DNA of 64,000 nt. It comes from Laspinema olomoucense D3b (GTDB lineage: Bacteria > Cyanobacteriota > Cyanobacteriia > Cyanobacteriales > Laspinemataceae). A program made the translations under genes and the position numbers. The notes beneath the pieces were generated by a model, which did not search any database, was not told the origin of the DNA, and saw only the letters and a list, made by a program, of their open reading frames with translations. The DNA lies in the NCBI RefSeq assembly GCF_025370785.1, contig NZ_JAMXFA010000025.1, positions 1-64,000 on the forward strand. The letters are read 5' to 3'. Below are positions 1-64,000 of the stretch, in pieces. Within the stretch, counting starts at the first letter, position 1. The number at the start of each line of letters is the position of its first letter.

Positions 1-76
1 GGAGCCGTGTGAAGGGAAACTTTCACGCACGGTTCTGAAGACGAGTCGGGTGGGCGACTGCCCGGCTTAGTTTAAT
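1..76 (+). mobile_element. Group II intron, 3' end (domains V and VI)
   Basis: Bases 2-35 fold as a canonical domain V: a lower stem from GAGCCGTG pairing with CACGGTTC, a two-base CG bulge at 26-27, and an upper stem closed by a GAAA tetraloop at 16-19. The AGC catalytic triad lies at 3-5. Bases about 41-71 form a domain VI hairpin (AGTCGGG with CCCGGCTT) with an unpaired A near 69 as the likely branch point. The intron should end at the AT at 75-76. The rest of the ribozyme and any reverse transcriptase lie left of the window. Confidence 0.88.
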
Positions 77-288
77 CGGATAGATTTTATCCATCCAGTC
101 AACTCTGTTCTAATTGCGACCATCGTCAAAAAATGCCGTTAAGCCAGCGGACTTTTGAATGTCAGAACTGTGGTCTGGTGATAGATCGTGACTTGAACGC
201 CAGTATAACGTTAGAAAAATCGCCGGGCTTGGGCGATTACACTTGTGGACGGGGTGCTGCTGACAGTCCCGGACGAAGCAAGAAATAA
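77..288 (+). pseudogene. tnpB: TnpB (IS200/IS605-type) C-terminal exon, split by a group II intron
   Basis: Reading from 79 in frame to TAA at 286-288 gives the C-terminal end of a TnpB RNA-guided nuclease. It begins DRFYPSSQLCSNC, continues to a second CxxC (CQNCG), then DRDLNAS, which carries the last RuvC-type aspartate and the zinc ribbon. A stop (TAA at 73-75) sits directly upstream in this frame inside the intron. The coding sequence resumes with two bases of a codon at 77-78. An upstream G would give Ala-Asp-Arg-Phe, which fits the family. The gene is therefore interrupted by the intron and could be restored by splicing. The 5' exon is outside the window. No transposase tnpA is visible. 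Confidence 0.8.
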
Positions 289-347
289 ACATCAATATCC
301 GGCTAGGTCCGGGTTTGTTTAAGTTTTATAGAGCAGAAACTAACCAA

Positions 348-1241
348 ATGTTCGCACCCAAACTCGCATTATTAACCCTTTCAGCGATCGTCCTGTCGAT
401 CGCCCAAGTTCAAGCGCATCAAACCGTAGATCTGGAAATTGGAACCTACCTCGAACAATTCAAAACCGAAAAAGGAGCCAACCGACGAGAAGCAGTAAAA
501 GGATTGCGGCAGATTGGGACTCCCGCAGTTCCCCTACTGATCACCGCATTGCAGGATGCCGATGTAGGAGTCCGAGGAGGGGCCGCATTTGCCTTGGGTT
601 CGATGGGTTCTGATGCAGAATCCGCCATTCCGTCCCTGATTGCTGCCTTAAATGACTCAGCAGAGTCTGTGCGTCTGGATGCTGCCGTGGCACTTAGACG
701 AATTGGCACCCCTGCCGTGGAGGCACTCGCCACTGCCTTGCAACACCCAGAGATAGAAGTTCGTCGGGGTGCTGCCTTTGCCTTAGCGGGAATTGGTGCA
801 ACCGCAGAACCGGCGATCGCCCCCTTAATCAACGCCTTACAGGATCCAGATGAGCGCCTCGCCTGGAATGCTGCAGTTGCCTTGCGCGCAATCGGGTCCC
901 CCGCAGTCCCCGCCCTAAAGGAGGCCCTGACGGATGAAAATCCGCAAGTCCGGAGTTCCGCTGCCTTTGCCTTGGGAAACCCCACTTCCCCCACTACTGC
1001 CAATCTCTCCCCAGTGGCACAAGAGGATGGAGAAGTCCCAGAAATTTGCCGAATGTTGCCGAATCCCTTGTCCCCAGATTTGAGTATCTGTGAAGCAATT
1101 CCGATTCTGGAACGTCCCGAGGAGTTGCGCCAGAATCTGGATCAAGTCAATCCCAACCCCTGTAACTTTTCGCCGAATCCCTGCGAAAGTGCTCCCAATC
1201 AGATTGACTCCTCTGTCACCCCAACTCGCCGCTTGATGTAA
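348..1241 (+). CDS. Secreted HEAT-repeat protein
   Basis: A 297-residue protein starting at ATG 348. The longer open frame would need TTG at 315, and the ATG start leaves a clean signal peptide: a Lys, a hydrophobic core LALLTLSAIVLSIAQ and a VQA cleavage site. After it come about five HEAT/PBS-lyase-type repeats, each with Gly-Thr/Ala-Pro-Ala-Val turns and (V)R(x)GAAFALG helices. They cover roughly residues 35-215. The C-terminal 80 residues are Pro/Asn-rich with several cysteines (EICRMLP, SICEA, NPCNF, NPCES) that could form disulfides outside the cytoplasm. HEAT repeats are protein-binding scaffolds; no enzymatic motif is visible, and the partner is unknown. Confidence 0.8.
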   Translation: MFAPKLALLTLSAIVLSIAQVQAHQTVDLEIGTYLEQFKTEKGANRREAVKGLRQIGTPAVPLLITALQDADVGVRGGAAFALGSMGSDAESAIPSLIAALNDSAESVRLDAAVALRRIGTPAVEALATALQHPEIEVRRGAAFALAGIGATAEPAIAPLINALQDPDERLAWNAAVALRAIGSPAVPALKEALTDENPQVRSSAAFALGNPTSPTTANLSPVAQEDGEVPEICRMLPNPLSPDLSICEAIPILERPEELRQNLDQVNPNPCNFSPNPCESAPNQIDSSVTPTRRLM

Positions 1242-1327
1242 TTCCATCAAGAATTCCTCCCCATTTGTAGGAACGACAGAGTGGTAATAGGAATTTCCTA
1301 GGACGTCAGTAGGGTAAGAAATAGAGA

Positions 1328-1413
1328 GGACAAGAAACCGGGTTTCTTACCCGAATTTGGTGCTCATTACCAGAAATTCGGACAAGAAACCTGGTTTCTA
1401 ACCTCTTGGGTAC
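1328..1413. repeat. Dispersed repeat, copy A
   Basis: This 86-base segment aligns without gaps to 15908-15993. Both begin GGACAAGAAAC and end in GGTTTCTAACCT followed by GTAC. Internally it contains AAGAAACCGGGTTTCTT, an imperfect palindrome, and a second AGAAACCTGGTTTCT. It lies in the intergenic space between two HEAT-repeat genes and codes for nothing recognisable. Confidence 0.65.
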
Positions 1414-1552
1414 TAAGGTCCCTAGGTTGTGTTGATCGCCTTTCCCGCAATCCTGTCTCAAGGCGATCGCCTCTTTCAGAATTGAGTTGTGATGCTTTAT
1501 CCTTGCCCTGGAAATTCGCTATACTCGAAGAGAGTTGAGAGCGAAGGTCCTG

Positions 1553-2155
1553 ATGGGAAATAATCGAAATCAACCTCAACCTGATGATGCCGTTTTGGGG
1601 GGACAACACCCGGCCCCCATAGGTGCTATGGTTTTGGGGGGGTTAGACGGGGTAAAAATGCGCTTGGCTTCGCCTGTGGTAGAATATCGCATTACTGCCC
1701 TGTCAGAAGCGCTTCGGTATGGAATTGATGGATTAGATTTAGTAATTGATTCGTTGCGCGATCGCTCTTGTAAAGTGCGTCATGCAGCTTATTTACTCCT
1801 GGAAAACCGCACAGAAACTCGGGTGCAACACGCTTTACGGTTTTACAATTCTCATCATACTTTAGTCAATCGCATTGTAGAACCCGAACCTGTAGCCAAT
1901 CTTGAGCAGATTGATACCATGATGCAAAATTTGGAACAGGTGGAGGGAAGTAAAATGGGTAAGCTGGTTGACCAATCTCTCAGTTTAGTCCAAACTTCTG
2001 AAGGACAAGATCGCATCAAGCATTACTTATTAAACGGGACTGCTAAACAGAAAGATTATGCCGCTCGTTATTTTAAAGAAAAGGGCCGAAAAGATATTTT
2101 AGTGGAAGCTTATCAACAGCATTATTTAAAGTCAGAAAAATCTTTATTGTCTTAA
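1553..2155 (+). CDS. HEAT-like repeat protein
   Basis: A 200-residue soluble protein starting at ATG 1553; an in-frame TTG at 1535 is less likely. The N-terminal part has DDAVLGGQ followed by a helical HEAT-like unit (VVEYRITALSEALRYGIDGL, then DRSCKVRHAAYLLL). This arrangement recurs in cyanobacterial proteins of unknown role. The C-terminal half is predicted helical and charged, with a KDYAARYFKEKGRKDIL segment resembling another HEAT unit. No catalytic motif or signal peptide is visible. It probably serves as a protein-interaction module. It lies just downstream of another HEAT protein on the same strand but 310 bases away, so it is probably a separate transcript ending at the hairpin at 2191-2224. 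Confidence 0.75.
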   Translation: MGNNRNQPQPDDAVLGGQHPAPIGAMVLGGLDGVKMRLASPVVEYRITALSEALRYGIDGLDLVIDSLRDRSCKVRHAAYLLLENRTETRVQHALRFYNSHHTLVNRIVEPEPVANLEQIDTMMQNLEQVEGSKMGKLVDQSLSLVQTSEGQDRIKHYLLNGTAKQKDYAARYFKEKGRKDILVEAYQQHYLKSEKSLLS

Positions 2156-2190
2156 TTTTTATTTCCGCCTGTGTAGAATGGCTAAAGTTG

Positions 2191-2224
2191 AAAAGCCCTC
2201 AGTGGGATTAAAGTGAGGGCTTTT
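2191..2224. terminator. Bidirectional intrinsic terminator
   Basis: AAAAGCCCTCA pairs with TGAGGGCTTTT around a 12-base loop, giving an A-run on one side and a T-run on the other. It lies between convergent genes (the HEAT-like protein and argH) and can stop transcription from both sides. Confidence 0.85.
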
Positions 2225-2231
2225 CAAGGTT

Positions 2232-3620
2232 TTACACTTGTTTAAACCGACTCTTCGCCTCAGTTAGCGCTTGCCTCACCTGTTCAAACCCGGTTCCCCC
2301 ATAGCTATTGCGGGCGGATACCACTTGTTTGGGTGCGATCGCCGCATAAATATCCGTCTCAAAGGCGGGATGCAATGCTTTCCACTCCTCTAGGGTTAAA
2401 TCTTTTAACAATTTCCCCGCTAATAGAGAGGTTTTAACCACTTTGCCCACCAAATTATAAGCTTCGCGGAAGGGGACGCCTTTGGCGGCTAAATAGTCAG
2501 CAACATCCGTGGCATTCGAGAAGTCTTCGGCAACAGCTTCAGCAAGGCGTTCTTCCCGGAATTTGATGCCTTCACTCATTAAAATGGTCATCGCTTCTAG
2601 GCAAGCTTTGACAGTTTTTACAGCATCAAATAAAGATTCTTTATCTTCTTGCAAGTCTTTATTGTAGGCTAAAGGTAAACCTTTCATCAGCACTAACATT
2701 CCTTGCAAATGTCCGAAAACTCGGCCTGTTTTGCCGCGAACCAATTCGGGAACATCAGGGTTTTTCTTCTGCGGCATGATGCTGGAACCTGTGGCACAGC
2801 TATCAGTGAGGGTGATAAAGCTAAATTCTTGCGATGCCCAGAGAATGACTTCCTCCGATAATCGACTCAGATGCACGAGAATGAGGCTAGAAGCACAGAG
2901 AAACTCGATCGCAAAGTCGCGATCGCTCACCGCATCTAAACTGTTATTATAGAGTCGGCCAAACCCGAGTTCTTGGGCGGTGAATTGCCGATCAATAGGA
3001 AAAGTAGTTCCCGCTAAAGCACCAGCACCTAACGGGCAAATATCCACACGCTGATAAATCTCTCCTAACCGTTCCCAGTCGCGCTGAGCCATTTCAAAAT
3101 AGGCGAGTAAGTGATGCGCCAGACTAATCGGTTGGGCCCGTTGCAAGTGGGTATAACCGGGGATTAAGGTTTCCACATGGCGATCGGCTAGTTCAAGCAA
3201 AACACTTTGAAAGTCGCGAATTTGTTGCCGAATTTGGTGGATTTGGTCCCGGAGGTACAGGCGGGTATCAGTCCCCACTTGATCATTGCGCGATCGCGCC
3301 GTATGGAGTTTTTTCCCCACATCTCCCACCAGTTCCGTCAACCGATGTTCCACCGAAAAATGGACATCTTCGTCATCGATTCCGGGTTTAAATAACCCTT
3401 GGCGATATTCTTGGCCAATTTGTTCAAGTCCCTTAATCAACTTGTCCGCTTCGTCAACCGAGATGATGCCCGTTTTACCAAGCATTTTCGCATGGGCCAT
3501 CGAGCCGGTCAAGTCATACTCAATCAGTTGAATATCAAATCCGATACTCGCATTGAAGCGGGCGATCGCCGGATGTAATGCACCTTCAAATCGTTGACTC
3601 CAGGTTTTTTGTTCTGTCAT
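2232..3620 (-). CDS. argH: Argininosuccinate lyase
   Basis: This enzyme cleaves argininosuccinate to arginine and fumarate, the last step of arginine synthesis, as a cytosolic homotetramer. The product is 462 residues from ATG 3620 (a GTG two codons earlier is possible), the usual family length. Family marks are visible in order: the WSQRFEG start, the SRNDQ motif ([15 protein letters not shown]), HLQRAQP with the catalytic histidine region, and the fumarase/aspartase-superfamily signature [12 protein letters not shown] with the catalytic serine. It ends close to a bidirectional terminator. It is the last gene of a leftward block headed by translation and SRP genes and is likely cotranscribed only with its nearest neighbour, if any. 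Confidence 0.97.
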
Positions 3621-3727
3621 GCTCACTTAACCGCCTTCTTAACTCGCTCACCAACACATTGTTACTCTTTTCCGGCCTGATATTGTTTCTCGTTGGAGAT
3701 AGTATCCCAGACAAATGACCCGTGACT

Positions 3728-3982
3728 TTAACCGCCTCGGAATCCCCGAAATAGATAACCCAGAACCATACCAATGATTAAGGCCCAAATTTGTCCAGTG
3801 GCAACAAAGTTATCCCAGCTATTTTTAATTTGACCCATAATATCCGGGTTGCTGACTTGTTGAGCCAGGACGATCGCCTGCCGTAAAGATTCCCCCATCA
3901 ACCCCCACAGGACTTCGCTGCTGTTGGGAGGGATAGCCAATTTAGCAATTAATTCGTGAATGCTACAAAAAAATATTGTCAT
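3728..3982 (-). CDS. Small single-pass membrane protein, unknown
   Basis: An 84-residue ORF from ATG 3982. A hydrophobic segment (IWALIIGMVLGYLF) near the C-terminus is followed by Arg/Gly residues, a pattern of a C-terminally anchored small membrane protein. The middle contains an amphipathic helix (ESLRQAIVLAQQV) and a SWDNFVATGQ stretch. I do not recognise the family. It lies between the phosphatase gene and argH on the same strand, so it may ride on a shared transcript. Its codon use looks normal for the region. A chance ORF is possible but unlikely given the coherent membrane segment. Confidence 0.6.
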   Translation of the reverse strand: MTIFFCSIHELIAKLAIPPNSSEVLWGLMGESLRQAIVLAQQVSNPDIMGQIKNSWDNFVATGQIWALIIGMVLGYLFRGFRGG

Positions 3983-4192
3983 GAGTTTTTAACACCCGTA
4001 ACCGGGTATGAAGAGGGCTGTTTGCAGTATGCCGGATCAAGTTCACCCTGTAAACGACCCGATCGCAATTCTTCCCTGAACTGGCAACACCGGGCCCGGA
4101 TAAATCCCCCGCCCCTCCTCAAACCCCCTTTCTCCGGATGCGGCAGAGCCACCTCACCAGGAACGGCCTTATTTCTAAAGACCCTCCCCACT

Positions 4193-5650
4193 TCAAACCC
4201 CTCCTCGATTGTCCTTTGCAGACCCCATTTTTGAGCTATCCTCCTCCCCCTTGACCTGCATCACAATCAGGGTCATATCATCCGTATTTTGCGTATCCGG
4301 GCCGATAAAATGCCTAACGCGCTCGAACAGGTGTTCTAAGATAGCTTGGGGCTTTTGGTAATGTTGACAAGCCCATTCCAAGGCAGCAGTCAGGTTTTCC
4401 TCATCAAAGCGATCGCCCACGTGATTACTAGCATCAGTAAACCCGTCAGTGTAATAAATCAGCGTATCTCCAGGCTCTAGCTGAATCTGAGCCTCTTGAT
4501 ACTGCGTATCCGGATCTAATCCAATCAACATCCCCAACGTATCTAACCGCTGAATCGTCCTTGTAGAAGCCTGCCATAACAAAGGCGGATTATGTGCCGC
4601 ATTGCTATAGGACAAAATCCGAGTTTCCGGGTCATACTCCGAATAAAACAGAGTGACAAACCGATGAGAATTCTCCAAATCCGCATACATCACCCGGTTT
4701 AAATGCTGAAGAATTCGTGAGGGGGAATGACCGTTAAGGACCTCTGCCCTTAACATTCCTCGGGTCATCGTCATAATCAACCCGGCAGGTACCCCTTTCC
4801 CCATCACATCGCCAATGACAACGCTCCAGCGTCCGTTCGGTTTTCCGCCTTGATTTTTAGATTGGGCAAAGTCGTGGGTTGTGGGAATAAAATCGTAGTA
4901 ATCTCCCCCCACCCGATTGGCAGTTTCGCAACAGGCAGCCAGTTCAATCCCGTTAATCGTCGGACATTGACGCGGCAGGAGTCGCAGTTGGATTTCTGCC
5001 CCAATTTCTAATTCTCGGTCCAGTCGTTCCTTCTTGCGCAGTTCTACGGTCAACTCATCATTTTCGATCGCCACCGCAGTTTGATCCGCCACTAACCGCA
5101 CCAACTTCTGACGCGTGGGAGTCCAAGTATAGTCCGGGTCCCGGCTGAACACATACAGGCGACCACGTTCCGTATTTTTAACCAAAATGGCGGTGCCAAA
5201 TAACTGCACATCCGACCCCAAATAGGGCGTCACTTGATAATCTAACGCCGAGGGAGGGAGGCTTGAGGCGGCCAAGTTAGAATCATCCATGATTTGACGA
5301 GTCAGGTTTTCTAAAGCCTGCCGAATATCATGGCATTCATGGCCATCCTGACAGTGAAGTTGCTGTAACCTCACTTGACCATTGGGTTTAAACAGGATCA
5401 ATGCTCCCCCATCTGCATCGGTGACCCGACTCGCCACCAGGGGAATCAACTCCAAGAATTGATTCAAATTGTTGAAACTGCGTAGAGCAAATCCCAAGGA
5501 TGACAATAAATCTTGGACTTTCTTTTGTTCCCGATGCAAACGTGCCACCAGTTCTTTGAGGGCAAAGACGGGGGTTACATCTGCGGATGTGCTGCCGTTG
5601 TCGGGTACATCTGGCTGAAATGGCTGTCGAGGGAGAGGCAAAGAAGTCAT
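4193..5650 (-). CDS. GAF-domain SpoIIE/RsbU-type protein phosphatase
   Basis: A 485-residue PP2C-like serine phosphatase that would act on an anti-sigma-factor antagonist or similar phosphoprotein. After a short coiled segment (LVARLHREQKKVQDLL), residues about 45-210 form a GAF sensor domain. A linker helix (NDELTVELRKKERLDRELEIGAEIQLRLLP) leads to the PP2C/SpoIIE domain. Its metal-binding motifs are visible: GGDYYDF, GDVMGKGVPAGL, SNAAHNPPLL, YYTDGFTDA and a final DDMTLIV. No transmembrane segment is present. A STAS protein is encoded at 47.7 kb, but it is far away and atypical, so partnership is not implied. The order ftsY, phosphatase, argH is one I recall from other cyanobacteria. Confidence 0.9.
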   Translation of the reverse strand: MTSLPLPRQPFQPDVPDNGSTSADVTPVFALKELVARLHREQKKVQDLLSSLGFALRSFNNLNQFLELIPLVASRVTDADGGALILFKPNGQVRLQQLHCQDGHECHDIRQALENLTRQIMDDSNLAASSLPPSALDYQVTPYLGSDVQLFGTAILVKNTERGRLYVFSRDPDYTWTPTRQKLVRLVADQTAVAIENDELTVELRKKERLDRELEIGAEIQLRLLPRQCPTINGIELAACCETANRVGGDYYDFIPTTHDFAQSKNQGGKPNGRWSVVIGDVMGKGVPAGLIMTMTRGMLRAEVLNGHSPSRILQHLNRVMYADLENSHRFVTLFYSEYDPETRILSYSNAAHNPPLLWQASTRTIQRLDTLGMLIGLDPDTQYQEAQIQLEPGDTLIYYTDGFTDASNHVGDRFDEENLTAALEWACQHYQKPQAILEHLFERVRHFIGPDTQNTDDMTLIVMQVKGEEDSSKMGSAKDNRGGV

Positions 5651-6307
5651 TGAGTCAAGCTCGCTCCAGCGGGAGTGATTATATCTTTTGTTTGGGGGTG
5701 GAAATTACTCCACACCACAGCGTTTGGTGTTAAAGAATAGCTGCCAATTGGCTTTAACGATCGCCCTTGATAGATAGTTTAAGGACTCAGTATTTTAAAA
5801 CGGTTCTAAATTAACCCTTATGCAACCGATTTGAACTCGGTTGCAAGATAATATTCGCGGCAAAAGGTAGCAATTCGAGTGATTGGCATCCGGGACACTC
5901 CCCCCAAGGTCTTGAGCGGGTTGTCAAAAAACTCACACCATCGGCGATGCTAAGCGCGGGGATGGACTGCTTTTGTATCACGCAGGCTGCTGGAAGGTGA
6001 TGATTCCTCAACCCTGAGCCGACTGCACGAAGCATCAATCCAGATTTCTACAGACATCCCCTTAAAGTGGATTCATGATAGCGCTATTTATAGGCTCTGC
6101 CAATCCACTGATGGGGGGGTTTTCCCACCTCGATTCCTCAAAAAAGCGATCGCTGATTTGTTCGATTTGTTGTCACCCATTCCTCAAAGCCAGACTCGAC
6201 CCGGCGGGCGAGTGACCCGCCGGGACTTCCCTGCGTCCAAACTCTAAGTCCCATGACTTGAGTCCCTTGAGTCTGAAGGTCTAACGTCTCTATTCTTGCT
6301 CTGGATA
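5651..6307. other. Intergenic region between ftsY and the phosphatase gene
   Basis: About 650 bases with no convincing gene. It contains a 9-bp perfect hairpin at 5821-5845 (TGCAACCGA with TCGGTTGCA), possibly the leader of the phosphatase transcript. A GC-rich hairpin lies at 6200-6224 (CCCGGCGGG with CCCGCCGGG), about 85 bases past the ftsY stop, where a terminator would be expected; it lacks a clear T-run. A 75-residue open frame at 5811-6038 has no family features. Confidence 0.5.
6200..6224 (-). terminator. GC-rich hairpin after ftsY
   Basis: CCCGGCGGG (6200-6208) and CCCGCCGGG (6216-6224) form a perfect 9-bp stem with a 7-base loop. It is placed downstream of the ftsY stop codon on the minus strand. 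There is no T-tract, so it may act as an RNA-stabilising end or a weak terminator. Confidence 0.5.
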
Positions 6308-7960
6308 CTACCCACCAATCAATGCTTCGACAAACTCGTAGCTGGAAAAGGGGCGCAGGTCTTCGATTCCTTCACCGGCACCGATAAAGCGAATGGGTAA
6401 TCCCATCTGCTGCACGATCGCCAAGGCTATGCCACCTTTAGCAGTTCCATCCAATTTTGTCAAGATCACCCCACTCAAATTAATCGCTTCCGAAAATACT
6501 TGAGCTTGACGGAGGCCATTTTGTCCCAGGGTTGCATCTAAAACCAGCAGTGATTCTACCACTGCATCCGGTGCTTTTCTATCCACGATTCTACGGATTT
6601 TTGCCAATTCGTCCATCAGATTCTTTTTATTCTGCAAACGTCCGGCAGTATCCACCAGCAGCAGTTCGGTCCCTCGGGCTTGTGCGGCTGAAATCCCATC
6701 AAATACCACCGCTGCGGGGTCCGAATTTTTCACCGGGTTGGCAATCACTTCCACATCGGCGCGACTTCCCCAAACCTTCACTTGCTCCACTGCAGCGGCA
6801 CGGAAGGTATCGGCTGCGGCAATCAGGGTTTTATAACCGGATTGTTTAGACAGGTGCGCAATTTTACCGATGGTAGTCGTTTTACCCGCCCCATTGACTC
6901 CGGCAATCACCCAAATATTCAGCGTCTCTTTCTCAGGGACAAAGTTAGCATTGTATTTTTCCTGAAAGGGGCGATCGAGCATCTCCCGGAGGATTTTTTT
7001 CAGGTAGGCGATCGCCTCTGCCGGGGGGAGTGCCTCTTCTTTTAACTTCTGCTGGAGGGCCTCGATAATCAAGTCCGTCGCCTCCACCCCGACATCTGCC
7101 TGCAACAGGGCTGTTTCAATTTCCATCACCGCTGCTTTATTCAGCGGCCCCTGTCCCACGATCGCCCGCAGTTGGTTAATTAAACTCCGACGGGTTTTAT
7201 CCAAGCTCTGCCGTAACTTCTGTAACCAGGTAATTTCTTCAAGGGAAACCTGATCCGCACGGCGTCCTTGCGCCGCCAGCACTTCCGCTGACCACAAAAA
7301 GCCCTCATCAAACGGCAGTCCGGGTATTTCTGTCCCTTCATTATCCCGTTGTCCCGCAGTGGTGGGCCGTCTGAGGTCCTCCTCTACCGGGGCCTCCACC
7401 GCCGTTTCCTCTAGCCGCTGCATTCTCGCCTGTCGTTCCGCCTCCGCTCGTGCCAGGAATGACACGGGAGCCGGTGCTGGAGCAGCAGGTTCCGAGGTTT
7501 CCGCTTGTTCTGAGGTCTCGATAGCCAGAGCCGCTGCCGGTTCTCTAACCTCCTCTGGAACGGCCTCGGTTTCCGGTTCTTCCAGTTCTCCCTCAGCTTC
7601 CAGTTCTCCCTCAGCTTCCAGTTCTCCCTCAGCTTCCAGTTCTCCCTCAGCTTCCAGTTCTTCCTCAGCTTCCGGTTCTCCCTCAGCTTCCGGTTCTCCC
7701 TCAGCTTCCAGTTCTCCCTCAGCTTCCGGTTCTCCCTCAGCTTCCAGTTCTTCCTCAGCTTCCGGTTCTCCCTCAGAAGAAACCTGTTGCTTTTGAATAT
7801 TTTGATAAGCAGCTTTAGCCCAGTTCAGATAATCTTCGGCAACATCTGGGGTCGTTTCCTCAGCATCAGATTCCGGCTGCTTAGCAGTCGGTTTTGTTGC
7901 CTGTTCTTGTTCTTGTTGTTCTTTTTCGTTGAACTGACGGCGGAACCAATTAAACACCAT
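6308..7960 (-). CDS. ftsY: Signal recognition particle receptor FtsY
   Basis: FtsY is the SRP receptor GTPase that docks ribosome-SRP complexes at the membrane. I chose ATG 7960 because it begins MVFNWFRRQF, the typical amphipathic membrane-targeting start; the open frame runs five codons further. Residues about 60-130 are an acidic tandem repeat, residues to about 240 are an acidic and Pro/Ala-rich A domain, and the N domain (four-helix bundle) follows. The G domain has GVNGAGKTTTIGKIA (P-loop), DTFRAAA, DTAGR and TKLDG. At 550 residues it is longer than usual because of the A domain. It sits downstream of nusB on the same strand in what looks like one operon. Confidence 0.97.
   Translation of the reverse strand: MVFNWFRRQFNEKEQQEQEQATKPTAKQPESDAEETTPDVAEDYLNWAKAAYQNIQKQQVSSEGEPEAEEELEAEGEPEAEGELEAEGEPEAEGEPEAEEELEAEGELEAEGELEAEGELEAEGELEEPETEAVPEEVREPAAALAIETSEQAETSEPAAPAPAPVSFLARAEAERQARMQRLEETAVEAPVEEDLRRPTTAGQRDNEGTEIPGLPFDEGFLWSAEVLAAQGRRADQVSLEEITWLQKLRQSLDKTRRSLINQLRAIVGQGPLNKAAVMEIETALLQADVGVEATDLIIEALQQKLKEEALPPAEAIAYLKKILREMLDRPFQEKYNANFVPEKETLNIWVIAGVNGAGKTTTIGKIAHLSKQSGYKTLIAAADTFRAAAVEQVKVWGSRADVEVIANPVKNSDPAAVVFDGISAAQARGTELLLVDTAGRLQNKKNLMDELAKIRRIVDRKAPDAVVESLLVLDATLGQNGLRQAQVFSEAINLSGVILTKLDGTAKGGIALAIVQQMGLPIRFIGAGEGIEDLRPFSSYEFVEALIGG
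7577..7774 (-). repeat. 18-bp tandem repeat inside ftsY
   Basis: Eleven in-frame copies of an 18-base unit encode the hexapeptide E(G/E)E(L/P)EA. The copies differ mainly at one base (Leu versus Pro) and at Gly/Glu, which indicates recent expansion by slippage or unequal recombination. The unit length keeps the frame, so copy-number change alters only the length of the acidic A domain. Confidence 0.9.
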
Positions 7961-8090
7961 AGCACTTACCAGCAAGAGAGCTTTGCCGACTATTTTAGAG
8001 GGTCGGGTAGAGATTTTTGAAGAGAAATGGCCGGGGTTTTATCCCCAGGACAGGATTAAGACCCTTGCGCGAGAACCCAGGGGGGATAAA

Positions 8091-8720
8091 TTATTCTTGG
8101 GGCACCGTCTCATGAAACTGTTCCGTGACCCGACGCAAGACGCCATTGACAAAGCGATAGCCATCTTCACCGCTATAGCGTTTGGCTAATTCCACCGCTT
8201 CATTGATGGCGATGCGTTCTTGGAGTCCCAGATAGCGCATTTCAGCCACAGCAATTCGCAGGATATCGCGATCGATTCGAGCAATCCGATTCAGTTGCCA
8301 ATTGACGATCGCCTGTTGGAGAATGGCATCAATTTCTTCGCGATGGGCGTTTACCAGGGTCAGGGTTTCTAAGGTGTATGCCTTGACTTCTTTTTGGTTC
8401 GTCAGTTGCAGAAACTCGGGCAATTCCATTGCCATTGCCACGCGGTTAATCGCAGTTTGGGTGAGTTCTACGGCTTCGTAAACCATTGTGCGAGAACTTT
8501 GCACCGTGGTGGCTTGAATTTCGCTCCCTAAAAGGCGATCGTTGCTGCGTTTGAGTTCAGCAGCAGCGGTTTCTAGGATATCGTGGACTTCATTGGTGAG
8601 GGCGCGAACCGCAGCGAGGACTAGATCGGAGAGTTGTTGAGCGCTGAGTTTTTCCAGATTGGAACTCAGCTGACTCATACTCAGCAGGGCGAGTTCACGA
8701 GCGACTCTTTGAGCTTTCAT
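8091..8720 (-). CDS. nusB: Transcription antitermination factor NusB
   Basis: NusB binds boxA RNA with NusE (ribosomal protein S10) and promotes antitermination of rRNA operons. The 209-residue product has the all-helical NusB fold. The N-terminus is ARELALLSMSQL. Near the C-terminus are DRDILRIAVAEMRYL, the AINEAVELAKRYS helix and a final FVNGVLRRV. It is longer than the roughly 140 residues of E. coli NusB because of an inserted helical segment, which is common in cyanobacteria. It lies between the DUF502 gene and ftsY, both on the same strand, with only 26 bases upstream, so the three are likely one operon. Confidence 0.95.
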   Translation of the reverse strand: MKAQRVARELALLSMSQLSSNLEKLSAQQLSDLVLAAVRALTNEVHDILETAAAELKRSNDRLLGSEIQATTVQSSRTMVYEAVELTQTAINRVAMAMELPEFLQLTNQKEVKAYTLETLTLVNAHREEIDAILQQAIVNWQLNRIARIDRDILRIAVAEMRYLGLQERIAINEAVELAKRYSGEDGYRFVNGVLRRVTEQFHETVPQE

Positions 8721-8746
8721 AATGCTAGGAGTTAACTTGGGTGGGT

Positions 8747-9481
8747 TTAGATATATTCTTTTTCTTCTTCAGAAAGGAGGGCCTGCCGTTTGACTTCTGT
8801 TGTGAGTTCCTGTAGCTTGCGATCGCTCGATGGAGGTAGGGGCAAGGGTCCAGTCATAGGCGAGCTAACAATGCCACCGGAGACGATGATTTTAAAGGCA
8901 TCTTCCACGGACATGGAGAGGTTGACCACTTCTTCTTCAGAAACGACAGCATACCACCCACTGGTCGGGTTAGGCGTGGTGGGAATAAAAACGCTGACCA
9001 TTCCCCCGGATAACTGGGATTGGATGTCTGCGGCGACACCCCCTGTGACGAAGGCGATCGCCCAGATTCCTTTGCGCGGATACTCGACTAAAATCACCCG
9101 TCGAAATTTCCCATTAGAATCTTTCAGAACAGTTTCTAAAATTTGCTTGAGGGTTTTATAAACTGAACCTGCCAGGGGAATGGCTTGCAGCACTCGTTCC
9201 CCCAAGTCCAGCAACCATCGTCCGGCAATGTTGCGTGCCATCAAACCAATCAGCAGAATACTCAGGAGGGGAACCGCCAAACCGACGCCTAAGTTAATCA
9301 GGATGACTAAAATCGGGTGGAGGTTATCGAAGGGATTAAGCTGCTTGGGAATACTGGTGAGCAAATCGATCACCCATCGGGCAACCGTAATCGTGAGCCA
9401 GATGGTGGTTGCCAGGGGAATGATCACCAGCAGTCCAGCAATCAGGTCATTTTTTAAGTCTTGTTTAAGGCGTTGGATCAC
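8747..9481 (-). CDS. DUF502 family membrane protein
   Basis: A 244-residue membrane protein starting at GTG 9481, supported by AGGAGAG about nine bases upstream. Two long hydrophobic segments are visible: LIAGLLVIIPLATTIWLTI and LVILINLGVGLAVPLLSILLIGL. They are followed by the DUF502 core: IPLAGSVYKTLKQILETV, FRRVILVEYPRKGIWAIAFVTG, and VFIPTTPNPTSGWYAVV. The family function is not established. It heads the likely operon with nusB and ftsY, a context that hints at a role in membrane protein handling (inference). The C-terminal 40 residues are charged and cytosolic. Confidence 0.93.
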   Translation of the reverse strand: MIQRLKQDLKNDLIAGLLVIIPLATTIWLTITVARWVIDLLTSIPKQLNPFDNLHPILVILINLGVGLAVPLLSILLIGLMARNIAGRWLLDLGERVLQAIPLAGSVYKTLKQILETVLKDSNGKFRRVILVEYPRKGIWAIAFVTGGVAADIQSQLSGGMVSVFIPTTPNPTSGWYAVVSEEEVVNLSMSVEDAFKIIVSGGIVSSPMTGPLPLPPSSDRKLQELTTEVKRQALLSEEEKEYI

Positions 9482-10015
9482 AGCTTACCCACTCTCCTTT
9501 TGTTCCGAAACATTACGCGATCGCCACTTTTAACTGCTTGATTATCACCAAACGGTATCATTTTCGGTCTCCAAAAAACCGTCGGAGTTCAGCCACGAAT
9601 CCCTTCCTTTCCGTAAAATCCCTTGGCGGAGTCAGCAACGGTGAGGGATGAGACTACCCAAAGAGTGAATCGCCACCGAACCCTGATTCTTTGGGTTAGA
9701 ACTCCGGCGGGCTTTTTAGCCCCGGAGTCGGCTTGAATGAGCCTAGGCTGAATCCGTCCCGGTTTCTTTGCAGAAACGGAAAAAGCATGGAGTATCTTCT
9801 GATACTATACCCTGTGCCCTGAGCAAAGAAAGTGTCAAGTTCAACTCAGGCCCTTCTCTAATCAATTGTAAAGAATTATTGCCAACTGACCGGCATCTTG
9901 ATTAAAAAAACTTTCTGCCTGAACTCAGAGCCCAGTCCCATCTGTAGTCAGATCAACAAACCGGCAGAGATTGGACGCCCTGCCGGTTGTTGTAAAAGCA
10001 CCGATACCCTAAGAA
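9482..10015. other. Intergenic region with structured-RNA potential
   Basis: No gene is visible in about 530 bases. The region upstream of the DUF502-nusB-ftsY operon contains several stems. ACCCAAAGA near 9656 pairs with TCTTTGGGT near 9689. ACTCCGG-GGCT pairs with AGCC-CCGGAGT near 9701-9729. GTTTCT pairs with AGAAAC near 9762-9777. The motif CGGAGT recurs three times. The pairing could belong to a leader RNA of the leftward operon or to a separate small RNA; I do not recognise a known riboswitch. Confidence 0.45.
9960..9987 (-). terminator. Terminator-like hairpin after the glycosyltransferase gene
   Basis: ACCGGCAG (9960-9967) and CTGCCGGT (9980-9987) form an 8-bp stem. On the minus strand the stem is followed by TTGTTG, a weak T-rich tail. 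It is 29 bases past the stop codon of the leftward glycosyltransferase gene. Confidence 0.65.
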
Positions 10016-10888
10016 TTAGGAGGGGTTGGATGTGGTGACATTGCTGGCGGGTTGGGGGTCTAACTGCGGCGTGGGTATATTTTGGAGTTCCCACACTTTG
10101 AGCAAGATCAGATATTCATAAAATGCCTGTAAGGTACACCAAGCAAACCCACCACGTCCATCGAGGATGCCCCCGAGCATAAAGTACATATAAATAAAGC
10201 GCAACAGGGGACGAAAGGGCAGGCGCAAGGAGAGATCTTTGAGTGCTCGGCGTTTTTCCACTTCCGATCGCCCAAAGAAGAGATTCTTCCAGGAGATTTC
10301 TCCTTTTTGCAGTTGGCGCAGGGTTTCTTTAGCTTCATCACTGGAGTAGCGGTTGTGTTTGTCCAACCAGCGACTCAATCCTTTGCTACTGGTGTAGTGG
10401 GGATAGGTTTCTTTTAGAAAGCCCGTAGGACCATCACAGACTTCCCGTTCCGTATGTCCGTAATCCGTGAACCATACCTTGTCTTTGCGGAATAAACGGA
10501 GTTGATAGCGGGGGTACTGGGTGCTGTAACGAATCCATTGGTTCATAAACATGACGCGCTCGGCGACATAGTAGCCGATAATTTCGTCGGGGTTGGCGAT
10601 CGCATTGAGACATTCCTGGAATAATTCTGGAGTCATGCGTTCATCAGCTTCCAGGATGTAAACCCATTCATGCTGGGTGGGAATCTCTTGCAGCATCCAA
10701 GTCCGTTGTTTGCCGTGACTTTCAAAAGGATGCTGAACCACCTGTACCGGATACTGACGGGCAATCTCCACGGTGCGATCGCTTGACATCGAGTCCACCA
10801 CGATAATCTCATCACTCAGCATGGCGGACTCGATGCAAGCAGCAATATCAATTTCTTCGTTATGGGTCAGGATATAAATCGAGAACAT
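10016..10888 (-). CDS. Family 2 glycosyltransferase
   Basis: A 290-residue inverting GT-A fold glycosyltransferase. I place the start at ATG 10888 (MFSIYILTHNEE), since family members begin right at this beta strand; an upstream in-frame ATG at 10936 would add 16 residues without a family match. Visible motifs are THNEEIDIAACIES, IIVVDSMSSDRT (nucleotide-sugar binding, with the DSxS motif), VYILEADERM (the metal-binding acidic pair) and a C-terminal amphipathic region with FRPLLRFIYMYF. This resembles the WaaE/LpcC-like group that adds sugars to lipid-linked glycans. The acceptor cannot be told. It is not in an evident operon. Confidence 0.9.
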   Translation of the reverse strand: MFSIYILTHNEEIDIAACIESAMLSDEIIVVDSMSSDRTVEIARQYPVQVVQHPFESHGKQRTWMLQEIPTQHEWVYILEADERMTPELFQECLNAIANPDEIIGYYVAERVMFMNQWIRYSTQYPRYQLRLFRKDKVWFTDYGHTEREVCDGPTGFLKETYPHYTSSKGLSRWLDKHNRYSSDEAKETLRQLQKGEISWKNLFFGRSEVEKRRALKDLSLRLPFRPLLRFIYMYFMLGGILDGRGGFAWCTLQAFYEYLILLKVWELQNIPTPQLDPQPASNVTTSNPS

Positions 10889-11198
10889 GGGGGGCAATTG
10901 CCAATAATTGGCTGAATTGTGAATAGTTATTGCCATCGGCGATCAAAACTTGTCTGCAACGCCGGTATGGACCCGTTAGTTGAACCACACCACCCTTTCA
11001 GGGCTGAAGGGTTGCACCGGGTGAGCGCCCTGACGCACCCATTTCGCCCTAATCGTAACTCACCCGAGACGATTGTAACGAGGGCAACCTCGCCACCTTA
11101 AAAGACTTAAACTTGAAGAGGATGAACAGCAGGCCGACTTGCCGACTTGAGTGGGTATCCCTGAGTGATGCCTGAGTGGCGATCGCCCATTTCCTCTG
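10889..11198. other. Intergenic region, nothing clear
   Basis: About 310 bases between two leftward genes. It contains the short hairpin CCCTTTCAGGGCTGAAGGG near 10993. No gene or known RNA is recognised. Confidence 0.4.
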
Positions 11199-12017
11199 CT
11201 AACGACCCATCGATTTACGCCGTCCTCCCCCTACACTCCCCATACTTTTTAAACCCGTCCAGCCAATAATGCTGTAAGCCACGGATAACAACAAACTACT
11301 AATCCCCGTTTGCACAGCTAACTTGGTAAATCGAGTTTTGGTCTGACTTTCCAGTTCTTGCTGACGAGAGCGAATCTGGGTGAGTTGTTGAGTCCGAAGA
11401 TTCTCTGCACTAAATTGTTGATTGAGAAACTGATCCAAGGCTTGGGGATTTTGCTGAAATTGTTCCAGTAATTCCTTCTCTTGTTGCGGCACGTCCGGAC
11501 TTTGTAGGGCTTGGTTCAGTTGGTCTGGATTCGATAGCAATTGGCGAATTTGTTCTCCGATCGCGCCCCGGCGTTGTTGAATTTCGCTCTCCACGTTCTC
11601 ATTTTCTAGTTGGCTTAATATTTGCCCTTCGGTCTGGCTGGCTTGTTCTCGAATCTGCTGCAATGCCTCAGAACGTTGCAGGCGCACGTTATTCAAATGC
11701 AGGGGAAATACGACTAAAAATACCAACCCTAGAATTGTAGACAACACAAAGGCCCAAAATCTCAAATCTTGGAACGGGTTGCGTTTAACCGCACCACCCC
11801 CTTCAGAACGCTCCATCCAAGCCCCTGTCACTAAAAAAGCTATCCCTACTAAGGGAATAATTCCTCGTTCTACAATTTGAGCTGCATAGGCAATTTGCCA
11901 TTCTCTTGATCCGGGCTGAAAGGGAATGGCTAAAAGTACATAATCCACTAAGGAAGATACAATTAAAATCACCCCGATTACTTTTAGGGACATTGAAGCT
12001 ACAGACTCTTGATTCAT
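11199..12017 (-). CDS. HpsJ-like membrane protein
   Basis: A 272-residue protein with GGAGA eight bases before ATG 12017. It has four hydrophobic segments: LKVIGVILIVSSLVDYVLLAIPF, the IVERGIIPLVGIAFLVTGAW pair, FWAFVLSTILGLVFLVVFPL, and a C-terminal LAVQTGISSLLLSVAYSIIGW. Between the last two lies a Gln/Glu-rich coiled-coil domain (residues about 130-225). The arrangement resembles the HpsJ family, which is linked in filamentous cyanobacteria to hormogonium polysaccharide production and motility. The assignment rests on recalled family features, so the specific role here is inferred. No other hps genes are adjacent. Confidence 0.72.
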   Translation of the reverse strand: MNQESVASMSLKVIGVILIVSSLVDYVLLAIPFQPGSREWQIAYAAQIVERGIIPLVGIAFLVTGAWMERSEGGGAVKRNPFQDLRFWAFVLSTILGLVFLVVFPLHLNNVRLQRSEALQQIREQASQTEGQILSQLENENVESEIQQRRGAIGEQIRQLLSNPDQLNQALQSPDVPQQEKELLEQFQQNPQALDQFLNQQFSAENLRTQQLTQIRSRQQELESQTKTRFTKLAVQTGISSLLLSVAYSIIGWTGLKSMGSVGGGRRKSMGR

Positions 12018-12522
12018 GATTCTCCTATAATTTTCCAGATATATTCCCCAACATAGGGAAAGTTTTTCTCTTCCCTTTCCACTCCTTTGTGGATGGGTTT
12101 TTACCCCGATGATGTTGACTGAATTTCCGGGGTATAAACAAGGGGACCTCGGTTTTGGGATTCCCCTAAAACCCGTGGAATTGCTATTCCGATTGAGGGT
12201 TTACCCTTAAACTCCTTTAAATCAATCCGTCCTGATGGCCACAGCATACTATTAATAGGCCCGGTTTTGGAATTCATCAAATGAGTTTCACGGGATGCCA
12301 CCCAGGTAAGGGTTGATTGATTGAATCCTCCGATTTAAGTTTAAACTTAAATTCAAGTAATTTTAACCTCAATTGGGTAAAATTTACCCAAAATTTATGG
12401 TGGTTTTTGGCGGGGGGTAAAAGCCATCCCAAGGGATTGAGGTTCGGTTGAAGGATGCCGGGACAGGAGGATGGATTGGGGCGTTGACCCCGCACAGACC
12501 ACTAAATCAAGTAGAGCTTTCT
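12018..12522. other. Intergenic region, nothing clear
   Basis: About 500 bases holding only short open frames without family features. The stretch at 12320-12400 is AT-rich with repeated TTTAAxxTTTAAxTT motifs. It may carry the promoter of the HpsJ-like gene. Confidence 0.4.
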
Positions 12523-14119
<1,597 letters not shown>

Positions 14120-14158
14120 CTAAAATAGGGTGGAAAACCCTCATTTTAATCCAACGGG

Positions 14159-14881
14159 ATGAATCATAACGTCGAAGTCTTAGCCGATAAAACTGCCCTA
14201 GTTGAGCGATCGCTGGAACTGGTGCGGGCCAAAATTGACGAAGCGATTCAACAGGGCGATCGCTGTACCATCGCCCTGGCTGGTGGCAGCACCCCCAAAC
14301 CTTTGTATGAATCCCTTGCAACCTTAAACCTTCCCTGGGAAAAAATTCACATCTTTTGGGGGGACGAACGCTATGTCCCCCCAACGGATCCTGATAGCAA
14401 TCAGCTCATGGCACGTCAAGCATGGCTCGATCGCGTCAGCTTTCCGGAGGCTAACATTCACCCGATTCCCACCCAGGGAGAAGATCCGGCTATGGATGCC
14501 CAGCGCCATGAGGCCCATTTGCAACAATTCTTTACCATTTCTCCGGGAGAGTTCCCCAATTTTGATATCATTTTGCTGGGAATCGGCGATGACGCTCATA
14601 CGGCCTCCCTATTTCCCCATACCGAAGCCTTACAAGTGCGCGATCGCCTCGTGACCGTAGGCAATAAAGACGGACAGCCCCGCATCACCTTTACCGTTCC
14701 CCTAATTAACCACGCCCACAATGTCTTCTTTCTGGTGGCTGGTGCCTCCAAACAACAGGCCCTCGGACAAATCTTTGCTGACGAAGCTGACCCTCTAACC
14801 TACCCGGCGCGGCTAATTCAGCCTTTAGGCGAGTTATGGTGGCTATTAGATGAACCGGCAGGACGGGAGTTAGCCATCTAA
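14159..14881 (+). CDS. pgl: 6-phosphogluconolactonase
   Basis: It hydrolyses 6-phosphogluconolactone to 6-phosphogluconate, the second step of the oxidative pentose phosphate pathway, important in cyanobacteria in darkness. The 240-residue product starts at ATG 14159. Motifs of the DevB/Pgl type are present: IALAGGSTPKPLYESLA, IFWGDERYVPPTDPDSN and ILLGIGDDAHTASLFPHT, then FLVAGASKQQAL near the C-terminus. Length is normal. It is separated from the downstream zinc-ribbon/FHA gene by about 170 bases and is probably transcribed on its own. Confidence 0.96.
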   Translation: MNHNVEVLADKTALVERSLELVRAKIDEAIQQGDRCTIALAGGSTPKPLYESLATLNLPWEKIHIFWGDERYVPPTDPDSNQLMARQAWLDRVSFPEANIHPIPTQGEDPAMDAQRHEAHLQQFFTISPGEFPNFDIILLGIGDDAHTASLFPHTEALQVRDRLVTVGNKDGQPRITFTVPLINHAHNVFFLVAGASKQQALGQIFADEADPLTYPARLIQPLGELWWLLDEPAGRELAI

Positions 14882-15047
14882 ACGGTCTATCCCCTATAGC
14901 ACGGCGGCCTGATTAGGCCAGAGGTCCAATGGACTTTTGCTATCAACCGATCGTTGCTATTCTCTCCTGAAGCGATTGAACCGCCGCAATAGCAGCAGTT
15001 TAAACCTGTCTTTTCTCCGATCGTATCGCAGCGAGAACTTAACGAAG

Positions 15048-15863
15048 ATGATAGTTTGCCCGAATTGTAACCACCAAAATCCTGATGGAGCCATCCAATG
15101 TGAGGCTTGTTTGACTCCTTTGCCTGCCACCATGAACTGCCCCTCCTGTGGCGCAACGGTCCAAACTGATGCCGCCTTCTGCGGTCAGTGTGGCTATAAT
15201 CTCCAGGTCAATGCTGCTGAGGAAAGCTCCTCCGTAGAATTCCCCGAAGCTGTACCCACGGTGGTTTCTACGGCTTCGGGTTCCTCTACGGGGTCGCTCC
15301 CGGACCTAGACCCCCCGGAACCCTTGGTCTCTCCAGACCCCCTGGCCGGATTTTCTACCTCGGAACCGGAAGCAGCGAATCCTCCGGCTTTCGCACCTCC
15401 AACTCTCCCCACTCCGCTACCGACTCCGGACCCGACTCCGGCACCGCCTCCGGTTGCTACTCCGGATCCCACTCCGGCACCGCCTCCCGTTACCACGCCG
15501 GTTGCGAGAAGTTCGGCAACTCAACTTCAGGCAATGCCACAGGCGCGACTGTTCCATGTACAAACGAATACCCCGATAGAATTACCCTCCACTCTCTCCG
15601 TCGTTCACATTGGCAAACCTAATGATATGGTTCCCCCCGATGTAGATGTGTCGGGATTTCCCCATTCTGAGGTGGTCTCTCGAATTCATGCGGATATTCG
15701 CGTCGAGGGAACTAATTACTTTCTGGAGGATGTGGGCAGTTCTAATGGCACCTATGTCAATAATCTGCCGTTACCCAAGGGAAACCGGCAGCTGCTGCGT
15801 GCGGGCGATCGCATTGCTCTGGGCAAGGGAGATATGGTCACATTTATTTTCCAATTGTCTTAA
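15048..15863 (+). CDS. Zinc-ribbon and FHA-domain protein
   Basis: A 271-residue protein starting at ATG 15048 (MIVCPNCNHQNPDG). The longer frame from 14937 adds a segment without family features. Residues 1-55 hold a double zinc ribbon made of four CxxC pairs (CPNC, CEAC, CPSC, CGQC). Residues about 70-165 are Pro/Thr/Ser-rich, including near-repeats of TPDPTPAPPPV. Residues about 190-265 are an FHA domain, with a SRIHADIRV core and GSSNGTYVNN, the phosphothreonine-binding signature. FHA domains read phosphoproteins made by Ser/Thr kinases. A second FHA gene lies downstream, with a different N-terminus. Confidence 0.9.
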   Translation: MIVCPNCNHQNPDGAIQCEACLTPLPATMNCPSCGATVQTDAAFCGQCGYNLQVNAAEESSSVEFPEAVPTVVSTASGSSTGSLPDLDPPEPLVSPDPLAGFSTSEPEAANPPAFAPPTLPTPLPTPDPTPAPPPVATPDPTPAPPPVTTPVARSSATQLQAMPQARLFHVQTNTPIELPSTLSVVHIGKPNDMVPPDVDVSGFPHSEVVSRIHADIRVEGTNYFLEDVGSSNGTYVNNLPLPKGNRQLLRAGDRIALGKGDMVTFIFQLS

Positions 15864-15907
15864 AATCCAAAACAGTGGTACAGGATTAGTTCCGGATCAA
15901 GTCCAGG

Positions 15908-15993
15908 GGACAAGAAACTGGGGGTCTGCCCTTTCTTTGTTGCTAGATCCCAGAGATTTGGTCAACCAACCCGGTTTCTAACCTTTGCTGTAC
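15908..15993. repeat. Dispersed repeat, copy B
   Basis: This is the second copy of the 86-base element at 1328-1413. It aligns without gaps and is most conserved at both ends (GGACAAGAAAC and GGTTTCTAACCT). It lies in the intergenic space between two FHA genes. Confidence 0.65.
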
Positions 15994-16146
15994 CCAGGTT
16001 TTAGGAATTGACCACTTTTTTCCCGGCTGACAGACTCACCGCCAACTTTTTCTAAGTCAGGCCGGGGTTTTGTTAGCCGGACCAGTCAACCCTCGATTTC
16101 TATTCCACTTTAGAAGAAACCCTTTGTCTTCTTTACAAGGGAGATC

Positions 16147-16746
16147 ATGGGAATTGAGAAAGGGCAGGGTGACAGGGCTATCTTTAATTGGGTCCTTTTT
16201 TTACCGGGAAATGTAAGTACCCTGTTGCGACTTTACCTTAAGCCTTTGTTATCAAAGGTAGATCTACTGTATAGGGATGCTCCTGTGATTACATTAACTT
16301 TATTGCATCCGATTAAGTCTACGCCGATTCAGAGTTGGAAATTTGACAACGAACCTGTAATTCGGATTGGGCGGGCGACGGATAACAATGTCGTACTCTA
16401 TAGCGCTGTTGTGTCTCGACATCATGTAGAATTGCGACGGGCCGGTCTCCAGTGGAAAATTATTAATCTGGGCACGAATGGGACCTATCTGAAGGGGTCT
16501 CCCATTACTCAAGTGACCGCCGAAGATGGGGTGATTTTTTCTCTGGCGCGATCGGGTCCGCAAATCCAAATTCATCTGTCAAAATATCAGACTAAAATCT
16601 CATCCGACTTTCAAAAATTGGAGTCTGAAATGCGTCTGCCTGAACCGGATTCGGATACGGTGACTGAGGAGGATGTCACCCTACCCATTCCCCTTCCCCA
16701 AACTTGTTTGGAACCGGAAGTGGCAAAAAAGGGTTATCCATCCTGA
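16147..16746 (+). CDS. FHA-domain protein
   Basis: A 199-residue protein. The ATG at 16147 has a good AAGGGAG ribosome site. However, family members usually begin at the ITLTLLHPIK strand, and a GTG at 16285 would give a 153-residue protein of that kind, so the start is uncertain. The FHA domain shows IRIGRATDNNVVL, SRHHVELRR and NLGTNGTYLKG, all typical of phosphothreonine recognition. The C-terminal 60 residues are acidic and Pro-rich (LPEPDSDTVTEEDVTLPIPL) and likely unstructured. It would act in Ser/Thr kinase signalling; the kinase cannot be named. GUN4-type and other kinases are elsewhere in the window. Confidence 0.88.
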   Translation: MGIEKGQGDRAIFNWVLFLPGNVSTLLRLYLKPLLSKVDLLYRDAPVITLTLLHPIKSTPIQSWKFDNEPVIRIGRATDNNVVLYSAVVSRHHVELRRAGLQWKIINLGTNGTYLKGSPITQVTAEDGVIFSLARSGPQIQIHLSKYQTKISSDFQKLESEMRLPEPDSDTVTEEDVTLPIPLPQTCLEPEVAKKGYPS

Positions 16747-17041
16747 GCAAGGGGCTGATTCCTCTACGATTTTGTTAGTATCGGTTCATAAAGTAGCAGC
16801 CAGACTAGAGGGAATTCGCCATGAAATGGGGAGCGATCGCATCGGGCTATGTTGCTTCCCTTAGCGCCCAATTACCCCCCCAGGGTAGCTCTGATCACTC
16901 TTGTACATTGCTCCCTCTAGCAGACTACGGGAAACGAAGGGTTTGTGGGCAATACCTCATGGTTTTTAACCCGGTGCACTCAGGGGTCTCATGTCAATCA
17001 TCCGCCTAACGGATGAATTTTTAATCCATAGGAGTTTTAAC

Positions 17042-17965
17042 ATGGCAATCGAACAACAGGTGATTCAGTATTCTCAGTTGATTAATCGTCGCATTATTGA
17101 CCGCAGCAGCGCCGAAGAAGTAGGCCGACTTGATGAACTCTGGCTCAATGCCAAATCCCATCACGTTGTCGGATTTTCTTCCAAATCAGGCGGCGTTCTA
17201 GGATTAGGGGTTAAAAAGCATTCTTTTTCTTGGGAGCAAATTTATAGTATCGGTGCGGATAGTATTTTAGTCAACATTAATGCTGAGGCGGAAGAACCGG
17301 AAAAGTCCTCGGAAATTAGTTCTCCGATTATGGGTCATGAAGTCTTGACGGATAGCGGAAATACGGCGGGTGAATTGCGCGATTATATCATTGCCACTCA
17401 GACTGGGGCGGTGGTGGGTTATCTTTATAAATCGAGCGGTTGGCGGGGTGCGGTAGAAGGGACTTATCTGCTCTCTCCGGACGATATTTCTAGCATCGGG
17501 AGTAAGCGAATTCTGGTTATTGATACAGCCATCCAAGACCCTCAACCCTATACCGATGGCATGAATCAAAAACTGAATAAAGTGGGCGAGTTGCTGAAAG
17601 ATGATTATACTAAAACAATGGGTGATTTGCGCGGATTAATGAAGGGAGCGCAAAATATTTCGGAACAAGCGAAAATTAAGGTGCAAGAAGTGGCGGGACA
17701 AGCGCGAGAAGGGACTATTTCCTTTGCAGAACAAGCGCGAGAAGGGACGGTATCTTTTGCGGAACAAGCGCGAGAAAAAGCAAGTGAAGTAGCGAATCAA
17801 ACCCGCGATCGCGTTGCAGAAATGAGAGGAGAATCGACCGCGACTCCCATTCTGGTGGAATCTGAAGTGGTCCTGGAACCTAAAGTGGTCTGGGAATCTG
17901 AAGGTGTCATTGAATATGAGGTGATTTCCGAGGCACCACCTCAAACGGAAAAATCTGAAAATTAG
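17042..17965 (+). CDS. PRC-barrel domain protein
   Basis: A 307-residue protein from ATG 17042, chosen for its AGGAG site at 17030-17034; the frame is open upstream to 16991. Two PRC-barrel domains are visible, roughly residues 10-85 (SQLINRRIIDRSSAEEVGRLDEL) and 95-175 (DSGNTAGELRDYIIATQTGAVVGYL). PRC barrels bind RNA, proteins or membranes and occur in photosynthetic and ribosome-related proteins. Residues about 200-265 are a helical Ala/Glu/Gln-rich coiled segment with the near-repeat EQAREGT in three copies. The C-terminus is Val/Glu-rich. No enzymatic residues are evident. A strong hairpin follows at 18012-18051. Confidence 0.88.
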   Translation: MAIEQQVIQYSQLINRRIIDRSSAEEVGRLDELWLNAKSHHVVGFSSKSGGVLGLGVKKHSFSWEQIYSIGADSILVNINAEAEEPEKSSEISSPIMGHEVLTDSGNTAGELRDYIIATQTGAVVGYLYKSSGWRGAVEGTYLLSPDDISSIGSKRILVIDTAIQDPQPYTDGMNQKLNKVGELLKDDYTKTMGDLRGLMKGAQNISEQAKIKVQEVAGQAREGTISFAEQAREGTVSFAEQAREKASEVANQTRDRVAEMRGESTATPILVESEVVLEPKVVWESEGVIEYEVISEAPPQTEKSEN

Positions 17966-18011
17966 TCGAATTAGATTTTTTTCCAGGCTGTAGCCGTTGT
18001 TTCTTTAGCCG

Positions 18012-18051
18012 GTAAAATAGGGAAAGTAAGCTCGTTAACTCCCTATTTTAC
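18012..18051. terminator. Perfect 12-bp hairpin between convergent genes
   Basis: GTAAAATAGGGA (18012-18023) and TCCCTATTTTAC (18040-18051) are exact complements with a 16-base loop. It lies between the convergent PRC-barrel and Mrr-type genes, so it probably ends both transcripts. Confidence 0.75.
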
Positions 18052-18099
18052 TGGGGGATATTCGGTGTAGTGATTGAAGGGAGATAAGAGGGCGATCGG

Positions 18100-19011
18100 C
18101 TACTCTTCCATAAAATAATCTGAATCTACCTTCTTAATTTCATAACTGACGACAGGGCTAACACCCACGTTATATTCTATCATTAATTGGGCGAGCTTAT
18201 CTCCATCTATTAAAATCACTTTTTTATCAATTCGCTCTACATATTCTTGGGCATCATTGGTGAAACTAGATGAAGTAATAAATATCCCTTTTTTAGCCCG
18301 AAATCCTTCTAAAGCACCCGTAAATTTTTGAATTTCTGGCCGACCAACTGGATTTTGCCAGCGTTTTGCCTGAATATAGATGACATCAAGTCCCAGTCTA
18401 TCTTCATTAATTAAACCATCTACCCCTTCATCCCCACTACGACCAATCACCTGACCCGCATCTTTCCTCGTTCCTCCATATCCCATCTTTACCAACAGGT
18501 CAACCACTAATATTTCAAAAAATCGAGGTGAGCCTGCTTTAATCTGTTCAATTAAATCAGAGGCTAAAGTTTGATTCAGTTTCTGGAATGCCGATTCTAA
18601 CTCTTCTTCAGGGGTGGTGCTAGAGTTGGTATCCGATTCTAAATTAGGAGAGCTTAAATCTTTTTTATTCTGCTCTTGAAATTCTCCAAAAGTGGGGAAT
18701 TGCTGCAAAAATTTTGTGTTGATTTGTGGGGGATGCTCGTTCCAGATTTTTAATCCTTGTTCAGTGATTTTAAAATAACCTCTTTTCGTTGTTTCCAGCA
18801 ATCCTGCCTTGATTAAATAAGTTTTGGCCCAACCCACCCGATTAGCAAACCTCGACTGTTTACCGCTAGGCAAAAGTTTTGTACGTTCTTCGTCAGAAAG
18901 CGCAAAAATTTCACTTAAGCTATCAATCGTTCCCCGTAGTGAATGCTCTTGTTCATCGGCCAATAAATTTAACAAAGGTAGCATAATGGATTGAAAATCT
19001 GGGATAGTCAT
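18100..19011 (-). CDS. Mrr-family restriction endonuclease
   Basis: A 303-residue protein. Residues about 1-90 form the Mrr N-terminal winged-helix domain (MLPLLNLLADEQEHSLRG, RVGWAKTYLIKAGLLE, KRGYFKITEQG). Residues about 165-270 are the Mrr_cat domain of the PD-(D/E)xK nuclease superfamily. Visible there are FFEILVVDLLVKMGYGG, the GRSGDEGVDG aspartate, IQAKRW with the catalytic lysine, FTGAL and GIFITSSSFT. E. coli Mrr cuts modified DNA as a type IV enzyme. It is upstream of nothing recognisable as a methylase, so a modification-dependent role is the natural reading, though substrate is not proven. Confidence 0.93.
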   Translation of the reverse strand: MTIPDFQSIMLPLLNLLADEQEHSLRGTIDSLSEIFALSDEERTKLLPSGKQSRFANRVGWAKTYLIKAGLLETTKRGYFKITEQGLKIWNEHPPQINTKFLQQFPTFGEFQEQNKKDLSSPNLESDTNSSTTPEEELESAFQKLNQTLASDLIEQIKAGSPRFFEILVVDLLVKMGYGGTRKDAGQVIGRSGDEGVDGLINEDRLGLDVIYIQAKRWQNPVGRPEIQKFTGALEGFRAKKGIFITSSSFTNDAQEYVERIDKKVILIDGDKLAQLMIEYNVGVSPVVSYEIKKVDSDYFMEE

Positions 19012-19042
19012 GCCGTCTTTTTGCTGAATATGGACGTGCTAA

Positions 19043-19069
19043 CCAAGGGAAAAACGTTTTTCCCCTTGG
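19043..19069. terminator. Near-perfect palindrome CCAAGGG..CCCTTGG
   Basis: CCAAGGG AAAAACGTTTTT CCCCTTGG is a palindrome of about 27 bases. It lies just upstream of the Mrr-type gene and downstream of chlB (both leftward), so it may terminate chlB transcripts or act as an operator for the endonuclease gene. Confidence 0.5.
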
Positions 19070-19255
19070 GTAGCAGCTACTCGGCGGATGTTCTTACCGA
19101 GGTTAGAAAAACTTGGAATTCGGCGAGGGAGGCAATGGCGATCGCCTGCCACAATAGCTGCTTAAGGATATCCATCTCTTCAATCCCGTTAAGCGCCTCG
19201 GCGATCGCCCCCTTTTAATTTGCATTAGGTGAGTCACCCCACCCAACCCTCAAAT

Positions 19256-20782
19256 CTACGCGCCTACAGATTCTTTCGCCGCATACATCACTTCTAAAGA
19301 AATCTGGCTGAACCCTCGTTCCCGCGCAAATTTCTCCGTGTTCCGCTTCACTTTACCCCGCACAAAACCCGGAACCTTGTTCAATTCTCCTTGTGCTTCC
19401 TTGGTCCAGTTCAAGTCAGAATCCGCAGAAATTGTTTTCTGAATCACCTCTTTGGTATCATGTCCCCCAAAGATTTCCAGCAGGTGGTCTTCCATTCCCA
19501 AGGTAAACGAGTTATAAACCAAATCCGTGACTTGATTTGTCCCTTCATATCCGAGGAATGGTTTATATCCTATCGGGAAGTTTTGGATGTGAATCGGGGC
19601 GGCTATCACGCCACAAGGAATATTTAAACGTTTGCCCACGTGCCGTTCCATTTGCGTACCAAAGATTGCTGAAGGTTCAATGCGGGCGATCGCATCTCCG
19701 ATTTCCCCATTATCTTCACTAATCAGCACTTCGTCACAATATTCGCTCACCTGTTGCCGGAACCAGTCGGCGTCATATTTGCAGTAAGTCCCGGCTAAAA
19801 CCACATGAATTCCCATTTCCCGCGCCAAAATTTTGGTCATCGCTGCGGCATGGGTATTATCCCCAAACACCACTGCCTTTTTACCTGTTAAATTCTGGCA
19901 GTCAATGGAGCGAGAAAACCAGGCTGCTTGGGAAACAAACATGGTTTGATGATTGATAAACTCTTCATAATCCACATTCGCCCCTTGCTCATTAATCACC
20001 TGCTGAATCTTGCGAATACAGCGGGCAGTTTCCACCACTCCCATCGGCGTGATATCCACATAAGGCATTCCAAATTCTTCGGCGAGATAATGGGCGCTCA
20101 TCATCCCAATTTCCCGATAAGGAACCAGATTAAACCAGGCCCGAGGCAGGTTTTTCAAGTCATTAACGGAAGCACCTTCGGGGATAATGGCATTAATTTC
20201 AATGCCCAAATCTGCCATTAACTTCTTCAGTTCGATGCAATCATGCTGATTATGGAAACCCAGAGTCGTTGTGCCGATGATATTCACCGAAGGTTTTTCG
20301 GTTTTGCCTTCAGCAATTTCCCCTTTTTTGCGACCTTTGGCGATATAGAATTGCAGAATTTGCAGGAGGGTTCTGTCTGCTGCTTGGAGTTCATTCACCC
20401 GGTAATGATTGACATCTGCCAGCATGACATCGCCTTTTGACTCCATCTGGGCCCGATCTACAAAGTTTTGTAAATCTTCTTGGAGAATGCTAGAGGTGCA
20501 GGTGGGGGTGAGTACAATCAAGTCTGGGGTTTCTTCTTGGTCCTTGCGAACGATATTATCGATGACTTTTTCTTGGGAACCCCGAGCGAGAACGTTGCGA
20601 TCGACGATACTCGTCGTTACTGGGGTATAATTCCGCTCCCGCTCCAGCATAGACCGCATCACGTTAAAATAGTCATCCCCAAGGGGCGCGTGCATGATGG
20701 CATGGACATTTTTGAAAGAACTTGCAATGCGGAGGGTACCAATATGGGCGGGACCTGCATACATCCAGTAAGCCAATTTCAT
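19256..20782 (-). CDS. chlB: Light-independent protochlorophyllide reductase subunit B
   Basis: ChlB pairs with ChlN as the catalytic component of the dark-operative reductase, which reduces ring D of protochlorophyllide using electrons from ChlL. The 508-residue product has the typical start [20 protein letters not shown]. It contains conserved cluster and substrate residues, including [16 protein letters not shown] (the cysteine that binds the shared 4Fe-4S cluster), [24 protein letters not shown] and the C-terminal extension with [15 protein letters not shown] lies seven bases upstream of ATG 20782. chlL and chlN are not adjacent, which is common for chlB in cyanobacteria. Confidence 0.98.
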
Positions 20783-21141
20783 TTGAGTGTTCTCCCTTGT
20801 TCGGTTTAAATACAGCGTTTTGAGCGCCTGCGATAAGCTGTTGTTGATTATCTCAAAATTCCAGGGGTTCTGAGAGGTGACTTTTTCAGGTATAAATTCC
20901 TAGGAAACGTCGAAAGACCCTAGGCGACTGCGATCCAGGTTAATATTAAAACAATCTTTTTGTTGTTTTTGTAAAAAATATTAATATTTTGATAACTTCC
21001 GTAATTTTGGGCGGGGTTGGGCATTTTGAGGAGGGGGGAGAGGAAGAAGCATAGATTAGAACCACAGATTTCACAGATTTTCACAGAGTTGAATCCGTGA
21101 AAATCTGTGTAATCTGTGGTTATCACTCGATATATTCGACT
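20783..21141. other. Intergenic region upstream of chlB
   Basis: About 360 bases. It should hold the chlB promoter on the minus strand (20783-20900), an AT-rich stretch at 20938-21000, and the 60-bp palindromic repeat at 21061-21120. A 68-residue open frame covering the repeat is an artefact. Confidence 0.6.
21061..21120. repeat. 60-bp palindromic repeat
   Basis: The arms 21061-21084 and 21097-21120 are complementary over 24 bases with a single mismatch, enclosing a 12-base centre. The arm begins ACCACAGATT and contains CACAGATTTTCAC. Related palindromes are widely dispersed in cyanobacteria and some other phyla (from memory). It could be a small transposon-like or REP-type element. Confidence 0.85.
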
Positions 21142-21372
21142 TCATTGTTCTGATGAGAAAACATCATCGATTGAGTTAATATTACCGGCAGCAATATCTT
21201 GACGTACCATTTTAGCTAAAGCATTCCACTGCCGCTCATTCGTGGCTTCAAAGCGAGATTTCCACTTCCGCTCATTTTCAAGTTCAGCCAGGAGACGAGA
21301 GGCGATCGCATTCTGCTCTTCTTCGGTCAGCTTCTCTATCTCTGCAAGCACATACCGAAGTAATTCAGTCAT
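21142..21372 (-). CDS. Small antitoxin-like protein
   Basis: A 76-residue product from ATG 21372 (MTELLRYVLAEIEKL); the open frame extends three codons to a TTG. The first half is amphipathic helix: LRYVLAEIEKLTEEEQNAIASRLLAEL. Such a 'two-helix plus ELE' pattern resembles the small antitoxin-like proteins often found in cyanobacterial toxin-antitoxin pairs. No toxin partner is visible next to it. Most likely it is a solo gene or the remnant of a pair. Its function is not established. Confidence 0.6.
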   Translation of the reverse strand: MTELLRYVLAEIEKLTEEEQNAIASRLLAELENERKWKSRFEATNERQWNALAKMVRQDIAAGNINSIDDVFSSEQ

Positions 21373-21468
21373 CTGTAGCAACCTAAATAGTAATCAGTTT
21401 CGATTTTCAATAACTTGGAGAGAATCTATTGATGAATTTCTCGCGTATTTTTAGGTTCTCCTCTCTAT

Positions 21469-21957
21469 CTAGTTATCATTTGTTCGATTCAAATTAAAGT
21501 TTTGAATAGTAAGGTCTGAAGGGAGGGGCATTTTTATTTGTAGAAATACATCAATTTTTATTTCATTATTTTCGCAAATAATGTTAGTGATGTGAACGCC
21601 CCCGTTCTCCGAGGCATTTGTATTCTCAGCTATTTGAGGCCGCGATAAGCTTTTATATCCAGCTTCATCCAACCATTCGGTGACATTTCTCCAATTGTCT
21701 ATCTTTTCGCTCTCCCGACCCACCAGACTTTTGACATATTTATAGAGGGTTGCACATAAGTCAGTTTCCACTCCCCTGGAGTTCTTGCCTAGCTTTTCCG
21801 CAATTTCACAAGGGCTAAAGCCACAAAGTAAGCCCCGCAGGTGCAGCTTTTCCATCGGAGTCAGGCGCTTACCCTTTGCTGAAGCCAGATCCATATAGAG
21901 AGTGTCTAAGTCCCAGTGGTTCTCCGCTTCTACAAATTGTTCATCTGTTACTGCCAT
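21469..21957 (-). CDS. HTH-domain protein divergent from the vWA-phosphatase-kinase operon
   Basis: A 162-residue product from ATG 21957 with AGGGG upstream (a GTG one codon earlier is possible). Residues about 30-80 form a LuxR/sigma-like helix-turn-helix (LTPMEKLHLRGLLCGFSPCEIAEKLGKNSRGVETDL). This HTH type begins many cyanobacterial conflict-system proteins, such as vWA-MoxR-associated ones (from memory). After a charged linker, residues about 110-162 form a small beta-like domain (GVHITNIICENNEIKIDVFLQI). It is transcribed away from the TerY-like operon, with about 220 bases and an inverted repeat between them. A regulator role is therefore plausible but unproven. Confidence 0.75.
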   Translation of the reverse strand: MAVTDEQFVEAENHWDLDTLYMDLASAKGKRLTPMEKLHLRGLLCGFSPCEIAEKLGKNSRGVETDLCATLYKYVKSLVGRESEKIDNWRNVTEWLDEAGYKSLSRPQIAENTNASENGGVHITNIICENNEIKIDVFLQIKMPLPSDLTIQNFNLNRTNDN

Positions 21958-21997
21958 CACTAGGCCCCTTCTTAAATTCCTAACAAAATCCTAGCAT

Positions 21998-22018
21998 AAC
22001 TCCTGACGTTTGTCAGTT
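21998..22018. promoter_or_regulatory. Inverted repeat in the divergent promoter region
   Basis: AACTCCTGACGTTTGTCAGTT is built from CTGAC and GTCAG arms flanked by AACT and TT, about 40 bases upstream of the HTH gene start and 160 bases upstream of the vWA gene. A repressor or activator site is possible; no further evidence. Confidence 0.4.
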
Positions 22019-22178
22019 GAAAACTTATTTTTGTTAGCGTACAGTAAGTAAGAAAGGAACAATACAGTAGTTTTAACCTCGACAAAATAGAGGATGCCAA
22101 CCTTTGTTGTTCCTGAGATTATTTGACCTGAAGATATCTTAAGTAAAACAATAGTCAAATTATATTGAGGACATACAG

Positions 22179-22841
22179 ATGCCTGTAGGAGAACCTGAGC
22201 TTGTTACCAACCTAGAGCCTCGTTGTCCAGTGATTTTATTGCTCGATACATCCGGTTCTATGTGTGGGAAACCCATTGAGCAATTAAATACCGGAATTGC
22301 TACTTTTAAGCAAGAAATTGAAACCGATAATATGGCTACACTTAGGGTAGAAGTTGCTATTATAACTTTCGGTTCTAATGTATCCATGTTTCAAGATTTC
22401 ACAACAGTTGATAACTTTATTATATCAAATCTTACTGCAAATGGAAATACTCCAATGGGAGAAGCAATTAATTATGGTTTAGATGTTTTAGAAGATCGCA
22501 AACAAACCTATAGAAATAAGGGAATTCAATACTATCGTCCTTGGGTTTTTCTAGTGACAGATGGAGCGCCGACTGATTCTTGGCAAAATGCAGCACAGCG
22601 CGTTAGAGACGGTGATCAACAAAAAAAGCACTTGTTTTTTGTTGTGGGGGTACAGGGAGCAGACATGAATATTTTAAGCCAAATTGCTCCTTCAAATCGT
22701 CCACCTTTAATGCTCAATGGCCTCGATTTTAAATCCATGTTCCAATGGATAAGTGCTTCTGTAACACAAGTATCCCACAGTAAACCAGGAGGACAACAAA
22801 CAACACTTCCTCCGATGGGATGGGGTCAAGTTAGTATCTAA
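22179..22841 (+). CDS. TerY-like vWA protein
   Basis: A 220-residue von Willebrand A-domain protein, with TGAGG upstream of ATG 22179. The metal-ion (MIDAS) residues are all present: DTSGS at 23-27, Thr 91 in NTPMGEA, and Asp 128 in FLVTDGAPTD. TerY belongs to the Ter stress-response network, in which the vWA domain binds a partner. Here it is the first gene of a tight operon: 18 bases to the phosphatase gene, then 3 bases to the kinase gene. This is the order vWA, PP2C, kinase of the TerY-P triad. No signal peptide or transmembrane segment. The C-terminus is Pro/Gln-rich. Confidence 0.93.
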   Translation: MPVGEPELVTNLEPRCPVILLLDTSGSMCGKPIEQLNTGIATFKQEIETDNMATLRVEVAIITFGSNVSMFQDFTTVDNFIISNLTANGNTPMGEAINYGLDVLEDRKQTYRNKGIQYYRPWVFLVTDGAPTDSWQNAAQRVRDGDQQKKHLFFVVGVQGADMNILSQIAPSNRPPLMLNGLDFKSMFQWISASVTQVSHSKPGGQQTTLPPMGWGQVSI

Positions 22842-22858
22842 ACTCTTAAGGATGTTTT

Positions 22859-24007
22859 ATGACCTGGAAAGCTATAGCAGAGTCAGCAATAGGAACAAGT
22901 CACCAACGACAACAAATAGTCTGTCAAGATGCCGGAGATTATGTAGTCGTTGGCAACATCCTTATTGGCGCAGTAGCTGATGGGGCTGGTAGCGCCACAT
23001 ATTCTGACATTGGCTCTAAATTGGCAGTTAAATCGGTAATATCCTATTTAACTGCATGGGTTAAATGGCGAAAAAACCAGTTTAAATTTAAAAGTTTAAA
23101 CTTTCCCCTATCTGAACAAGAAGCTGAAAAAATTTTTATTAAAACTCTAAGTAAAGTTTTATCAGAACTTAATGAAGAGACGAAAAAAGGGTATGCGCTA
23201 AAAGACTTAGCTTGTACTTTATTAGTAGTTATTGCTACTCCTCAATGGATAGCTGCTATGCAAATTGGCGATGGGTTTATTGTAATTAGAGCAGAAGAAT
23301 CAGACACTTATCAACTATTGTTCCAGCCTGAAGAAAAAGAATATCCTAACGTAAGTACATTTGTAACCTCTAATGATGTTTATAATAAAATGCGGTTTCG
23401 TATAATATCAGGCCAGCAAAAATTCATCTCAGTTTCAACTGATGGTTTAGAAAGATTGGCAATTGACATGAAAGACTTGAGCAATTGCATGGCATCAAAT
23501 AATTTTTTTAAGCCCTTTGAAGAAGGGATTACCACTAGAAGTCAACAAGAGGAAACTGAGTCTTTGCAACATTGGTTAAATTCTCCAGAAGTCAATGCTA
23601 AGACAGATGATGACAAAACTTTACTGGTTTGTCTGTTTGAATCTGGTCCTTCTGCCGGTCCTATATTTCATAATAAAAATTTTTACATTGATTTCTACAT
23701 CCAAATTTTTATTGCTAGTGTAACAGCGGGATTTATTTGGAACTTCCAATATCATTATTCGCAATGGGTCCTTGGTAATTTTGCATCAGCTATTTTTATC
23801 TGGACTTTTATCATATTGTTGTCTATATATTATAATTGGAAATTTTTTGAAGTTATCAATTCAACTAATATTTCGGGCAAATATACAAACAACAAATTTC
23901 ATATTTTATTACAACTAATGACTTGTGTGCTGGGTGCATTTATAGGCGCTTTAATTTTATATTTTATGTGGATTGGTTTTTTACATCCCCATTTTTCGAT
24001 TAAATAA
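22859..24007 (+). CDS. PP2C-type phosphatase with C-terminal membrane segments
   Basis: A 382-residue protein, AAGGA upstream of ATG 22859. Residues about 1-265 are a PP2C fold of the compact PP2C_2 type: VCQDAGDYVV, GAVADGAGSATYSD (replacing the classic DGHGG), AMQIGDGFIVI, VSTDGLERLAIDM and a final KTDDDKTLLVCL carry the metal-binding acids. Residues about 282-380 hold three hydrophobic segments (IFIASVTAGFIWNF, FASAIFIWTFIILLSIYY, LQLMTCVLGAFIGALILYFMW), so the phosphatase is membrane-anchored. It is the middle gene of the triad and presumably reverses the action of the kinase encoded next. Confidence 0.92.
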   Translation: MTWKAIAESAIGTSHQRQQIVCQDAGDYVVVGNILIGAVADGAGSATYSDIGSKLAVKSVISYLTAWVKWRKNQFKFKSLNFPLSEQEAEKIFIKTLSKVLSELNEETKKGYALKDLACTLLVVIATPQWIAAMQIGDGFIVIRAEESDTYQLLFQPEEKEYPNVSTFVTSNDVYNKMRFRIISGQQKFISVSTDGLERLAIDMKDLSNCMASNNFFKPFEEGITTRSQQEETESLQHWLNSPEVNAKTDDDKTLLVCLFESGPSAGPIFHNKNFYIDFYIQIFIASVTAGFIWNFQYHYSQWVLGNFASAIFIWTFIILLSIYYNWKFFEVINSTNISGKYTNNKFHILLQLMTCVLGAFIGALILYFMWIGFLHPHFSIK

Positions 24008-24009
24008 CT

Positions 24010-25308
24010 ATGATTAACTACCATGATAGTAAAGGTAAATCTGTTACTTTAATAAAACTTCTTGCGAAGAGTGGAGAGGGAGAAATTTGGACAACTAACC
24101 GTAAAGGATTGCTCGCAAAAATTTACCATTCTCCCAATTCAGTCCGTCGAAACAAGGTGGAGGCTATGATTGCAAATCCCCCGAAAGATCCAACCAAAAT
24201 TCAAAATCATATTTCAATTGTTTGGCCAAAGGATTTGCTGCTGAAAACCAGTGGAAGTTCTTTTGTAGGCTTTTTAATGCCTTACATTGTAAATTCTAAA
24301 GAGCTTTTATGTATTTATAATCCAAAGCTTCGTAAAAAACAAGCTCCTCGTGTTAACTGGTATGGTTTACATATTATTGCTAAAAATGTCGCATCAATTC
24401 TTCAGGCACTTCATGCCAAAAACTATATTATTGGAGATATGAAGTCGCAAAATATCCTGGTCAATGAGCGAGGCCAGGTTTCTATTATTGATACAGATTC
24501 TTTTCAAATTACCGATCCTCAAGGAAAGGTTTATAGGTGTTCAGTCGGTTCAGAAGGATTTACTCCACCTGAATTGATTGCAAAAGAGCTATCCACCATG
24601 ACTCAAAATCGATTCCATGATCGATTTAGATTAGCCGTCATAATTCACTATTTGCTGTTTGGATATCATCCTTTTATGGGCCGGTGGATAGGAATTGGAG
24701 ACCCTCCTGGTTTGGATGAATCTATTAGTAAAGGATATTGGCCTTATGGTTTAAATAGTAAGTTTACCCCCAGTCAAAATACGATTCCGCTTCATGTAGT
24801 TCATCCAGAAATAAAAAAATGTTTCCTCAAATGCTTTAATGAGGGCCACACTTCTCCAAGTTCTCGACCCTCGCCACAAGATTGGGTTAATGCTTTAGAA
24901 CAAGGGATTTCTGACTTAGAGACTTGTAGGAAAGTAGGGAATCATTCTTACAGTATAACTTATGGTCGTTGCTATTGGTGTGAACGCGCTAATCATCTGG
25001 GAACGGATATCTTTCCAAGTGTTACGAATCCCATTAAACCTCCTAAATCTAACCAAAAAATTTCATCCCTGTTACGGAGACTACCACCACTGCCACGGTT
25101 ACAGCCCCTCCCACAATTACGACTGCTACAAAGGCTCCCACCACTGCCACCACTCCCACAACAACTATATTTAAAAGTAACGTGGAAATCAGGACTCGTA
25201 GTAACCCTCTTGATTTTAATTATAGGATGGCAACTGAATGTGTTTGGATTGAAAAACGAAATTTGCACAGAATGGGGTAATAATTTGCCCGAAAAACTTT
25301 GTCGATAG
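24010..25308 (+). CDS. Atypical protein kinase of a TerY-P triad
   Basis: A 432-residue kinase. The glycine loop is AKSGEGEIW (19-27). Lys 37 (LLAKIY) would bind ATP. The catalytic loop is GDMKSQN (142-148), in which HRD is replaced by IGD, and the DFG motif is replaced by DTD at 161-163. Residues about 304-325 have a C-x-x..H..CxxC zinc-ribbon-like cluster (TCRKVGNHSYS, RCYWCER). A Pro/Leu-rich linker (residues about 355-380) precedes a C-terminal transmembrane helix (GLVVTLLILIIGW). The start overlaps no upstream site, three bases after the phosphatase stop, so translation is probably coupled. Its target is unknown. Confidence 0.9.
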   Translation: MINYHDSKGKSVTLIKLLAKSGEGEIWTTNRKGLLAKIYHSPNSVRRNKVEAMIANPPKDPTKIQNHISIVWPKDLLLKTSGSSFVGFLMPYIVNSKELLCIYNPKLRKKQAPRVNWYGLHIIAKNVASILQALHAKNYIIGDMKSQNILVNERGQVSIIDTDSFQITDPQGKVYRCSVGSEGFTPPELIAKELSTMTQNRFHDRFRLAVIIHYLLFGYHPFMGRWIGIGDPPGLDESISKGYWPYGLNSKFTPSQNTIPLHVVHPEIKKCFLKCFNEGHTSPSSRPSPQDWVNALEQGISDLETCRKVGNHSYSITYGRCYWCERANHLGTDIFPSVTNPIKPPKSNQKISSLLRRLPPLPRLQPLPQLRLLQRLPPLPPLPQQLYLKVTWKSGLVVTLLILIIGWQLNVFGLKNEICTEWGNNLPEKLCR

Positions 25309-25322
25309 GTATTGTTAATAGC

Positions 25323-25469
25323 TCAAGTTTCTCCTGAATCCTGAATTGGCACTAGAACCCCGATCGCATTCAGCACTTCTGGAATATTTCCTTTCAGTCC
25401 CCGGGCAAATTCTAACGCCAATTCCCCCGCTTTCAGAATATCCAAAAGTGATGCACTATCCCGCGACAT
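25323..25469 (-). pseudogene. HepT (HEPN toxin) remnant with an internal deletion
   Basis: A 48-residue frame from ATG 25469 to TGA at 25323-25325, overlapping the end of the MntA-like gene by 14 bases, as real hepT genes usually do. The N-terminus MSRDSASLLDILKAGELALEF matches the start of HepT toxins, and IPEVLNAIGVLVP resembles their C-terminus. The middle with the Rx4HxY catalytic motif is absent, so the toxin is probably inactive. The short size escapes normal gene calling. Confidence 0.7.
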
Positions 25470-25797
25470 AAATCATCTGTGCTGTTTCTAAGATTTCTTG
25501 CTGACGAATCCAATTAGGGCTTTGCTCGATCGCCTTTTTGGTGATTAAATCAACCGGACGCTGTAGCCAAGTTTCCAGTTCTCGTTTCATCCGCACCAGT
25601 TCTAGCAATCCCCAACCCGCATTCGACTGAAATTTTACCATCACATCAATATCACTATCGGGCCGAAAATCCTCCCGCAAAACTGACCCAAACAAGTAAA
25701 ATTCCTCAACCTTCCATCGCTGACAAAATTCAGCCATTTTTGCAGGAGGCAGTTCGATAGGGAGTTCTCGATTTAACGGCAATTTCTGTATAGCCAT
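25456..25797 (-). CDS. MntA-like nucleotidyltransferase antitoxin
   Basis: A 113-residue minimal nucleotidyltransferase with GAGGGGAT before ATG 25797. The signature GSVLREDFRPDSDIDV (residues about 37-52) carries the GSxxR and the DxD metal motif. In HepT-MntA toxin-antitoxin systems the antitoxin adds AMP units to the toxin. The overlapping hepT partner here has lost its catalytic middle, so this may be an orphan antitoxin. It is transcribed leftward toward the end of the kinase operon, and the two genes are convergent. Confidence 0.9.
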   Translation of the reverse strand: MAIQKLPLNRELPIELPPAKMAEFCQRWKVEEFYLFGSVLREDFRPDSDIDVMVKFQSNAGWGLLELVRMKRELETWLQRPVDLITKKAIEQSPNWIRQQEILETAQMIYVAG

Positions 25798-25849
25798 ATC
25801 CCCTCAAATTATTATTCAAATAATCCTATCCAGGATTAACCGGATAATT

Positions 25850-26581
25850 TTAACCGTTATTCGCCCCGTAAATGGCCTCTTTTTGTGCGGCGACTAACTC
25901 CTGAATTCCAGATTCAGCCATATCTAAAATGCGATTGAGTTCGGTGCGATTAAAACTGCCTGCTTCGGCAGTTCCTTGTAATTCAAGAATATCCAAACCA
26001 TCGCTCATCACCACATTAAAATCAATATCTGCCGCCACATCTTCTGGGTAGTTGAGGTCCAGATAGGGTTCACCCTCAAATAACCCCACGGAAACAGCGG
26101 CGACTTGGCGACAAATGGGCGATTGTTCTAACTCTCCGGTTTGCACCAGTTTCTCGATCGCCAAGGCGAGGGCCACAAATCCCCCGGTAATCGACGTGGT
26201 TCGGGTTCCGGCATCCGCTTGGAGGACATCAGCATCAACCAGAATCGTCCGTTCTCCCAGTGCTTTTAAATCCAGTGCAGCGCGTAAACTGCGCCCGATT
26301 AGGCGTTGAATCTCTTGGGTGCGTCCCGACAGTTTCATGAATTCTCGGGATTGCCGTTGGGGGGTGGCACCGGGAAGCATTCGATATTCTGCGGTTAACC
26401 AGCCACTGCCTTGATTAGCGAGGAACCGGGGGACTCCGGGTTCGATGGTGACGGTACAGAGGACCTGGGTATCGCCACAACGGGTCAGGACGGAACTGTT
26501 TGCAAAGCGGGTAAAGTCTTTTTCAAACCGAATCGGACGCAGTTGATCCGGTTTTCGACCATCGGGACGCTGCCAAATCAT
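25850..26581 (-). CDS. rph: Ribonuclease PH
   Basis: A 243-residue phosphorolytic 3'-5' exoribonuclease that trims tRNA 3' ends. Family motifs are present: [31 protein letters not shown], the [19 protein letters not shown] loop, [28 protein letters not shown] and [17 protein letters not shown]. Length matches the family. It is three bases from the adenylate kinase gene upstream, so they form a two-gene operon. Confidence 0.96.
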
Positions 26582-26583
26582 GA

Positions 26584-27171
26584 TTAAGGTTGCGTTTTGT
26601 TAGGGTTGACCGTTTTCCAGATTTCTTCATGGATTTCTGCCGAGGGCCGATCGCCATCGAGGGTGAGGAGGCGACTGCCATAGTCGTAGTAGTCCAAGAT
26701 AGGGATCGTGCGTTCTTGGAATAACTGGATCCGACGGCGCAGAAATTCTGGTTCGTCATCGGGACGCCCTCTTTCCGGTCGGGTCTGCGATCGCTCTAGG
26801 GACCGGCGCATTAACTCCGCATCGGATACGTTCAGCCAAATCGCCCAATCTAAGGGCTGCTGCAAGGATTCCAGTAAAAAATCCAGTTCTTCCGCTTGGA
26901 AGGAGGTGCGGGGATAGCCATCCAGTAACCACCCGTTTGCGGTATAGGGTTGGGTTAACTGTTGCCGAACAAATTCAATCATGATCGGGTCCGGGACCAG
27001 TTCGCCTCGTTCTGCATAAGGTTGCGCCTGCCTGCCTAATTCAGTTTGGGCGGCGATCGCCTTAAACAGGATTTCCCCGGTTGAAATGCAAGGAATATTC
27101 AGGCGGCTGCATAGCTGACTCGCCTGGGTCCCCTTTCCTGCTCCTGGCCCTCCCAGAATTACCAATCTCAC
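26584..27171 (-). CDS. adk: Adenylate kinase
   Basis: It converts ATP plus AMP to two ADP. The 195-residue product starts at GTG 27171, supported by GAGGAG 9 bases upstream. The P-loop is [10 protein letters not shown]. Family marks include DGYPRT, the NMP-binding CISTGEILF region and [12 protein letters not shown]. At 195 residues it is a short form without the lid zinc insert. It is cotranscribed with rph. Confidence 0.95.
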
Positions 27172-27434
27172 GACAAAAACTCCTCATGTTAGCCCAAAAT
27201 AGACTCTAACACTGTTCCCCTTCCCACGGAACAAATCTTAATTTCTCCCTAACTTGTCCAAAGTTCCTACGCCTCGGGCATTTCGCCGAATTTTGTACAT
27301 TTAGTGTTTTTTCGTGGCATAATCTGGTTACACTACACTACATATTGAATCGACTGGAGTGCCAGAATTCACTTTCTGGCCCTTAAGTCGGTCTACCCTT
27401 TACGGTTTCTTAACCCATCGGAAATATTGCCACA
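27172..27434. promoter_or_regulatory. Divergent promoter region (adk and a CobO-like gene)
   Basis: About 260 bases between adk (leftward) and the CobO-like gene (rightward). It is where both promoters should lie. A TAATCT element near 27320 and a TTACACTACACTACATATTG stretch around 27327-27346 could be -10 regions for the rightward gene. Confidence 0.35.
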
Positions 27435-27971
27435 ATGATTGCACAGCTTGAAAGTCCCACCCTCGATACCCCTTGCCGTCTACCCTACGCGGTGGAGGGG
27501 TTGTTACAAGTTTTTACCAGCAGCCACCGTAACTTTTTCACCAGTGTGATGGCCCAGGCCCTGAGAATTTCGGGTCAGGGGACCCCGGTCCTGGTTGTCC
27601 AGTTTCTCAAGGGAGGAATTGGTCAGGGTCCCGAGGCCCCGGTTCAACTCGGACAAAACCTGGACTGGGTTCGCTGTGACTTGCCTCGCTGCATTGATAC
27701 GCCGGAGTTAGATGAAATAGAGGCCGGTTCTCTACGGAAATTATGGGACTATACCCAACAAGTGGTTTCTGAAGGAAAATATTCTCTGGTGGTTCTGGAT
27801 GAGTTGAGTGTAGCCATTAGTTTTGGCTTGATCCCCGAAGCGGAAGTTTTAGAATTTTTAGAAAAACGCCCGAGTCACGTTGATATTATTTTAACGGGAC
27901 CGAATATGCCCCAACCCATTTTAGAATTAGCGGACCAAATCACTGAAATTCGCCGCAGTCATCGTCCGTAG
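27435..27971 (+). CDS. CobO/BtuR-like protein without a P-loop
   Basis: A 178-residue protein related to corrinoid adenosyltransferases of the CobO type. Shared features are VLVVQFLKGG, ELDEIEAGSL, YSLVVLDELSVAISFGLI and HVDIILTGPNMP. The nucleotide-binding Walker A (GxGKGKTTAA in true enzymes) is replaced by FTSSHRNFFTSV, so ATP binding and catalysis by the standard mechanism are doubtful. Such divergent members are common in cyanobacteria (recalled as 'P-loop NTPase family'). Its role is therefore open. A near-perfect 16-bp hairpin ends the transcript. Confidence 0.85.
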   Translation: MIAQLESPTLDTPCRLPYAVEGLLQVFTSSHRNFFTSVMAQALRISGQGTPVLVVQFLKGGIGQGPEAPVQLGQNLDWVRCDLPRCIDTPELDEIEAGSLRKLWDYTQQVVSEGKYSLVVLDELSVAISFGLIPEAEVLEFLEKRPSHVDIILTGPNMPQPILELADQITEIRRSHRP

Positions 27972-27978
27972 GAGAGGT

Positions 27979-28024
27979 AAGAATTAAGAATTAATGGGGG
28001 GTTAACTCTTAATTCTTAATTCTT
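27979..28024. terminator. Bidirectional 16-bp hairpin
   Basis: AAGAATTAAGAATTAA (27979-27994) pairs perfectly with TTAATTCTTAATTCTT (28009-28024), loop 14 bases. It ends the convergent CobO-like and dCMP deaminase genes and overlaps the stop codon of the latter. Confidence 0.8.
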
Positions 28025-28566
28025 TAGAGGAGGGATGGGGTTGCCACGGAGGTTGGGTTCATCAGAAAGGTAGCGGCTTTTTGGGCGATCGCCTCAGAAA
28101 TATGAATTTGTTTGAGGGTAACTAACCCATCCTGAATAAACGAATCGCGCACTAGCAAGCTGTTCCCACTGTTAAATCCCGTCTCGAAAAACACTTCATG
28201 AATTCCGGCGGAAATAATTAATTTTAAGCAAGATAAACAAGGTTCCAGGGTGACATAAATGCTGGACCCTTCTGTCGAAATTCCATGTTTAGCCGCTTGG
28301 GCGATCGCATTCGCTTCTGCATGAACTGCCCGCGATGGCATCGTCTTACTTTCTGCACAGCTACTCAATCCAGGATAACAGTATCCCTGGGCCGTACAAT
28401 GGGCCGTACCCGATGGGGAACCATTGTAACCCGTTGCCACAACTTGCTTATTTTTCACAATCACTGCACCCACGGGAAAAGCAAGGCAAGTTGAGCGCAT
28501 CGCCGCCAATTTTGCCAACATGATAAAATATTCATCCCATGTTGGTCTCAGTTCTTCCAGTTCCAT
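28024..28566 (-). CDS. Deoxycytidylate deaminase
   Basis: It converts dCMP to dUMP, the substrate of thymidylate synthase. The 180-residue protein is of the cytidine/dCMP deaminase fold with the zinc motif HAEANAIAQAA (catalytic Glu) and PCLSC. RPTWDEYFIMLAKLAAMRSTC at the N-terminus and GYNGSPSG are typical of dCMP deaminases. It starts at ATG 28566. The stop codon lies inside the terminator hairpin. It is near dut and thyX, which fits one pathway. Confidence 0.93.
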   Translation of the reverse strand: MELEELRPTWDEYFIMLAKLAAMRSTCLAFPVGAVIVKNKQVVATGYNGSPSGTAHCTAQGYCYPGLSSCAESKTMPSRAVHAEANAIAQAAKHGISTEGSSIYVTLEPCLSCLKLIISAGIHEVFFETGFNSGNSLLVRDSFIQDGLVTLKQIHISEAIAQKAATFLMNPTSVATPSLL

Positions 28567-28853
28567 TAATTTCTAGCTAACCAATCGTTTCTATTCATAG
28601 TAACAGTTCGGGGAAGAAAAGACTAATAAATTAGGGTAAAAATTATCGGTTTACAGGGTTTTAGATACTGCTGAAAATGAAAACCTGCCAAAGCGTTTAC
28701 CACTGTTATTTATACGGCCTGAGTCGGGGAAGTAACCTATTGATTTTTATCCCACAATTGATTAATATTATCTAGTTCTGCTTGCCTGGTGGATTGCTAA
28801 TTGAGATAGCGCCCAGAAAATTCCTGAGTTAGAAGGTCACTAAACCCCCCAAG

Positions 28854-29285
28854 ATGAAACTAAAAATTTATCCCTTACATCCGGATGCAATTATTCCAAC
28901 TTATGCCCATGATAATGATTCAGCAATGGATTTATCAGCGAATGAGGAGGTGACGCTACATCCGGGAGAACGTTCATTAGTTGGAACTGGAATCGCGATT
29001 GAGTTACCGCCTTTGACGGAAGCACAAATTAGGCCAAGAAGTGGGTTAGCTTATAAACAGGGGATTACGGTTTTGAATACGCCGGGAACCATTGATGAAG
29101 GGTACCGGGGGGAAATCAAGGTGATTTTAATCAATCATGGACAAGAAGTTTTTCACATAGTTAAGGGGATGAGAATTGCTCAAATGGCAATTACTCCAGT
29201 TTTAAGACCCGAAATCGAGGTAGGAACCACGGAAATGATGGCAACGACAAGAGGTACAAATGGGTTTGGATCGACGGGGGTATAG
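28854..29285 (+). CDS. dut: dUTP pyrophosphatase
   Basis: It hydrolyses dUTP to dUMP, both protecting DNA and supplying dTMP synthesis. The 143-residue protein has the five dUTPase motifs: AHDNDSAMDLSA, RPRSGLAYKQGI, NTPGTIDEGYRGEI, MRIAQMAITPV and the flexible C-terminal RGTNGFGSTGV. This length is typical for a trimeric dUTPase. It is encoded on the opposite strand to its neighbours dCMP deaminase and thyX. Confidence 0.97.
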   Translation: MKLKIYPLHPDAIIPTYAHDNDSAMDLSANEEVTLHPGERSLVGTGIAIELPPLTEAQIRPRSGLAYKQGITVLNTPGTIDEGYRGEIKVILINHGQEVFHIVKGMRIAQMAITPVLRPEIEVGTTEMMATTRGTNGFGSTGV

Positions 29286-29318
29286 AGAGGGGGTTTATCT
29301 CTCTATACCGTCCTTAAG

Positions 29319-30041
29319 TTAGGGAGATAAACGACCTTTTTTGAGGCGATATTTCTCATACCATTCTGCTATAGCGGGGACCCATTCTTGAAAATGCGGC
29401 CAAATCAAATCGCAGAGTTTTTGGCATTCGAGTTGGGCGTCAGGTTTGGCACGCAAATCGAGTAAATGCATCAGCGATCGCGCATTGAAGGAGACAATCC
29501 AGTGTTGACGGACATCAAAGGGAATAATGCCTCGGGCGTGTTCTTCTGATGTCCCTTCTTCAATCAAAATTTGATAGCGTTTGGCAGCATCTAAACACCA
29601 AGCTAAATCGCGATCGCGTTGTTGTTGGGTATATTCATAGCGTTTTCCCTGGCGATCGGTATAGTAGCCAACGGGACGTAAATAAAACACATCTTCAATA
29701 TCTCTAATCCTTTTTGCAGCATCAATAATCCTATTTCCCGTGTATCTATTAGATTGTACATCGAATGAAATTCCTACGCGATGAGTCCTAATTTGCTGCA
29801 TGACGCTATGGGGAAAAAAGCCGCAATTGAACACAATTCCCACGTGTTCAATCGGTCCATAATGACCTCGTTCTCCGGCTAAAAGACGCTTGACGATGAG
29901 TTCCCCACATTTGGACTCGGACGGCCAAGAATCTTGGTCATCATATACAAAATCCTCGCTATAATCTTGGTGCATTGCTGCATAAATGACTTGCTGAGGA
30001 TGGGGGGTTTTGGTAATTACTTCTACTCGAAATCGATCCAT
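29319..30041 (-). CDS. thyX: Flavin-dependent thymidylate synthase
   Basis: It methylates dUMP to dTMP using methylene-tetrahydrofolate and FAD. The 240-residue protein has the ThyX motif in the form THRVGISFDVQSNRYT, and GHYGPIEHVGIVF, FDVRQHWIVSFNARSLMHLLDLR near the C-terminus. It is between dut and the ThyA-like gene. Length is normal. It starts at ATG 30041. Confidence 0.96.
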   Translation of the reverse strand: MDRFRVEVITKTPHPQQVIYAAMHQDYSEDFVYDDQDSWPSESKCGELIVKRLLAGERGHYGPIEHVGIVFNCGFFPHSVMQQIRTHRVGISFDVQSNRYTGNRIIDAAKRIRDIEDVFYLRPVGYYTDRQGKRYEYTQQQRDRDLAWCLDAAKRYQILIEEGTSEEHARGIIPFDVRQHWIVSFNARSLMHLLDLRAKPDAQLECQKLCDLIWPHFQEWVPAIAEWYEKYRLKKGRLSP

Positions 30042-30173
30042 GATTTATCCCTAACTTCTGAATGACTTAGCCTGGGGGAATTCCCCATTCCGTATTGCTG
30101 TTGAGTTGCAATTACCGGGTTGGTGGATTGGCCAAATTTTTTATCCTATCATGATATGGCTGTCATGGGACAC

Positions 30174-31829
30174 TTACAAATTGGCGATCGCCTCCGCAAA
30201 TTTCTGGAAATTCTCCGGTTCCTGTTGCGATGCCAGGACGAGATACTGTAGGGAGACGATCGCCAAGTCTGCGGATAAGCTACATTTGCGCCGATCGCTG
30301 ACTCTCCAATCCTGGTTGACGAAAATATCCTCTAGTTCTTTATAGGCATCTCTAATCGCTTCAAAACAGCCTTGATAGCTAGATATCTGCTGCCATTGTT
30401 CCGATGATTCATACCGTTGAATCAGTAATTTAGAAGTAGGGTCGAATCCTTCGTTATGCCAGTAGGTTTGTAAGTCTTCTGCTGCCGAATCGGGTTGAAT
30501 AAACTCTTGAAACATTTCGGGATAATGTTCCGCCAGATAGGTTAAATATTTGGTCGAATAAACCGCTAAATCGGCAAAGGTATCCAGTACGGATTCGTCT
30601 GCTGTGGGTTTGACATTTTCGGTGAACATGGTTTCGAGTCGGTCATATTTGCGGGAAATTCCAGCAAATACACCGAGGGCTTCTCCGTGTTTTTTCCAGC
30701 TATTTTTATAAACTAGGGTTTTCTTGTAGTGGAGTGTACTTAATAACTCGAAGATGCTAGAAAAAGAGTAGGAGTGAGTCGGTTCTGTTCTTTGCCAGAG
30801 ATAGTCGAAGTAGTCTTTTTCCTGGGGTTGTAAATGAATGCTTTCGCGGTTGTTCCAGATTCGGGCAAAATACTCGACTGCGGCAATTTTGAAGTCGTTT
30901 GGAGGTAATTTGGCGATTAATTGGGCAATTTCTTCCGGTTTGTCTCCATACTGGGAGCGATTGTAAATATACAGTAATTCTAAGCTATTTTTAACTAAAT
31001 CATCGGAAATGTTGCTAAGTTCATCAGTTATTTTAAATGACTGTTGCCGCATTTGATGTTCTAACTCAAACCAGCGTGATAGGGTACTATCAATCTCGGG
31101 AAAGGGGGTGGTAAATTGAGGGGGTGTAAATCCAAATTCATACAAGGTTTTGGGGGTCAAAGAGTCTAGGACCTTTTGCGCCTGGTCCCGGTGGCGATCG
31201 CCGAGATGCAATTCGCTGATGAAGCAGCAAAATTCACCCACTTGGGTCCCCGTCCAATAGGCGACTGCTTCCTGAATAATGCTTAATCCAAAAGGATTAA
31301 TTCCCGAAGTCCCGGAAAACATATCATGAGACTGTAGACAAACATTTAGATGCAGTTTGCCGTTTCTGATTAAAAATTGCATCCAATTCTGGGCAATATT
31401 TCCAGAACTTCTGGATTCTTTTAATTGAGTTTCCGATAAATTAATTACGGCATCGCGGCTACTGGAATCAATGTTCAAAATGCAGACAATTTTTTGAATT
31501 TCTTTATTCAGATGCCACGATTTAAAAGTCGAATCGTCACTGGAACCTTGAAATGATTCCTCTTCAAAAAAGTCAAGGGATTGGGGTAAATAGTGATATA
31601 AAAATCTTAAATCTTTACGACCGGCCATTTCCCAAAAAGTGGCGGCAATTTGAGCAAAGATGTTACAGTTAAGATTCGGAATGATATCAACTCGTTCGCG
31701 GGGGGAGGTGATTTTAATCAAGCGCGATCGCCCTGCTTTAAGTTCTACATCGCCCCACAAAACTGTTTCATTTGACTCTAACAGTGCTTTGAGTTCTGCG
31801 TAGAACGCCTGAGTGTTATTTCTAAACAT
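30174..31829 (-). CDS. ThyA-fold protein lacking the catalytic cysteine, with a helical extension
   Basis: A 551-residue protein, ATG 31829 with AGGTG upstream. Residues about 45-215 look like a thymidylate synthase/hydroxymethylase domain: IPNLNCNIFAQIAATFWEM, SSRDAVINLSETQL, QFLIRNGKLHLNVCLQSHDM (the RSxDxF region), and SELHLGDRHRDQ. At the position of the ThyA catalytic cysteine (family PCH) the sequence is IAQ, about residues 145-147, so methyl transfer by the standard mechanism should not be possible. Residues about 235-551 are a helical extension I cannot name, with KIAAVEYFARIWN and LAEHYPEMFQEF stretches. It lies 130 bases from thyX and belongs to the same neighbourhood. Confidence 0.72.
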   Translation of the reverse strand: MFRNNTQAFYAELKALLESNETVLWGDVELKAGRSRLIKITSPRERVDIIPNLNCNIFAQIAATFWEMAGRKDLRFLYHYLPQSLDFFEEESFQGSSDDSTFKSWHLNKEIQKIVCILNIDSSSRDAVINLSETQLKESRSSGNIAQNWMQFLIRNGKLHLNVCLQSHDMFSGTSGINPFGLSIIQEAVAYWTGTQVGEFCCFISELHLGDRHRDQAQKVLDSLTPKTLYEFGFTPPQFTTPFPEIDSTLSRWFELEHQMRQQSFKITDELSNISDDLVKNSLELLYIYNRSQYGDKPEEIAQLIAKLPPNDFKIAAVEYFARIWNNRESIHLQPQEKDYFDYLWQRTEPTHSYSFSSIFELLSTLHYKKTLVYKNSWKKHGEALGVFAGISRKYDRLETMFTENVKPTADESVLDTFADLAVYSTKYLTYLAEHYPEMFQEFIQPDSAAEDLQTYWHNEGFDPTSKLLIQRYESSEQWQQISSYQGCFEAIRDAYKELEDIFVNQDWRVSDRRKCSLSADLAIVSLQYLVLASQQEPENFQKFAEAIANL

Positions 31830-32204
31830 TTTTATACACCTTTTTACTAGGATGACTTCGGAGAATTTAGGGTCAATTGGATATTAGAATAATCCAGATA
31901 ATTCCAGGCTGTAACTAAAATTTTAACTTAAAAACACATAAAATTTTGCCATTTTATGGTATATAAATTACTTGTATTTTCCCTAAAAATTAAGCAGATA
32001 ATGAGAGAGTTGAGCCGGGTTATTATGCAGCATGGCCATGAAAAACTAGGCCAGAACTAGCTGGACCGATCGCGATGTTCAATATATCATGAAAGTGACA
32101 CAATAGAAAGAAAGATTGAGGGCTCGCTCACCAGGCTGCCACGGACCCAATGACTGACAGCTAATTCCGGTTAGGGTTTCAAGAGGCGATCGCCGGGTTT
32201 TCCC
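31830..32204. other. Intergenic region, nothing clear
   Basis: About 375 bases between two leftward genes, AT-rich at 31900-32000, and a GGCCATG...AGGCC near-inverted repeat near 32033-32053. No gene recognised; it probably contains the promoter of the ThyA-like gene. Confidence 0.35.
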
Positions 32205-33044
32205 TTATTCTGGCTTGGGGGGTTCATGTTCCACTACAAACACATTGGCATAAAGATTAGCAATAATTTGTTTACCCTGTTGAGTCAACTCCAGACAAGT
32301 CAACCCATCTTTAATATATTGATGAACCACTCCCCAATAAAATTTAGGATAATTCTTTCTGAGATCTCCGGGATTTCGATAGCCAACCTTTTGATTAAAC
32401 CCCGTTTCCTCAAACTCATAAAATAGCCCAGAAATCTTCTTAAGATACCGGGGATCACTCAGTTGACCAATGAGGTCCGCCGCCCGAACTAACCCAGGAT
32501 AGTGCACCGTATCTTGGTGATCCGCCTCTGCTGGAACCGGAAAACGAGTCAGTTCTATGTTGAGCTTAATTTCCTCAGAATTGATTAACTTATGACCGCC
32601 AAACCGTTCCTCAATAAACAATTTCCCGCGATCGACATGGTAGGGCGTCAAACTGGCATCAGTGCAGCCCGGATCCAGAGAAACCATTGTACCATTGATG
32701 CCCGTGGCATACAATCCCTCACTATCGTCTCGGCAAACCCCCTTAACATAGCCAATATCATGGCATAACAAAGAAATGGTGAAATGCAGCCAATCTTCAC
32801 AAGAAACCCCGCCTTCGCGGATGTGTTTACCTCGGAGAATTTCCTGCCCGACGAGGGTAACCAAAATGGTATGCTCGACATTATGATAGAGGGCGTCACT
32901 ATTGGCAATATTCTCTAAAGCCATGCCTCCGGCCCAGGCAATAATGTCAGCATAGTCGGGCTTCAATCCGCCATACATTCGGTAATAGCCTTCGCGCAGT
33001 TTTTCAACAAAGTCGGAAATTAATATCTGTGTAATGCTGTACAT
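32205..33044 (-). CDS. HD-domain metalloprotein (Npun_R2479-like)
   Basis: A 279-residue protein starting at ATG 33044; the frame extends to a TTG at 33065. The HD phosphohydrolase metal site is seen as NVEHTILVTLVGQEI and LLCHDIGYVKGV. The surrounding YADIIAWAGGMALENIANSDALYH and YHVDRGKLFIEERFGGHKL are typical of the Npun_R2479 family, which is restricted mainly to cyanobacteria. Likely a metal-dependent phosphohydrolase; the substrate is not known. It is downstream on the same strand of nothing in particular. No signal peptide. Confidence 0.9.
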   Translation of the reverse strand: MYSITQILISDFVEKLREGYYRMYGGLKPDYADIIAWAGGMALENIANSDALYHNVEHTILVTLVGQEILRGKHIREGGVSCEDWLHFTISLLCHDIGYVKGVCRDDSEGLYATGINGTMVSLDPGCTDASLTPYHVDRGKLFIEERFGGHKLINSEEIKLNIELTRFPVPAEADHQDTVHYPGLVRAADLIGQLSDPRYLKKISGLFYEFEETGFNQKVGYRNPGDLRKNYPKFYWGVVHQYIKDGLTCLELTQQGKQIIANLYANVFVVEHEPPKPE

Positions 33045-33613
33045 ATTGCGTGGTTTCGCTATCAAGGCAGGCTATAGGGTAGGAGTCGGAAAAGTTTCGC
33101 CCGGGTCCCCTGGCTGCGATCGCCCTGGGTGTTCTGTGGACCTTCTAGGTTGCGGTTTGACCCCACTCTCCAGGGTCAGAGTGAGTTGGCACGACCACCC
33201 AACCCGTCACTCTAGTGGAATGTCAACTGCCCTTGTCTTTACCCATAATATTAATGATAATTGTCCCGCTAGACCAGTTGTGTTTTTAGGATCGAAGGGG
33301 CCTTACCCTGGATTAAGGAGACTTTAAAACATCAAATCTTCCAGCACAGATCCCCCCAACTCTTCCCGCATCAGGGAGATCAGTTTTGGCAACCGCTTTG
33401 GCACTCCCTGGGGTGGGTTTGTTTACGGGAACCTCCCATCCCGATTTGCAATGGACTGGGAAAGGGGTGTTTATTTGGGGGTTGGGGATAGGACGAAGGG
33501 AGATTATCCCGGGGATATTGCTGCTAGGCTGCTTTGTTCTGGGGATGAAGGCCAGCCTTTTTAAGTTTTAGAGTGAAAAAATCAAACAAGGAAACATCGA
33601 CGCTGAGGCCGTT
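33045..33613. other. Intergenic region with short open frames
   Basis: About 570 bases. Two open frames on the plus strand (33034-33327 and 33386-33571) have no family features. The second encodes a 61-residue hydrophobic stretch (IIPGILLLGCFVLGM), which could be a remnant of a membrane protein, but the start is TTG and no ribosome site is visible. Confidence 0.35.
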
Positions 33614-34219
33614 CTAGGGTCGTTCCAGGGGTTCGCAGAGGGAGACTTGTGCCTCGGCGATCGCCTCATCAGAGAATCCCAGTTCATGCAACAAATGCCG
33701 CGCCTGCAGTGGGGTCAGGGGGGACGTTTCCTGGAACTGCGCCACCTCAGTTAGCCACTGTTGAAACTGCATCAGACTGACGGGTTGGGAGGCGATCGCC
33801 TTGGGTTCTCCTGAATCCGGGGTTAAATCCGCAGGTTGGGTTTTTAACAGCAGGATCAACTCACGCACCTGTGCCAGTTGTTCCGGGGTTAACCCCTCTA
33901 ACTCCAGCCGGTCCCCTTCGCTGCCAGAGAATGCTGGATTTCCCTGTCCCCTCATGTTTTTACCTTTGGGGTGGCGCGTAGCAATTCCGGCCAGAAACGC
34001 ACCCAAAATAGTCCCCGTCCACAATCCAGCGGTGCCACCTTTGAACATTGCTGGGCTATGTTGCACCCGGCATAAGGTATTTAACCACACGTGAGTGCTG
34101 GTATTGCACTGTTGAGCATGGGCTAACCACCGCATTTGCCCGCCCCAAAATGAACCCAAGGCACCGGATAATAGAGCAACTACAGTGCAGACCAACATCC
34201 GTTTTTTTGATTTGTTCAT
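33614..34219 (-). CDS. Two-helix membrane protein, unknown
   Basis: A 201-residue protein from ATG 34219. Residues about 8-25 (VCTVVALLSGALGSFWGG) and 62-78 (GTAGLWTGTILGAFLAG) are membrane segments, with a periplasmic-facing loop containing two cysteines (HAQQCNTSTHVWLNTLCR). The cytosolic C-terminal 110 residues include LTPEQLAQVRELILLL and LTPLQARHLLHELGFSDEAIAEAQ, an alternation of helices. I do not recognise the family. It lies between the HD-domain gene and ppc, all leftward, but far apart. Confidence 0.7.
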   Translation of the reverse strand: MNKSKKRMLVCTVVALLSGALGSFWGGQMRWLAHAQQCNTSTHVWLNTLCRVQHSPAMFKGGTAGLWTGTILGAFLAGIATRHPKGKNMRGQGNPAFSGSEGDRLELEGLTPEQLAQVRELILLLKTQPADLTPDSGEPKAIASQPVSLMQFQQWLTEVAQFQETSPLTPLQARHLLHELGFSDEAIAEAQVSLCEPLERP

Positions 34220-34429
34220 AATTTATGAATCGGGGTGGCTTGAGGGTCAATTTCCGGGTGATGGGTTGCGATCGCCCTCCCCTTACAGTGATTCGCCAAC
34301 CGAAGCAACCTAGAGGGGAGGGGACCGGAGGACCGGAGGACCCCACCCTAACCCTCCCCTTGCTAAGGGGAGGGGACCGGAGGGAGGGATTGGTTCTATT
34401 TGAATCAGTCTAGCGAATCCCTTAATGCA

Positions 34430-37400
34430 TCAGCCGGTATTTCTCATTCCGGCGGCGATGCCGTTAATGGTTAACAAGGCACCGCGTAGTAATTCGCCCT
34501 TGCTGTATCGGGAGTGAATCACTCCAGTCACCGACTGACTTTGATGTTCGCGCAGGCGTTTGAGTAGGGAGACTTGTAATAAACCCAGGGGAACGATGGT
34601 GGCATTTCGCAACTGAACCGATCGCTGGAGGTCCGGGTCTCCATCTAACAGCCGTTGATGTTCGGTAATGGCAAGCACTAAATCCCGGGTTAGATTAAAT
34701 TCCGTCGCAATTTGAGTGAACAAAGCTTCAAAGCGATCGCGATTTTCCGGTTGGGTGAGTTCCCGGACATAGTGATGAGCAATTTCTAAATCCACCTTGG
34801 AGAGGGTCATTTCTACTTTAGAAATCACCATTTTAAAGAACGGCCATTTCAAATAGAAATAGCGCAGGAGTTTTAGATGTTCTTCCGGTTCCTTTTCCAG
34901 GAAATTATTGAGCGCGGTTCCCACTCCATACCAAGCGGGGAGGAGGAAACGAGTTTGCGTCCAGCTAAAGACCCAAGGAATGGCTCGGAGGGAACCTAAA
35001 TCCCGTTTGCCGCTACTGCGTCTTGCGGGTCGCGAGGAGATTTGTAACTTGCTGATTTCATCAATGGGAGTGACTTCATGGAAGAAATCGATAAAATCAG
35101 GTTGTTCATAAATCAAGGCGCGATAATGTTGACGAGAGCGATCGGCTAACTCCTCCATGATTTGATTCCAGGCTTCGATATCATCAAAGCCCGAACCCAG
35201 TAAGCTACTTTGAATCACCGCACTGGCGATAGTTTCCAAGTTGTAAAGGGCTAACTCGGGTAAGGTGTATTTACTGGCTAAAACTTCCCCTTGTTCGGTA
35301 ATTTTAATTCGCCCGTTAATACTGCGACCCGGTTGAGCTAAAATCGCCTCATAAGCCGGACCGCCCCCGCGACCGACGGATCCGCCGCGACCATGAAAAA
35401 TGCGGAGAACAACCCCGTAGCGATCGCCAATAATTTGTAAGGCTTTCTGGGCTTTATGAATTTCCCAGTTACTGCTTAAGAATCCCGAATCTTTATTACT
35501 ATCGGAATACCCCAGCATCACCTCTTGCAATTTAGGAACCTGAATGTGAGAAGATTTCAGATTAGAAATGTTAGGGACATCAGTTTCGTTGACTGTAACC
35601 GGCAGCGATTTTTGATACCCGCCCGAGAGTAAAGCATGATAAAGGGGAAGTTCAAACAGGTCCTGAATGACCGTCGGCGCGCGTTTTAAGTCCTCTACAG
35701 TTTCAAATAAGGGGACAACTTGAATTGTGCCCATCCCTGTAGCGGGGTCATAAAGACCGGCTTCTTTAGCAAGGAGGAGAACTTCTAACAAATCACTGAC
35801 ATCATGGCTCATGCTAATGATGTAGGTTTGACAGATTTCCAAGCCAAACTCTTCTTGAAGCGCCCGCAGCATTCTAAAGGTGCAAATAATCTCGCTAGTT
35901 TGCTCAGAAAAGGGCAGTTCGGCGGGGATTAAAGGACGCCTGGTTTTTAGTTCAGTCGTCAACCAAGCGGTTTTTTCAGCTTCTGATAGATCGGTGTAAG
36001 GCAGGGGTAAGATTTGCAGGTAGTCCGCAATTTCATTGATGGCTTCACTGTGGCGAGAGGACTCTTGCCGAATATCTAAGTGCGCCAAAATAAAGCCATA
36101 GATTTCCACTTGACAAATCAGGTGTTCCAAGTCTCGGCAGCTTAAGCCGGTTGCGGCTAAATTGCGGTGAATCAGGCGTAATTCGTCGAGAAATTCTGCG
36201 CCTGAGTGATACATTGGAGCATTTTTGATATCGCTCAGATGGCGATTCCAGTCGGACTCGGTGTAAAGACGCTGATTGCGATCGCGGGTATTTTCTAAGC
36301 GATGGCAGATATAGGCGAGTTTTAACCGATAGGGTTCCTGTCGATAGCGAATGGCCAGTTTCTCATAGATGTCTGGCATTTGCAGTCGGTCTTGTTCCAG
36401 GGATTCGAGGAGTTCTGGTAAGACGTCACTCCAGTGCAAAGACAAAGACAGGAGTTGAGTCAAGCGATCGAGGGAACCCATGTATTTGTCTAGGATTAAC
36501 TGCCGCTGATAGCAGGCGGTTTTCCAGGTAATAGAAGGAGTGCAGTAGGGATTTCCATCGCGATCGGAACCGACCCAAGAGCCAAATTTGCAGAAATTGT
36601 AACGGGGGGGTTGCAGATAGGGAAATGACGCTTGTAACGAGCGTTTTAACCGTTGATGAAGTTGAGGTACGGCGTCAAATAGCACCTCTTTAAAATAGTG
36701 GAGGCTATAATCTACTTCATCGAGGACGGAGGGTTTAAACTGATGCAATTCGTCAGTTCGCCACCACAGGCGAATTTCTTCAGTCAGCGCCTCTAAAAGG
36801 TCTTTAGTTTCTCCAGATAGGGTTTGGCTATCCGGTTGCCCACCTTCTTGTAGGGTGTCAAGTTCTTGCAAAATTTGAGCCAGCCGCCGCTGTTTGGTTC
36901 GCAGGGTATGACGAACAATTTCCGTGGGGTGAGCCGTAAAGACCAAGCGAATATCCAGACTTTCCATGATTTTCTGGATTTGCTGCGGCGGGACATTCAA
37001 CTGCTTTAATTTGGGAAATAAAGCGGTGAAATTAGCTAATTCTCGACGGCGAGTAATGGTCTGACTGGTAAAATAAGGGCTTTCTTTGGGAACGTCGAAT
37101 TGCTCAGATTCAGGGACAACGGTGTTAGAACCCGCACCTCGCAGGCGATCGCGCTGCTCGTAATGTTGTTCGACAATGTTAATCAGTTGGAAATACAGTG
37201 CAAACGCACGAGCCGCCCTAATTGCATCATTGAGGTCCAACTGTTCTACCAATTTCAGAACACTGGATTCTGCAAAATTGCAAGCTTGTCCCTCGGAGGA
37301 ATACATCGCTCGCAATTGCGCCAGTAGAACCACTAATTCCTGACCGCATTCAGTCCGCAGGACGGACTCCCATAAGTCCTCGACGACTTTGAGACGATGG

Positions 37401-37465
37401 CGTAAAAATAAGTCGGATGAACTAACTGTCATAACAGAATTTGAGGGTTCGAGTCGTAAAGTCAT
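34430..37465 (-). CDS. ppc: Phosphoenolpyruvate carboxylase
   Basis: It carboxylates phosphoenolpyruvate to oxaloacetate, the main anaplerotic reaction of cyanobacteria. The 1011-residue protein starts at ATG 37465 behind a strong CAGGAGG site. Motifs: [20 protein letters not shown] (catalytic histidine), [42 protein letters not shown] (the glycine-rich site) and the typical C-terminal [33 protein letters not shown]. Length is normal for the cyanobacterial enzyme. It stands alone on the leftward strand. Confidence 0.98.
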
Positions 37466-38464
37466 CAGAACCTCCTGAACGATTGGAAAACACCCGGTCT
37501 ACACTGGGTAAAAAACGACTCAAGGGACTGTGATTCCGGTGAGGGAATGAATGGTATTTTTGCGCTTAAATGGGTAAAGTGGTGAACCTCAATAAACCCA
37601 ACCTGTAGTTACCTAATTCAGACTAAAGAAAGGCGGTTATTCCCGCCACACCAGGACAACCCAGTGTTTCTGTCCCCAATTCTATTTTTACTTTGATTCG
37701 GTTCACTTTCCTTCAATCCAATTCCTCAGAGCGCGGGTCGAGGTGAACGGGTTAAACTAGCGCGTTGGTTGTCAGAACACCGTAACGGTGCCGCCTTGAT
37801 CAGGAGCTACTATAATTTAATCGCGCTCCAGGCGCGGCCCGTATCTTTTGACCGAATTAAGCACCTGTGCCGGGACAGGCTCCCAACGGGTTGACCCCCC
37901 TGGTTCCAAGCGAGGGACTCGCAAGGCTCTTTCTCGGGGTGGTGACTCCAAAAAGTTGAGTCGGTTAAAACCAAAGGCGAGTCTGCGCTATTCTGCAAAA
38001 TCCAGGGATAACCCCCGGTTTGTTCAGAATGGGATGCGCTGCCCAACCCCGCCTGAGCTCAGGTCAGATATTAGCTAATTTTAGGGTTGATCCTGGGATT
38101 TTTAGCAGGCTTCGTGCCGGGAGACGATCGCAATCTGGACGGACTCAGTTTACCCCCTAACTGCTCCTAAATCTCGCTTTTTTGTCGATTCAGTCTTCTA
38201 AAACTGCCTAGGATGAGCGGCTTTAATCAACTAGATTTCCTGACAATTGCAGTCTCTGGCGCTGGAGAATCCTCCAGCAGACCCCCGGGGTTCGACCGTG
38301 AATTTACATAATGATTAAAATAGAGACAGGACCCGGGCATTTCACCCGGGTCCTGTCTCTGGGTTGAAGAACATCAAGGGGTCCCCCCAAGCTAAAGCCA
38401 TTGGCTGGAATTCCTCCACCGGCGATCGCCGGGGGTCTAGCTCTAGGGGCCCCTGGGTTGAGAT
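37466..38464. other. Intergenic region upstream of ppc
   Basis: About 1 kb with no recognised gene. It holds the ppc promoter region, a GACTC...GAGTC short hairpin near 37944, and the terminator at 38322-38360. A segment GGGTCGAGGTGAACGG near 37736 resembles GGGTCGAGATGAATGG in the left end of the tnpB element, so part may be a decayed transposon end. Open frames here have no family features. Confidence 0.4.
38322..38360 (-). terminator. Strong intrinsic terminator
   Basis: AGAGACAGGACCCGGG (38322-38337) pairs perfectly with CCCGGGTCCTGTCTCT (38345-38360) around a 7-base loop. On the minus strand the stem is followed by ATTTTAATC, a T-rich tail. It lies about 100 bases past the stop of the small leftward gene at 38465-38704. 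Confidence 0.85.
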
Positions 38465-38704
38465 TCAGTCCTCCTCAGAATGGGGAAAATTCAGGACCGG
38501 GAGGCGATCGCCTCGAAAGACTTCTTCACTCGCCTGACCCATTGATTGCAGCATTTGACTCACGGCTTTTCCCCCCAGCAAAGCCCCTAGGAATGGTGGG
38601 GTGAGTAAAGTAATCAGCAATTCTGAGGAAATTTTGACAACTGGTTCCTTGGCATCGGGATTTAAAGACGTAGGTTCACTATTCGGTGAGTTCGATGAGT
38701 TCAT
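38465..38704 (-). CDS. Small cyanobacterial protein, unknown
   Basis: A 79-residue product from ATG 38704 with AGAGGT upstream. After a Ser/Asn-rich N-terminus, residues about 25-45 are hydrophobic (LLITLLTPPFLGALLGGKAV), followed by LQSMGQASEEVFRGDRLPVLNFP. The GxxSEEVFRGDRLPVL motif recurs in short cyanobacterial proteins (recalled). Its function is unknown; membrane association is possible. It is an independent transcript ended by a strong terminator. Confidence 0.72.
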   Translation of the reverse strand: MNSSNSPNSEPTSLNPDAKEPVVKISSELLITLLTPPFLGALLGGKAVSQMLQSMGQASEEVFRGDRLPVLNFPHSEED

Positions 38705-38816
38705 AGGGACCTCTTTTCTAGCTTGACAACATTATTAAAATGAGAATCGGAGAATGACCCGGTTAGGTCATCTCAACTATGACAAAATTTACCTTGAACC
38801 CACAAGAAGGCTCGCG

Positions 38817-38842
38817 CTCGACCCTCACCTGTTCGGGTCGAG
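38817..38842 (+). repeat. Left-end hairpin of the tnpB element
   Basis: CTCGACCC (38817-38824) and GGGTCGAG (38835-38842) pair with a 10-base loop. Such subterminal hairpins are recognised by IS200/IS605 transposases. It lies 70 bases upstream of the tnpB start. Confidence 0.55.
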
Positions 38843-38913
38843 ATGAATGGTGATGATCGACGGTCGGCTTTTATGGTAAAATTAACCCACAATTATCGGA
38901 ATCCGTCGAGAGT

Positions 38914-40245
38914 ATGCTCGTCCTTGAAGCCAAGTTATACGGCTCTAGTCAACAGTTCGCCATCATCGATGAGATGATTCGCACTGCTGGCTTTGTCCGT
39001 AATAAGTGCTTGCGCTTATGGATGGATTCCCCAAGAACTGGACAATACGACCTGTCAGCTTACTGTAAGGTTCTCGCATCTGAGTTTGAATGGGCGGGAA
39101 AACTGAACTCCCAGGCTCGACAAGCCAGTGCTCAACGAGCTTGGAATGCAATCAAGCGATTCTACGACAATTGCAAAAAACAGGTTTCAGAGAAGAAAGG
39201 CTATCCCCGTTTCAAGAAGGCCCGTTCGGTAGAGTACAAGACCAGCGGTTGGAAACTCTCTGAAGACTGCCAGTCTCTGACATTTACCGATAAGTTTAAG
39301 GCGGGAACCTTTCGGATCAGAGGAGCCTTGGACCTCAATTACTACGATAAATTTCTCATCAAACGAGTCCGAGTCATTCGTCGGGCTGACGGGTATTACG
39401 CTCAGTTTTGCATCCAGTGCGATAAAACTGAGACCGTTAAGCCCTCTCACCGGGCCGTTGGTTTAGATGTGGGGTTAAACCATTTCTATACTGACAGCGA
39501 TGGCCAAACCGTCGAGCATCCCCGATTCTTGCGGAAGTCGTCCCAGGCGCTCAAACGCTTGCAACGACAAGTGTCTCGTAAGAAGAAGGGGTCTAACAAC
39601 CGACGTAAAGCGATTAACCGACTTGGACGAAAACACCTCAAAGTCCAACGCCAGCGTAAAGATTTTGCCTCGAAGTTGGCAAGATGCGTCGTGTCATCTA
39701 ACGATGTCGTGGTGTTTGAAGACTTGAGAGTGCGAAATCTACTCAAAAACCACAAGTTGGCTAAAAGCATCTCGGATGCTAGTTGGAGACAATTCTTTGA
39801 GTGGTTGGAGTATTACGGGAAAGTATTTGGCAAAATAGTCATTGGTATTGCTCCTGAATACACCTCCCAAGAGTGTTCCGCTTGTGGTGAAAGGGTCAAG
39901 AAAACCCTCAGCCACAGAACTCATGTTTGTTCATGCGGTTGTGTTCTTGATCGAGACCATAATGCCGCATTGAATATTTTGGCGAAGGGTTTGGTAGCAA
40001 TCGGTAGGGGCGGGCAGTCCCAAACCGCTGGTCTGAAACCAGAAAACGCCTCTGGAGAGATTAACCTCTGCGGGATGAGTGAGAGCTTATCTCGTAAGTT
40101 GATTCGGGGAAGGAGGAACCCCGCATCGTACCCGCTAGGGTCGATGTCGGGAGGATGTCAGGAGTTATGCTATTTGGAGCAAACCCAGTCCGTACCCCTC
40201 CCCACTGGAAGGGACTTCGGGCCATCCTCGGGACTTCAATCCTGA
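38914..40245 (+). CDS. tnpB: TnpB RNA-guided nuclease of an IS1341-like element
   Basis: A 443-residue RuvC-type nuclease that cuts target DNA guided by an RNA from the element's right end. Visible motifs: the N-terminal HTH region (FVRNKCLRLWMD), AVGLDVGLNHFYT (RuvC-I aspartate), VVFEDLRVRNLL (RuvC-II glutamate), and the zinc finger CSACGERV...CSCGC then DRDHNAALNIL (RuvC-III aspartate). No tnpA (tyrosine transposase) is next to it, so it is a solo tnpB. About 85 residues beyond the zinc finger are unlike a folded domain; the open frame seems to run through the guide-RNA/right-end region up to the stop at 40243-40245. Expression would favour transposon retention. Confidence 0.93.
   Translation: MLVLEAKLYGSSQQFAIIDEMIRTAGFVRNKCLRLWMDSPRTGQYDLSAYCKVLASEFEWAGKLNSQARQASAQRAWNAIKRFYDNCKKQVSEKKGYPRFKKARSVEYKTSGWKLSEDCQSLTFTDKFKAGTFRIRGALDLNYYDKFLIKRVRVIRRADGYYAQFCIQCDKTETVKPSHRAVGLDVGLNHFYTDSDGQTVEHPRFLRKSSQALKRLQRQVSRKKKGSNNRRKAINRLGRKHLKVQRQRKDFASKLARCVVSSNDVVVFEDLRVRNLLKNHKLAKSISDASWRQFFEWLEYYGKVFGKIVIGIAPEYTSQECSACGERVKKTLSHRTHVCSCGCVLDRDHNAALNILAKGLVAIGRGGQSQTAGLKPENASGEINLCGMSESLSRKLIRGRRNPASYPLGSMSGGCQELCYLEQTQSVPLPTGRDFGPSSGLQS
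40080..40240 (+). ncRNA. Possible guide (omega) RNA region and right end
   Basis: By analogy with characterised TnpB elements, the guide-RNA scaffold overlaps the 3' end of tnpB and ends at the right end. The terminal TTCAAT at 40235-40240 resembles the right-end signatures of this family. If correct, the guide sequence begins at 40241. The exact borders are inferred. Confidence 0.35.
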
Positions 40246-40291
40246 GAACTGAGAGGGTCCATCAAAACATGACTGGGTAAACCGTGTAAAC

Positions 40292-40314
40292 GACGGGGTT
40301 TCAGACCCGTTTTG
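40292..40314 (+). terminator. Short hairpin before the DUF1574 gene
   Basis: ACGGGG and CCCGT pair around TTTCAGA, followed by TTTTG. A weak intrinsic terminator at the edge of the tnpB element is likely. Confidence 0.4.
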
Positions 40315-40345
40315 AACAGATGAGGAGCGGGGAGAGGAATCATTC

Positions 40346-43300
40346 ATGGTAAACACACAGGAGCTGGTGCAGACTAATACAGGGATAACCCTAACCCAAT
40401 GGGCAGCCCAAGCCCTAGAGGTGCCGGGGGAAAACATTCATCTGCGTTTCCGTGGAAACACGCTGCACATTCTCTGGGAAAGCGAAAGCTGTCCATCGAT
40501 GGCGATCGCCGTCGCCAGACTGACGGATGCCCTCAAAAAACAAGGCATAGACAGCCTCTTACCCCCGGATCATCCCTCCATTGAGGAAATCTTCCTCTAC
40601 GGTCGCACCCTGGGGACGAAGCGTCCAGATTGGAGTGTGCGAATTGAATCCAGTCACCCGACTTCCCCGACACCTGCGGACTTGCCGTCCTCGGAGAATG
40701 GCCCCTCCTGTGCCGAACTCCAACCCACTCCAGCACCTCCCCCTACAGAAAATCTCCCCTTTTCCATTACCGATGCGCGGATGATGCTGAAGGTTCAAAG
40801 TCGTGCCTCCCTGGGAAATCCCGAAGCTGAAGCGCTGCTGGCAAAAGGGATGGCGCGGTATCTCACCGAAGCCCTCAGCCTCTATTCTGTCTCGGTCAAA
40901 GTCCTGATCCGGCCCCTGAAACGGGCCGCTCGCACCTGGGGCGATCGCCCCTATCCCCCTCGTCGTCTCTGGATCTTCTGTCAGTCCCCGGATTCCCCAG
41001 ACGCCACCCCCCTCGCCTTGCCGATCGCCGAACGGTTGCGAGAACTCCAGTTAACGGGATGCGCCGATGCTGCCATTCTCGGACGCACCACCCCCGACGG
41101 CAAACCGGAATTGCTCCTCCGGGTAGACCTCACTCCCACTACAGAACGGCTCACAAGCTGGGCCAAATGGGGGGATATCCCGGCCATCACTCGGCTGTTA
41201 AATCAAGCTGTTGCCTCTAAGGGTCTGGAAGTCGGCGCGGTCCAAAAAGACGCCACTCTGCATCTATTTTGCGGCAACTCTACCCCGGACTCAGACCCCA
41301 CCGCCACGGACTCTCCCCTAGCCGCTGCCGATAAATCCCTCTGCATCGATGCGATCGCCCCAATTCTCAAATCCCTCGCCCCCCAAGGACTCCACGCCGT
41401 TACCCTCTATGGCTGTCGTTACGGTCGCCAGCTTGACACCCCCTCCAACGCCCCACCGCTGTGGGTCGATTGGCTCGACTTACCCGCAGCCCGGGACCCC
41501 CTGCTGGCCCTCTCCCCCCGGGAACTCGCCACCCAAGGCAACCTGGACGCCCTCCAGTTCTTGCTCGATCGCCTCGTCAATCCGGAACTCGATGCCAAAC
41601 TCAACGGCAGTGGCCTTTCCGTCTTCCTGCGCCAAGACCCTGACCTGCTGCATATCATGGTCGAAGGCTCCACCTGTCCCGACCAAGACACCCTCGCGCC
41701 CCTCGTCCTGGAATTCCTCCAGGATTTGAACCTCAATGGGGTCGAGGAGCTTCGTCTGTATGGTCGTCGAGGGGGGGATAAGCATCCCTCCTGGCGCTAC
41801 CATACCCCCATTTTTGCCCCCTCCAGCCTCCTCCCCCTAGAGCCGGAACCGAGTCTATCCACCCCAGAAGACCCGACTCCAGAACCGCTAGAAGGCCCGG
41901 AACCTGAGTTAGCCGAGGAAACTCCCGAACCCGCGATCGCCTTTACCCACGGCGATCCCGATGCTACAGAGGACCTCCCAGAAGCCGTAGAGTCCATGTT
42001 TGCCTCGGACCCACCGGAGGAATTACAAGCCTGTCTGACTAAACAAGTGATCCCCCTGGCGCCTCGGGAGCGTCCCTCCCCGGGTTGGGTCACCCGCTTG
42101 CTGTTGCTCACGGGTTTATTTATTCCCGCTAAAACCTTCCGTCGCGCTCCGGCAAGCAGCGGTAAAGTTGCCTTCATTTGGGGCTTTCTGGGTTTATTAG
42201 TCATGTTGCAGACCGATTTGTTCTTGGGTCATGCTGCCTGGTTCCCCGTCTCCTCCTCCCCTTCTGCGGAAACCGCAACGGTGTCAGGAGAACCGGAGGC
42301 AGACCCCAATTCCCTACCGGATGCCAGTTCCCAGGAGGGATCCAGCTTTGGTGAACTCTCCCGGAATCCCTCGCCAAATGAGGATGACCCGATTTTTAAT
42401 GGCTCTAGCTTTACGGACTCTCAGGAGGATCCGGCGATCGCCGTTAACCCGGAGACGGTGCCAACCTTTGACTATCCAACCTTTAACTCTCAGCAGTTAG
42501 ATGAACAACTGCGGTTGTATCTGCAATATTTAGCTACCTCGGGTGCCCCGGATGTGTTGATTATTGGCAGTTCCCGGGCCTTGCGCGGGGTGGCTCCCAT
42601 GACGATTGAGGAATCTCTCTCCTCCCGTTATCCGGGACTGAAGGTGTTTAACTTCGGCATAAATGGGGCCACAGCCCAGGTGGCTGACTTTGTGGTTCGT
42701 GAACTGATTCCACAAGAGCAATTACCAAAACTGATTCTTTGGGCCGATGGAGCCAGGGCCTTCAATAGTGGCCGGAGCGATCGCACCTTTGAGGCAATTT
42801 CCCGGTCCCCCGGATATCGTCATCTCCTCCTCGGCAATCGACCTCGGATCCCGGAAATGGCGAAGGATGATGATGCCAGTCAGTCTCTCTCCTCCCTAAG
42901 TGAATCCCTCGTCCAACGGGCTCGGACTGGGTTAAATGTCCAGGAAAGTTATGAAACTCTAGACCAGTGGATTAATGAGAAGCTGGCATCCCTGTCGGCG
43001 AATTATCAACAGCGCGATCGCCTCCAAGGTTTTCTGCGGGGTCAACTCCTCTTACCCCTAGCAGACATCGCGAACAATTTCATTCCCGAACCCAGTCGTC
43101 CCTCACCGGAGGCGATCGCGGAAACCACCACGGACCCCACATTCGATTCTGTGGAACAGAGCATCATCGCCTTGAGTGAAGAATCCGCAGCGTTATCCGG
43201 TCCGGACACCCTCGAACCCTCCACCCTTTCTAACGGGTTCTTACCCTTGTCCGTGCGGTTTAATCCCATGACCTACTATGAAAAACACGCTCGGGTTTCG

Positions 43301-43654
43301 GGGGACTATGATGCAGATTACGAGTCATTCCAACTGGTGGGAATCCAAACTGCTGCTGTCACCAACCTGCTGGAATTTACCCGCCAGCATCAGATTCCCT
43401 TGGTGTTTATTAATATGCCCTTAACTCAGGAATATTTGGACCCAGTACGTTTAGAATATGAACGGGAATTCCAAAAATATATGCTGAGTTTATCCTTAGA
43501 AAAAGAAGGACTCAGTTTCCGGGACCTCAGTCAACTTTGGCCGACAGAAATCGATCGCTTTTCTGACCCCAGTCACCTCAACCGCTATGGTGCACACGAG
43601 GTTTCTAACCGTTTATCCCAAGACCCGATGATTCCTTGGCCCCAAACTCAGTGA
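40346..43654 (+). CDS. Large SGNH/DUF1574-type membrane protein with internal repeats
   Basis: A 1102-residue protein, ATG 40346 with GGAG upstream. The N-terminal 520 residues contain three or four degenerate copies of a roughly 90-residue domain: (IHLRFRGNTLHILWES, LHLFCGN, LLHIMVEGSTCPDQ), each ending LYGRxxGxxxPxW. A Pro/Glu-rich linker follows, then one hydrophobic segment (VAFIWGFLGLLVMLQTDLFL, about residue 610-630). The C-terminal 450 residues are an SGNH hydrolase-like domain, with DVLIIGSSRALRG (catalytic serine) and FSDPSHLNRYGAHEV (Asp/His). DUF1574 proteins are cyanobacterial; the O-acyl transfer or esterase role is an inference. Its expression might be affected by the upstream tnpB element. 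Confidence 0.85.
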   Translation: MVNTQELVQTNTGITLTQWAAQALEVPGENIHLRFRGNTLHILWESESCPSMAIAVARLTDALKKQGIDSLLPPDHPSIEEIFLYGRTLGTKRPDWSVRIESSHPTSPTPADLPSSENGPSCAELQPTPAPPPTENLPFSITDARMMLKVQSRASLGNPEAEALLAKGMARYLTEALSLYSVSVKVLIRPLKRAARTWGDRPYPPRRLWIFCQSPDSPDATPLALPIAERLRELQLTGCADAAILGRTTPDGKPELLLRVDLTPTTERLTSWAKWGDIPAITRLLNQAVASKGLEVGAVQKDATLHLFCGNSTPDSDPTATDSPLAAADKSLCIDAIAPILKSLAPQGLHAVTLYGCRYGRQLDTPSNAPPLWVDWLDLPAARDPLLALSPRELATQGNLDALQFLLDRLVNPELDAKLNGSGLSVFLRQDPDLLHIMVEGSTCPDQDTLAPLVLEFLQDLNLNGVEELRLYGRRGGDKHPSWRYHTPIFAPSSLLPLEPEPSLSTPEDPTPEPLEGPEPELAEETPEPAIAFTHGDPDATEDLPEAVESMFASDPPEELQACLTKQVIPLAPRERPSPGWVTRLLLLTGLFIPAKTFRRAPASSGKVAFIWGFLGLLVMLQTDLFLGHAAWFPVSSSPSAETATVSGEPEADPNSLPDASSQEGSSFGELSRNPSPNEDDPIFNGSSFTDSQEDPAIAVNPETVPTFDYPTFNSQQLDEQLRLYLQYLATSGAPDVLIIGSSRALRGVAPMTIEESLSSRYPGLKVFNFGINGATAQVADFVVRELIPQEQLPKLILWADGARAFNSGRSDRTFEAISRSPGYRHLLLGNRPRIPEMAKDDDASQSLSSLSESLVQRARTGLNVQESYETLDQWINEKLASLSANYQQRDRLQGFLRGQLLLPLADIANNFIPEPSRPSPEAIAETTTDPTFDSVEQSIIALSEESAALSGPDTLEPSTLSNGFLPLSVRFNPMTYYEKHARVSGDYDADYESFQLVGIQTAAVTNLLEFTRQHQIPLVFINMPLTQEYLDPVRLEYEREFQKYMLSLSLEKEGLSFRDLSQLWPTEIDRFSDPSHLNRYGAHEVSNRLSQDPMIPWPQTQ

Positions 43655-43851
43655 GAATTAACAGGGAATAAAACCTCAACTCTTCTCCCCTGTTCGTCGT
43701 GACGTTTAGTTGTCATTTGGATGCGCTATTCGGGTTGAGAAAAACTCCTATTTTCTCTCTATAAACCTGAATAAACGACTAAACTTGTTACTACAAAGAG
43801 GGGAGAATCGCTTAAATTTTTTTAGCCCGGATGAGGGAGGGAAGCAGAGGA

Positions 43852-45342
43852 TTAGTCCCGACGAATCCAGCTTAATAGCCAAGAAAATAGGGCAAAAACA
43901 ATTGTCCCTACGGCAATACTAATGAGGATCACCATCATAAATAAGGCGATGGAGGGGGAGCGATCGGGGGGATTGAGGGCGGTGACGGGTTGATCTAAAC
44001 TCAGGTAAATGGAACTGGCAGCGACAACGGCAGCAGTTCCGACTCCAACGGCGATCGCTTCGAGTTTGGTTTCCAGATGTCGTTCGCGATCGATGCGTTC
44101 GATTTCGACAATCCCCCGGATCGTGGCGATCGCGCGATCGACCAGTCCCTTGCCATGCACAAAATAATCTAAATCCGCTTTAATTCGTTCTTGAAAATAA
44201 GGCACTTCTTGTCTCGTAAAATTCTCCACAAAACTTAAATCAATCGGTTTTAAATAAAACACATCTAAATTTTGCTTGCGCTGAATTTCATCAAGGGCGG
44301 CATCGTATTTTTTAGCATCAATGGCGATGGTATTTCGATTTCGCTCTAAAACCTGCTGGAGTCGGGAATACTCTAAGGCTAATCCAGGCATAATTTTTAG
44401 TTTTTGCTTCAGGCTTTCTAAATATTTATACCCCAGTCTTTTATTCGGCACTAAATTAGAGATTTGTTGATTAACATCCGAAATAATCCCCTCAATTTCC
44501 TCATACTTTTGATAGGTTTCCTGGTATCCCCTTCGAGTAAAATCAAAACTGGTTAATATTTTATTGCGATAATAAAACAATTCAATTAAATCCCAGTAGG
44601 CGGATTCAAACTTGCGTTTGAGGGTATCATCTCGAAAAAATAAAACTAAAATGTGCCGATAATCGGACTGACTTTCTAAAGTTTCAATATCTCCAAATTC
44701 AAAAATAGGGCTGCCAAATAACCGACCTTTATTGCTATAAGAAGGCCGCTTTTTGGGGTCTTCAATCAATTCCTCCACACATTGACAGGCCAAGTTCTTT
44801 AACCCTTCGGGAGAAAACTGCTTTTGCTCCTCAGTTAAATCCGCAGTTAGGAGAAGAGTTTGACCTAAAGAACTTTGGATAAAGTCGGGGAGTAACAGGT
44901 TTGAAGGTGTATTAAAGTGACCATAGATTGAAATAGGAACGGCGTCAGTTTGGCGCTCATTTTCTTTTTCAGGCCGCCGAATATTCAAGGCTAAGGCATA
45001 ACTATCATAAACCCGACGGGGACAAGCAATCCCCGTAAAATTAACAGGATATTCATCCACTTCCAGGGTTCCTTTAAAGTCGATTAGGCCGTTTTTGTGG
45101 AGATTGACGATATTGCCCGGTCCTTCTTCTTTGGGGTCGTAAGCCTGTTCTCCTTTGGGTGCATAATAACCCAATAAATCCAGGGGAGCATCATACCCAT
45201 ATTGGTTGAGAATTTGCCCCAGTTTTTCCCATAACTTTTCGGCCCCTGGTAAGATTGGAGCCTCAGAACGAATGCCGCTTTCATGGCGCAAATGGAAGGC
45301 AAATAAATGAATGTTTGGGGCGTTTACTTTTGGAGGATTCAT
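43852..45342 (-). CDS. Unrecognised protein with C-terminal membrane anchor
   Basis: A 496-residue protein. I prefer ATG 45342 (MNPPKVNAPNIHLF); the open frame extends 13 codons to a TTG. No ribosome site is clear for either. Residues about 90-250 contain IDFKGTLEVDEYPVNFTGIACPRRVYDSYALALN and FFRDDTLKRKFESAYWDLIEL; a long helical/coiled part (residues 260-420) with YQKYEEIEGIISDVNQQISNL follows. Two transmembrane segments lie at the end (VGVGTAAVVAASSIYLSL and ALFMMVILISIAVGTIVFALFSWLLSWI). I cannot name a family. Membrane-anchored proteins of this shape occur as effectors in conflict systems, but there is no proof here. Confidence 0.75.
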   Translation of the reverse strand: MNPPKVNAPNIHLFAFHLRHESGIRSEAPILPGAEKLWEKLGQILNQYGYDAPLDLLGYYAPKGEQAYDPKEEGPGNIVNLHKNGLIDFKGTLEVDEYPVNFTGIACPRRVYDSYALALNIRRPEKENERQTDAVPISIYGHFNTPSNLLLPDFIQSSLGQTLLLTADLTEEQKQFSPEGLKNLACQCVEELIEDPKKRPSYSNKGRLFGSPIFEFGDIETLESQSDYRHILVLFFRDDTLKRKFESAYWDLIELFYYRNKILTSFDFTRRGYQETYQKYEEIEGIISDVNQQISNLVPNKRLGYKYLESLKQKLKIMPGLALEYSRLQQVLERNRNTIAIDAKKYDAALDEIQRKQNLDVFYLKPIDLSFVENFTRQEVPYFQERIKADLDYFVHGKGLVDRAIATIRGIVEIERIDRERHLETKLEAIAVGVGTAAVVAASSIYLSLDQPVTALNPPDRSPSIALFMMVILISIAVGTIVFALFSWLLSWIRRD

Positions 45343-45896
45343 CACTAATTTTCTATATTTTTTGATTAATGCTGTTGCCAATGAAAGGGAAAATTTGGAA
45401 AATTCCCAGCATGGAGACTGATGGGTTTGGTTTAAGTTCCATCATTTAGATTCCCGCTCTTGAGCCGTTTCAAACCCTGGTATTTTAGCGAAAGGGTTTA
45501 TTCCGGGCCATCCGTCGAGAGGGGGAAAGTCTGATGTTTTGCTGAGGGCTTCTCCGGCTTTGCCACGCCTATAGCTAACCCGCGATCGCCTGCTTAAGGA
45601 ACTTTAATTTATTTCATGAATTGCCTTGATAATTGTGATAAAATGTTAGACTTTTAGGTTAGAGGGTTTTAGCGGTTGGTAGAGGGAGTGGAAACCTGGG
45701 AGTTAAATTTTTGTATAAAATTTAATAAAACAGCAGAAAATCTCCCATCCATGAATGGTTAAACAGGTGAATGAATCCTTGAATATTTGTGCAGCCCCAC
45801 CCTAGAGCCGATCGCGATCGCTCCCTGGATTGATTTTATCATCCCCTTGCCATCAAAGGGCGATTTTTAAACCCCGTTGACTCCCCTGACAATCCG
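45343..45896. other. Intergenic region, AT-rich
   Basis: About 550 bases. The 45600-45760 part is AT-rich (TTTTGTATAAAATTTAATAAAAC), suited to a promoter, and carries no gene. Nothing further is recognised. Confidence 0.35.
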
Positions 45897-47432
45897 TCAA
45901 TATCCCTCAGCTTCAATTTGCCGAACTGCCGTGAGTGCAGAATAACTCACCCCAGCGGTTCCTTCCCCGGGATGGGTGGAATCACCCACTAACCACAGAT
46001 GCGGAATTGGGGTCCGAGTGGCTAGTCCAAAGGGTCCAAATGTTGCCACACGCTGCCCCACACCTCCGACAATCCCGCGATCGCGTCCGGTAAACCGGGC
46101 AAAGGTACGCGGCGTCGCCGATTCCTGATAGACGATTGTCTCTGGATTCAGGGCAAAATACCCGGCCAAACGGGCGATCGCCTCAGTTTCATACTGTAGT
46201 TTTAACTGGGAATAATCCTCACAATTGGTCCAAATTTGGGTATCCGTAAACGAGGAAGCAGTAATCGTTGCCATACCCTTGGGCGATCGGCCATCTCCCA
46301 CCCGACTCACGGACACAAATAAAGAATTATTCTCCCCAATTTCTCTGCCATACTCATACAAAAATTGTAAATGCGGCGGACAATTCTCGGGAATCGCTTC
46401 CTGTTTCACCCCCAAATAAACCACAAATGCCCCCGACGCAGGGGGTAAATTCTCCACCCGACGCCGATACAACTGCTGAAATAAGTTTTCTGAACCTTTG
46501 GGCAACTCCACTAGGTTGATGAGATTTTGTACCGGCACATTAGCGACAATTAAATCCGGTTGTTCGGTCCAAATCTCCCCAGTTTTTTGATTGAGAATCG
46601 TCACTGTGGATGCGCCGGTTTCCGTGACCTGAATCTGTTTGACCGTATGGCGCATGAACAGTTCGCCCCCATGTTTTTCTAACCCTTCCACCAGGCGATC
46701 GCTCAATACCTGCATACTCCCTTTTAAATGCGATAACCCTTGGGGAGATTGGGACACCCCTAACGCCGTTGCTGCATACAATAACGCCGTTTCCTGGGCA
46801 TTTACCTGGGAATATAATTTCAGTTGCAAATCCAGAAAAGTTTTCAGCCGCTTGTCTTGTTTTAATCCCAACCATCCCAAGGCATCCTCCACCGTCATTA
46901 AGGTAAAGGGAACCGTAACCATCGTATCGGGACGGAAGGCTTTAATTAACTGCCAAATATCCCAGAGATTCCTCGGAGGTAATACCGGATCTCGCCCTTG
47001 AAACTGCCAGGAAGCCCGAAATAAAGTAGCCATTAACTGCCAAAAGGTTTCGCTACCGGGAAACTGGCGCTGCCGTTCCATTTGCCATTGTTGCGGGTCC
47101 CGCCAAATATTAATCGGGGTGGTTTCTCCGGGCAAAAATACCGCGCAGGCGGGGTCACAATCGCTTGCTTCGGGTAAATTGATTCCTAATTCTGAAAAAA
47201 TCCGGTGATGAATCCCCCCCGGTTCTAATCCAGCTACTTGTGTTGCGCCCACATCAAAGATAAATCCCTGTCGCCGGAAGGTCGAAGCGCATCCCCCGGG
47301 AACGATCGCTAGGTCAAAAACCCGCACTCCATAGCCTCTTTTGGCTAATAATGCCCCGGCAGTTAACCCGCCAATTCCTGCCCCAATAACAATAACGCGA
47401 GGTTTGTTTTTACCCTGATGATGGCTTGACAT
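45897..47432 (-). CDS. crtD: C-3',4' desaturase, CrtD type
   Basis: An FAD-dependent carotenoid desaturase that introduces the 3',4' double bond on the way to myxoxanthophyll (myxol glycoside). The 511-residue protein begins with the dinucleotide fold VIVIGAGIGGLTAGALLAKRGY, then VPGGCASTFRRQGFIFDVGATQVAGLEPGGIHHRIFSELG, and ends with the FAD-binding HLWLVGDSTHPGEGTAGVSYSAL. It closely follows the cyanobacterial CrtD protein as I recall it; related CrtH isomerases differ in the GGSAGY motif region. Confidence in the family is high and in the specific reaction moderate. Confidence 0.85.
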   Translation of the reverse strand: MSSHHQGKNKPRVIVIGAGIGGLTAGALLAKRGYGVRVFDLAIVPGGCASTFRRQGFIFDVGATQVAGLEPGGIHHRIFSELGINLPEASDCDPACAVFLPGETTPINIWRDPQQWQMERQRQFPGSETFWQLMATLFRASWQFQGRDPVLPPRNLWDIWQLIKAFRPDTMVTVPFTLMTVEDALGWLGLKQDKRLKTFLDLQLKLYSQVNAQETALLYAATALGVSQSPQGLSHLKGSMQVLSDRLVEGLEKHGGELFMRHTVKQIQVTETGASTVTILNQKTGEIWTEQPDLIVANVPVQNLINLVELPKGSENLFQQLYRRRVENLPPASGAFVVYLGVKQEAIPENCPPHLQFLYEYGREIGENNSLFVSVSRVGDGRSPKGMATITASSFTDTQIWTNCEDYSQLKLQYETEAIARLAGYFALNPETIVYQESATPRTFARFTGRDRGIVGGVGQRVATFGPFGLATRTPIPHLWLVGDSTHPGEGTAGVSYSALTAVRQIEAEGY

Positions 47433-47737
47433 TCGAGATAAGCTTTACATTTTTTAATACTTTTTTAATTGTAAAGGATTTTTCAGAATTTGGGAACGGT
47501 GGGCGCGGGGCCAAAATTAACAAGTCAGCAGGTCCAGGGGCTGATCCCGACGGTCTCCCCCATCTGAGATTGGGGGATTTTAGCCAGAATTTAATAAGAA
47601 GCAGTCTTTAATTTCCACAAAAATTGGGCAACGGTTAAGGGGCTGTAATTAGGGCGAATGGCTTTCAATTCTGAGTCGGAGATAGAGTGAGCATAGTAGA
47701 TGATTCCCTGATAGGGTGAAGGCGATCGCAGTGTGAA
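47433..47737. other. Intergenic region with a terminator-like hairpin
   Basis: About 305 bases. CCCCCA (47557-47562) and TGGGGG (47571-47576) pair, then ATTTTAG follows, a weak plus-strand terminator. No gene recognised. It probably contains the promoter of crtD. Confidence 0.35.
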
Positions 47738-48064
47738 TTAGACTAGGATGGTTGTGCCGACTCGAAGCACTTCCGCATCAGATTCTGACTCTACAATATC
47801 AAGTTCACAGGCGAGGTCACTGATTTCCAAAATGTATTGGACGGAAGTATTTAAGTTGCACAAACTTAAGCGTTTGCCCGTTTTGCGAACTAGGCGATCG
47901 ACCGCCAATAAGGTGCTGACGCCACAATGACCCAAGGACTTGACCCCGGCCAAATCAATGAAATAATGGTTATAGTTTTCTGCCACTAAAGCTGCAATTT
48001 TTTGCTGAAGCATGGCGGAGACTTTTACATCTAAATTGCCCTGGGGTTTAACAATGACGTTCAT
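47738..48064 (-). CDS. STAS-domain protein without the usual phospho-serine
   Basis: A 108-residue protein, GGAGGA upstream of ATG 48064. The fold is STAS (anti-sigma factor antagonist): GNLDVKVSAMLQQKIAALVAE, YFIDLAGVKSLGHCGVSTLLAV, GKRLSLCNLNTSVQYILEIS. The site phosphorylated by anti-sigma kinases is normally a Ser in 'DSSG'; here the segment is LGHCG, so regulation by phosphorylation at that residue looks absent. Cyanobacterial STAS proteins of this kind may have structural or signalling roles. Isolated on the leftward strand. Confidence 0.9.
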   Translation of the reverse strand: MNVIVKPQGNLDVKVSAMLQQKIAALVAENYNHYFIDLAGVKSLGHCGVSTLLAVDRLVRKTGKRLSLCNLNTSVQYILEISDLACELDIVESESDAEVLRVGTTILV

Positions 48065-48439
48065 GCTGCTTGTCCTCCAAAACGGTCCATTGAATGGTTA
48101 CCCTGATTAGTAATTCATCGGATGCCCCTGATAAAGTCAGCCAACGGGTGTTGGTTTTTACTGGATGAGGGAAAAATCCTCTCTGTTTTTATTATATGGG
48201 GCTGGGGGGATTGGGAGGATGGGGGATGGGGAGGATGGGGAGGATGGGGGAGAATTGGGAGATATAACGGGTTAACAATTCCAGATATTGGGAGATGTAA
48301 TAGATAGAAAGGCTCCCTATTTGGGGCGATCGCCTTGGGGTGAAGCAGCTTGGCAAGGGAGAAATCAGTGATTGTGCCCTCCCCATTGCGTAAAGAATGA
48401 TTAAGATAGAAGAAGAAATCTCAAATAAACGAGTATCTA
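48065..48439. other. Intergenic region with a purine-rich tract
   Basis: About 375 bases. It contains the GGAGGATGGGG microsatellite at 48197-48264, then TAATAGATAGAAAGGC and a TAAAGAATGATTAAGATAG stretch that may be the promoter of the M16 peptidase gene. No gene. Confidence 0.4.
48197..48264. repeat. Short purine-rich microsatellite
   Basis: GGGGGA, GGGAGGAT and GGGGAGGATGG units form a G-run series similar to the tract at 13855-14102. Potential G-quadruplex. Confidence 0.7.
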
Positions 48440-49780
48440 ATGACTTCAACGCTTGTTAAGTTTTCCTCTCTCCCTCGTCTGAACTGCCCAAAAATTCATC
48501 GCCTGTCCAATGGATTGACGATTATCGCAGAACAGATGCCAGTGGAGGCGGTGAACCTGAGCATTTGGGCAAATGTTGGTTCGGCGGTGGAATCCGATGA
48601 GATCAACGGGATGGCCCACTTTTTGGAGCACATGGTTTTTAAAGGAACCCAACGCCTTGAAAGCGGGGAGTTTGAACGGCGCATTGAGGAACGCGGTGCT
48701 GTAACAAATGCTGCTACAAGTCAGGATTATACGCACTACTATATTACCTCTGCGCCCCAGGATTTTGCCGAACTCGCGCCTTTACAAATTGATGTGGTTC
48801 TCAATCCGAGTATTCCCGAGGATGGATTTGAACGAGAGAAACTGGTGGTTTTAGAAGAAATTCGGCGATCGGAGGATAATCCCCGTCGCCGGATTTATTC
48901 TCGGGCAATGGAAACTGCCTTTGAACGATTGCCTTACCGTCGCCCGGTTTTGGGTCCGACGGAGACGATCGCCGGACTGAAGGCACAGCAGATGCGGGAT
49001 TTCCACGGAACTTGGTATCAACCGCGATCGCTCACTGCTGTTGCTGTGGGCAATTTACCCGTGGAACAATTAATCGAGATTGTGGCACAAGGGTTTGAAA
49101 AAAACGGACGTCCCGCCTTCTCTCTTCATCCAAACTGGCAACTTGCCACCGATGACGAACAACTCATCCTTGAACCGACTCAAGTCATCGGCGCCACCCC
49201 AGAACCGGCATTTCAGAACATCGTCCGGCGGGCATTCATTGATGAAAAGCTGCAACAGGCTAGACTGGTGATGATGTGGCGCGTTCCGGGATTAACGGAA
49301 TTAAACAAAACTTACGCCTTGGATGCCGTCGCCTCGATTCTGGGACGGGGACGGATGGGACGGTTAGTCCAGGATTTGCGAGAAGAAAAAGGGTTAGTTT
49401 CGGGCATTTCGGTCAGTAATAGTTCCTTTCATCACCAGGGGATTTTTACGATTTCTGCTCACTTGCCCTCAGAAAATCTGGAGGAAGTAGAAGCGGCAAT
49501 CCAGGAACATCTTCGCCGATTCCATCGCGAAGTCGTGCGTCAATCGGAAATTGATCGCATTGTTACTCAGGTGGTGAATCGGTTTATCTTTAGTAACGAG
49601 ACCCCCAGCGATCGGGCCAACCTTTATGGATATTACCATTCCCTGATGGGAGATTTAGAACCGGCGTTCAATTATCCCACTCACTTACAGTCTCTCACGC
49701 CTGAAGACATCCAGCAAGCGGCAATAGACTATCTGTCTGCGGATGCTTATGGGGTCGTGACGATTAAACCGGCTGTATAA
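48440..49780 (+). CDS. M16-family metallopeptidase
   Basis: A 446-residue zinc peptidase of the pitrilysin/mitochondrial-processing-peptidase family. The inverted zinc motif HFLEHMVF (HxxEH) is at about residue 65, with NGMAHFLEHMVFKGT around it and, downstream, the distal Glu region (DFAELAPLQIDVVLNPSIPEDGFEREKLVVLEEI). GLVSGISVSNSSFHHQGIF in the C-terminal half is typical of the second domain. Length is that of one subunit. No signal peptide, so likely cytosolic. It is likely a stand-alone transcript. Confidence 0.95.
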   Translation: MTSTLVKFSSLPRLNCPKIHRLSNGLTIIAEQMPVEAVNLSIWANVGSAVESDEINGMAHFLEHMVFKGTQRLESGEFERRIEERGAVTNAATSQDYTHYYITSAPQDFAELAPLQIDVVLNPSIPEDGFEREKLVVLEEIRRSEDNPRRRIYSRAMETAFERLPYRRPVLGPTETIAGLKAQQMRDFHGTWYQPRSLTAVAVGNLPVEQLIEIVAQGFEKNGRPAFSLHPNWQLATDDEQLILEPTQVIGATPEPAFQNIVRRAFIDEKLQQARLVMMWRVPGLTELNKTYALDAVASILGRGRMGRLVQDLREEKGLVSGISVSNSSFHHQGIFTISAHLPSENLEEVEAAIQEHLRRFHREVVRQSEIDRIVTQVVNRFIFSNETPSDRANLYGYYHSLMGDLEPAFNYPTHLQSLTPEDIQQAAIDYLSADAYGVVTIKPAV

Positions 49781-49972
49781 AACACCGAGTCCACAGGTTA
49801 GGAAGACGCGAATTATCGCGTCTTTTGTATTTTATGAAGACTTGCGATCGCCAGAGTTTTTGGTAAACCCGATGGGATATAATTTGGGGTGGTGAAACCC
49901 TAGAGAACGCTAGATCGCGATCGCACCGTTGCTCTGTTCATCCGCTATGTCACCCTACCCCTTAAATTGAAT

Positions 49973-50758
49973 ATGGATGCACCAAATTTCGCCCTCAACC
50001 GATTATGCAGACATTTGGCCGGTTATCAATGCGAATTGTCCGAAATCAATAACTCTTTACTGATTGGGTCAATCCAGAATGGATCGCTTGAACTGGATTA
50101 TTATGTGGATGTCGATGATGAATTTTATGAAGAAATTCTAGAACTCCTCGCCTTTTACGACTTTGCCCCCTTTCTATCCGCCCTGCGCCTGTCGGCCCCA
50201 GATGAAGGCATCAACGGAACGCGATCGTGGAATTTAGAACCTTTAACCCGAGGAGAAGGAACCTATCAAAACCTGAGACTTTTAGACATCCAACGCACCC
50301 GACTGGAACATCACCATCCCACCACTCTCGGCCACTTTGCCGAAGATGGCATCGTCCCCCGACTCCTGGATAAAATGCCCAATTTAGAACAACTCTCCCT
50401 TCCCTGGACACCCAGTCTTGCCTTTTTTGACCGCCCCCCTCACCCCTTAAAACATCTCACCCTCCAAACCGGCTACCATACCCAAGATTTTATTCTAAAT
50501 TTAGCCCAATCCACTTGCTTTAGTCAACTAAAAACCCTAGATTTTACCGACTATTCCGAAACCTATATCCAAGATTACGAACAACACAAAACCCCAACAT
50601 CCCATTATTTCCATCTCTTTAATTCCAACGCCCTCCCCCATTTAGAAAGTCTAACCCTCAGATATTCCCTTTTAAATGAAAAAGAAACAGCAGAATTAAA
50701 GAAAACCCCATTAGGAAGCCAACTAGACCTCCTGAAAATTATCCCCTGTTCCTACTAA
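49973..50758 (+). CDS. Leucine-rich-repeat-like protein, unknown
   Basis: A 261-residue acidic protein from ATG 49973 (an in-frame TTG two codons earlier). Residues about 80-245 have irregular LxxLxLxxT/N-type units: YQNLRLLDIQRTRL, MPNLEQLSLPWTPSL, PLKHLTLQTGY, FSQLKTLDFTDY and LPHLESLTLRYSLL. These are typical of LRR proteins of the STM4015-like group. The N-terminal part has YYVDVDDEFYEEILELLAFYDF. No transmembrane segment is seen. Function not established. The next gene, gcvH, is 390 bases away. Confidence 0.8.
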   Translation: MDAPNFALNRLCRHLAGYQCELSEINNSLLIGSIQNGSLELDYYVDVDDEFYEEILELLAFYDFAPFLSALRLSAPDEGINGTRSWNLEPLTRGEGTYQNLRLLDIQRTRLEHHHPTTLGHFAEDGIVPRLLDKMPNLEQLSLPWTPSLAFFDRPPHPLKHLTLQTGYHTQDFILNLAQSTCFSQLKTLDFTDYSETYIQDYEQHKTPTSHYFHLFNSNALPHLESLTLRYSLLNEKETAELKKTPLGSQLDLLKIIPCSY

Positions 50759-51148
50759 CGACTTGCTGTCGTTAATTGGGGCAGACTAAACACTCTTCTC
50801 TTTTTGGTCACTTCAGGTCGGTCAACGAATCGGAACAATCCAGGGCTGTAGTGTATTAAAATCTACCTCACTTCAGGCGAGTCAACTCCAAATTTTCAGT
50901 CCGGAGCTCAAGCGTTCATTTTCTCACATTCAATTAGCGAAGTTAATACCCTGTAATATTCCTCAAAGCGTCAAGTTGACAAAAACGGGTTTTTATGCTA
51001 CTAGCAATTTACCCTACCCAGAGAAAATTGCAGCCCACTTCCCCCGGAAAAGGGAGAGATTTGCAGAATTCGACAATTATGATTGCCTTGTAGAGGCGTC
51101 CTTTCTATGATGAGGGAAATCCCCTGCAGTTAGTGTGAGGAAATAATC
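50759..51148. other. Leader/promoter region of gcvH with a direct repeat
   Basis: CACTTCAGGTCGGTCAAC (50809-50826) recurs as CACTTCAGGCGAGTCAAC (50869-50886), exactly 60 bases apart. No glycine riboswitch core is recognised. Repeats of this spacing could be binding sites for a regulator of the glycine genes. Confidence 0.4.
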
Positions 51149-51538
51149 GTGAACCTGGAATATCCCGAAGATCTCAAATACCTTGATAGTCATGAGTACG
51201 TCCGCTTGGATGGAGAAATTGCTACCATAGGGATCAGTGCCTTTGCCCTGGATCAACTGGGGGACATCGTGTTTGTGGAACTGCCTGATATTAGTGAAGC
51301 CCTGGAAAAAGGCTCTACTTTTGGTACGATTGAATCAGTTAAGGCAGTAGAAGACCTCTATGCCCCTATATCCGGAACCATTGTAGAACGGAACAATGAA
51401 GTGATTGAAGCCCCAGAACTGATTGGAGACGACCCCTACGGTGAAGGTTGGTTGCTGAAGGTGCGGATTAATGACCCGGATGAACTTGAGGAGGCGATGT
51501 CAGCGAATGAATATCGCGCCCAAGTTGAAGGAGAATAG
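51149..51538 (+). CDS. gcvH: Glycine cleavage system H protein
   Basis: H protein carries the lipoyl arm that shuttles the aminomethyl group from P to T protein in the glycine cleavage complex, needed for photorespiration. The 129-residue product starts at GTG 51149 with TGAGG upstream. The lipoylated lysine lies in [15 protein letters not shown], about residue 70. Other marks: [26 protein letters not shown] and [13 protein letters not shown]. It lies 156 bases before gcvP; the gene for T protein (gcvT) is not in the window. Confidence 0.97.
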
Positions 51539-51694
51539 CTTTGGGTTTGCACCACTCCCGTCTGAATTGCTAATATCAGCCCCCCTCCGGAACCGATATA
51601 AGAAAGTTTCAGAGTAATAATGCTTCCGGTGATGTTGTAGAGGCGCACCCCGGTGCGCCCTCCCTGTTAACCCCTCTCCCCAATTCCCCAACTC

Positions 51695-54631
51695 ATGCTA
51701 AATTTAGAGACAACCGTGAACGACACAGATTTAGTCAGACAGTCTCCGCCTAATCCCGAATCTCAACCCGTCATGACCCCCGATGCTTTTGTCCACCGAC
51801 ACAATGGACCCTCCTCGGATGAAATTGAGCAAATGTTGCAGGAAGTCGGGTTTTCCAGTCTGGATTCCCTGATTGAGTCTACGATTCCCAGTCGGATTCG
51901 CCGCAATATCCCCCTGAACCTCCCCCAACCCCTCAGCGAAACTGCCGCATTAACCTATCTCAAGCAAATCGCCTCCCAGAATCAACTATTCCGGTCCTTT
52001 ATTGGCATGGGATACCATGACTGCATCACCCCGCCAGTAATTCAGCGGAATATCCTGGAAAATCCTGGGTGGTACACGGCATACACCCCTTACCAGGCAG
52101 AAATCGCCCAAGGACGATTGGAGGCCCTGTTGAATTTCCAAACCATGATTGTGGATTTGACGGGGTTGGAAATTGCCAATGCCTCTTTGCTGGATGAGGC
52201 AACAGCAGCAGCGGAAGCGATGACCCTGAGTTATGGGTTTTGTAAAACCAAGGCAACTGCCTATTTTGTCAGTGAGGATTGTCATCCCCAAACCATTGAA
52301 GTGGTCCAAACTCGCGCTAGACCCCTAGGGATTGAGGTAATTGTCGGCAATCCTAGACAATTTAATTTCGATCGCCCGGTGTTTGGGGTGTTGTTACAAT
52401 ATCCGGCAACCGATGGCGCGATTTATGACTATCGGGAATTTATAGAAAAAGCTCATACTGCGGGCGCAGTCGCCACTGTGGCAGCAGATATTTTGAGTCT
52501 AGCATTACTCACCCCTCCCGGCGAATTTGGGGCCGATATTGCTGTAGGAAGTACCCAACGGTTTGGAGTCCCCTTGGGCTATGGGGGACCCCACGCCGCC
52601 TATTTTGCCACTCGCGACGAGTATAAACGGCAGGTTCCGGGACGAATTGTGGGAGTGTCTAAGGATGTGAATGGCGATCGCGCCTTACGTTTGGCCCTGC
52701 AAACTCGCGAACAGCATATCCGTCGGGAAAAAGCAACCAGCAATATTTGCACCGCCCAAGTCTTATTAGCGGTGATTTCCTCCATGTATGCCGTGTATCA
52801 CGGTCCCAAGGGCATTAAACGGATTGCCGAAACCGTCCATCACCTCACGGTAATTTTGGCCGCCGGATTAAACCGTCTGGGATACAGCATGGGTTCGGAA
52901 CCCTTTTTCGATACCTTGCGGGTGGAGTTGGGGACCAAATCCCAGTCCCAACTTCTTGCAGCAGCAGCGAATCATCAGATTAATCTCCGGGTTCTGGATG
53001 AAACCACCCTGTCCATTAGTTTAGATGAAACAACCACCCTGGAAGAATTAGAGAATCTCTGGCAGATTTTCGCCAGTGGGGAACCGTTGCCGTTTACGGT
53101 GGAACAACTCGCCGGGGAAGTCAATAGTCGCTTTGACTCCACCTTTGCGCGAACGAGTAGCTATCTCACTCACCCGGTGTTTAATCGCTATCACTCAGAA
53201 ACGGAACTGTTGCGCTATCTGCATCGCTTGGAATCCAAGGATTTATCTCTCACTACTTCGATGATTCCCTTGGGTTCTTGTACCATGAAGCTGAATGCAA
53301 CGGCAGAAATGATTCCCATCACTTGGCCGGAATTTGGAAAAATTCACCCGTTTGCACCAACTGCCCAAACCCAAGGATATCAGATGTTATTCCAGCAGTT
53401 GGAGGCAGGGTTAGCAGAAATTACCGGATTTGCTGGGATTTCTCTGCAACCGAATGCCGGTTCCCAAGGGGAATATGCGGGATTGTTGGTGATTCGTCAG
53501 TATCACGAACATCGCGGGGAATCTCATCGCAATATCTGTTTGATTCCGACTTCCGCCCACGGGACGAATCCAGCAAGTGCGGTGATGTGCGGGATGAAAG
53601 TGGTTCCCGTTGCCTGTGATGAAAATGGAAATATTAATGTTGAGGACCTGAAGGCGAAGGCGCAGAAGCATTCTCAGCACTTGGCGGCGTTAATGGTAAC
53701 GTATCCTTCCACTCATGGGGTATTTGAGGTGGGGATTAAGGACCTGTGCCAGGTTATCCATGATTGCGGTGGTCAAGTGTATATGGATGGGGCAAATATG
53801 AATGCCCAAGTGGGGTTATGTCGTCCCGGGGATTTTGGGGCGGATGTCTGTCACTTGAATTTACATAAAACCTTCTGTATTCCGCATGGGGGTGGCGGTC
53901 CGGGAATGGGTCCGATTGGGGTAATGCCCCATTTAGTACCGTTTCTGCCCGGACATTCCGTGGTGAATCTGGGCAGTGACGAGGCGATCGGGGCGGTTTC
54001 GGCGGCCCCTTGGGGAAGTGCGAGTATTCTGCCCATTTCCTGGATGTATATGGCCATGATGGGTTCGGCAGGATTGACCGCAGCAACTCAGGTGGCGATT
54101 TTGAATGCGAATTATATTGCCAAGCGGTTAGATCCATTTTATCCGGTGTTGTATAAGGGTAAAACGGGGTTGGTGGCCCATGAGTGTATTTTGGATTTGC
54201 GATCGCTGAAAAAATCGGCGGGAATTGAAGTGGAGGATATTGCTAAGCGGTTGATGGATTATGGGTTCCATGCGCCTACGGTTTCTTGGCCCGTAGCGGG
54301 GACAATTATGGTGGAACCGACGGAAAGTGAGTCTAAGGAAGAATTGGACCGCTTCTGTGAGGCAATGATTGCGATTCGGGAGGAGATTCGGGCGATCGAG
54401 GCGGGGACGATGGATGGGGAAAATAATCCGTTGAAGAATGCGCCACATCCGGCAACGGTGGCGATCGCCTCGGAGTGGAATCGTCCTTATAGTCGGGAAC
54501 AGGCAGTATTTCCGGCCCCTTGGACGCGAGAACACAAGTTTTGGCCCTCGGTGGGACGGATTGATAATGCTTATGGCGATCGCAATTTAGTCTGTTCTTG
54601 TTTACCGATGGAGGACTATTCCCAAGAGTAA
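51695..54631 (+). CDS. gcvP: Glycine dehydrogenase (decarboxylating), P protein
   Basis: A PLP-dependent homodimeric glycine decarboxylase of the glycine cleavage system. The 978-residue product carries both halves of the long form: [22 protein letters not shown] near the start, [25 protein letters not shown], and the PLP lysine in [21 protein letters not shown] in the C-terminal half. PSTHGVFE and [17 protein letters not shown] are typical. It starts at ATG 51695; an in-frame ATG 26 codons on is possible. Probably cotranscribed with gcvH. Confidence 0.97.
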
Positions 54632-55225
54632 TTTCAGGGAACTGAAAAGCTAGGGAGAGGATGGGTGCGATCGCGCCCATTTTCTCCCTGGAATTTTCTC
54701 TGATGACGATTTAAACTATCTGGAAAACCCGGGCATTTTTACCGGGAATTTTCTCTGATGGAGATTTAAAACCGGGTTAATTTGAGAGATTCTGAGGAGG
54801 GGTGTGGAGAGAGAGAAAGTTGCGATCGCCTCGGGTTAACACTCCGCAAATAGGGGTCACTCGCCTCTGAACCCAAGTCACCTACAACCCATACTACAGA
54901 AGGCGATTATTTGTCTCAACGGTTAGATTGGGCGATTTTAGGGTAGTCGGGAATGGATGAAACCCTTTCTCCTTACGAACTCAAGCGGGAACATCTTTAT
55001 TTTTTCCGGATACCGGGAAAATAGGGAACCCATCCCCCAAGGGAGACGTCTCCATGTCGGAGTGCCTAATAATCACATCGGAAACCTCCCTCAACTTGTC
55101 CCTCTTATTAAATGTACTTACTTCTCGTTAAAACCGAATCCCTGATTCTAAAAATTATTGATTTGTGCCCTACTCCGGAAAGAATCGCGTTTCACAAAAT
55201 TGTCACTTTATTATAGAGACTTAAG

Positions 55226-55340
55226 TGAACTTCACTTACTCAGTAGTTAAAGGATAAAATTATTAGAATATTGACACAAATTAGAGATGAGAGACCCTAG
55301 AAATTTCCTCCCCTTCCGAAACTTTAGAGGTCTCTTTTTT
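55226..55340 (+). ncRNA. Possible small RNA with intrinsic terminator
   Basis: A -10-like TAAAAT near 55255 precedes a short stretch ending in the stem GAGACC (55291-55296) and GGTCTC (55329-55334) followed by six T at 55335-55340. A transcript of about 75 bases is possible, started near 55262. No homology can be claimed. Confidence 0.35.
55329..55340 (+). terminator. 3' arm and T-run of an intrinsic terminator
   Basis: GGTCTC pairs with GAGACC at 55291-55296, then TTTTTT at 55335-55340. The longer stem also includes CTAG/TTAG flanks. A good rightward terminator; no coding gene ends just upstream. Confidence 0.7.
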
Positions 55341-56304
55341 AAAGAAATAACCCTGTGATATCTATTTTTAAATTTTAGTTCCCGATTTTTTTTATTTTTT
55401 TATTCTTTAATTGTCTTGAAAAAGTATTTATAAATCGCCCCTTATTGCTCAAATTGCTAAATTCCTTAATGACAGGGAATCTTCAGACTAATAGATTAAT
55501 TTTACTAGACCTTTTGCCGAATTTCCCAACTCCGCCCTACCTGAAAGCAGCAAAATCGGTAGAGACTGATTCCCTAAGATGCAAAGGGTCTAAATTTTTA
55601 GGGATTATTAATCTTTAATTGCAATCATCAGTTTCCCCAAGCATCCCCTAGAATACTCTGGGAGAGAGGCTTTCAGGCAAAAAGGAGTCAGAAATTTCGG
55701 GCTTTATTCTTCCCCTAATGTGCTGACGTTTCAGGGACTTGCTTAACCTTGATGGCCCGATTAAACTTATAAAAAAAAATTAAAAATCCGCAAAAATACC
55801 GAAGCCAACTGATCATGATGTTGGGTAAGGTGAAACGTAGGTTCTACAAGTACAGAAAGGTTCCGTGCTTTAAATTTAATCCGATAGCGCTTGCCTAGAA
55901 AATAAATTTAAACCTTCGGAAACATTCCCGGAATAATCAAGTCTAACCACTTAACGGGAACATCCTGGATTTGGCAAATGTCAATGAAGGGAACAAGGGA
56001 AATCAAAATCTGGTCTTTCCTTGATGTACAGCTTTATAAGCAGATAACTCATGATACAACTCGGGGTGTTTAGCAGTGGACATCATTATTAAATTAGAAA
56101 ATTCCCAAGTTCAAATTAAGGATGATGCTCAAGATGTCCTCCGACAATCTAAGCGAAGAAATAAACATTCTAAATCAGGGAATCCCTACCTCTTATAGGG
56201 AGCATCTATAGCGAAATCAGTCCCGGGAACGGGAAACCCGGCTTTCCGTTTCCCCGACGCAGTTCCATGACCTTTTATTGACTCTCAAACACTGGAGCTC
56301 ATTT

Positions 56305-59300
56305 ATGTTGACCGAACAAGAAATACGCGACCAAGTAAACGGCACCACCACTGACCCAGCAGCCACAGCACCCCAGGATGGGACCGTCGTGGTAACCGTT
56401 ACTGAAACCCCCGAGGAAGCAGCAACAACGGAACCAACTATGACCACCACGGATGCGACTCCTAAAGAACCTGTAACGGAAGAAACCACAGCAGCGGCGA
56501 CAGGCGACGGAACAACCGCAGATGATGGCACCGCCACGACGACTGCTGTTGTGCAAGATGACACTGTTACCACAGAAGATGGCACCGCCACCCAGCCGGA
56601 CCTGATGACCATGACTTTTCTGGCGGGAGAGGCCCCCGAAGATGGCACGGTCTCCGATGCTGACTTGGCTGCCATGAGTTCTGTTGTAGACGATGGCACT
56701 ACAGAAGATGCCACCACAGAAGATGGCACCCTGACCGACGGTGACCCGATCGCCACCACGGCCATTCCCGCAGAAGGGACCGAAGGTGAAGCCACCCCAG
56801 AAGATGGCACCGTCACCGAAGAGATGGTGCAAATCACTGCCATGACGCCAGAAGAAATGGCACAAGCTGAAGTCATCAAAGAAATAGAAGATTCCGGCAT
56901 ATTTCAGGAAGACTTCTATCTGGCCATGCATAGCGACGTTAAAGCAGCCGTCATGCGCGGAGAAACCACGGCGATTGAGCACTTCGCCCAATTTGGGATG
57001 ACAGAACTCCGCAATTGCAACGCCTTTATCGACTTCAAAGGCTACCTCGCAAATAACGCAGACGTTGAAGAAGCCGTCGAACAGGGCCAGTTCACTGCCT
57101 TCAGTCACTTTGTGAGCAAGGGCCAGTTTGAGAAACGGGTCGCCCATGCCTTGTTCAAAGCGGAAGAATACGAAGCCTTCCATCCAGACGTTAAGCAAGC
57201 CGTTGCCGAGGGTAAAACCACGTCTTGGGGTCACTTCATGCAATTTGGCTGGAAAGAAAACCGCAAGTTTAGCTCATTCTTCAATGCTGAATATTATCTC
57301 CAGCAAAATGGTGATGTTGCACAAGCGGTAGCCGCCGGTCAAACTACGGCGATCGAACATCTGTTTGAATTTGGCCTGAAAGAGATGCGCAAGATCCACC
57401 CCTTGATGGACCTCAAAGTGGTGGCCGAAGCCAACAGCGAGAAGATTAAGAGCTTTTTCAACGTGAGTGAACTCTCCGCCCTCAGCGGATTTGACCTCAT
57501 CTCTTATGCCTTCAATGTAGCGATTCCCCAAGGATTGCCAACCTCTGAATCCTTCAGCTTCAGCAGTCTGGAATCTCTCTTTGGGTCTCAGTTGACCAGC
57601 ATTTTCCAGGTCAGCAGCTTCTCGCAAATCACCATCGAGCAACTGTTCACCTTCTTCGGTAGCGCGGAAGGTCAGGAACTCTTAGGTAGTGCCGGTGGCG
57701 ATGACCTGAGTGAGGGCAGCGGCAACAACCTCAGCGGCAGCGGTGGCCTCGACGGTGGTAGCGAAGACCTGGATGACGATGAGGGAGATGACGCCCAAGA
57801 CGGATCCGATCAACCCCAAATCGTCTTTGATATCCCCAGTGCCGGTCCGGGTATTCCCACCAATGATGGCGGCGGCCAAACTCCAGAAGAACCGGGCGAA
57901 ACTCCAGAAGACCCCACCAGTCCGCCTCCTGCACCGACTGCGTTATTCAACCTCCAATACGTTGTCCAGAACAACCTAGAGCTACTCCAAGCACAGTTTG
58001 CCAGCTTTGATTTCAGCAATTTGACGGCAGAACAGGCCGCGCAAATTCAAGAATACGCTGCTGCCGAAGGATTGGCTCCTTCCGCCTTCGTCAACTTGAG
58101 CTACTTCGAGTCTGTGGTCAAAACTCAAGTTGAGACCAAACTCCTAGAGCAAGGGATGACCCAGGAACAAATCGCCAGCCTCAGCTTACAAGAGTTGCTG
58201 GAAAAATCCCTGGAAGTGGGATTGAGCCCGACTCCGTTAATCGATTTGTCTTACTTCAAATCGGTTAACAGCACCCAACTGACGGAACTGTCGGCTAAAC
58301 TCGGAGTAGATATCTCGACCTTCACCAACCAAGAACTGTTTGAGTTCATTGTGAAAGAAGGTATCGCAGCCGGTTTAAATCCGTCTCCTTTCTTCAGTGT
58401 TGACTACATCAAGAACCTCTACCTCGAAAACATTCGTGAGTTTTACAGCGTCGAGAGTATCTCGGAACTTGAAACTCCTGAAGTTTTGGATCATGTCTTC
58501 AGTAGCGGTAACTTCGTTCTGGATCTGAAATTCTACCGCACCAGCTACACCGTAGAACTGGATGCCCACGCCAAAGAATTGTTGGGTGACCCTGCCGCCA
58601 CTGGGGAAGACCTCAGCGACGATCAGGTGAAAGCTTATGCCTTGGGTGAAGGGAAGGACGCCGGTTTACAGACTTCTCCATTTGATATTGAAGGCTTCAG
58701 CGTACAGTATGAGGCGGAACTGAAGGCGTTCTACGAGGTAGAGTCGGTTGAAACCCTCAGCCAGTATGAAATTTACAGCTTCATGGTCACCGAGGCGATC
58801 GCCCAAGGACTCAATGTTAGCGAATATATTGAGGTCTCCTACTATCAAAGCACCTTTGAGGCGGCCCTCATTGCTACCTTTGAAGTTGCTTCGATTAGTG
58901 AAATCACCCCAGAACAAATAGTCAGCTTTGTGTTCGGTGATGCTGCTCCCTTCGTTGATACCGACTACTTTAAGCTGAAATACGGTGAACAAGTCACCGC
59001 TGACGGCACCGCTGTTAAAGACCTCACGGGTAAAGAACTCCAGTTCTACATTTTCAGCGAAGGCTGGGAAGCTGGATACACCAGTCTGTCTGCCTTTAAC
59101 CTAGAAGCGATTAAGGCTGATACCACGATTTCCAGCCAACTGCTGACCTTCTACGGTGTCGCTTCTATCGAAGAGGTTTCTTCCTCCCAGATTGTCACCT
59201 ACATGACTGAGGGAGCCTGGAAAATGGGCATCGACCTGTCGCAGTTCGTTGCACCAGAAGATATCGAACTCTATCGTGACCAAAATGCTGCCCTCCTGGC

Positions 59301-61365
59301 GGAATACTACGGCATTGAACTGGCGCAGGTGGAAACCCTCAACAGCGAACTGGTCATCGACTTCCAGTTTGGCGGGGCCACTGAGGTTGCTGACTTAGAG
59401 TACATCCGCGAGACCTTGGGTGCAGAAATCCTGGCAGCGGTGACGGCAACAGGCAGCACCATCACTGATGTGAGCCAACTGACCAAGCTGCAAATGGTCG
59501 AGTACCTGTATGCACAGGAAAGCTTAGAAACGGTCAAGCTGTCCGCCTTTGATGTAGCCGGATATGTAGAAGCCAATGGTGAGGCGATCGCCGAAGCCTT
59601 GGGGATCGAAGTTGAAGCCCTCAGCCAGATTGACAGCAAGCAAATCGAGCAGTTCATGCTCAAAGAAGGCGTGGAACTCGGTCTGAGCTTAGACGGATTG
59701 GTGGACACGGCTTATATTCAAGAGGCTTATGGCCTTGCGATCGCCGAATCCCTCAACATCACCGTAGAGGAAGTTGCCAGCCTCGACAGTGCCGCCGTCC
59801 TGAACTGGGTCACCACCGAATTCTCTGCACTGGATGTGAACTTCCTCGCCTACCAGTTTGAGCAACTGACTGTCGAGCAACAAACCCAACTGTTGACGGG
59901 ATTAGAAATCACACTCAGCGAAGGTGCTTCCTTGAGCGTGGAACAAATCCTTGAGATTGCCTACAGTGAAGAATTCAAGGCTGCCTTAGCGGTGGAAGAA
60001 ATCAAACTGAGTGCGATCGATATCGCCGCCTATCTGGCCGACAACAGTGAGGCATTAGCAGCCTTCTACAGCGATGAAAGCAGCCCTGTTCAAGTCAAGA
60101 GCGGTTCCTTCAAACTCGGTAAGAGCGGCTCATTTGGCTCCTTGAAATCGATGAGTGGTTCCGCTAAGTTCAAGAGCGGTTCAATCAAGCTCAAGAGTGG
60201 TTCTCTGAAACTCAGTGGGGCGATCGACGAGGGTGGTGAATTCGATGTAAACACCCTCACTGATAAGCAAATCATGAAGTTTGCCCTCACTGAAGGCTTG
60301 AAACAAGGAATCAGCCTCACCGAGTATGTGGATGTTGAGTACCTCAAAGAACAGTTCAGCGTTGACCTGGCGCAGCACTACAATATTGAAGTGAGTTCCG
60401 TGGTTGACCTCAAGGAAGAACTGGTTCTGGACTTCCTCTATGAGGGCGGTCTCTCTAGTGAGATTGACTTCGAGTTCGTCCGTACTCAGTATGCAGCGCA
60501 AATCACCGGCCAGTTTGGAGTCGCGGTTGACCAAATCACCGATGCTCAAGTCCTAGAATTTGCTTATGGCCAGATTGCTTCGGGAGCAGACTTCTCCCCA
60601 ACGCCGGTTGATGTTGAAGGATTTGTGGCGGAATATGGCACTCAACTCCTGGAAATCGCTGGTGCCTCCTCTACCTCTGGTGTCTTCAGCAAGTCGGATA
60701 TCGTCTCCTTCATGTTCAACCAAGCGTCTGAACTGGGAATTGATGTTACCCAATTTGTTGCGATGGATTACTTCACCGAGAACTTATCGGATACAATCCT
60801 AGCGAACTACAGCCTGGAAAATGTCTTCAATATCAGTGGTGAGCAAGTTTACGACTTCATGACCACTGAAGGTATCGCTCAAGGGTTAGAGACCTCCGCT
60901 CTGGTTGACTTAGAGTGGTATAAAACCAACTATGCCACGGTGCTGGAAGAAGACAAAGCACTAATCGACGTCGATGCCAACGGCGAAACGTCTAACGACG
61001 AACTCTTGGATTATATAACGGGTGCCGGGTTAGAAAAGGGTCAAAATCCCTCGGAGTTGGTTGACTTCGCGTCCTATCGGGCGGAAGGCTCGGCCTCAGC
61101 GCAAGCCCTGCTCACTTGGGCTAATGCTTCTGCCCTGGAACAAGTCACCTACTCAGAAACCCTAGAGTTTATGATGACTGATGGAGCAGAAGCTGGGTTC
61201 AATCCCTCTGCTGGTCTGGATGTGAATGCACTGAAAACTCAAAATGCTGAAGCTCTGATTCAGTTCTACAGCGCCAGCGCCATCACGGAAGTGACCAACG
61301 TCCAAACGTTGAACTACGTCTTGGGTTCCGGATACCAACAACCCGCAGAACCCCCCGTGGTGTAA
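56305..61365 (+). CDS. 1686-residue highly repetitive acidic protein
   Basis: Start at ATG 56305 (MLTEQEIRDQVNG); the frame opens nine codons earlier at 56278. Residues 1-190 are Thr/Glu/Asp-rich with EDGT repeats. Residues about 198-365 hold four copies of a 'DFYLAMHSDVKAAVMRGET' type unit ending in FGxxExR, a motif seen in bacterial exoproteins. A Gly/Asp/Ser-rich acidic linker and a Pro-rich stretch (about 455-545) lead to some fourteen copies of a 65-80-residue unit (ES..xLS..QIxxFxxxEGxxxGLxxSxFVDxxY). Residues about 1257-1300 are Ser/Gly/Lys repeats (SGSFKLGKSGS). An EF-hand-like loop DVDANGETSNDE lies near residue 1556. No signal peptide, transmembrane segment or RTX nonapeptide is visible. 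Its role is unknown; a surface or matrix protein is likely. Confidence 0.85.
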   Translation: MLTEQEIRDQVNGTTTDPAATAPQDGTVVVTVTETPEEAATTEPTMTTTDATPKEPVTEETTAAATGDGTTADDGTATTTAVVQDDTVTTEDGTATQPDLMTMTFLAGEAPEDGTVSDADLAAMSSVVDDGTTEDATTEDGTLTDGDPIATTAIPAEGTEGEATPEDGTVTEEMVQITAMTPEEMAQAEVIKEIEDSGIFQEDFYLAMHSDVKAAVMRGETTAIEHFAQFGMTELRNCNAFIDFKGYLANNADVEEAVEQGQFTAFSHFVSKGQFEKRVAHALFKAEEYEAFHPDVKQAVAEGKTTSWGHFMQFGWKENRKFSSFFNAEYYLQQNGDVAQAVAAGQTTAIEHLFEFGLKEMRKIHPLMDLKVVAEANSEKIKSFFNVSELSALSGFDLISYAFNVAIPQGLPTSESFSFSSLESLFGSQLTSIFQVSSFSQITIEQLFTFFGSAEGQELLGSAGGDDLSEGSGNNLSGSGGLDGGSEDLDDDEGDDAQDGSDQPQIVFDIPSAGPGIPTNDGGGQTPEEPGETPEDPTSPPPAPTALFNLQYVVQNNLELLQAQFASFDFSNLTAEQAAQIQEYAAAEGLAPSAFVNLSYFESVVKTQVETKLLEQGMTQEQIASLSLQELLEKSLEVGLSPTPLIDLSYFKSVNSTQLTELSAKLGVDISTFTNQELFEFIVKEGIAAGLNPSPFFSVDYIKNLYLENIREFYSVESISELETPEVLDHVFSSGNFVLDLKFYRTSYTVELDAHAKELLGDPAATGEDLSDDQVKAYALGEGKDAGLQTSPFDIEGFSVQYEAELKAFYEVESVETLSQYEIYSFMVTEAIAQGLNVSEYIEVSYYQSTFEAALIATFEVASISEITPEQIVSFVFGDAAPFVDTDYFKLKYGEQVTADGTAVKDLTGKELQFYIFSEGWEAGYTSLSAFNLEAIKADTTISSQLLTFYGVASIEEVSSSQIVTYMTEGAWKMGIDLSQFVAPEDIELYRDQNAALLAEYYGIELAQVETLNSELVIDFQFGGATEVADLEYIRETLGAEILAAVTATGSTITDVSQLTKLQMVEYLYAQESLETVKLSAFDVAGYVEANGEAIAEALGIEVEALSQIDSKQIEQFMLKEGVELGLSLDGLVDTAYIQEAYGLAIAESLNITVEEVASLDSAAVLNWVTTEFSALDVNFLAYQFEQLTVEQQTQLLTGLEITLSEGASLSVEQILEIAYSEEFKAALAVEEIKLSAIDIAAYLADNSEALAAFYSDESSPVQVKSGSFKLGKSGSFGSLKSMSGSAKFKSGSIKLKSGSLKLSGAIDEGGEFDVNTLTDKQIMKFALTEGLKQGISLTEYVDVEYLKEQFSVDLAQHYNIEVSSVVDLKEELVLDFLYEGGLSSEIDFEFVRTQYAAQITGQFGVAVDQITDAQVLEFAYGQIASGADFSPTPVDVEGFVAEYGTQLLEIAGASSTSGVFSKSDIVSFMFNQASELGIDVTQFVAMDYFTENLSDTILANYSLENVFNISGEQVYDFMTTEGIAQGLETSALVDLEWYKTNYATVLEEDKALIDVDANGETSNDELLDYITGAGLEKGQNPSELVDFASYRAEGSASAQALLTWANASALEQVTYSETLEFMMTDGAEAGFNPSAGLDVNALKTQNAEALIQFYSASAITEVTNVQTLNYVLGSGYQQPAEPPVV
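60093..60231 (+). repeat. Ser-Gly-Lys short repeat in the repetitive protein
   Basis: The units AAGAGCGGTTC/CTCAAGAGTGG encode KSGS(F/L/I)KL. Six or so copies occur, unlike the neighbouring repeats in amino acid composition: positively charged in an otherwise acidic protein. Confidence 0.8.
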
Positions 61366-61462
61366 CATGACTCACAAAGAGGGCGGAGGCGAAGTCGCCG
61401 CCACCCTCCAACGGACAACGGGGGCTAATCTAAGTAACTCCAGCCCCGGTTGACCACTATAG

Positions 61463-61504
61463 GCCACCCACTTGCTCAACATTGCTAGGTGGGTGGCTAT
61501 TTTT
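61463..61504 (+). terminator. Intrinsic terminator
   Basis: GCCACCCAC (61463-61471) and GTGGGTGGC (61489-61497) pair perfectly, followed by TATTTTT. It ends the gene for the repetitive protein and lies 48 bases before the start of the GUN4 kinase gene. Confidence 0.85.
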
Positions 61505-61551
61505 ATGGCGGTACAAGTACAATATCGGATACTAATAAAGAGCAACGACTT

Positions 61552-62868
61552 ATGGCTTGGCAACCCGGAGAACAATTACTCAACGGTAAGTACACCATCG
61601 AATCCCAACTCGGCCAAGGCGGCTTTGGGATTACCTATCTCGCTCGGGACGATCGCAATCGCCCTTTTGCCATTAAAACCTTGGGGCGAAAAGCTCGCTT
61701 TACTCAGGAACTCGCTCAATATAAGGAAGAATTTCTCAAGGAAGCAGACTGTTTGTCGCGCTGCATTCATCCCAGTATTGTGCGACTTGAAGAGGTGATT
61801 GATACGGACTCCCTCTGCTGCATGGTGCTTGAATACATTAATGGTACGCCTCTGGCCCAGTTAGTGAGGCAAAAAGGCCGATTATCTGAACGGGAAGCAT
61901 TATTTTATACATATCAAATTGGGGATGCTCTGCGCCTGGTTCACGAACAAGGCTTCTTACATCGAGATGTCAAGCCGATGAACATTGTCTTACGCCAAGA
62001 GCGATCAGATGCGGTATTGATTGATTTTGGATTAGCCCGGGAGTTTTCCCAGGATGGGGTAGACATTCATCCCAAACAAGGGTCGCGGGGATTTGCCCCT
62101 CTGGAACAGTACGATCTCCGAGCATTGCGCGGCGCTTATACGGATGTATATGGATTAGCGGCTACTTTATATTCCCTATTAACAGCTAAAGTCCCCCCAT
62201 CGGCCAGTGCTCGCGATCGCAGTTGGGTCAAAAACCAAACCGACCCCTTGCTCCCCCCAAAAACTCTCAATCAGTTGGTGAGCGATCGCGTTAATTCAGC
62301 TATTCTTAAGGGGTTGGCATTAGTCCCGGAAAATCGCCCCCAGTCCATCAAGAGTTGGTTAGAATTACTCTCAGACGGCGCATCGCCTTTCTCCCCCCAA
62401 CCCGGTGAGATGACACCCGCCAGCCCGGAAATCGCCAGTTCCGTCTCAGCAGTCGGCATGGACTATACGACCCTAGAGAGCCTCCTCGCTGCCGGTCAAT
62501 GGCAGGAAGCTGATCGCGAAACCGAGGCACTGATGCTGCGAGTGGCGGGTCGAGAGGCAGAAGGCCGCCTCAACATCGAAGATGTCAAACATTTTCCCTG
62601 CCGAGACCTCCGCACTCTCGATCGCCTCTGGACCGAATATAGCAATGGACATTTCGGCTTGAGCATCCAAAGACAGATTTGGAGCGAAAGCGCAGAAGAC
62701 TACGAACAATTGAGCGATCGCCTCGGATGGCGAAGCGATACTGAATGGGTTTCTTATGCGGACCTGACCTTTGATATTACCGCACCCATCGGACATCTTC
62801 CCAGTTGGGGACGGCGCGGTCGGTTATGGTCATTTTTAGCCACCCGCCTAAAAAAATGTAGCCTCTAA
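61552..62868 (+). CDS. Ser/Thr protein kinase with GUN4 domain
   Basis: A 438-residue protein starting at ATG 61552 (MAWQPGEQLLNGKYTIESQLGQGGFGITYLAR). Residues about 12-280 are a Hanks-type kinase: glycine loop GQGGFG, FAIKTL (ATP lysine), LHRDVKPMNIVL (HRD), LIDFGLAR (DFG), and GFAPLEQYD. Residues about 300-435 are a GUN4 domain, DYTTLESLLAAGQWQEADRET, HFPCRDLRTLDRLWTEYSNGHFGLSIQRQIW, which in GUN4 binds porphyrins and activates Mg-chelatase. The pairing suggests a tetrapyrrole-sensing kinase (inference). The protein has no transmembrane segment. The terminator upstream suggests it has its own promoter. Confidence 0.95.
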   Translation: MAWQPGEQLLNGKYTIESQLGQGGFGITYLARDDRNRPFAIKTLGRKARFTQELAQYKEEFLKEADCLSRCIHPSIVRLEEVIDTDSLCCMVLEYINGTPLAQLVRQKGRLSEREALFYTYQIGDALRLVHEQGFLHRDVKPMNIVLRQERSDAVLIDFGLAREFSQDGVDIHPKQGSRGFAPLEQYDLRALRGAYTDVYGLAATLYSLLTAKVPPSASARDRSWVKNQTDPLLPPKTLNQLVSDRVNSAILKGLALVPENRPQSIKSWLELLSDGASPFSPQPGEMTPASPEIASSVSAVGMDYTTLESLLAAGQWQEADRETEALMLRVAGREAEGRLNIEDVKHFPCRDLRTLDRLWTEYSNGHFGLSIQRQIWSESAEDYEQLSDRLGWRSDTEWVSYADLTFDITAPIGHLPSWGRRGRLWSFLATRLKKCSL

Positions 62869-63113
62869 AGGAAAATTTCACCCCAGGGTGCATCCTTGAG
62901 ATCTCCCCTAATTCCTACCCAATTGATCCCCGTAATTTCCCCCAGGCGATCGCCGCGTCCCAGATTGGGTATTCAACCCTGAGTCCTCTCCACTCCCCCC
63001 TACTCCCAAAGGTCAACCCAGATCATGCCCAGGTTAGGTACAATTTTCTACACAGCCCTTCTGGGCTATTCCAATCTTGCACAGCAGTAGCTTCCTCTGC
63101 TTTCTCAAAAACC

Positions 63114-64000
63114 ATGAACCCCGAGCCAAACCCTAACTCGTCCAATCCCAACCCTAGAGACAACTCCTCTTCCGGTAACCCTTCACAGAGAGGAAACAAC
63201 CCCATTACTCCCGAACAACCCCTGGACTCGATGGGGAATGCCACCCCTGAACTCCAGCATATGTCCAGTTATAACCGGGTCACCAGAGAAGGGGTAAGCT
63301 CATCGGACCTATTATCAGAGTTGGATGAATACCAACAGAACCTGGGAAGACAACAGACCTCGGGGATCACCTTACCCTCCCTGGAGGACGACCCCCTCCC
63401 TAGTAGCCCTGGGGGAGTTCTAGTTTTAGTCGCGATCGCCCTGATGGTCTTCGGTCTGGCGATCGATAATATCTTCCTCGGGTTCGCCGGTGCCATTGCC
63501 ACCTTTGCTATTTCCCTGCGTATCATCTGGCCGAACTGGAGTCGGATTTGGATCCAGTTGGTCCCTGATCCTTGGCGTGCTGTTGTGATTGCTTTTGTGG
63601 GAGTGCTCACGGGGATCATCGGCCTACTGATGCTCAGTGGATCCAATAAGGAACCGGGAAGCCGGAATATCCAGATTAACTGGGAGGCGATCGGGGCGGT
63701 TGGGGAAATCGTCGGTGCGTTGGGTCAAATCTTGATTGCCATTATCGCTGTCTATGTGGCATGGCGACAGTATGTCATTTCCAAAGAACTGACCATTCAG
63801 CAAAACCGGATTACCCAACAACAAACCATTGATACCTACTTTCAAGGGGTATCTGACTTAGCCTTAAATGAAGAAGGATTGCTAGAAGACTGGCCTCAAG
63901 AACGGGCGATCGCCGACGGCAGGACTGCCGCGATTCTCGCCAGCGTTGATAGTGAAGGGAAAGCCAAAATTATCCGATTTCTCTCCCAGTCTAAACTCTT
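63114..64000 (+). CDS. Membrane protein, start only (likely pentapeptide-repeat type)
   Basis: ATG 63114 opens a frame that runs off the window (295 codons seen). The first 95 residues are polar and Asn/Pro/Ser-rich. Membrane segments follow: VLVLVAIALMVFGLAIDNIFLGFAGAIATFAISL, AVVIAFVGVLTGIIGLLML and AIGAVGEIVGALGQILIAIIAVYVAW, then a helical segment RQYVISKELTIQQNRITQQQTIDTYFQGVSDLA. The end of the visible part (RTAAILASVDSEGKAKIIRFLSQSKL) resembles the region preceding pentapeptide repeats in cyanobacterial membrane proteins (recalled). The remainder is outside the window, so the name is tentative. Confidence 0.75.
   Translation, partial: MNPEPNPNSSNPNPRDNSSSGNPSQRGNNPITPEQPLDSMGNATPELQHMSSYNRVTREGVSSSDLLSELDEYQQNLGRQQTSGITLPSLEDDPLPSSPGGVLVLVAIALMVFGLAIDNIFLGFAGAIATFAISLRIIWPNWSRIWIQLVPDPWRAVVIAFVGVLTGIIGLLMLSGSNKEPGSRNIQINWEAIGAVGEIVGALGQILIAIIAVYVAWRQYVISKELTIQQNRITQQQTIDTYFQGVSDLALNEEGLLEDWPQERAIADGRTAAILASVDSEGKAKIIRFLSQSKL

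What the first reader, a model, noticed from the sequence alone, without database searches (positions are those of the whole stretch)
21469..25308. TerY-P type triad with a divergent HTH gene: candidate defence or stress system
The operon vWA (TerY-like), PP2C with membrane anchor, atypical kinase is tight (18 and 3 bases). The kinase has IGD for HRD and DTD for DFG and ends in a transmembrane helix, so kinase and phosphatase are both membrane-bound. A divergent HTH gene of a type seen in conflict systems and a CTGAC...GTCAG inverted repeat between the two suggest regulation. The TerY-P triad has been described from comparative genomics; the HTH partner, with the membrane anchors, may be a new variant.
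Basis: partly seen in the sequence, partly recalled or inferred. Interest (0 to 1): 0.75.

Follow-up and report, generated by a model that had tools for sequence, protein, structure and literature searches.

The report
Shared switch for swappable defence operons
A small DNA-binding protein and a conserved set of repeated DNA sites sit head-to-head with many different, exchangeable gene sets in cyanobacteria, several of them resembling antiviral systems; the kinase-phosphatase set found here is one of them, and the pair is probably their common switch.

Summary
In detail: a vWA-PP2C-kinase operon with a divergent HTH gene, in an Oscillatoria-like cyanobacterium.
The surprise is the HTH gene. 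It is a conserved family, divergent from its upstream neighbour in 101 of 105 loci (control 188 of 539), and the facing operon varies: TerY-P triads, STK_OB triads, E1/E2/JAB, AAA, helicase, KAP-NTPase and unknown sets. A model trained without this genome finds one strong site in it (E 3e-9); in 99 genomes 45 of 45 strong sites lie beside an HTH match. Recognition-helix residues and operator letters agree in 99 of 99 loci, over only three evolutionary changes. In two genome pairs the regulator, operator and flanks match at 90-99% while the operon is replaced.
HTH-linked triads are those with a membrane-anchored PP2C (11 of 11; 1 of 29 others). Defence function and direction of regulation remain inferred.

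The parts
21469..21960 (-). HTH regulator gene (163 aa from GTG 21960; ATG at 21957). HTH domain at residues about 15-103, then a low-confidence predicted beta hairpin (120-140).
   Evidence: ORF; no Pfam or NCBIfam family above its cut-off, no PADLOC family; 30-sequence alignment with 25 invariant columns; AlphaFold model, pLDDT about 90 for residues 11-100; VIA-align rows mostly NarL/LuxR-type domains, best Z 7.1
21974..22018 (+). Operator array matched by model R1: direct repeats CCTAAC 21979-21984, CCTAGC 21990-21995, CCTGAC 22002-22007 (11 and 12 bp apart) and inverted GTCAG 22012-22016
   Evidence: E 3.4e-9; the only other match up to E 1 in the 7.0-Mb genome is at 0.25 (150 of 2010 first-look candidates scored); same array in aligned relatives
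22035..22045 (+). -10-like promoter element of the operon (TAGCGTACAGT), inferred
   Evidence: pattern TA[GA][CT]TTANNNT, chosen after seeing the alignment, in 33 of 99 loci, 27 of its 35 matches 16-19 nt after the operator, shuffled mean 1.4 loci; the window copy deviates by one letter and was read by eye
22179..22841 (+). vWA (TerY-like) protein, 220 aa; MIDAS motif DTSGS...T...D intact
   Evidence: Pfam VWA 2.1e-15; motif read from the sequence
22859..24007 (+). PP2C phosphatase, 382 aa, with C-terminal TM-like segments (305-323, 349-367)
   Evidence: PP2C_2 5e-48 over residues 11-241; hydropathy
24010..25308 (+). Ser/Thr kinase, 432 aa: IGD and DTD motifs, C/H/C/C zinc-ribbon motif from about residue 306, proline-rich linker, TM-like segment 388-406
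   Evidence: Pkinase 5.6e-12; motifs; hydropathy

Best explanation
The HTH gene encodes a local transcription regulator that binds its own operator array, between it and the operon, and controls both itself and whichever operon, mostly of defence type, lies opposite. In this genome that operon is a TerY-P triad. Shown by sequence: the divergent arrangement, the conserved array, strong array matches found only beside HTH matches, agreement of array letters with the recognition helix, the exchange of operons behind a constant regulator and operator, and the link between HTH and a membrane-anchored PP2C. Inferred: (1) the HTH binds the array, cooperatively; (2) it mainly represses, because the array lies 17-61 nt before the HTH start and its last unit lies near where the operon's -35 should be; (3) infection or damage relieves this; (4) the kinase and PP2C, both membrane-anchored, form a phosphorylation switch acting through the vWA protein and the zinc ribbon, which triggers or restrains an antiphage or stress response. 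Because the regulator and operator stay while operons change, the pair works like a socket into which new defence operons are recombined.
For: Orientation: upstream neighbour divergent in 101 of 105 non-redundant HTH loci (exceptions L125, L127, L173, L213; 3 more at contig edges not counted), against 188 of 539 control genes of the same loci, p 5.5e-41 (mechanical ORFs). Operator: present in the 36 of 36 non-redundant upstream regions aligned (L127, with no array seen, and the truncated L141 were left out beforehand, L138 was too short). One strong site in the window genome. 45 of 45 matches with E<1e-3 in 99 genomes lie within 1 kb of an HTH match; many of these are training loci or near copies, but G000, G002:C470, G017:C88, G084:C198 and G015:C163 are not. 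76 of 80 named loci at E<=0.005, and 41 of 45 of those unlike the training sequences. Coupling: recognition residues [TS]D go with CTG units in 57 of 57 loci, other residues lack them in 42 of 42. Cassette exchange: G011 vs G012, 98.6% identity over 5.26 kb through HTH, operator and promoter, then two different triads, then 98.1% over 0.8 kb; G011:C159 (helicase) vs G013:C113 (triad), HTH plus operator 96.5% over 658 columns, flanks 90-97%. Operon content: STK_OB 1e-108, IetA-like 1.5e-33, helicase 5e-91, E1-E2 5e-21; PDC-M09A 1.5e-31, QatA-like 5e-35. 10 of 17 scanned operon proteins match PADLOC at E<=1e-10, against 2 of 20 random neighbours from the other side of the HTH. The chlB-rph site holds different defence-like genes in sister genomes. 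On the HTH tree the zinc-ribbon triad label needs 9 changes for 10 rows.
Against: No expression, binding or phage data exist. The window's own triad matches PADLOC only through generic kinase models (best 1.4e-9), so defence for this triad rests on kinship and company. The recognition-helix match reflects only 3 changes on the tree; a test on independent pairs had 1 pair on supported branches. The 17 operon proteins were picked by hand, and 7 of them had no match at 1e-10. 55 of 107 HTH loci face operons that I could not class. The genome searches for the operator scored only 150 (own genome) or up to 63 (each of 99) of roughly 600-4700 first-look candidates, so other sites may be missed. 8 of 12 weaker matches (E 1e-3 to 1e-2) are not beside an HTH match. 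Two of seven strong STK_OB kinases have no HTH beside them. Taken together, operon labels are somewhat clustered on the HTH tree (39 changes, shuffled mean 49.5, as low in 0 of 200), so part of the association is inherited. Repression rather than activation is a guess from position.
Confidence: 0.75

Rival explanations
1. The HTH is an activator that raises expression of the opposite operon on a signal, rather than a repressor.
For: NarL/LuxR-type domains, which the model resembles, are often activators (recalled), and the last operator unit lies close to where the operon's -35 should be (inferred).
Against: The array lies 17-61 nt upstream of the HTH start, which fits autorepression. Two regulators of defence operons whose abstracts I saw (CapS; RptR with three direct repeats) repress.
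Confidence: 0.3
2. The repeat array is a recombination site used to swap operons, not an operator.
For: In two genome pairs the exchange begins just after the array or just after the promoter.
Against: No recombinase was seen among the triad, HTH and two flanking genes scanned in the window. The array keeps a similar place before the HTH start and agrees with the recognition residues in 99 of 99 loci. It also precedes some fused HTH genes (G017:C88, G084:C198). Homology in the constant part is enough for ordinary recombination.
Confidence: 0.05
3. The triad is a metal or tellurite stress module, as the name TerY suggests, and the HTH is a stress regulator.
For: TerY-P has been hypothesised to be a metal-sensing phosphorylation switch (passage in PMC11090510); the zinc-ribbon motif is present.
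Against: No TerD family match in the window genome. The same HTH family faces operons with E1/E2/JAB, helicase, STK_OB or KAP-NTPase genes. The site holds other defence-like genes in sister genomes.
Confidence: 0.12
4. The HTH protein is a direct substrate of the triad's kinase (as CapS is of CapK), a private signalling loop.
For: Kinase, phosphatase and HTH are neighbours; CapK/CapS is a precedent (abstract).
Against: The same HTH family faces many operons in which no kinase was found, so this cannot be the general mechanism; it could be a local addition.
Confidence: 0.15

Closest known systems
TerY-P triad (Anantharaman et al. 2012, known to me through passages of PMC11090510; the original is not held)
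   Same: vWA, PP2C and Ser/Thr kinase fused to a C-terminal zinc ribbon, in one operon
   Different: PP2C is membrane-anchored, with a divergent HTH gene and operator. No TerD match in the genome.
STK_OB / TerY-P-like antiphage module (Gao et al. 2020, not read; cited in a passage of PMC11090510)
   Same: Same three enzyme types; STK_OB-like kinases lie beside the same HTH family in 5 of 7 strong cases
   Different: The window kinase does not match the STK_OB model up to E 0.01 and has a zinc-ribbon motif instead
BrxR / CapW, WYL-domain regulators of diverse defence systems (passages of PMC9122601; PMC9122588 in listing only)
   Same: One regulator family next to many different defence systems
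   Different: No WYL match; a different HTH; an operator of three direct plus one inverted repeat; head-to-head with the operon
RptR (abstract of PMC12255303)
   Different: Binding site TAGCTA, linked to type I restriction in the abstract; relatedness in sequence not tested here
CapK/CapS (abstract of PMC13373217)
   Different: STAS-like repressor plus its own kinase; no STAS match here
NTP-dependent conflict systems of Kaur et al. 2020 (passages of PMC7159879)
   Same: Kinase with zinc ribbon or TM helices, PP2C and standalone vWA reported in 10% of GAP1-N2 neighbourhoods, in actinobacteria
   Different: No such HTH or operator in the passages seen

Membership tests
TerY-P triad | TerY-like vWA gene | tested here: met
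   Pfam VWA 2.1e-15; MIDAS residues intact by reading
TerY-P triad | PP2C-type phosphatase gene in the same operon | tested here: met
   PP2C_2 5e-48; 17- and 2-base gaps
TerY-P triad | Ser/Thr kinase with C-terminal zinc ribbon | tested here: met
   Pkinase 5.6e-12; C/H/C/C motif in 39 of 39 kinases compared; motif only, no structure
TerY-P triad | Company of Ter (tellurite) proteins | tested here: not met
   No TerD (PF02342) match in the genome; the CoCoNuT paper reports TerY-P with other systems (passages), so I do not treat this as defining
STK_OB (Gao-type TerY-P-like) antiphage system | Kinase matching the STK_OB model | tested here: not met
   17 PADLOC models listed for the window kinase up to E 0.01, PDLC02223 not among them
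CoCoNuT-linked TerY-P | CoCoNuT genes (CnuB/C/H/E) beside the triad | not tested
   No CoCoNuT model was run; of the flanking genes only the Mrr and nucleotidyltransferase genes were scanned
BrxR/CapW WYL regulators | WYL domain | tested here: not met
   Pfam scan of the HTH protein lists no WYL match up to E 0.1
NarL/FixJ/LuxR-type HTH fold | Four-helix HTH domain | tested here: inconclusive
   No Foldseek match under E 0.001; the 50 VIA-align rows shown are mostly of this type at Z 5.8-7.1, which is middling
Transcription regulator of the opposite operon (function) | Binding to the array and effect on transcription | not testable with these tools
   Only sequence-level coupling is shown

The most novel reading that the evidence does not exclude
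In cyanobacteria one regulator family with its operator forms a standard socket: a fixed switch behind which defence operons of unrelated mechanism are exchanged by recombination. Any operon found behind the array, including the many of unknown type here, would then be a defence system, so the operator itself can be used to discover new ones. STAND proteins carrying the same HTH as a fused domain could act through the same kind of site.
Probability: 0.5. Interest if true: 0.87.

Novelty: new variant of a known kind. Interest (0 to 1): 0.73.

Why it matters
How bacteria keep potentially self-harming defence genes quiet until needed is an open question; the common regulators met in the papers seen here are few (BrxR/CapW, CapS, RptR). 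This would add one for cyanobacteria, with an operator that can be searched for. It suggests how a cell can take on a new defence operon already under control: the regulator and promoter stay and the operon is swapped. It also gives a guilt-by-operator route to unknown defence systems, such as the repeated 116/170/260-aa set, and defines a TerY-P variant with a membrane-bound phosphatase.

Tried and rejected
Rejected: 'kinase is atypical' (family norm). 'HTH belongs to the triad' (it faces many operons). An RNA element in the region (no Rfam match at gathering scores). A viral or plasmid home of the HTH: no phage match; one plasmid match, under an annotated NB-ARC protein at 34%; no relative found in IMG/VR contigs. 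Foldseek alone gave nothing significant. The recognition-helix test has too few independent events for a sign test. One very long open frame among the fused-HTH hits proved to be a run of N and was dropped.

Rows dropped: 9 of the 49 kinase matches with E<1e-50 were not fetched; none lies beside an HTH match by coordinates. One fetched locus (L099) gave no kinase ORF, leaving 39. Four of the 33 no-HTH kinases had no PP2C found and are not in the 29; one of the 29 (L075) has a split, short PP2C. L127, L141 and L138 were left out of the operator alignment: no array seen, truncated gene, too little sequence. Duplicate HTH sequences were merged before counting; 8 of 107 loci had no operator call and are not in the 99. 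Operon labels come from BLAST hits and gene lengths and are rough: the M09A label rests on lengths, with one member tested, and the E1E2JAB and AAA labels of the most diverged HTH group are unsure. Genes were called mechanically (longest ORFs), not with a gene finder. At the chlB-rph site G001, G005 and G007 could not be read through (contig ends or no match).

Novelty searches: the papers listed do not, by title or start of abstract, describe this HTH or operator; the library is open-access only.
Full report
What is there. The window lies in a 7.0-Mb genome; the nearest named relative of its HTH is from Oscillatoria sp. HE19RPO (97%). The triad proteins keep their key residues by direct reading: DTSGS...T...D in the vWA, the aspartates of the PP2C, and IGDMKSQN and DTD in the kinase. 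The kinase carries a C/H/C/C cluster after the catalytic domain, as do all 39 kinases compared. By the description in PMC11090510 (passages) this is a TerY-P triad.

The HTH family. The 163-aa HTH protein has no Pfam or NCBIfam family above cut-off and no PADLOC match up to E 0.01. It has matches in 52 of 99 genomes, the window's included, either as a standalone gene, mostly 155-185 aa, or as the N-terminus of large proteins. Of ten such fused proteins scanned, seven show an NB-ARC, NACHT or nSTAND1 NTPase, two show WD40 repeats in the part of the list printed, and one shows no family. Thirty standalone members align with 25 invariant columns. The AlphaFold model is confident for residues 11-100, and its structural neighbours are mostly NarL/LuxR-type DNA-binding domains, best Z 7.1, which is middling. 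A scan of named genomes gave 162 relatives, of which 80 were kept: by title 78 are cyanobacteria and two are Candidatus Thiomargarita nelsonii.

Head-to-head with changing operons. In 105 non-redundant standalone HTH loci with an upstream neighbour, that neighbour is divergent in 101. Among other genes of the same loci it is 188 of 539. The operons differ. In the 107 loci the rough labels are: 10 zinc-ribbon triads, 8 STK_OB-like triads, 12 AAA/IetA-like, 8 of PDC-M09A-like layout, 7 of a 116/170-aa type, 6 E1/E2/JAB-like, 1 Hsp70-vWA and 55 unclassed. Family scans support several of these: STK_OB 1e-108 and 1e-60, IetA-like 1.5e-33, a helicase model 5e-91, E1-E2 5e-21; PDC-M09A 1.5e-31, QatA-like 5e-35, mad8/HerA-like 3e-18, PD-T4-6-like; ThiF, a weak E2 match and JAB; tubulin-like and KAP NTPase. 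Of 17 operon proteins scanned against PADLOC (10, 7 of the 10), 10 match at E<=1e-10. Of 20 random proteins of 250-950 aa from the other side of the HTH, 2 do, one of them a Cas12f/TnpB-like match. The 17 were chosen by hand.

The operator. A sequence-only model trained on 34 regions, none from G000 or the G002 triad locus (though G004 and G006 of the same genus are in it), finds one strong site in the window genome, at 21974-22018 (E 3.4e-9; next 0.25; 150 of 2010 first-look candidates scored). In 99 genomes 45 of 45 matches below 1e-3 lie within 1 kb of an HTH match; of 12 weaker ones 4 do. In the 80 named loci 76 have it at E<=0.005; among 45 unlike the training set, 41. The four misses (L222, L225, L231, L234) show a recognisable array by eye. 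A -10-like element follows in 33 of 99 loci, with 27 of its 35 matches at 16-19 nt, against 1.4 loci expected from shuffles.

HTH and operator change together. The three recognition-helix residues and the repeat letters agree without exception in 99 loci: [TS]D with CTG units 57 of 57, other residues without CTG units 42 of 42. On the tree each trait changes only three times, so this is suggestive of direct contact but rests on few events.

Operons are swapped behind the switch. Genomes G011 and G012 are 98.6% identical over 5.26 kb, running through a flanking gene, the HTH, the operator and the promoter. They then carry two different triads (zinc-ribbon type and STK_OB-like type), and become 98.1% identical again over 0.8 kb beyond them. 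In a second pair, G011:C159 and G013:C113, HTH and operator match at 96.5% over 658 columns and parts of the flanks at 90-97%, but one has a helicase gene and the other a triad. On the HTH tree the zinc-ribbon triad label needs 9 changes for 10 rows, about what shuffling gives (mean 9.7), although all labels together are somewhat clustered (39 changes, shuffled mean 49.5). The window site itself, between chlB and rph, holds a triad with HTH in G000 and G002, an NB-ARC-like protein (by reading) in G003 and G006, and in G004 an AAA protein matching restriction models (2e-33) beside a 607-aa protein with no match; in G009, G015 and G017, from outside the genus, chlB and rph are 0.4-0.6 kb apart. 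Three further genomes of the genus could not be read through.

The triad variant. All 11 zinc-ribbon triads beside an HTH (10 intact, 1 remnant in L065) have a PP2C with a C-terminal TM-like segment. Of 29 without HTH whose PP2C could be examined, one does (L080, where 504 bp upstream show no array by eye). On the kinase tree the HTH-linked triads fall in two groups (3 changes of the HTH label, 2 of the PP2C anchor). A TM-like segment in the kinase tail is common to the family (36 of 39).

Mechanism and limits. The most likely working is local control, probably repression, of HTH and operon by cooperative binding to the array, relieved on infection or stress. The triad itself would act as a membrane-bound phosphorylation switch. 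Binding, direction, signal and defence are inferred. The defence evidence for this triad is resemblance to STK_OB modules, the site, and the company kept by its regulator; its own proteins match PADLOC only through general kinase models.

Known context. BrxR-family regulators are reported beside diverse defence systems (passages), CapK/CapS upstream of diverse immune operons (abstract), and RptR binds three direct repeats (abstract). A shared regulator of many defence operons is therefore a known kind of thing. This family, its operator, its head-to-head rule and the swapping behind it were not seen in the listings.

Noticed in passing
window 18100-19011 (-): A Mrr-type type IV restriction enzyme next to chlB (PADLOC mREase_IV 1.8e-93), again pointing to a defence-rich site.
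   Followed up: partly
window 25456-25797 (-): A small Pol-beta-type nucleotidyltransferase (Pfam NTP_transf_2 1.5e-16) beside the triad, also present near rph in G001, G002 and G004.
   Followed up: no
L248:4275-5726 (-), L081:10421-11773 (+): Triads without the standalone HTH can instead have a divergent protein that looks like an HTH fused to a STAND NTPase, judged from the sequence; perhaps an alternative regulator.
   Followed up: no
L169:5120-6806 (-), also L171, L182, L188, L209, L212, L219: A recurring operon of about 116, 170 and 260 aa behind the array. The 259-aa protein of L169 has no Pfam or PADLOC match; a candidate unknown defence system.
   Followed up: partly
L196:4944-6839 (-), similar in L195, L197: A recurring set of small proteins (142, 113, 203, 136 aa) followed by an IetA-like AAA ATPase behind the array; the 203-aa protein has no Pfam match.
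   Followed up: no
L210, L222 (Candidatus Thiomargarita nelsonii): The HTH family occurs in a giant sulphur bacterium outside cyanobacteria; L210 has a strong operator match (E 8e-7) and L222 only weak ones, which suggests transfer of regulator plus operator.
   Followed up: no
L128 and L133 (G013:C19, G011:C117): A second operator match about 0.36-0.39 kb from the HTH match, on the side of the opposite operon.
   Followed up: no
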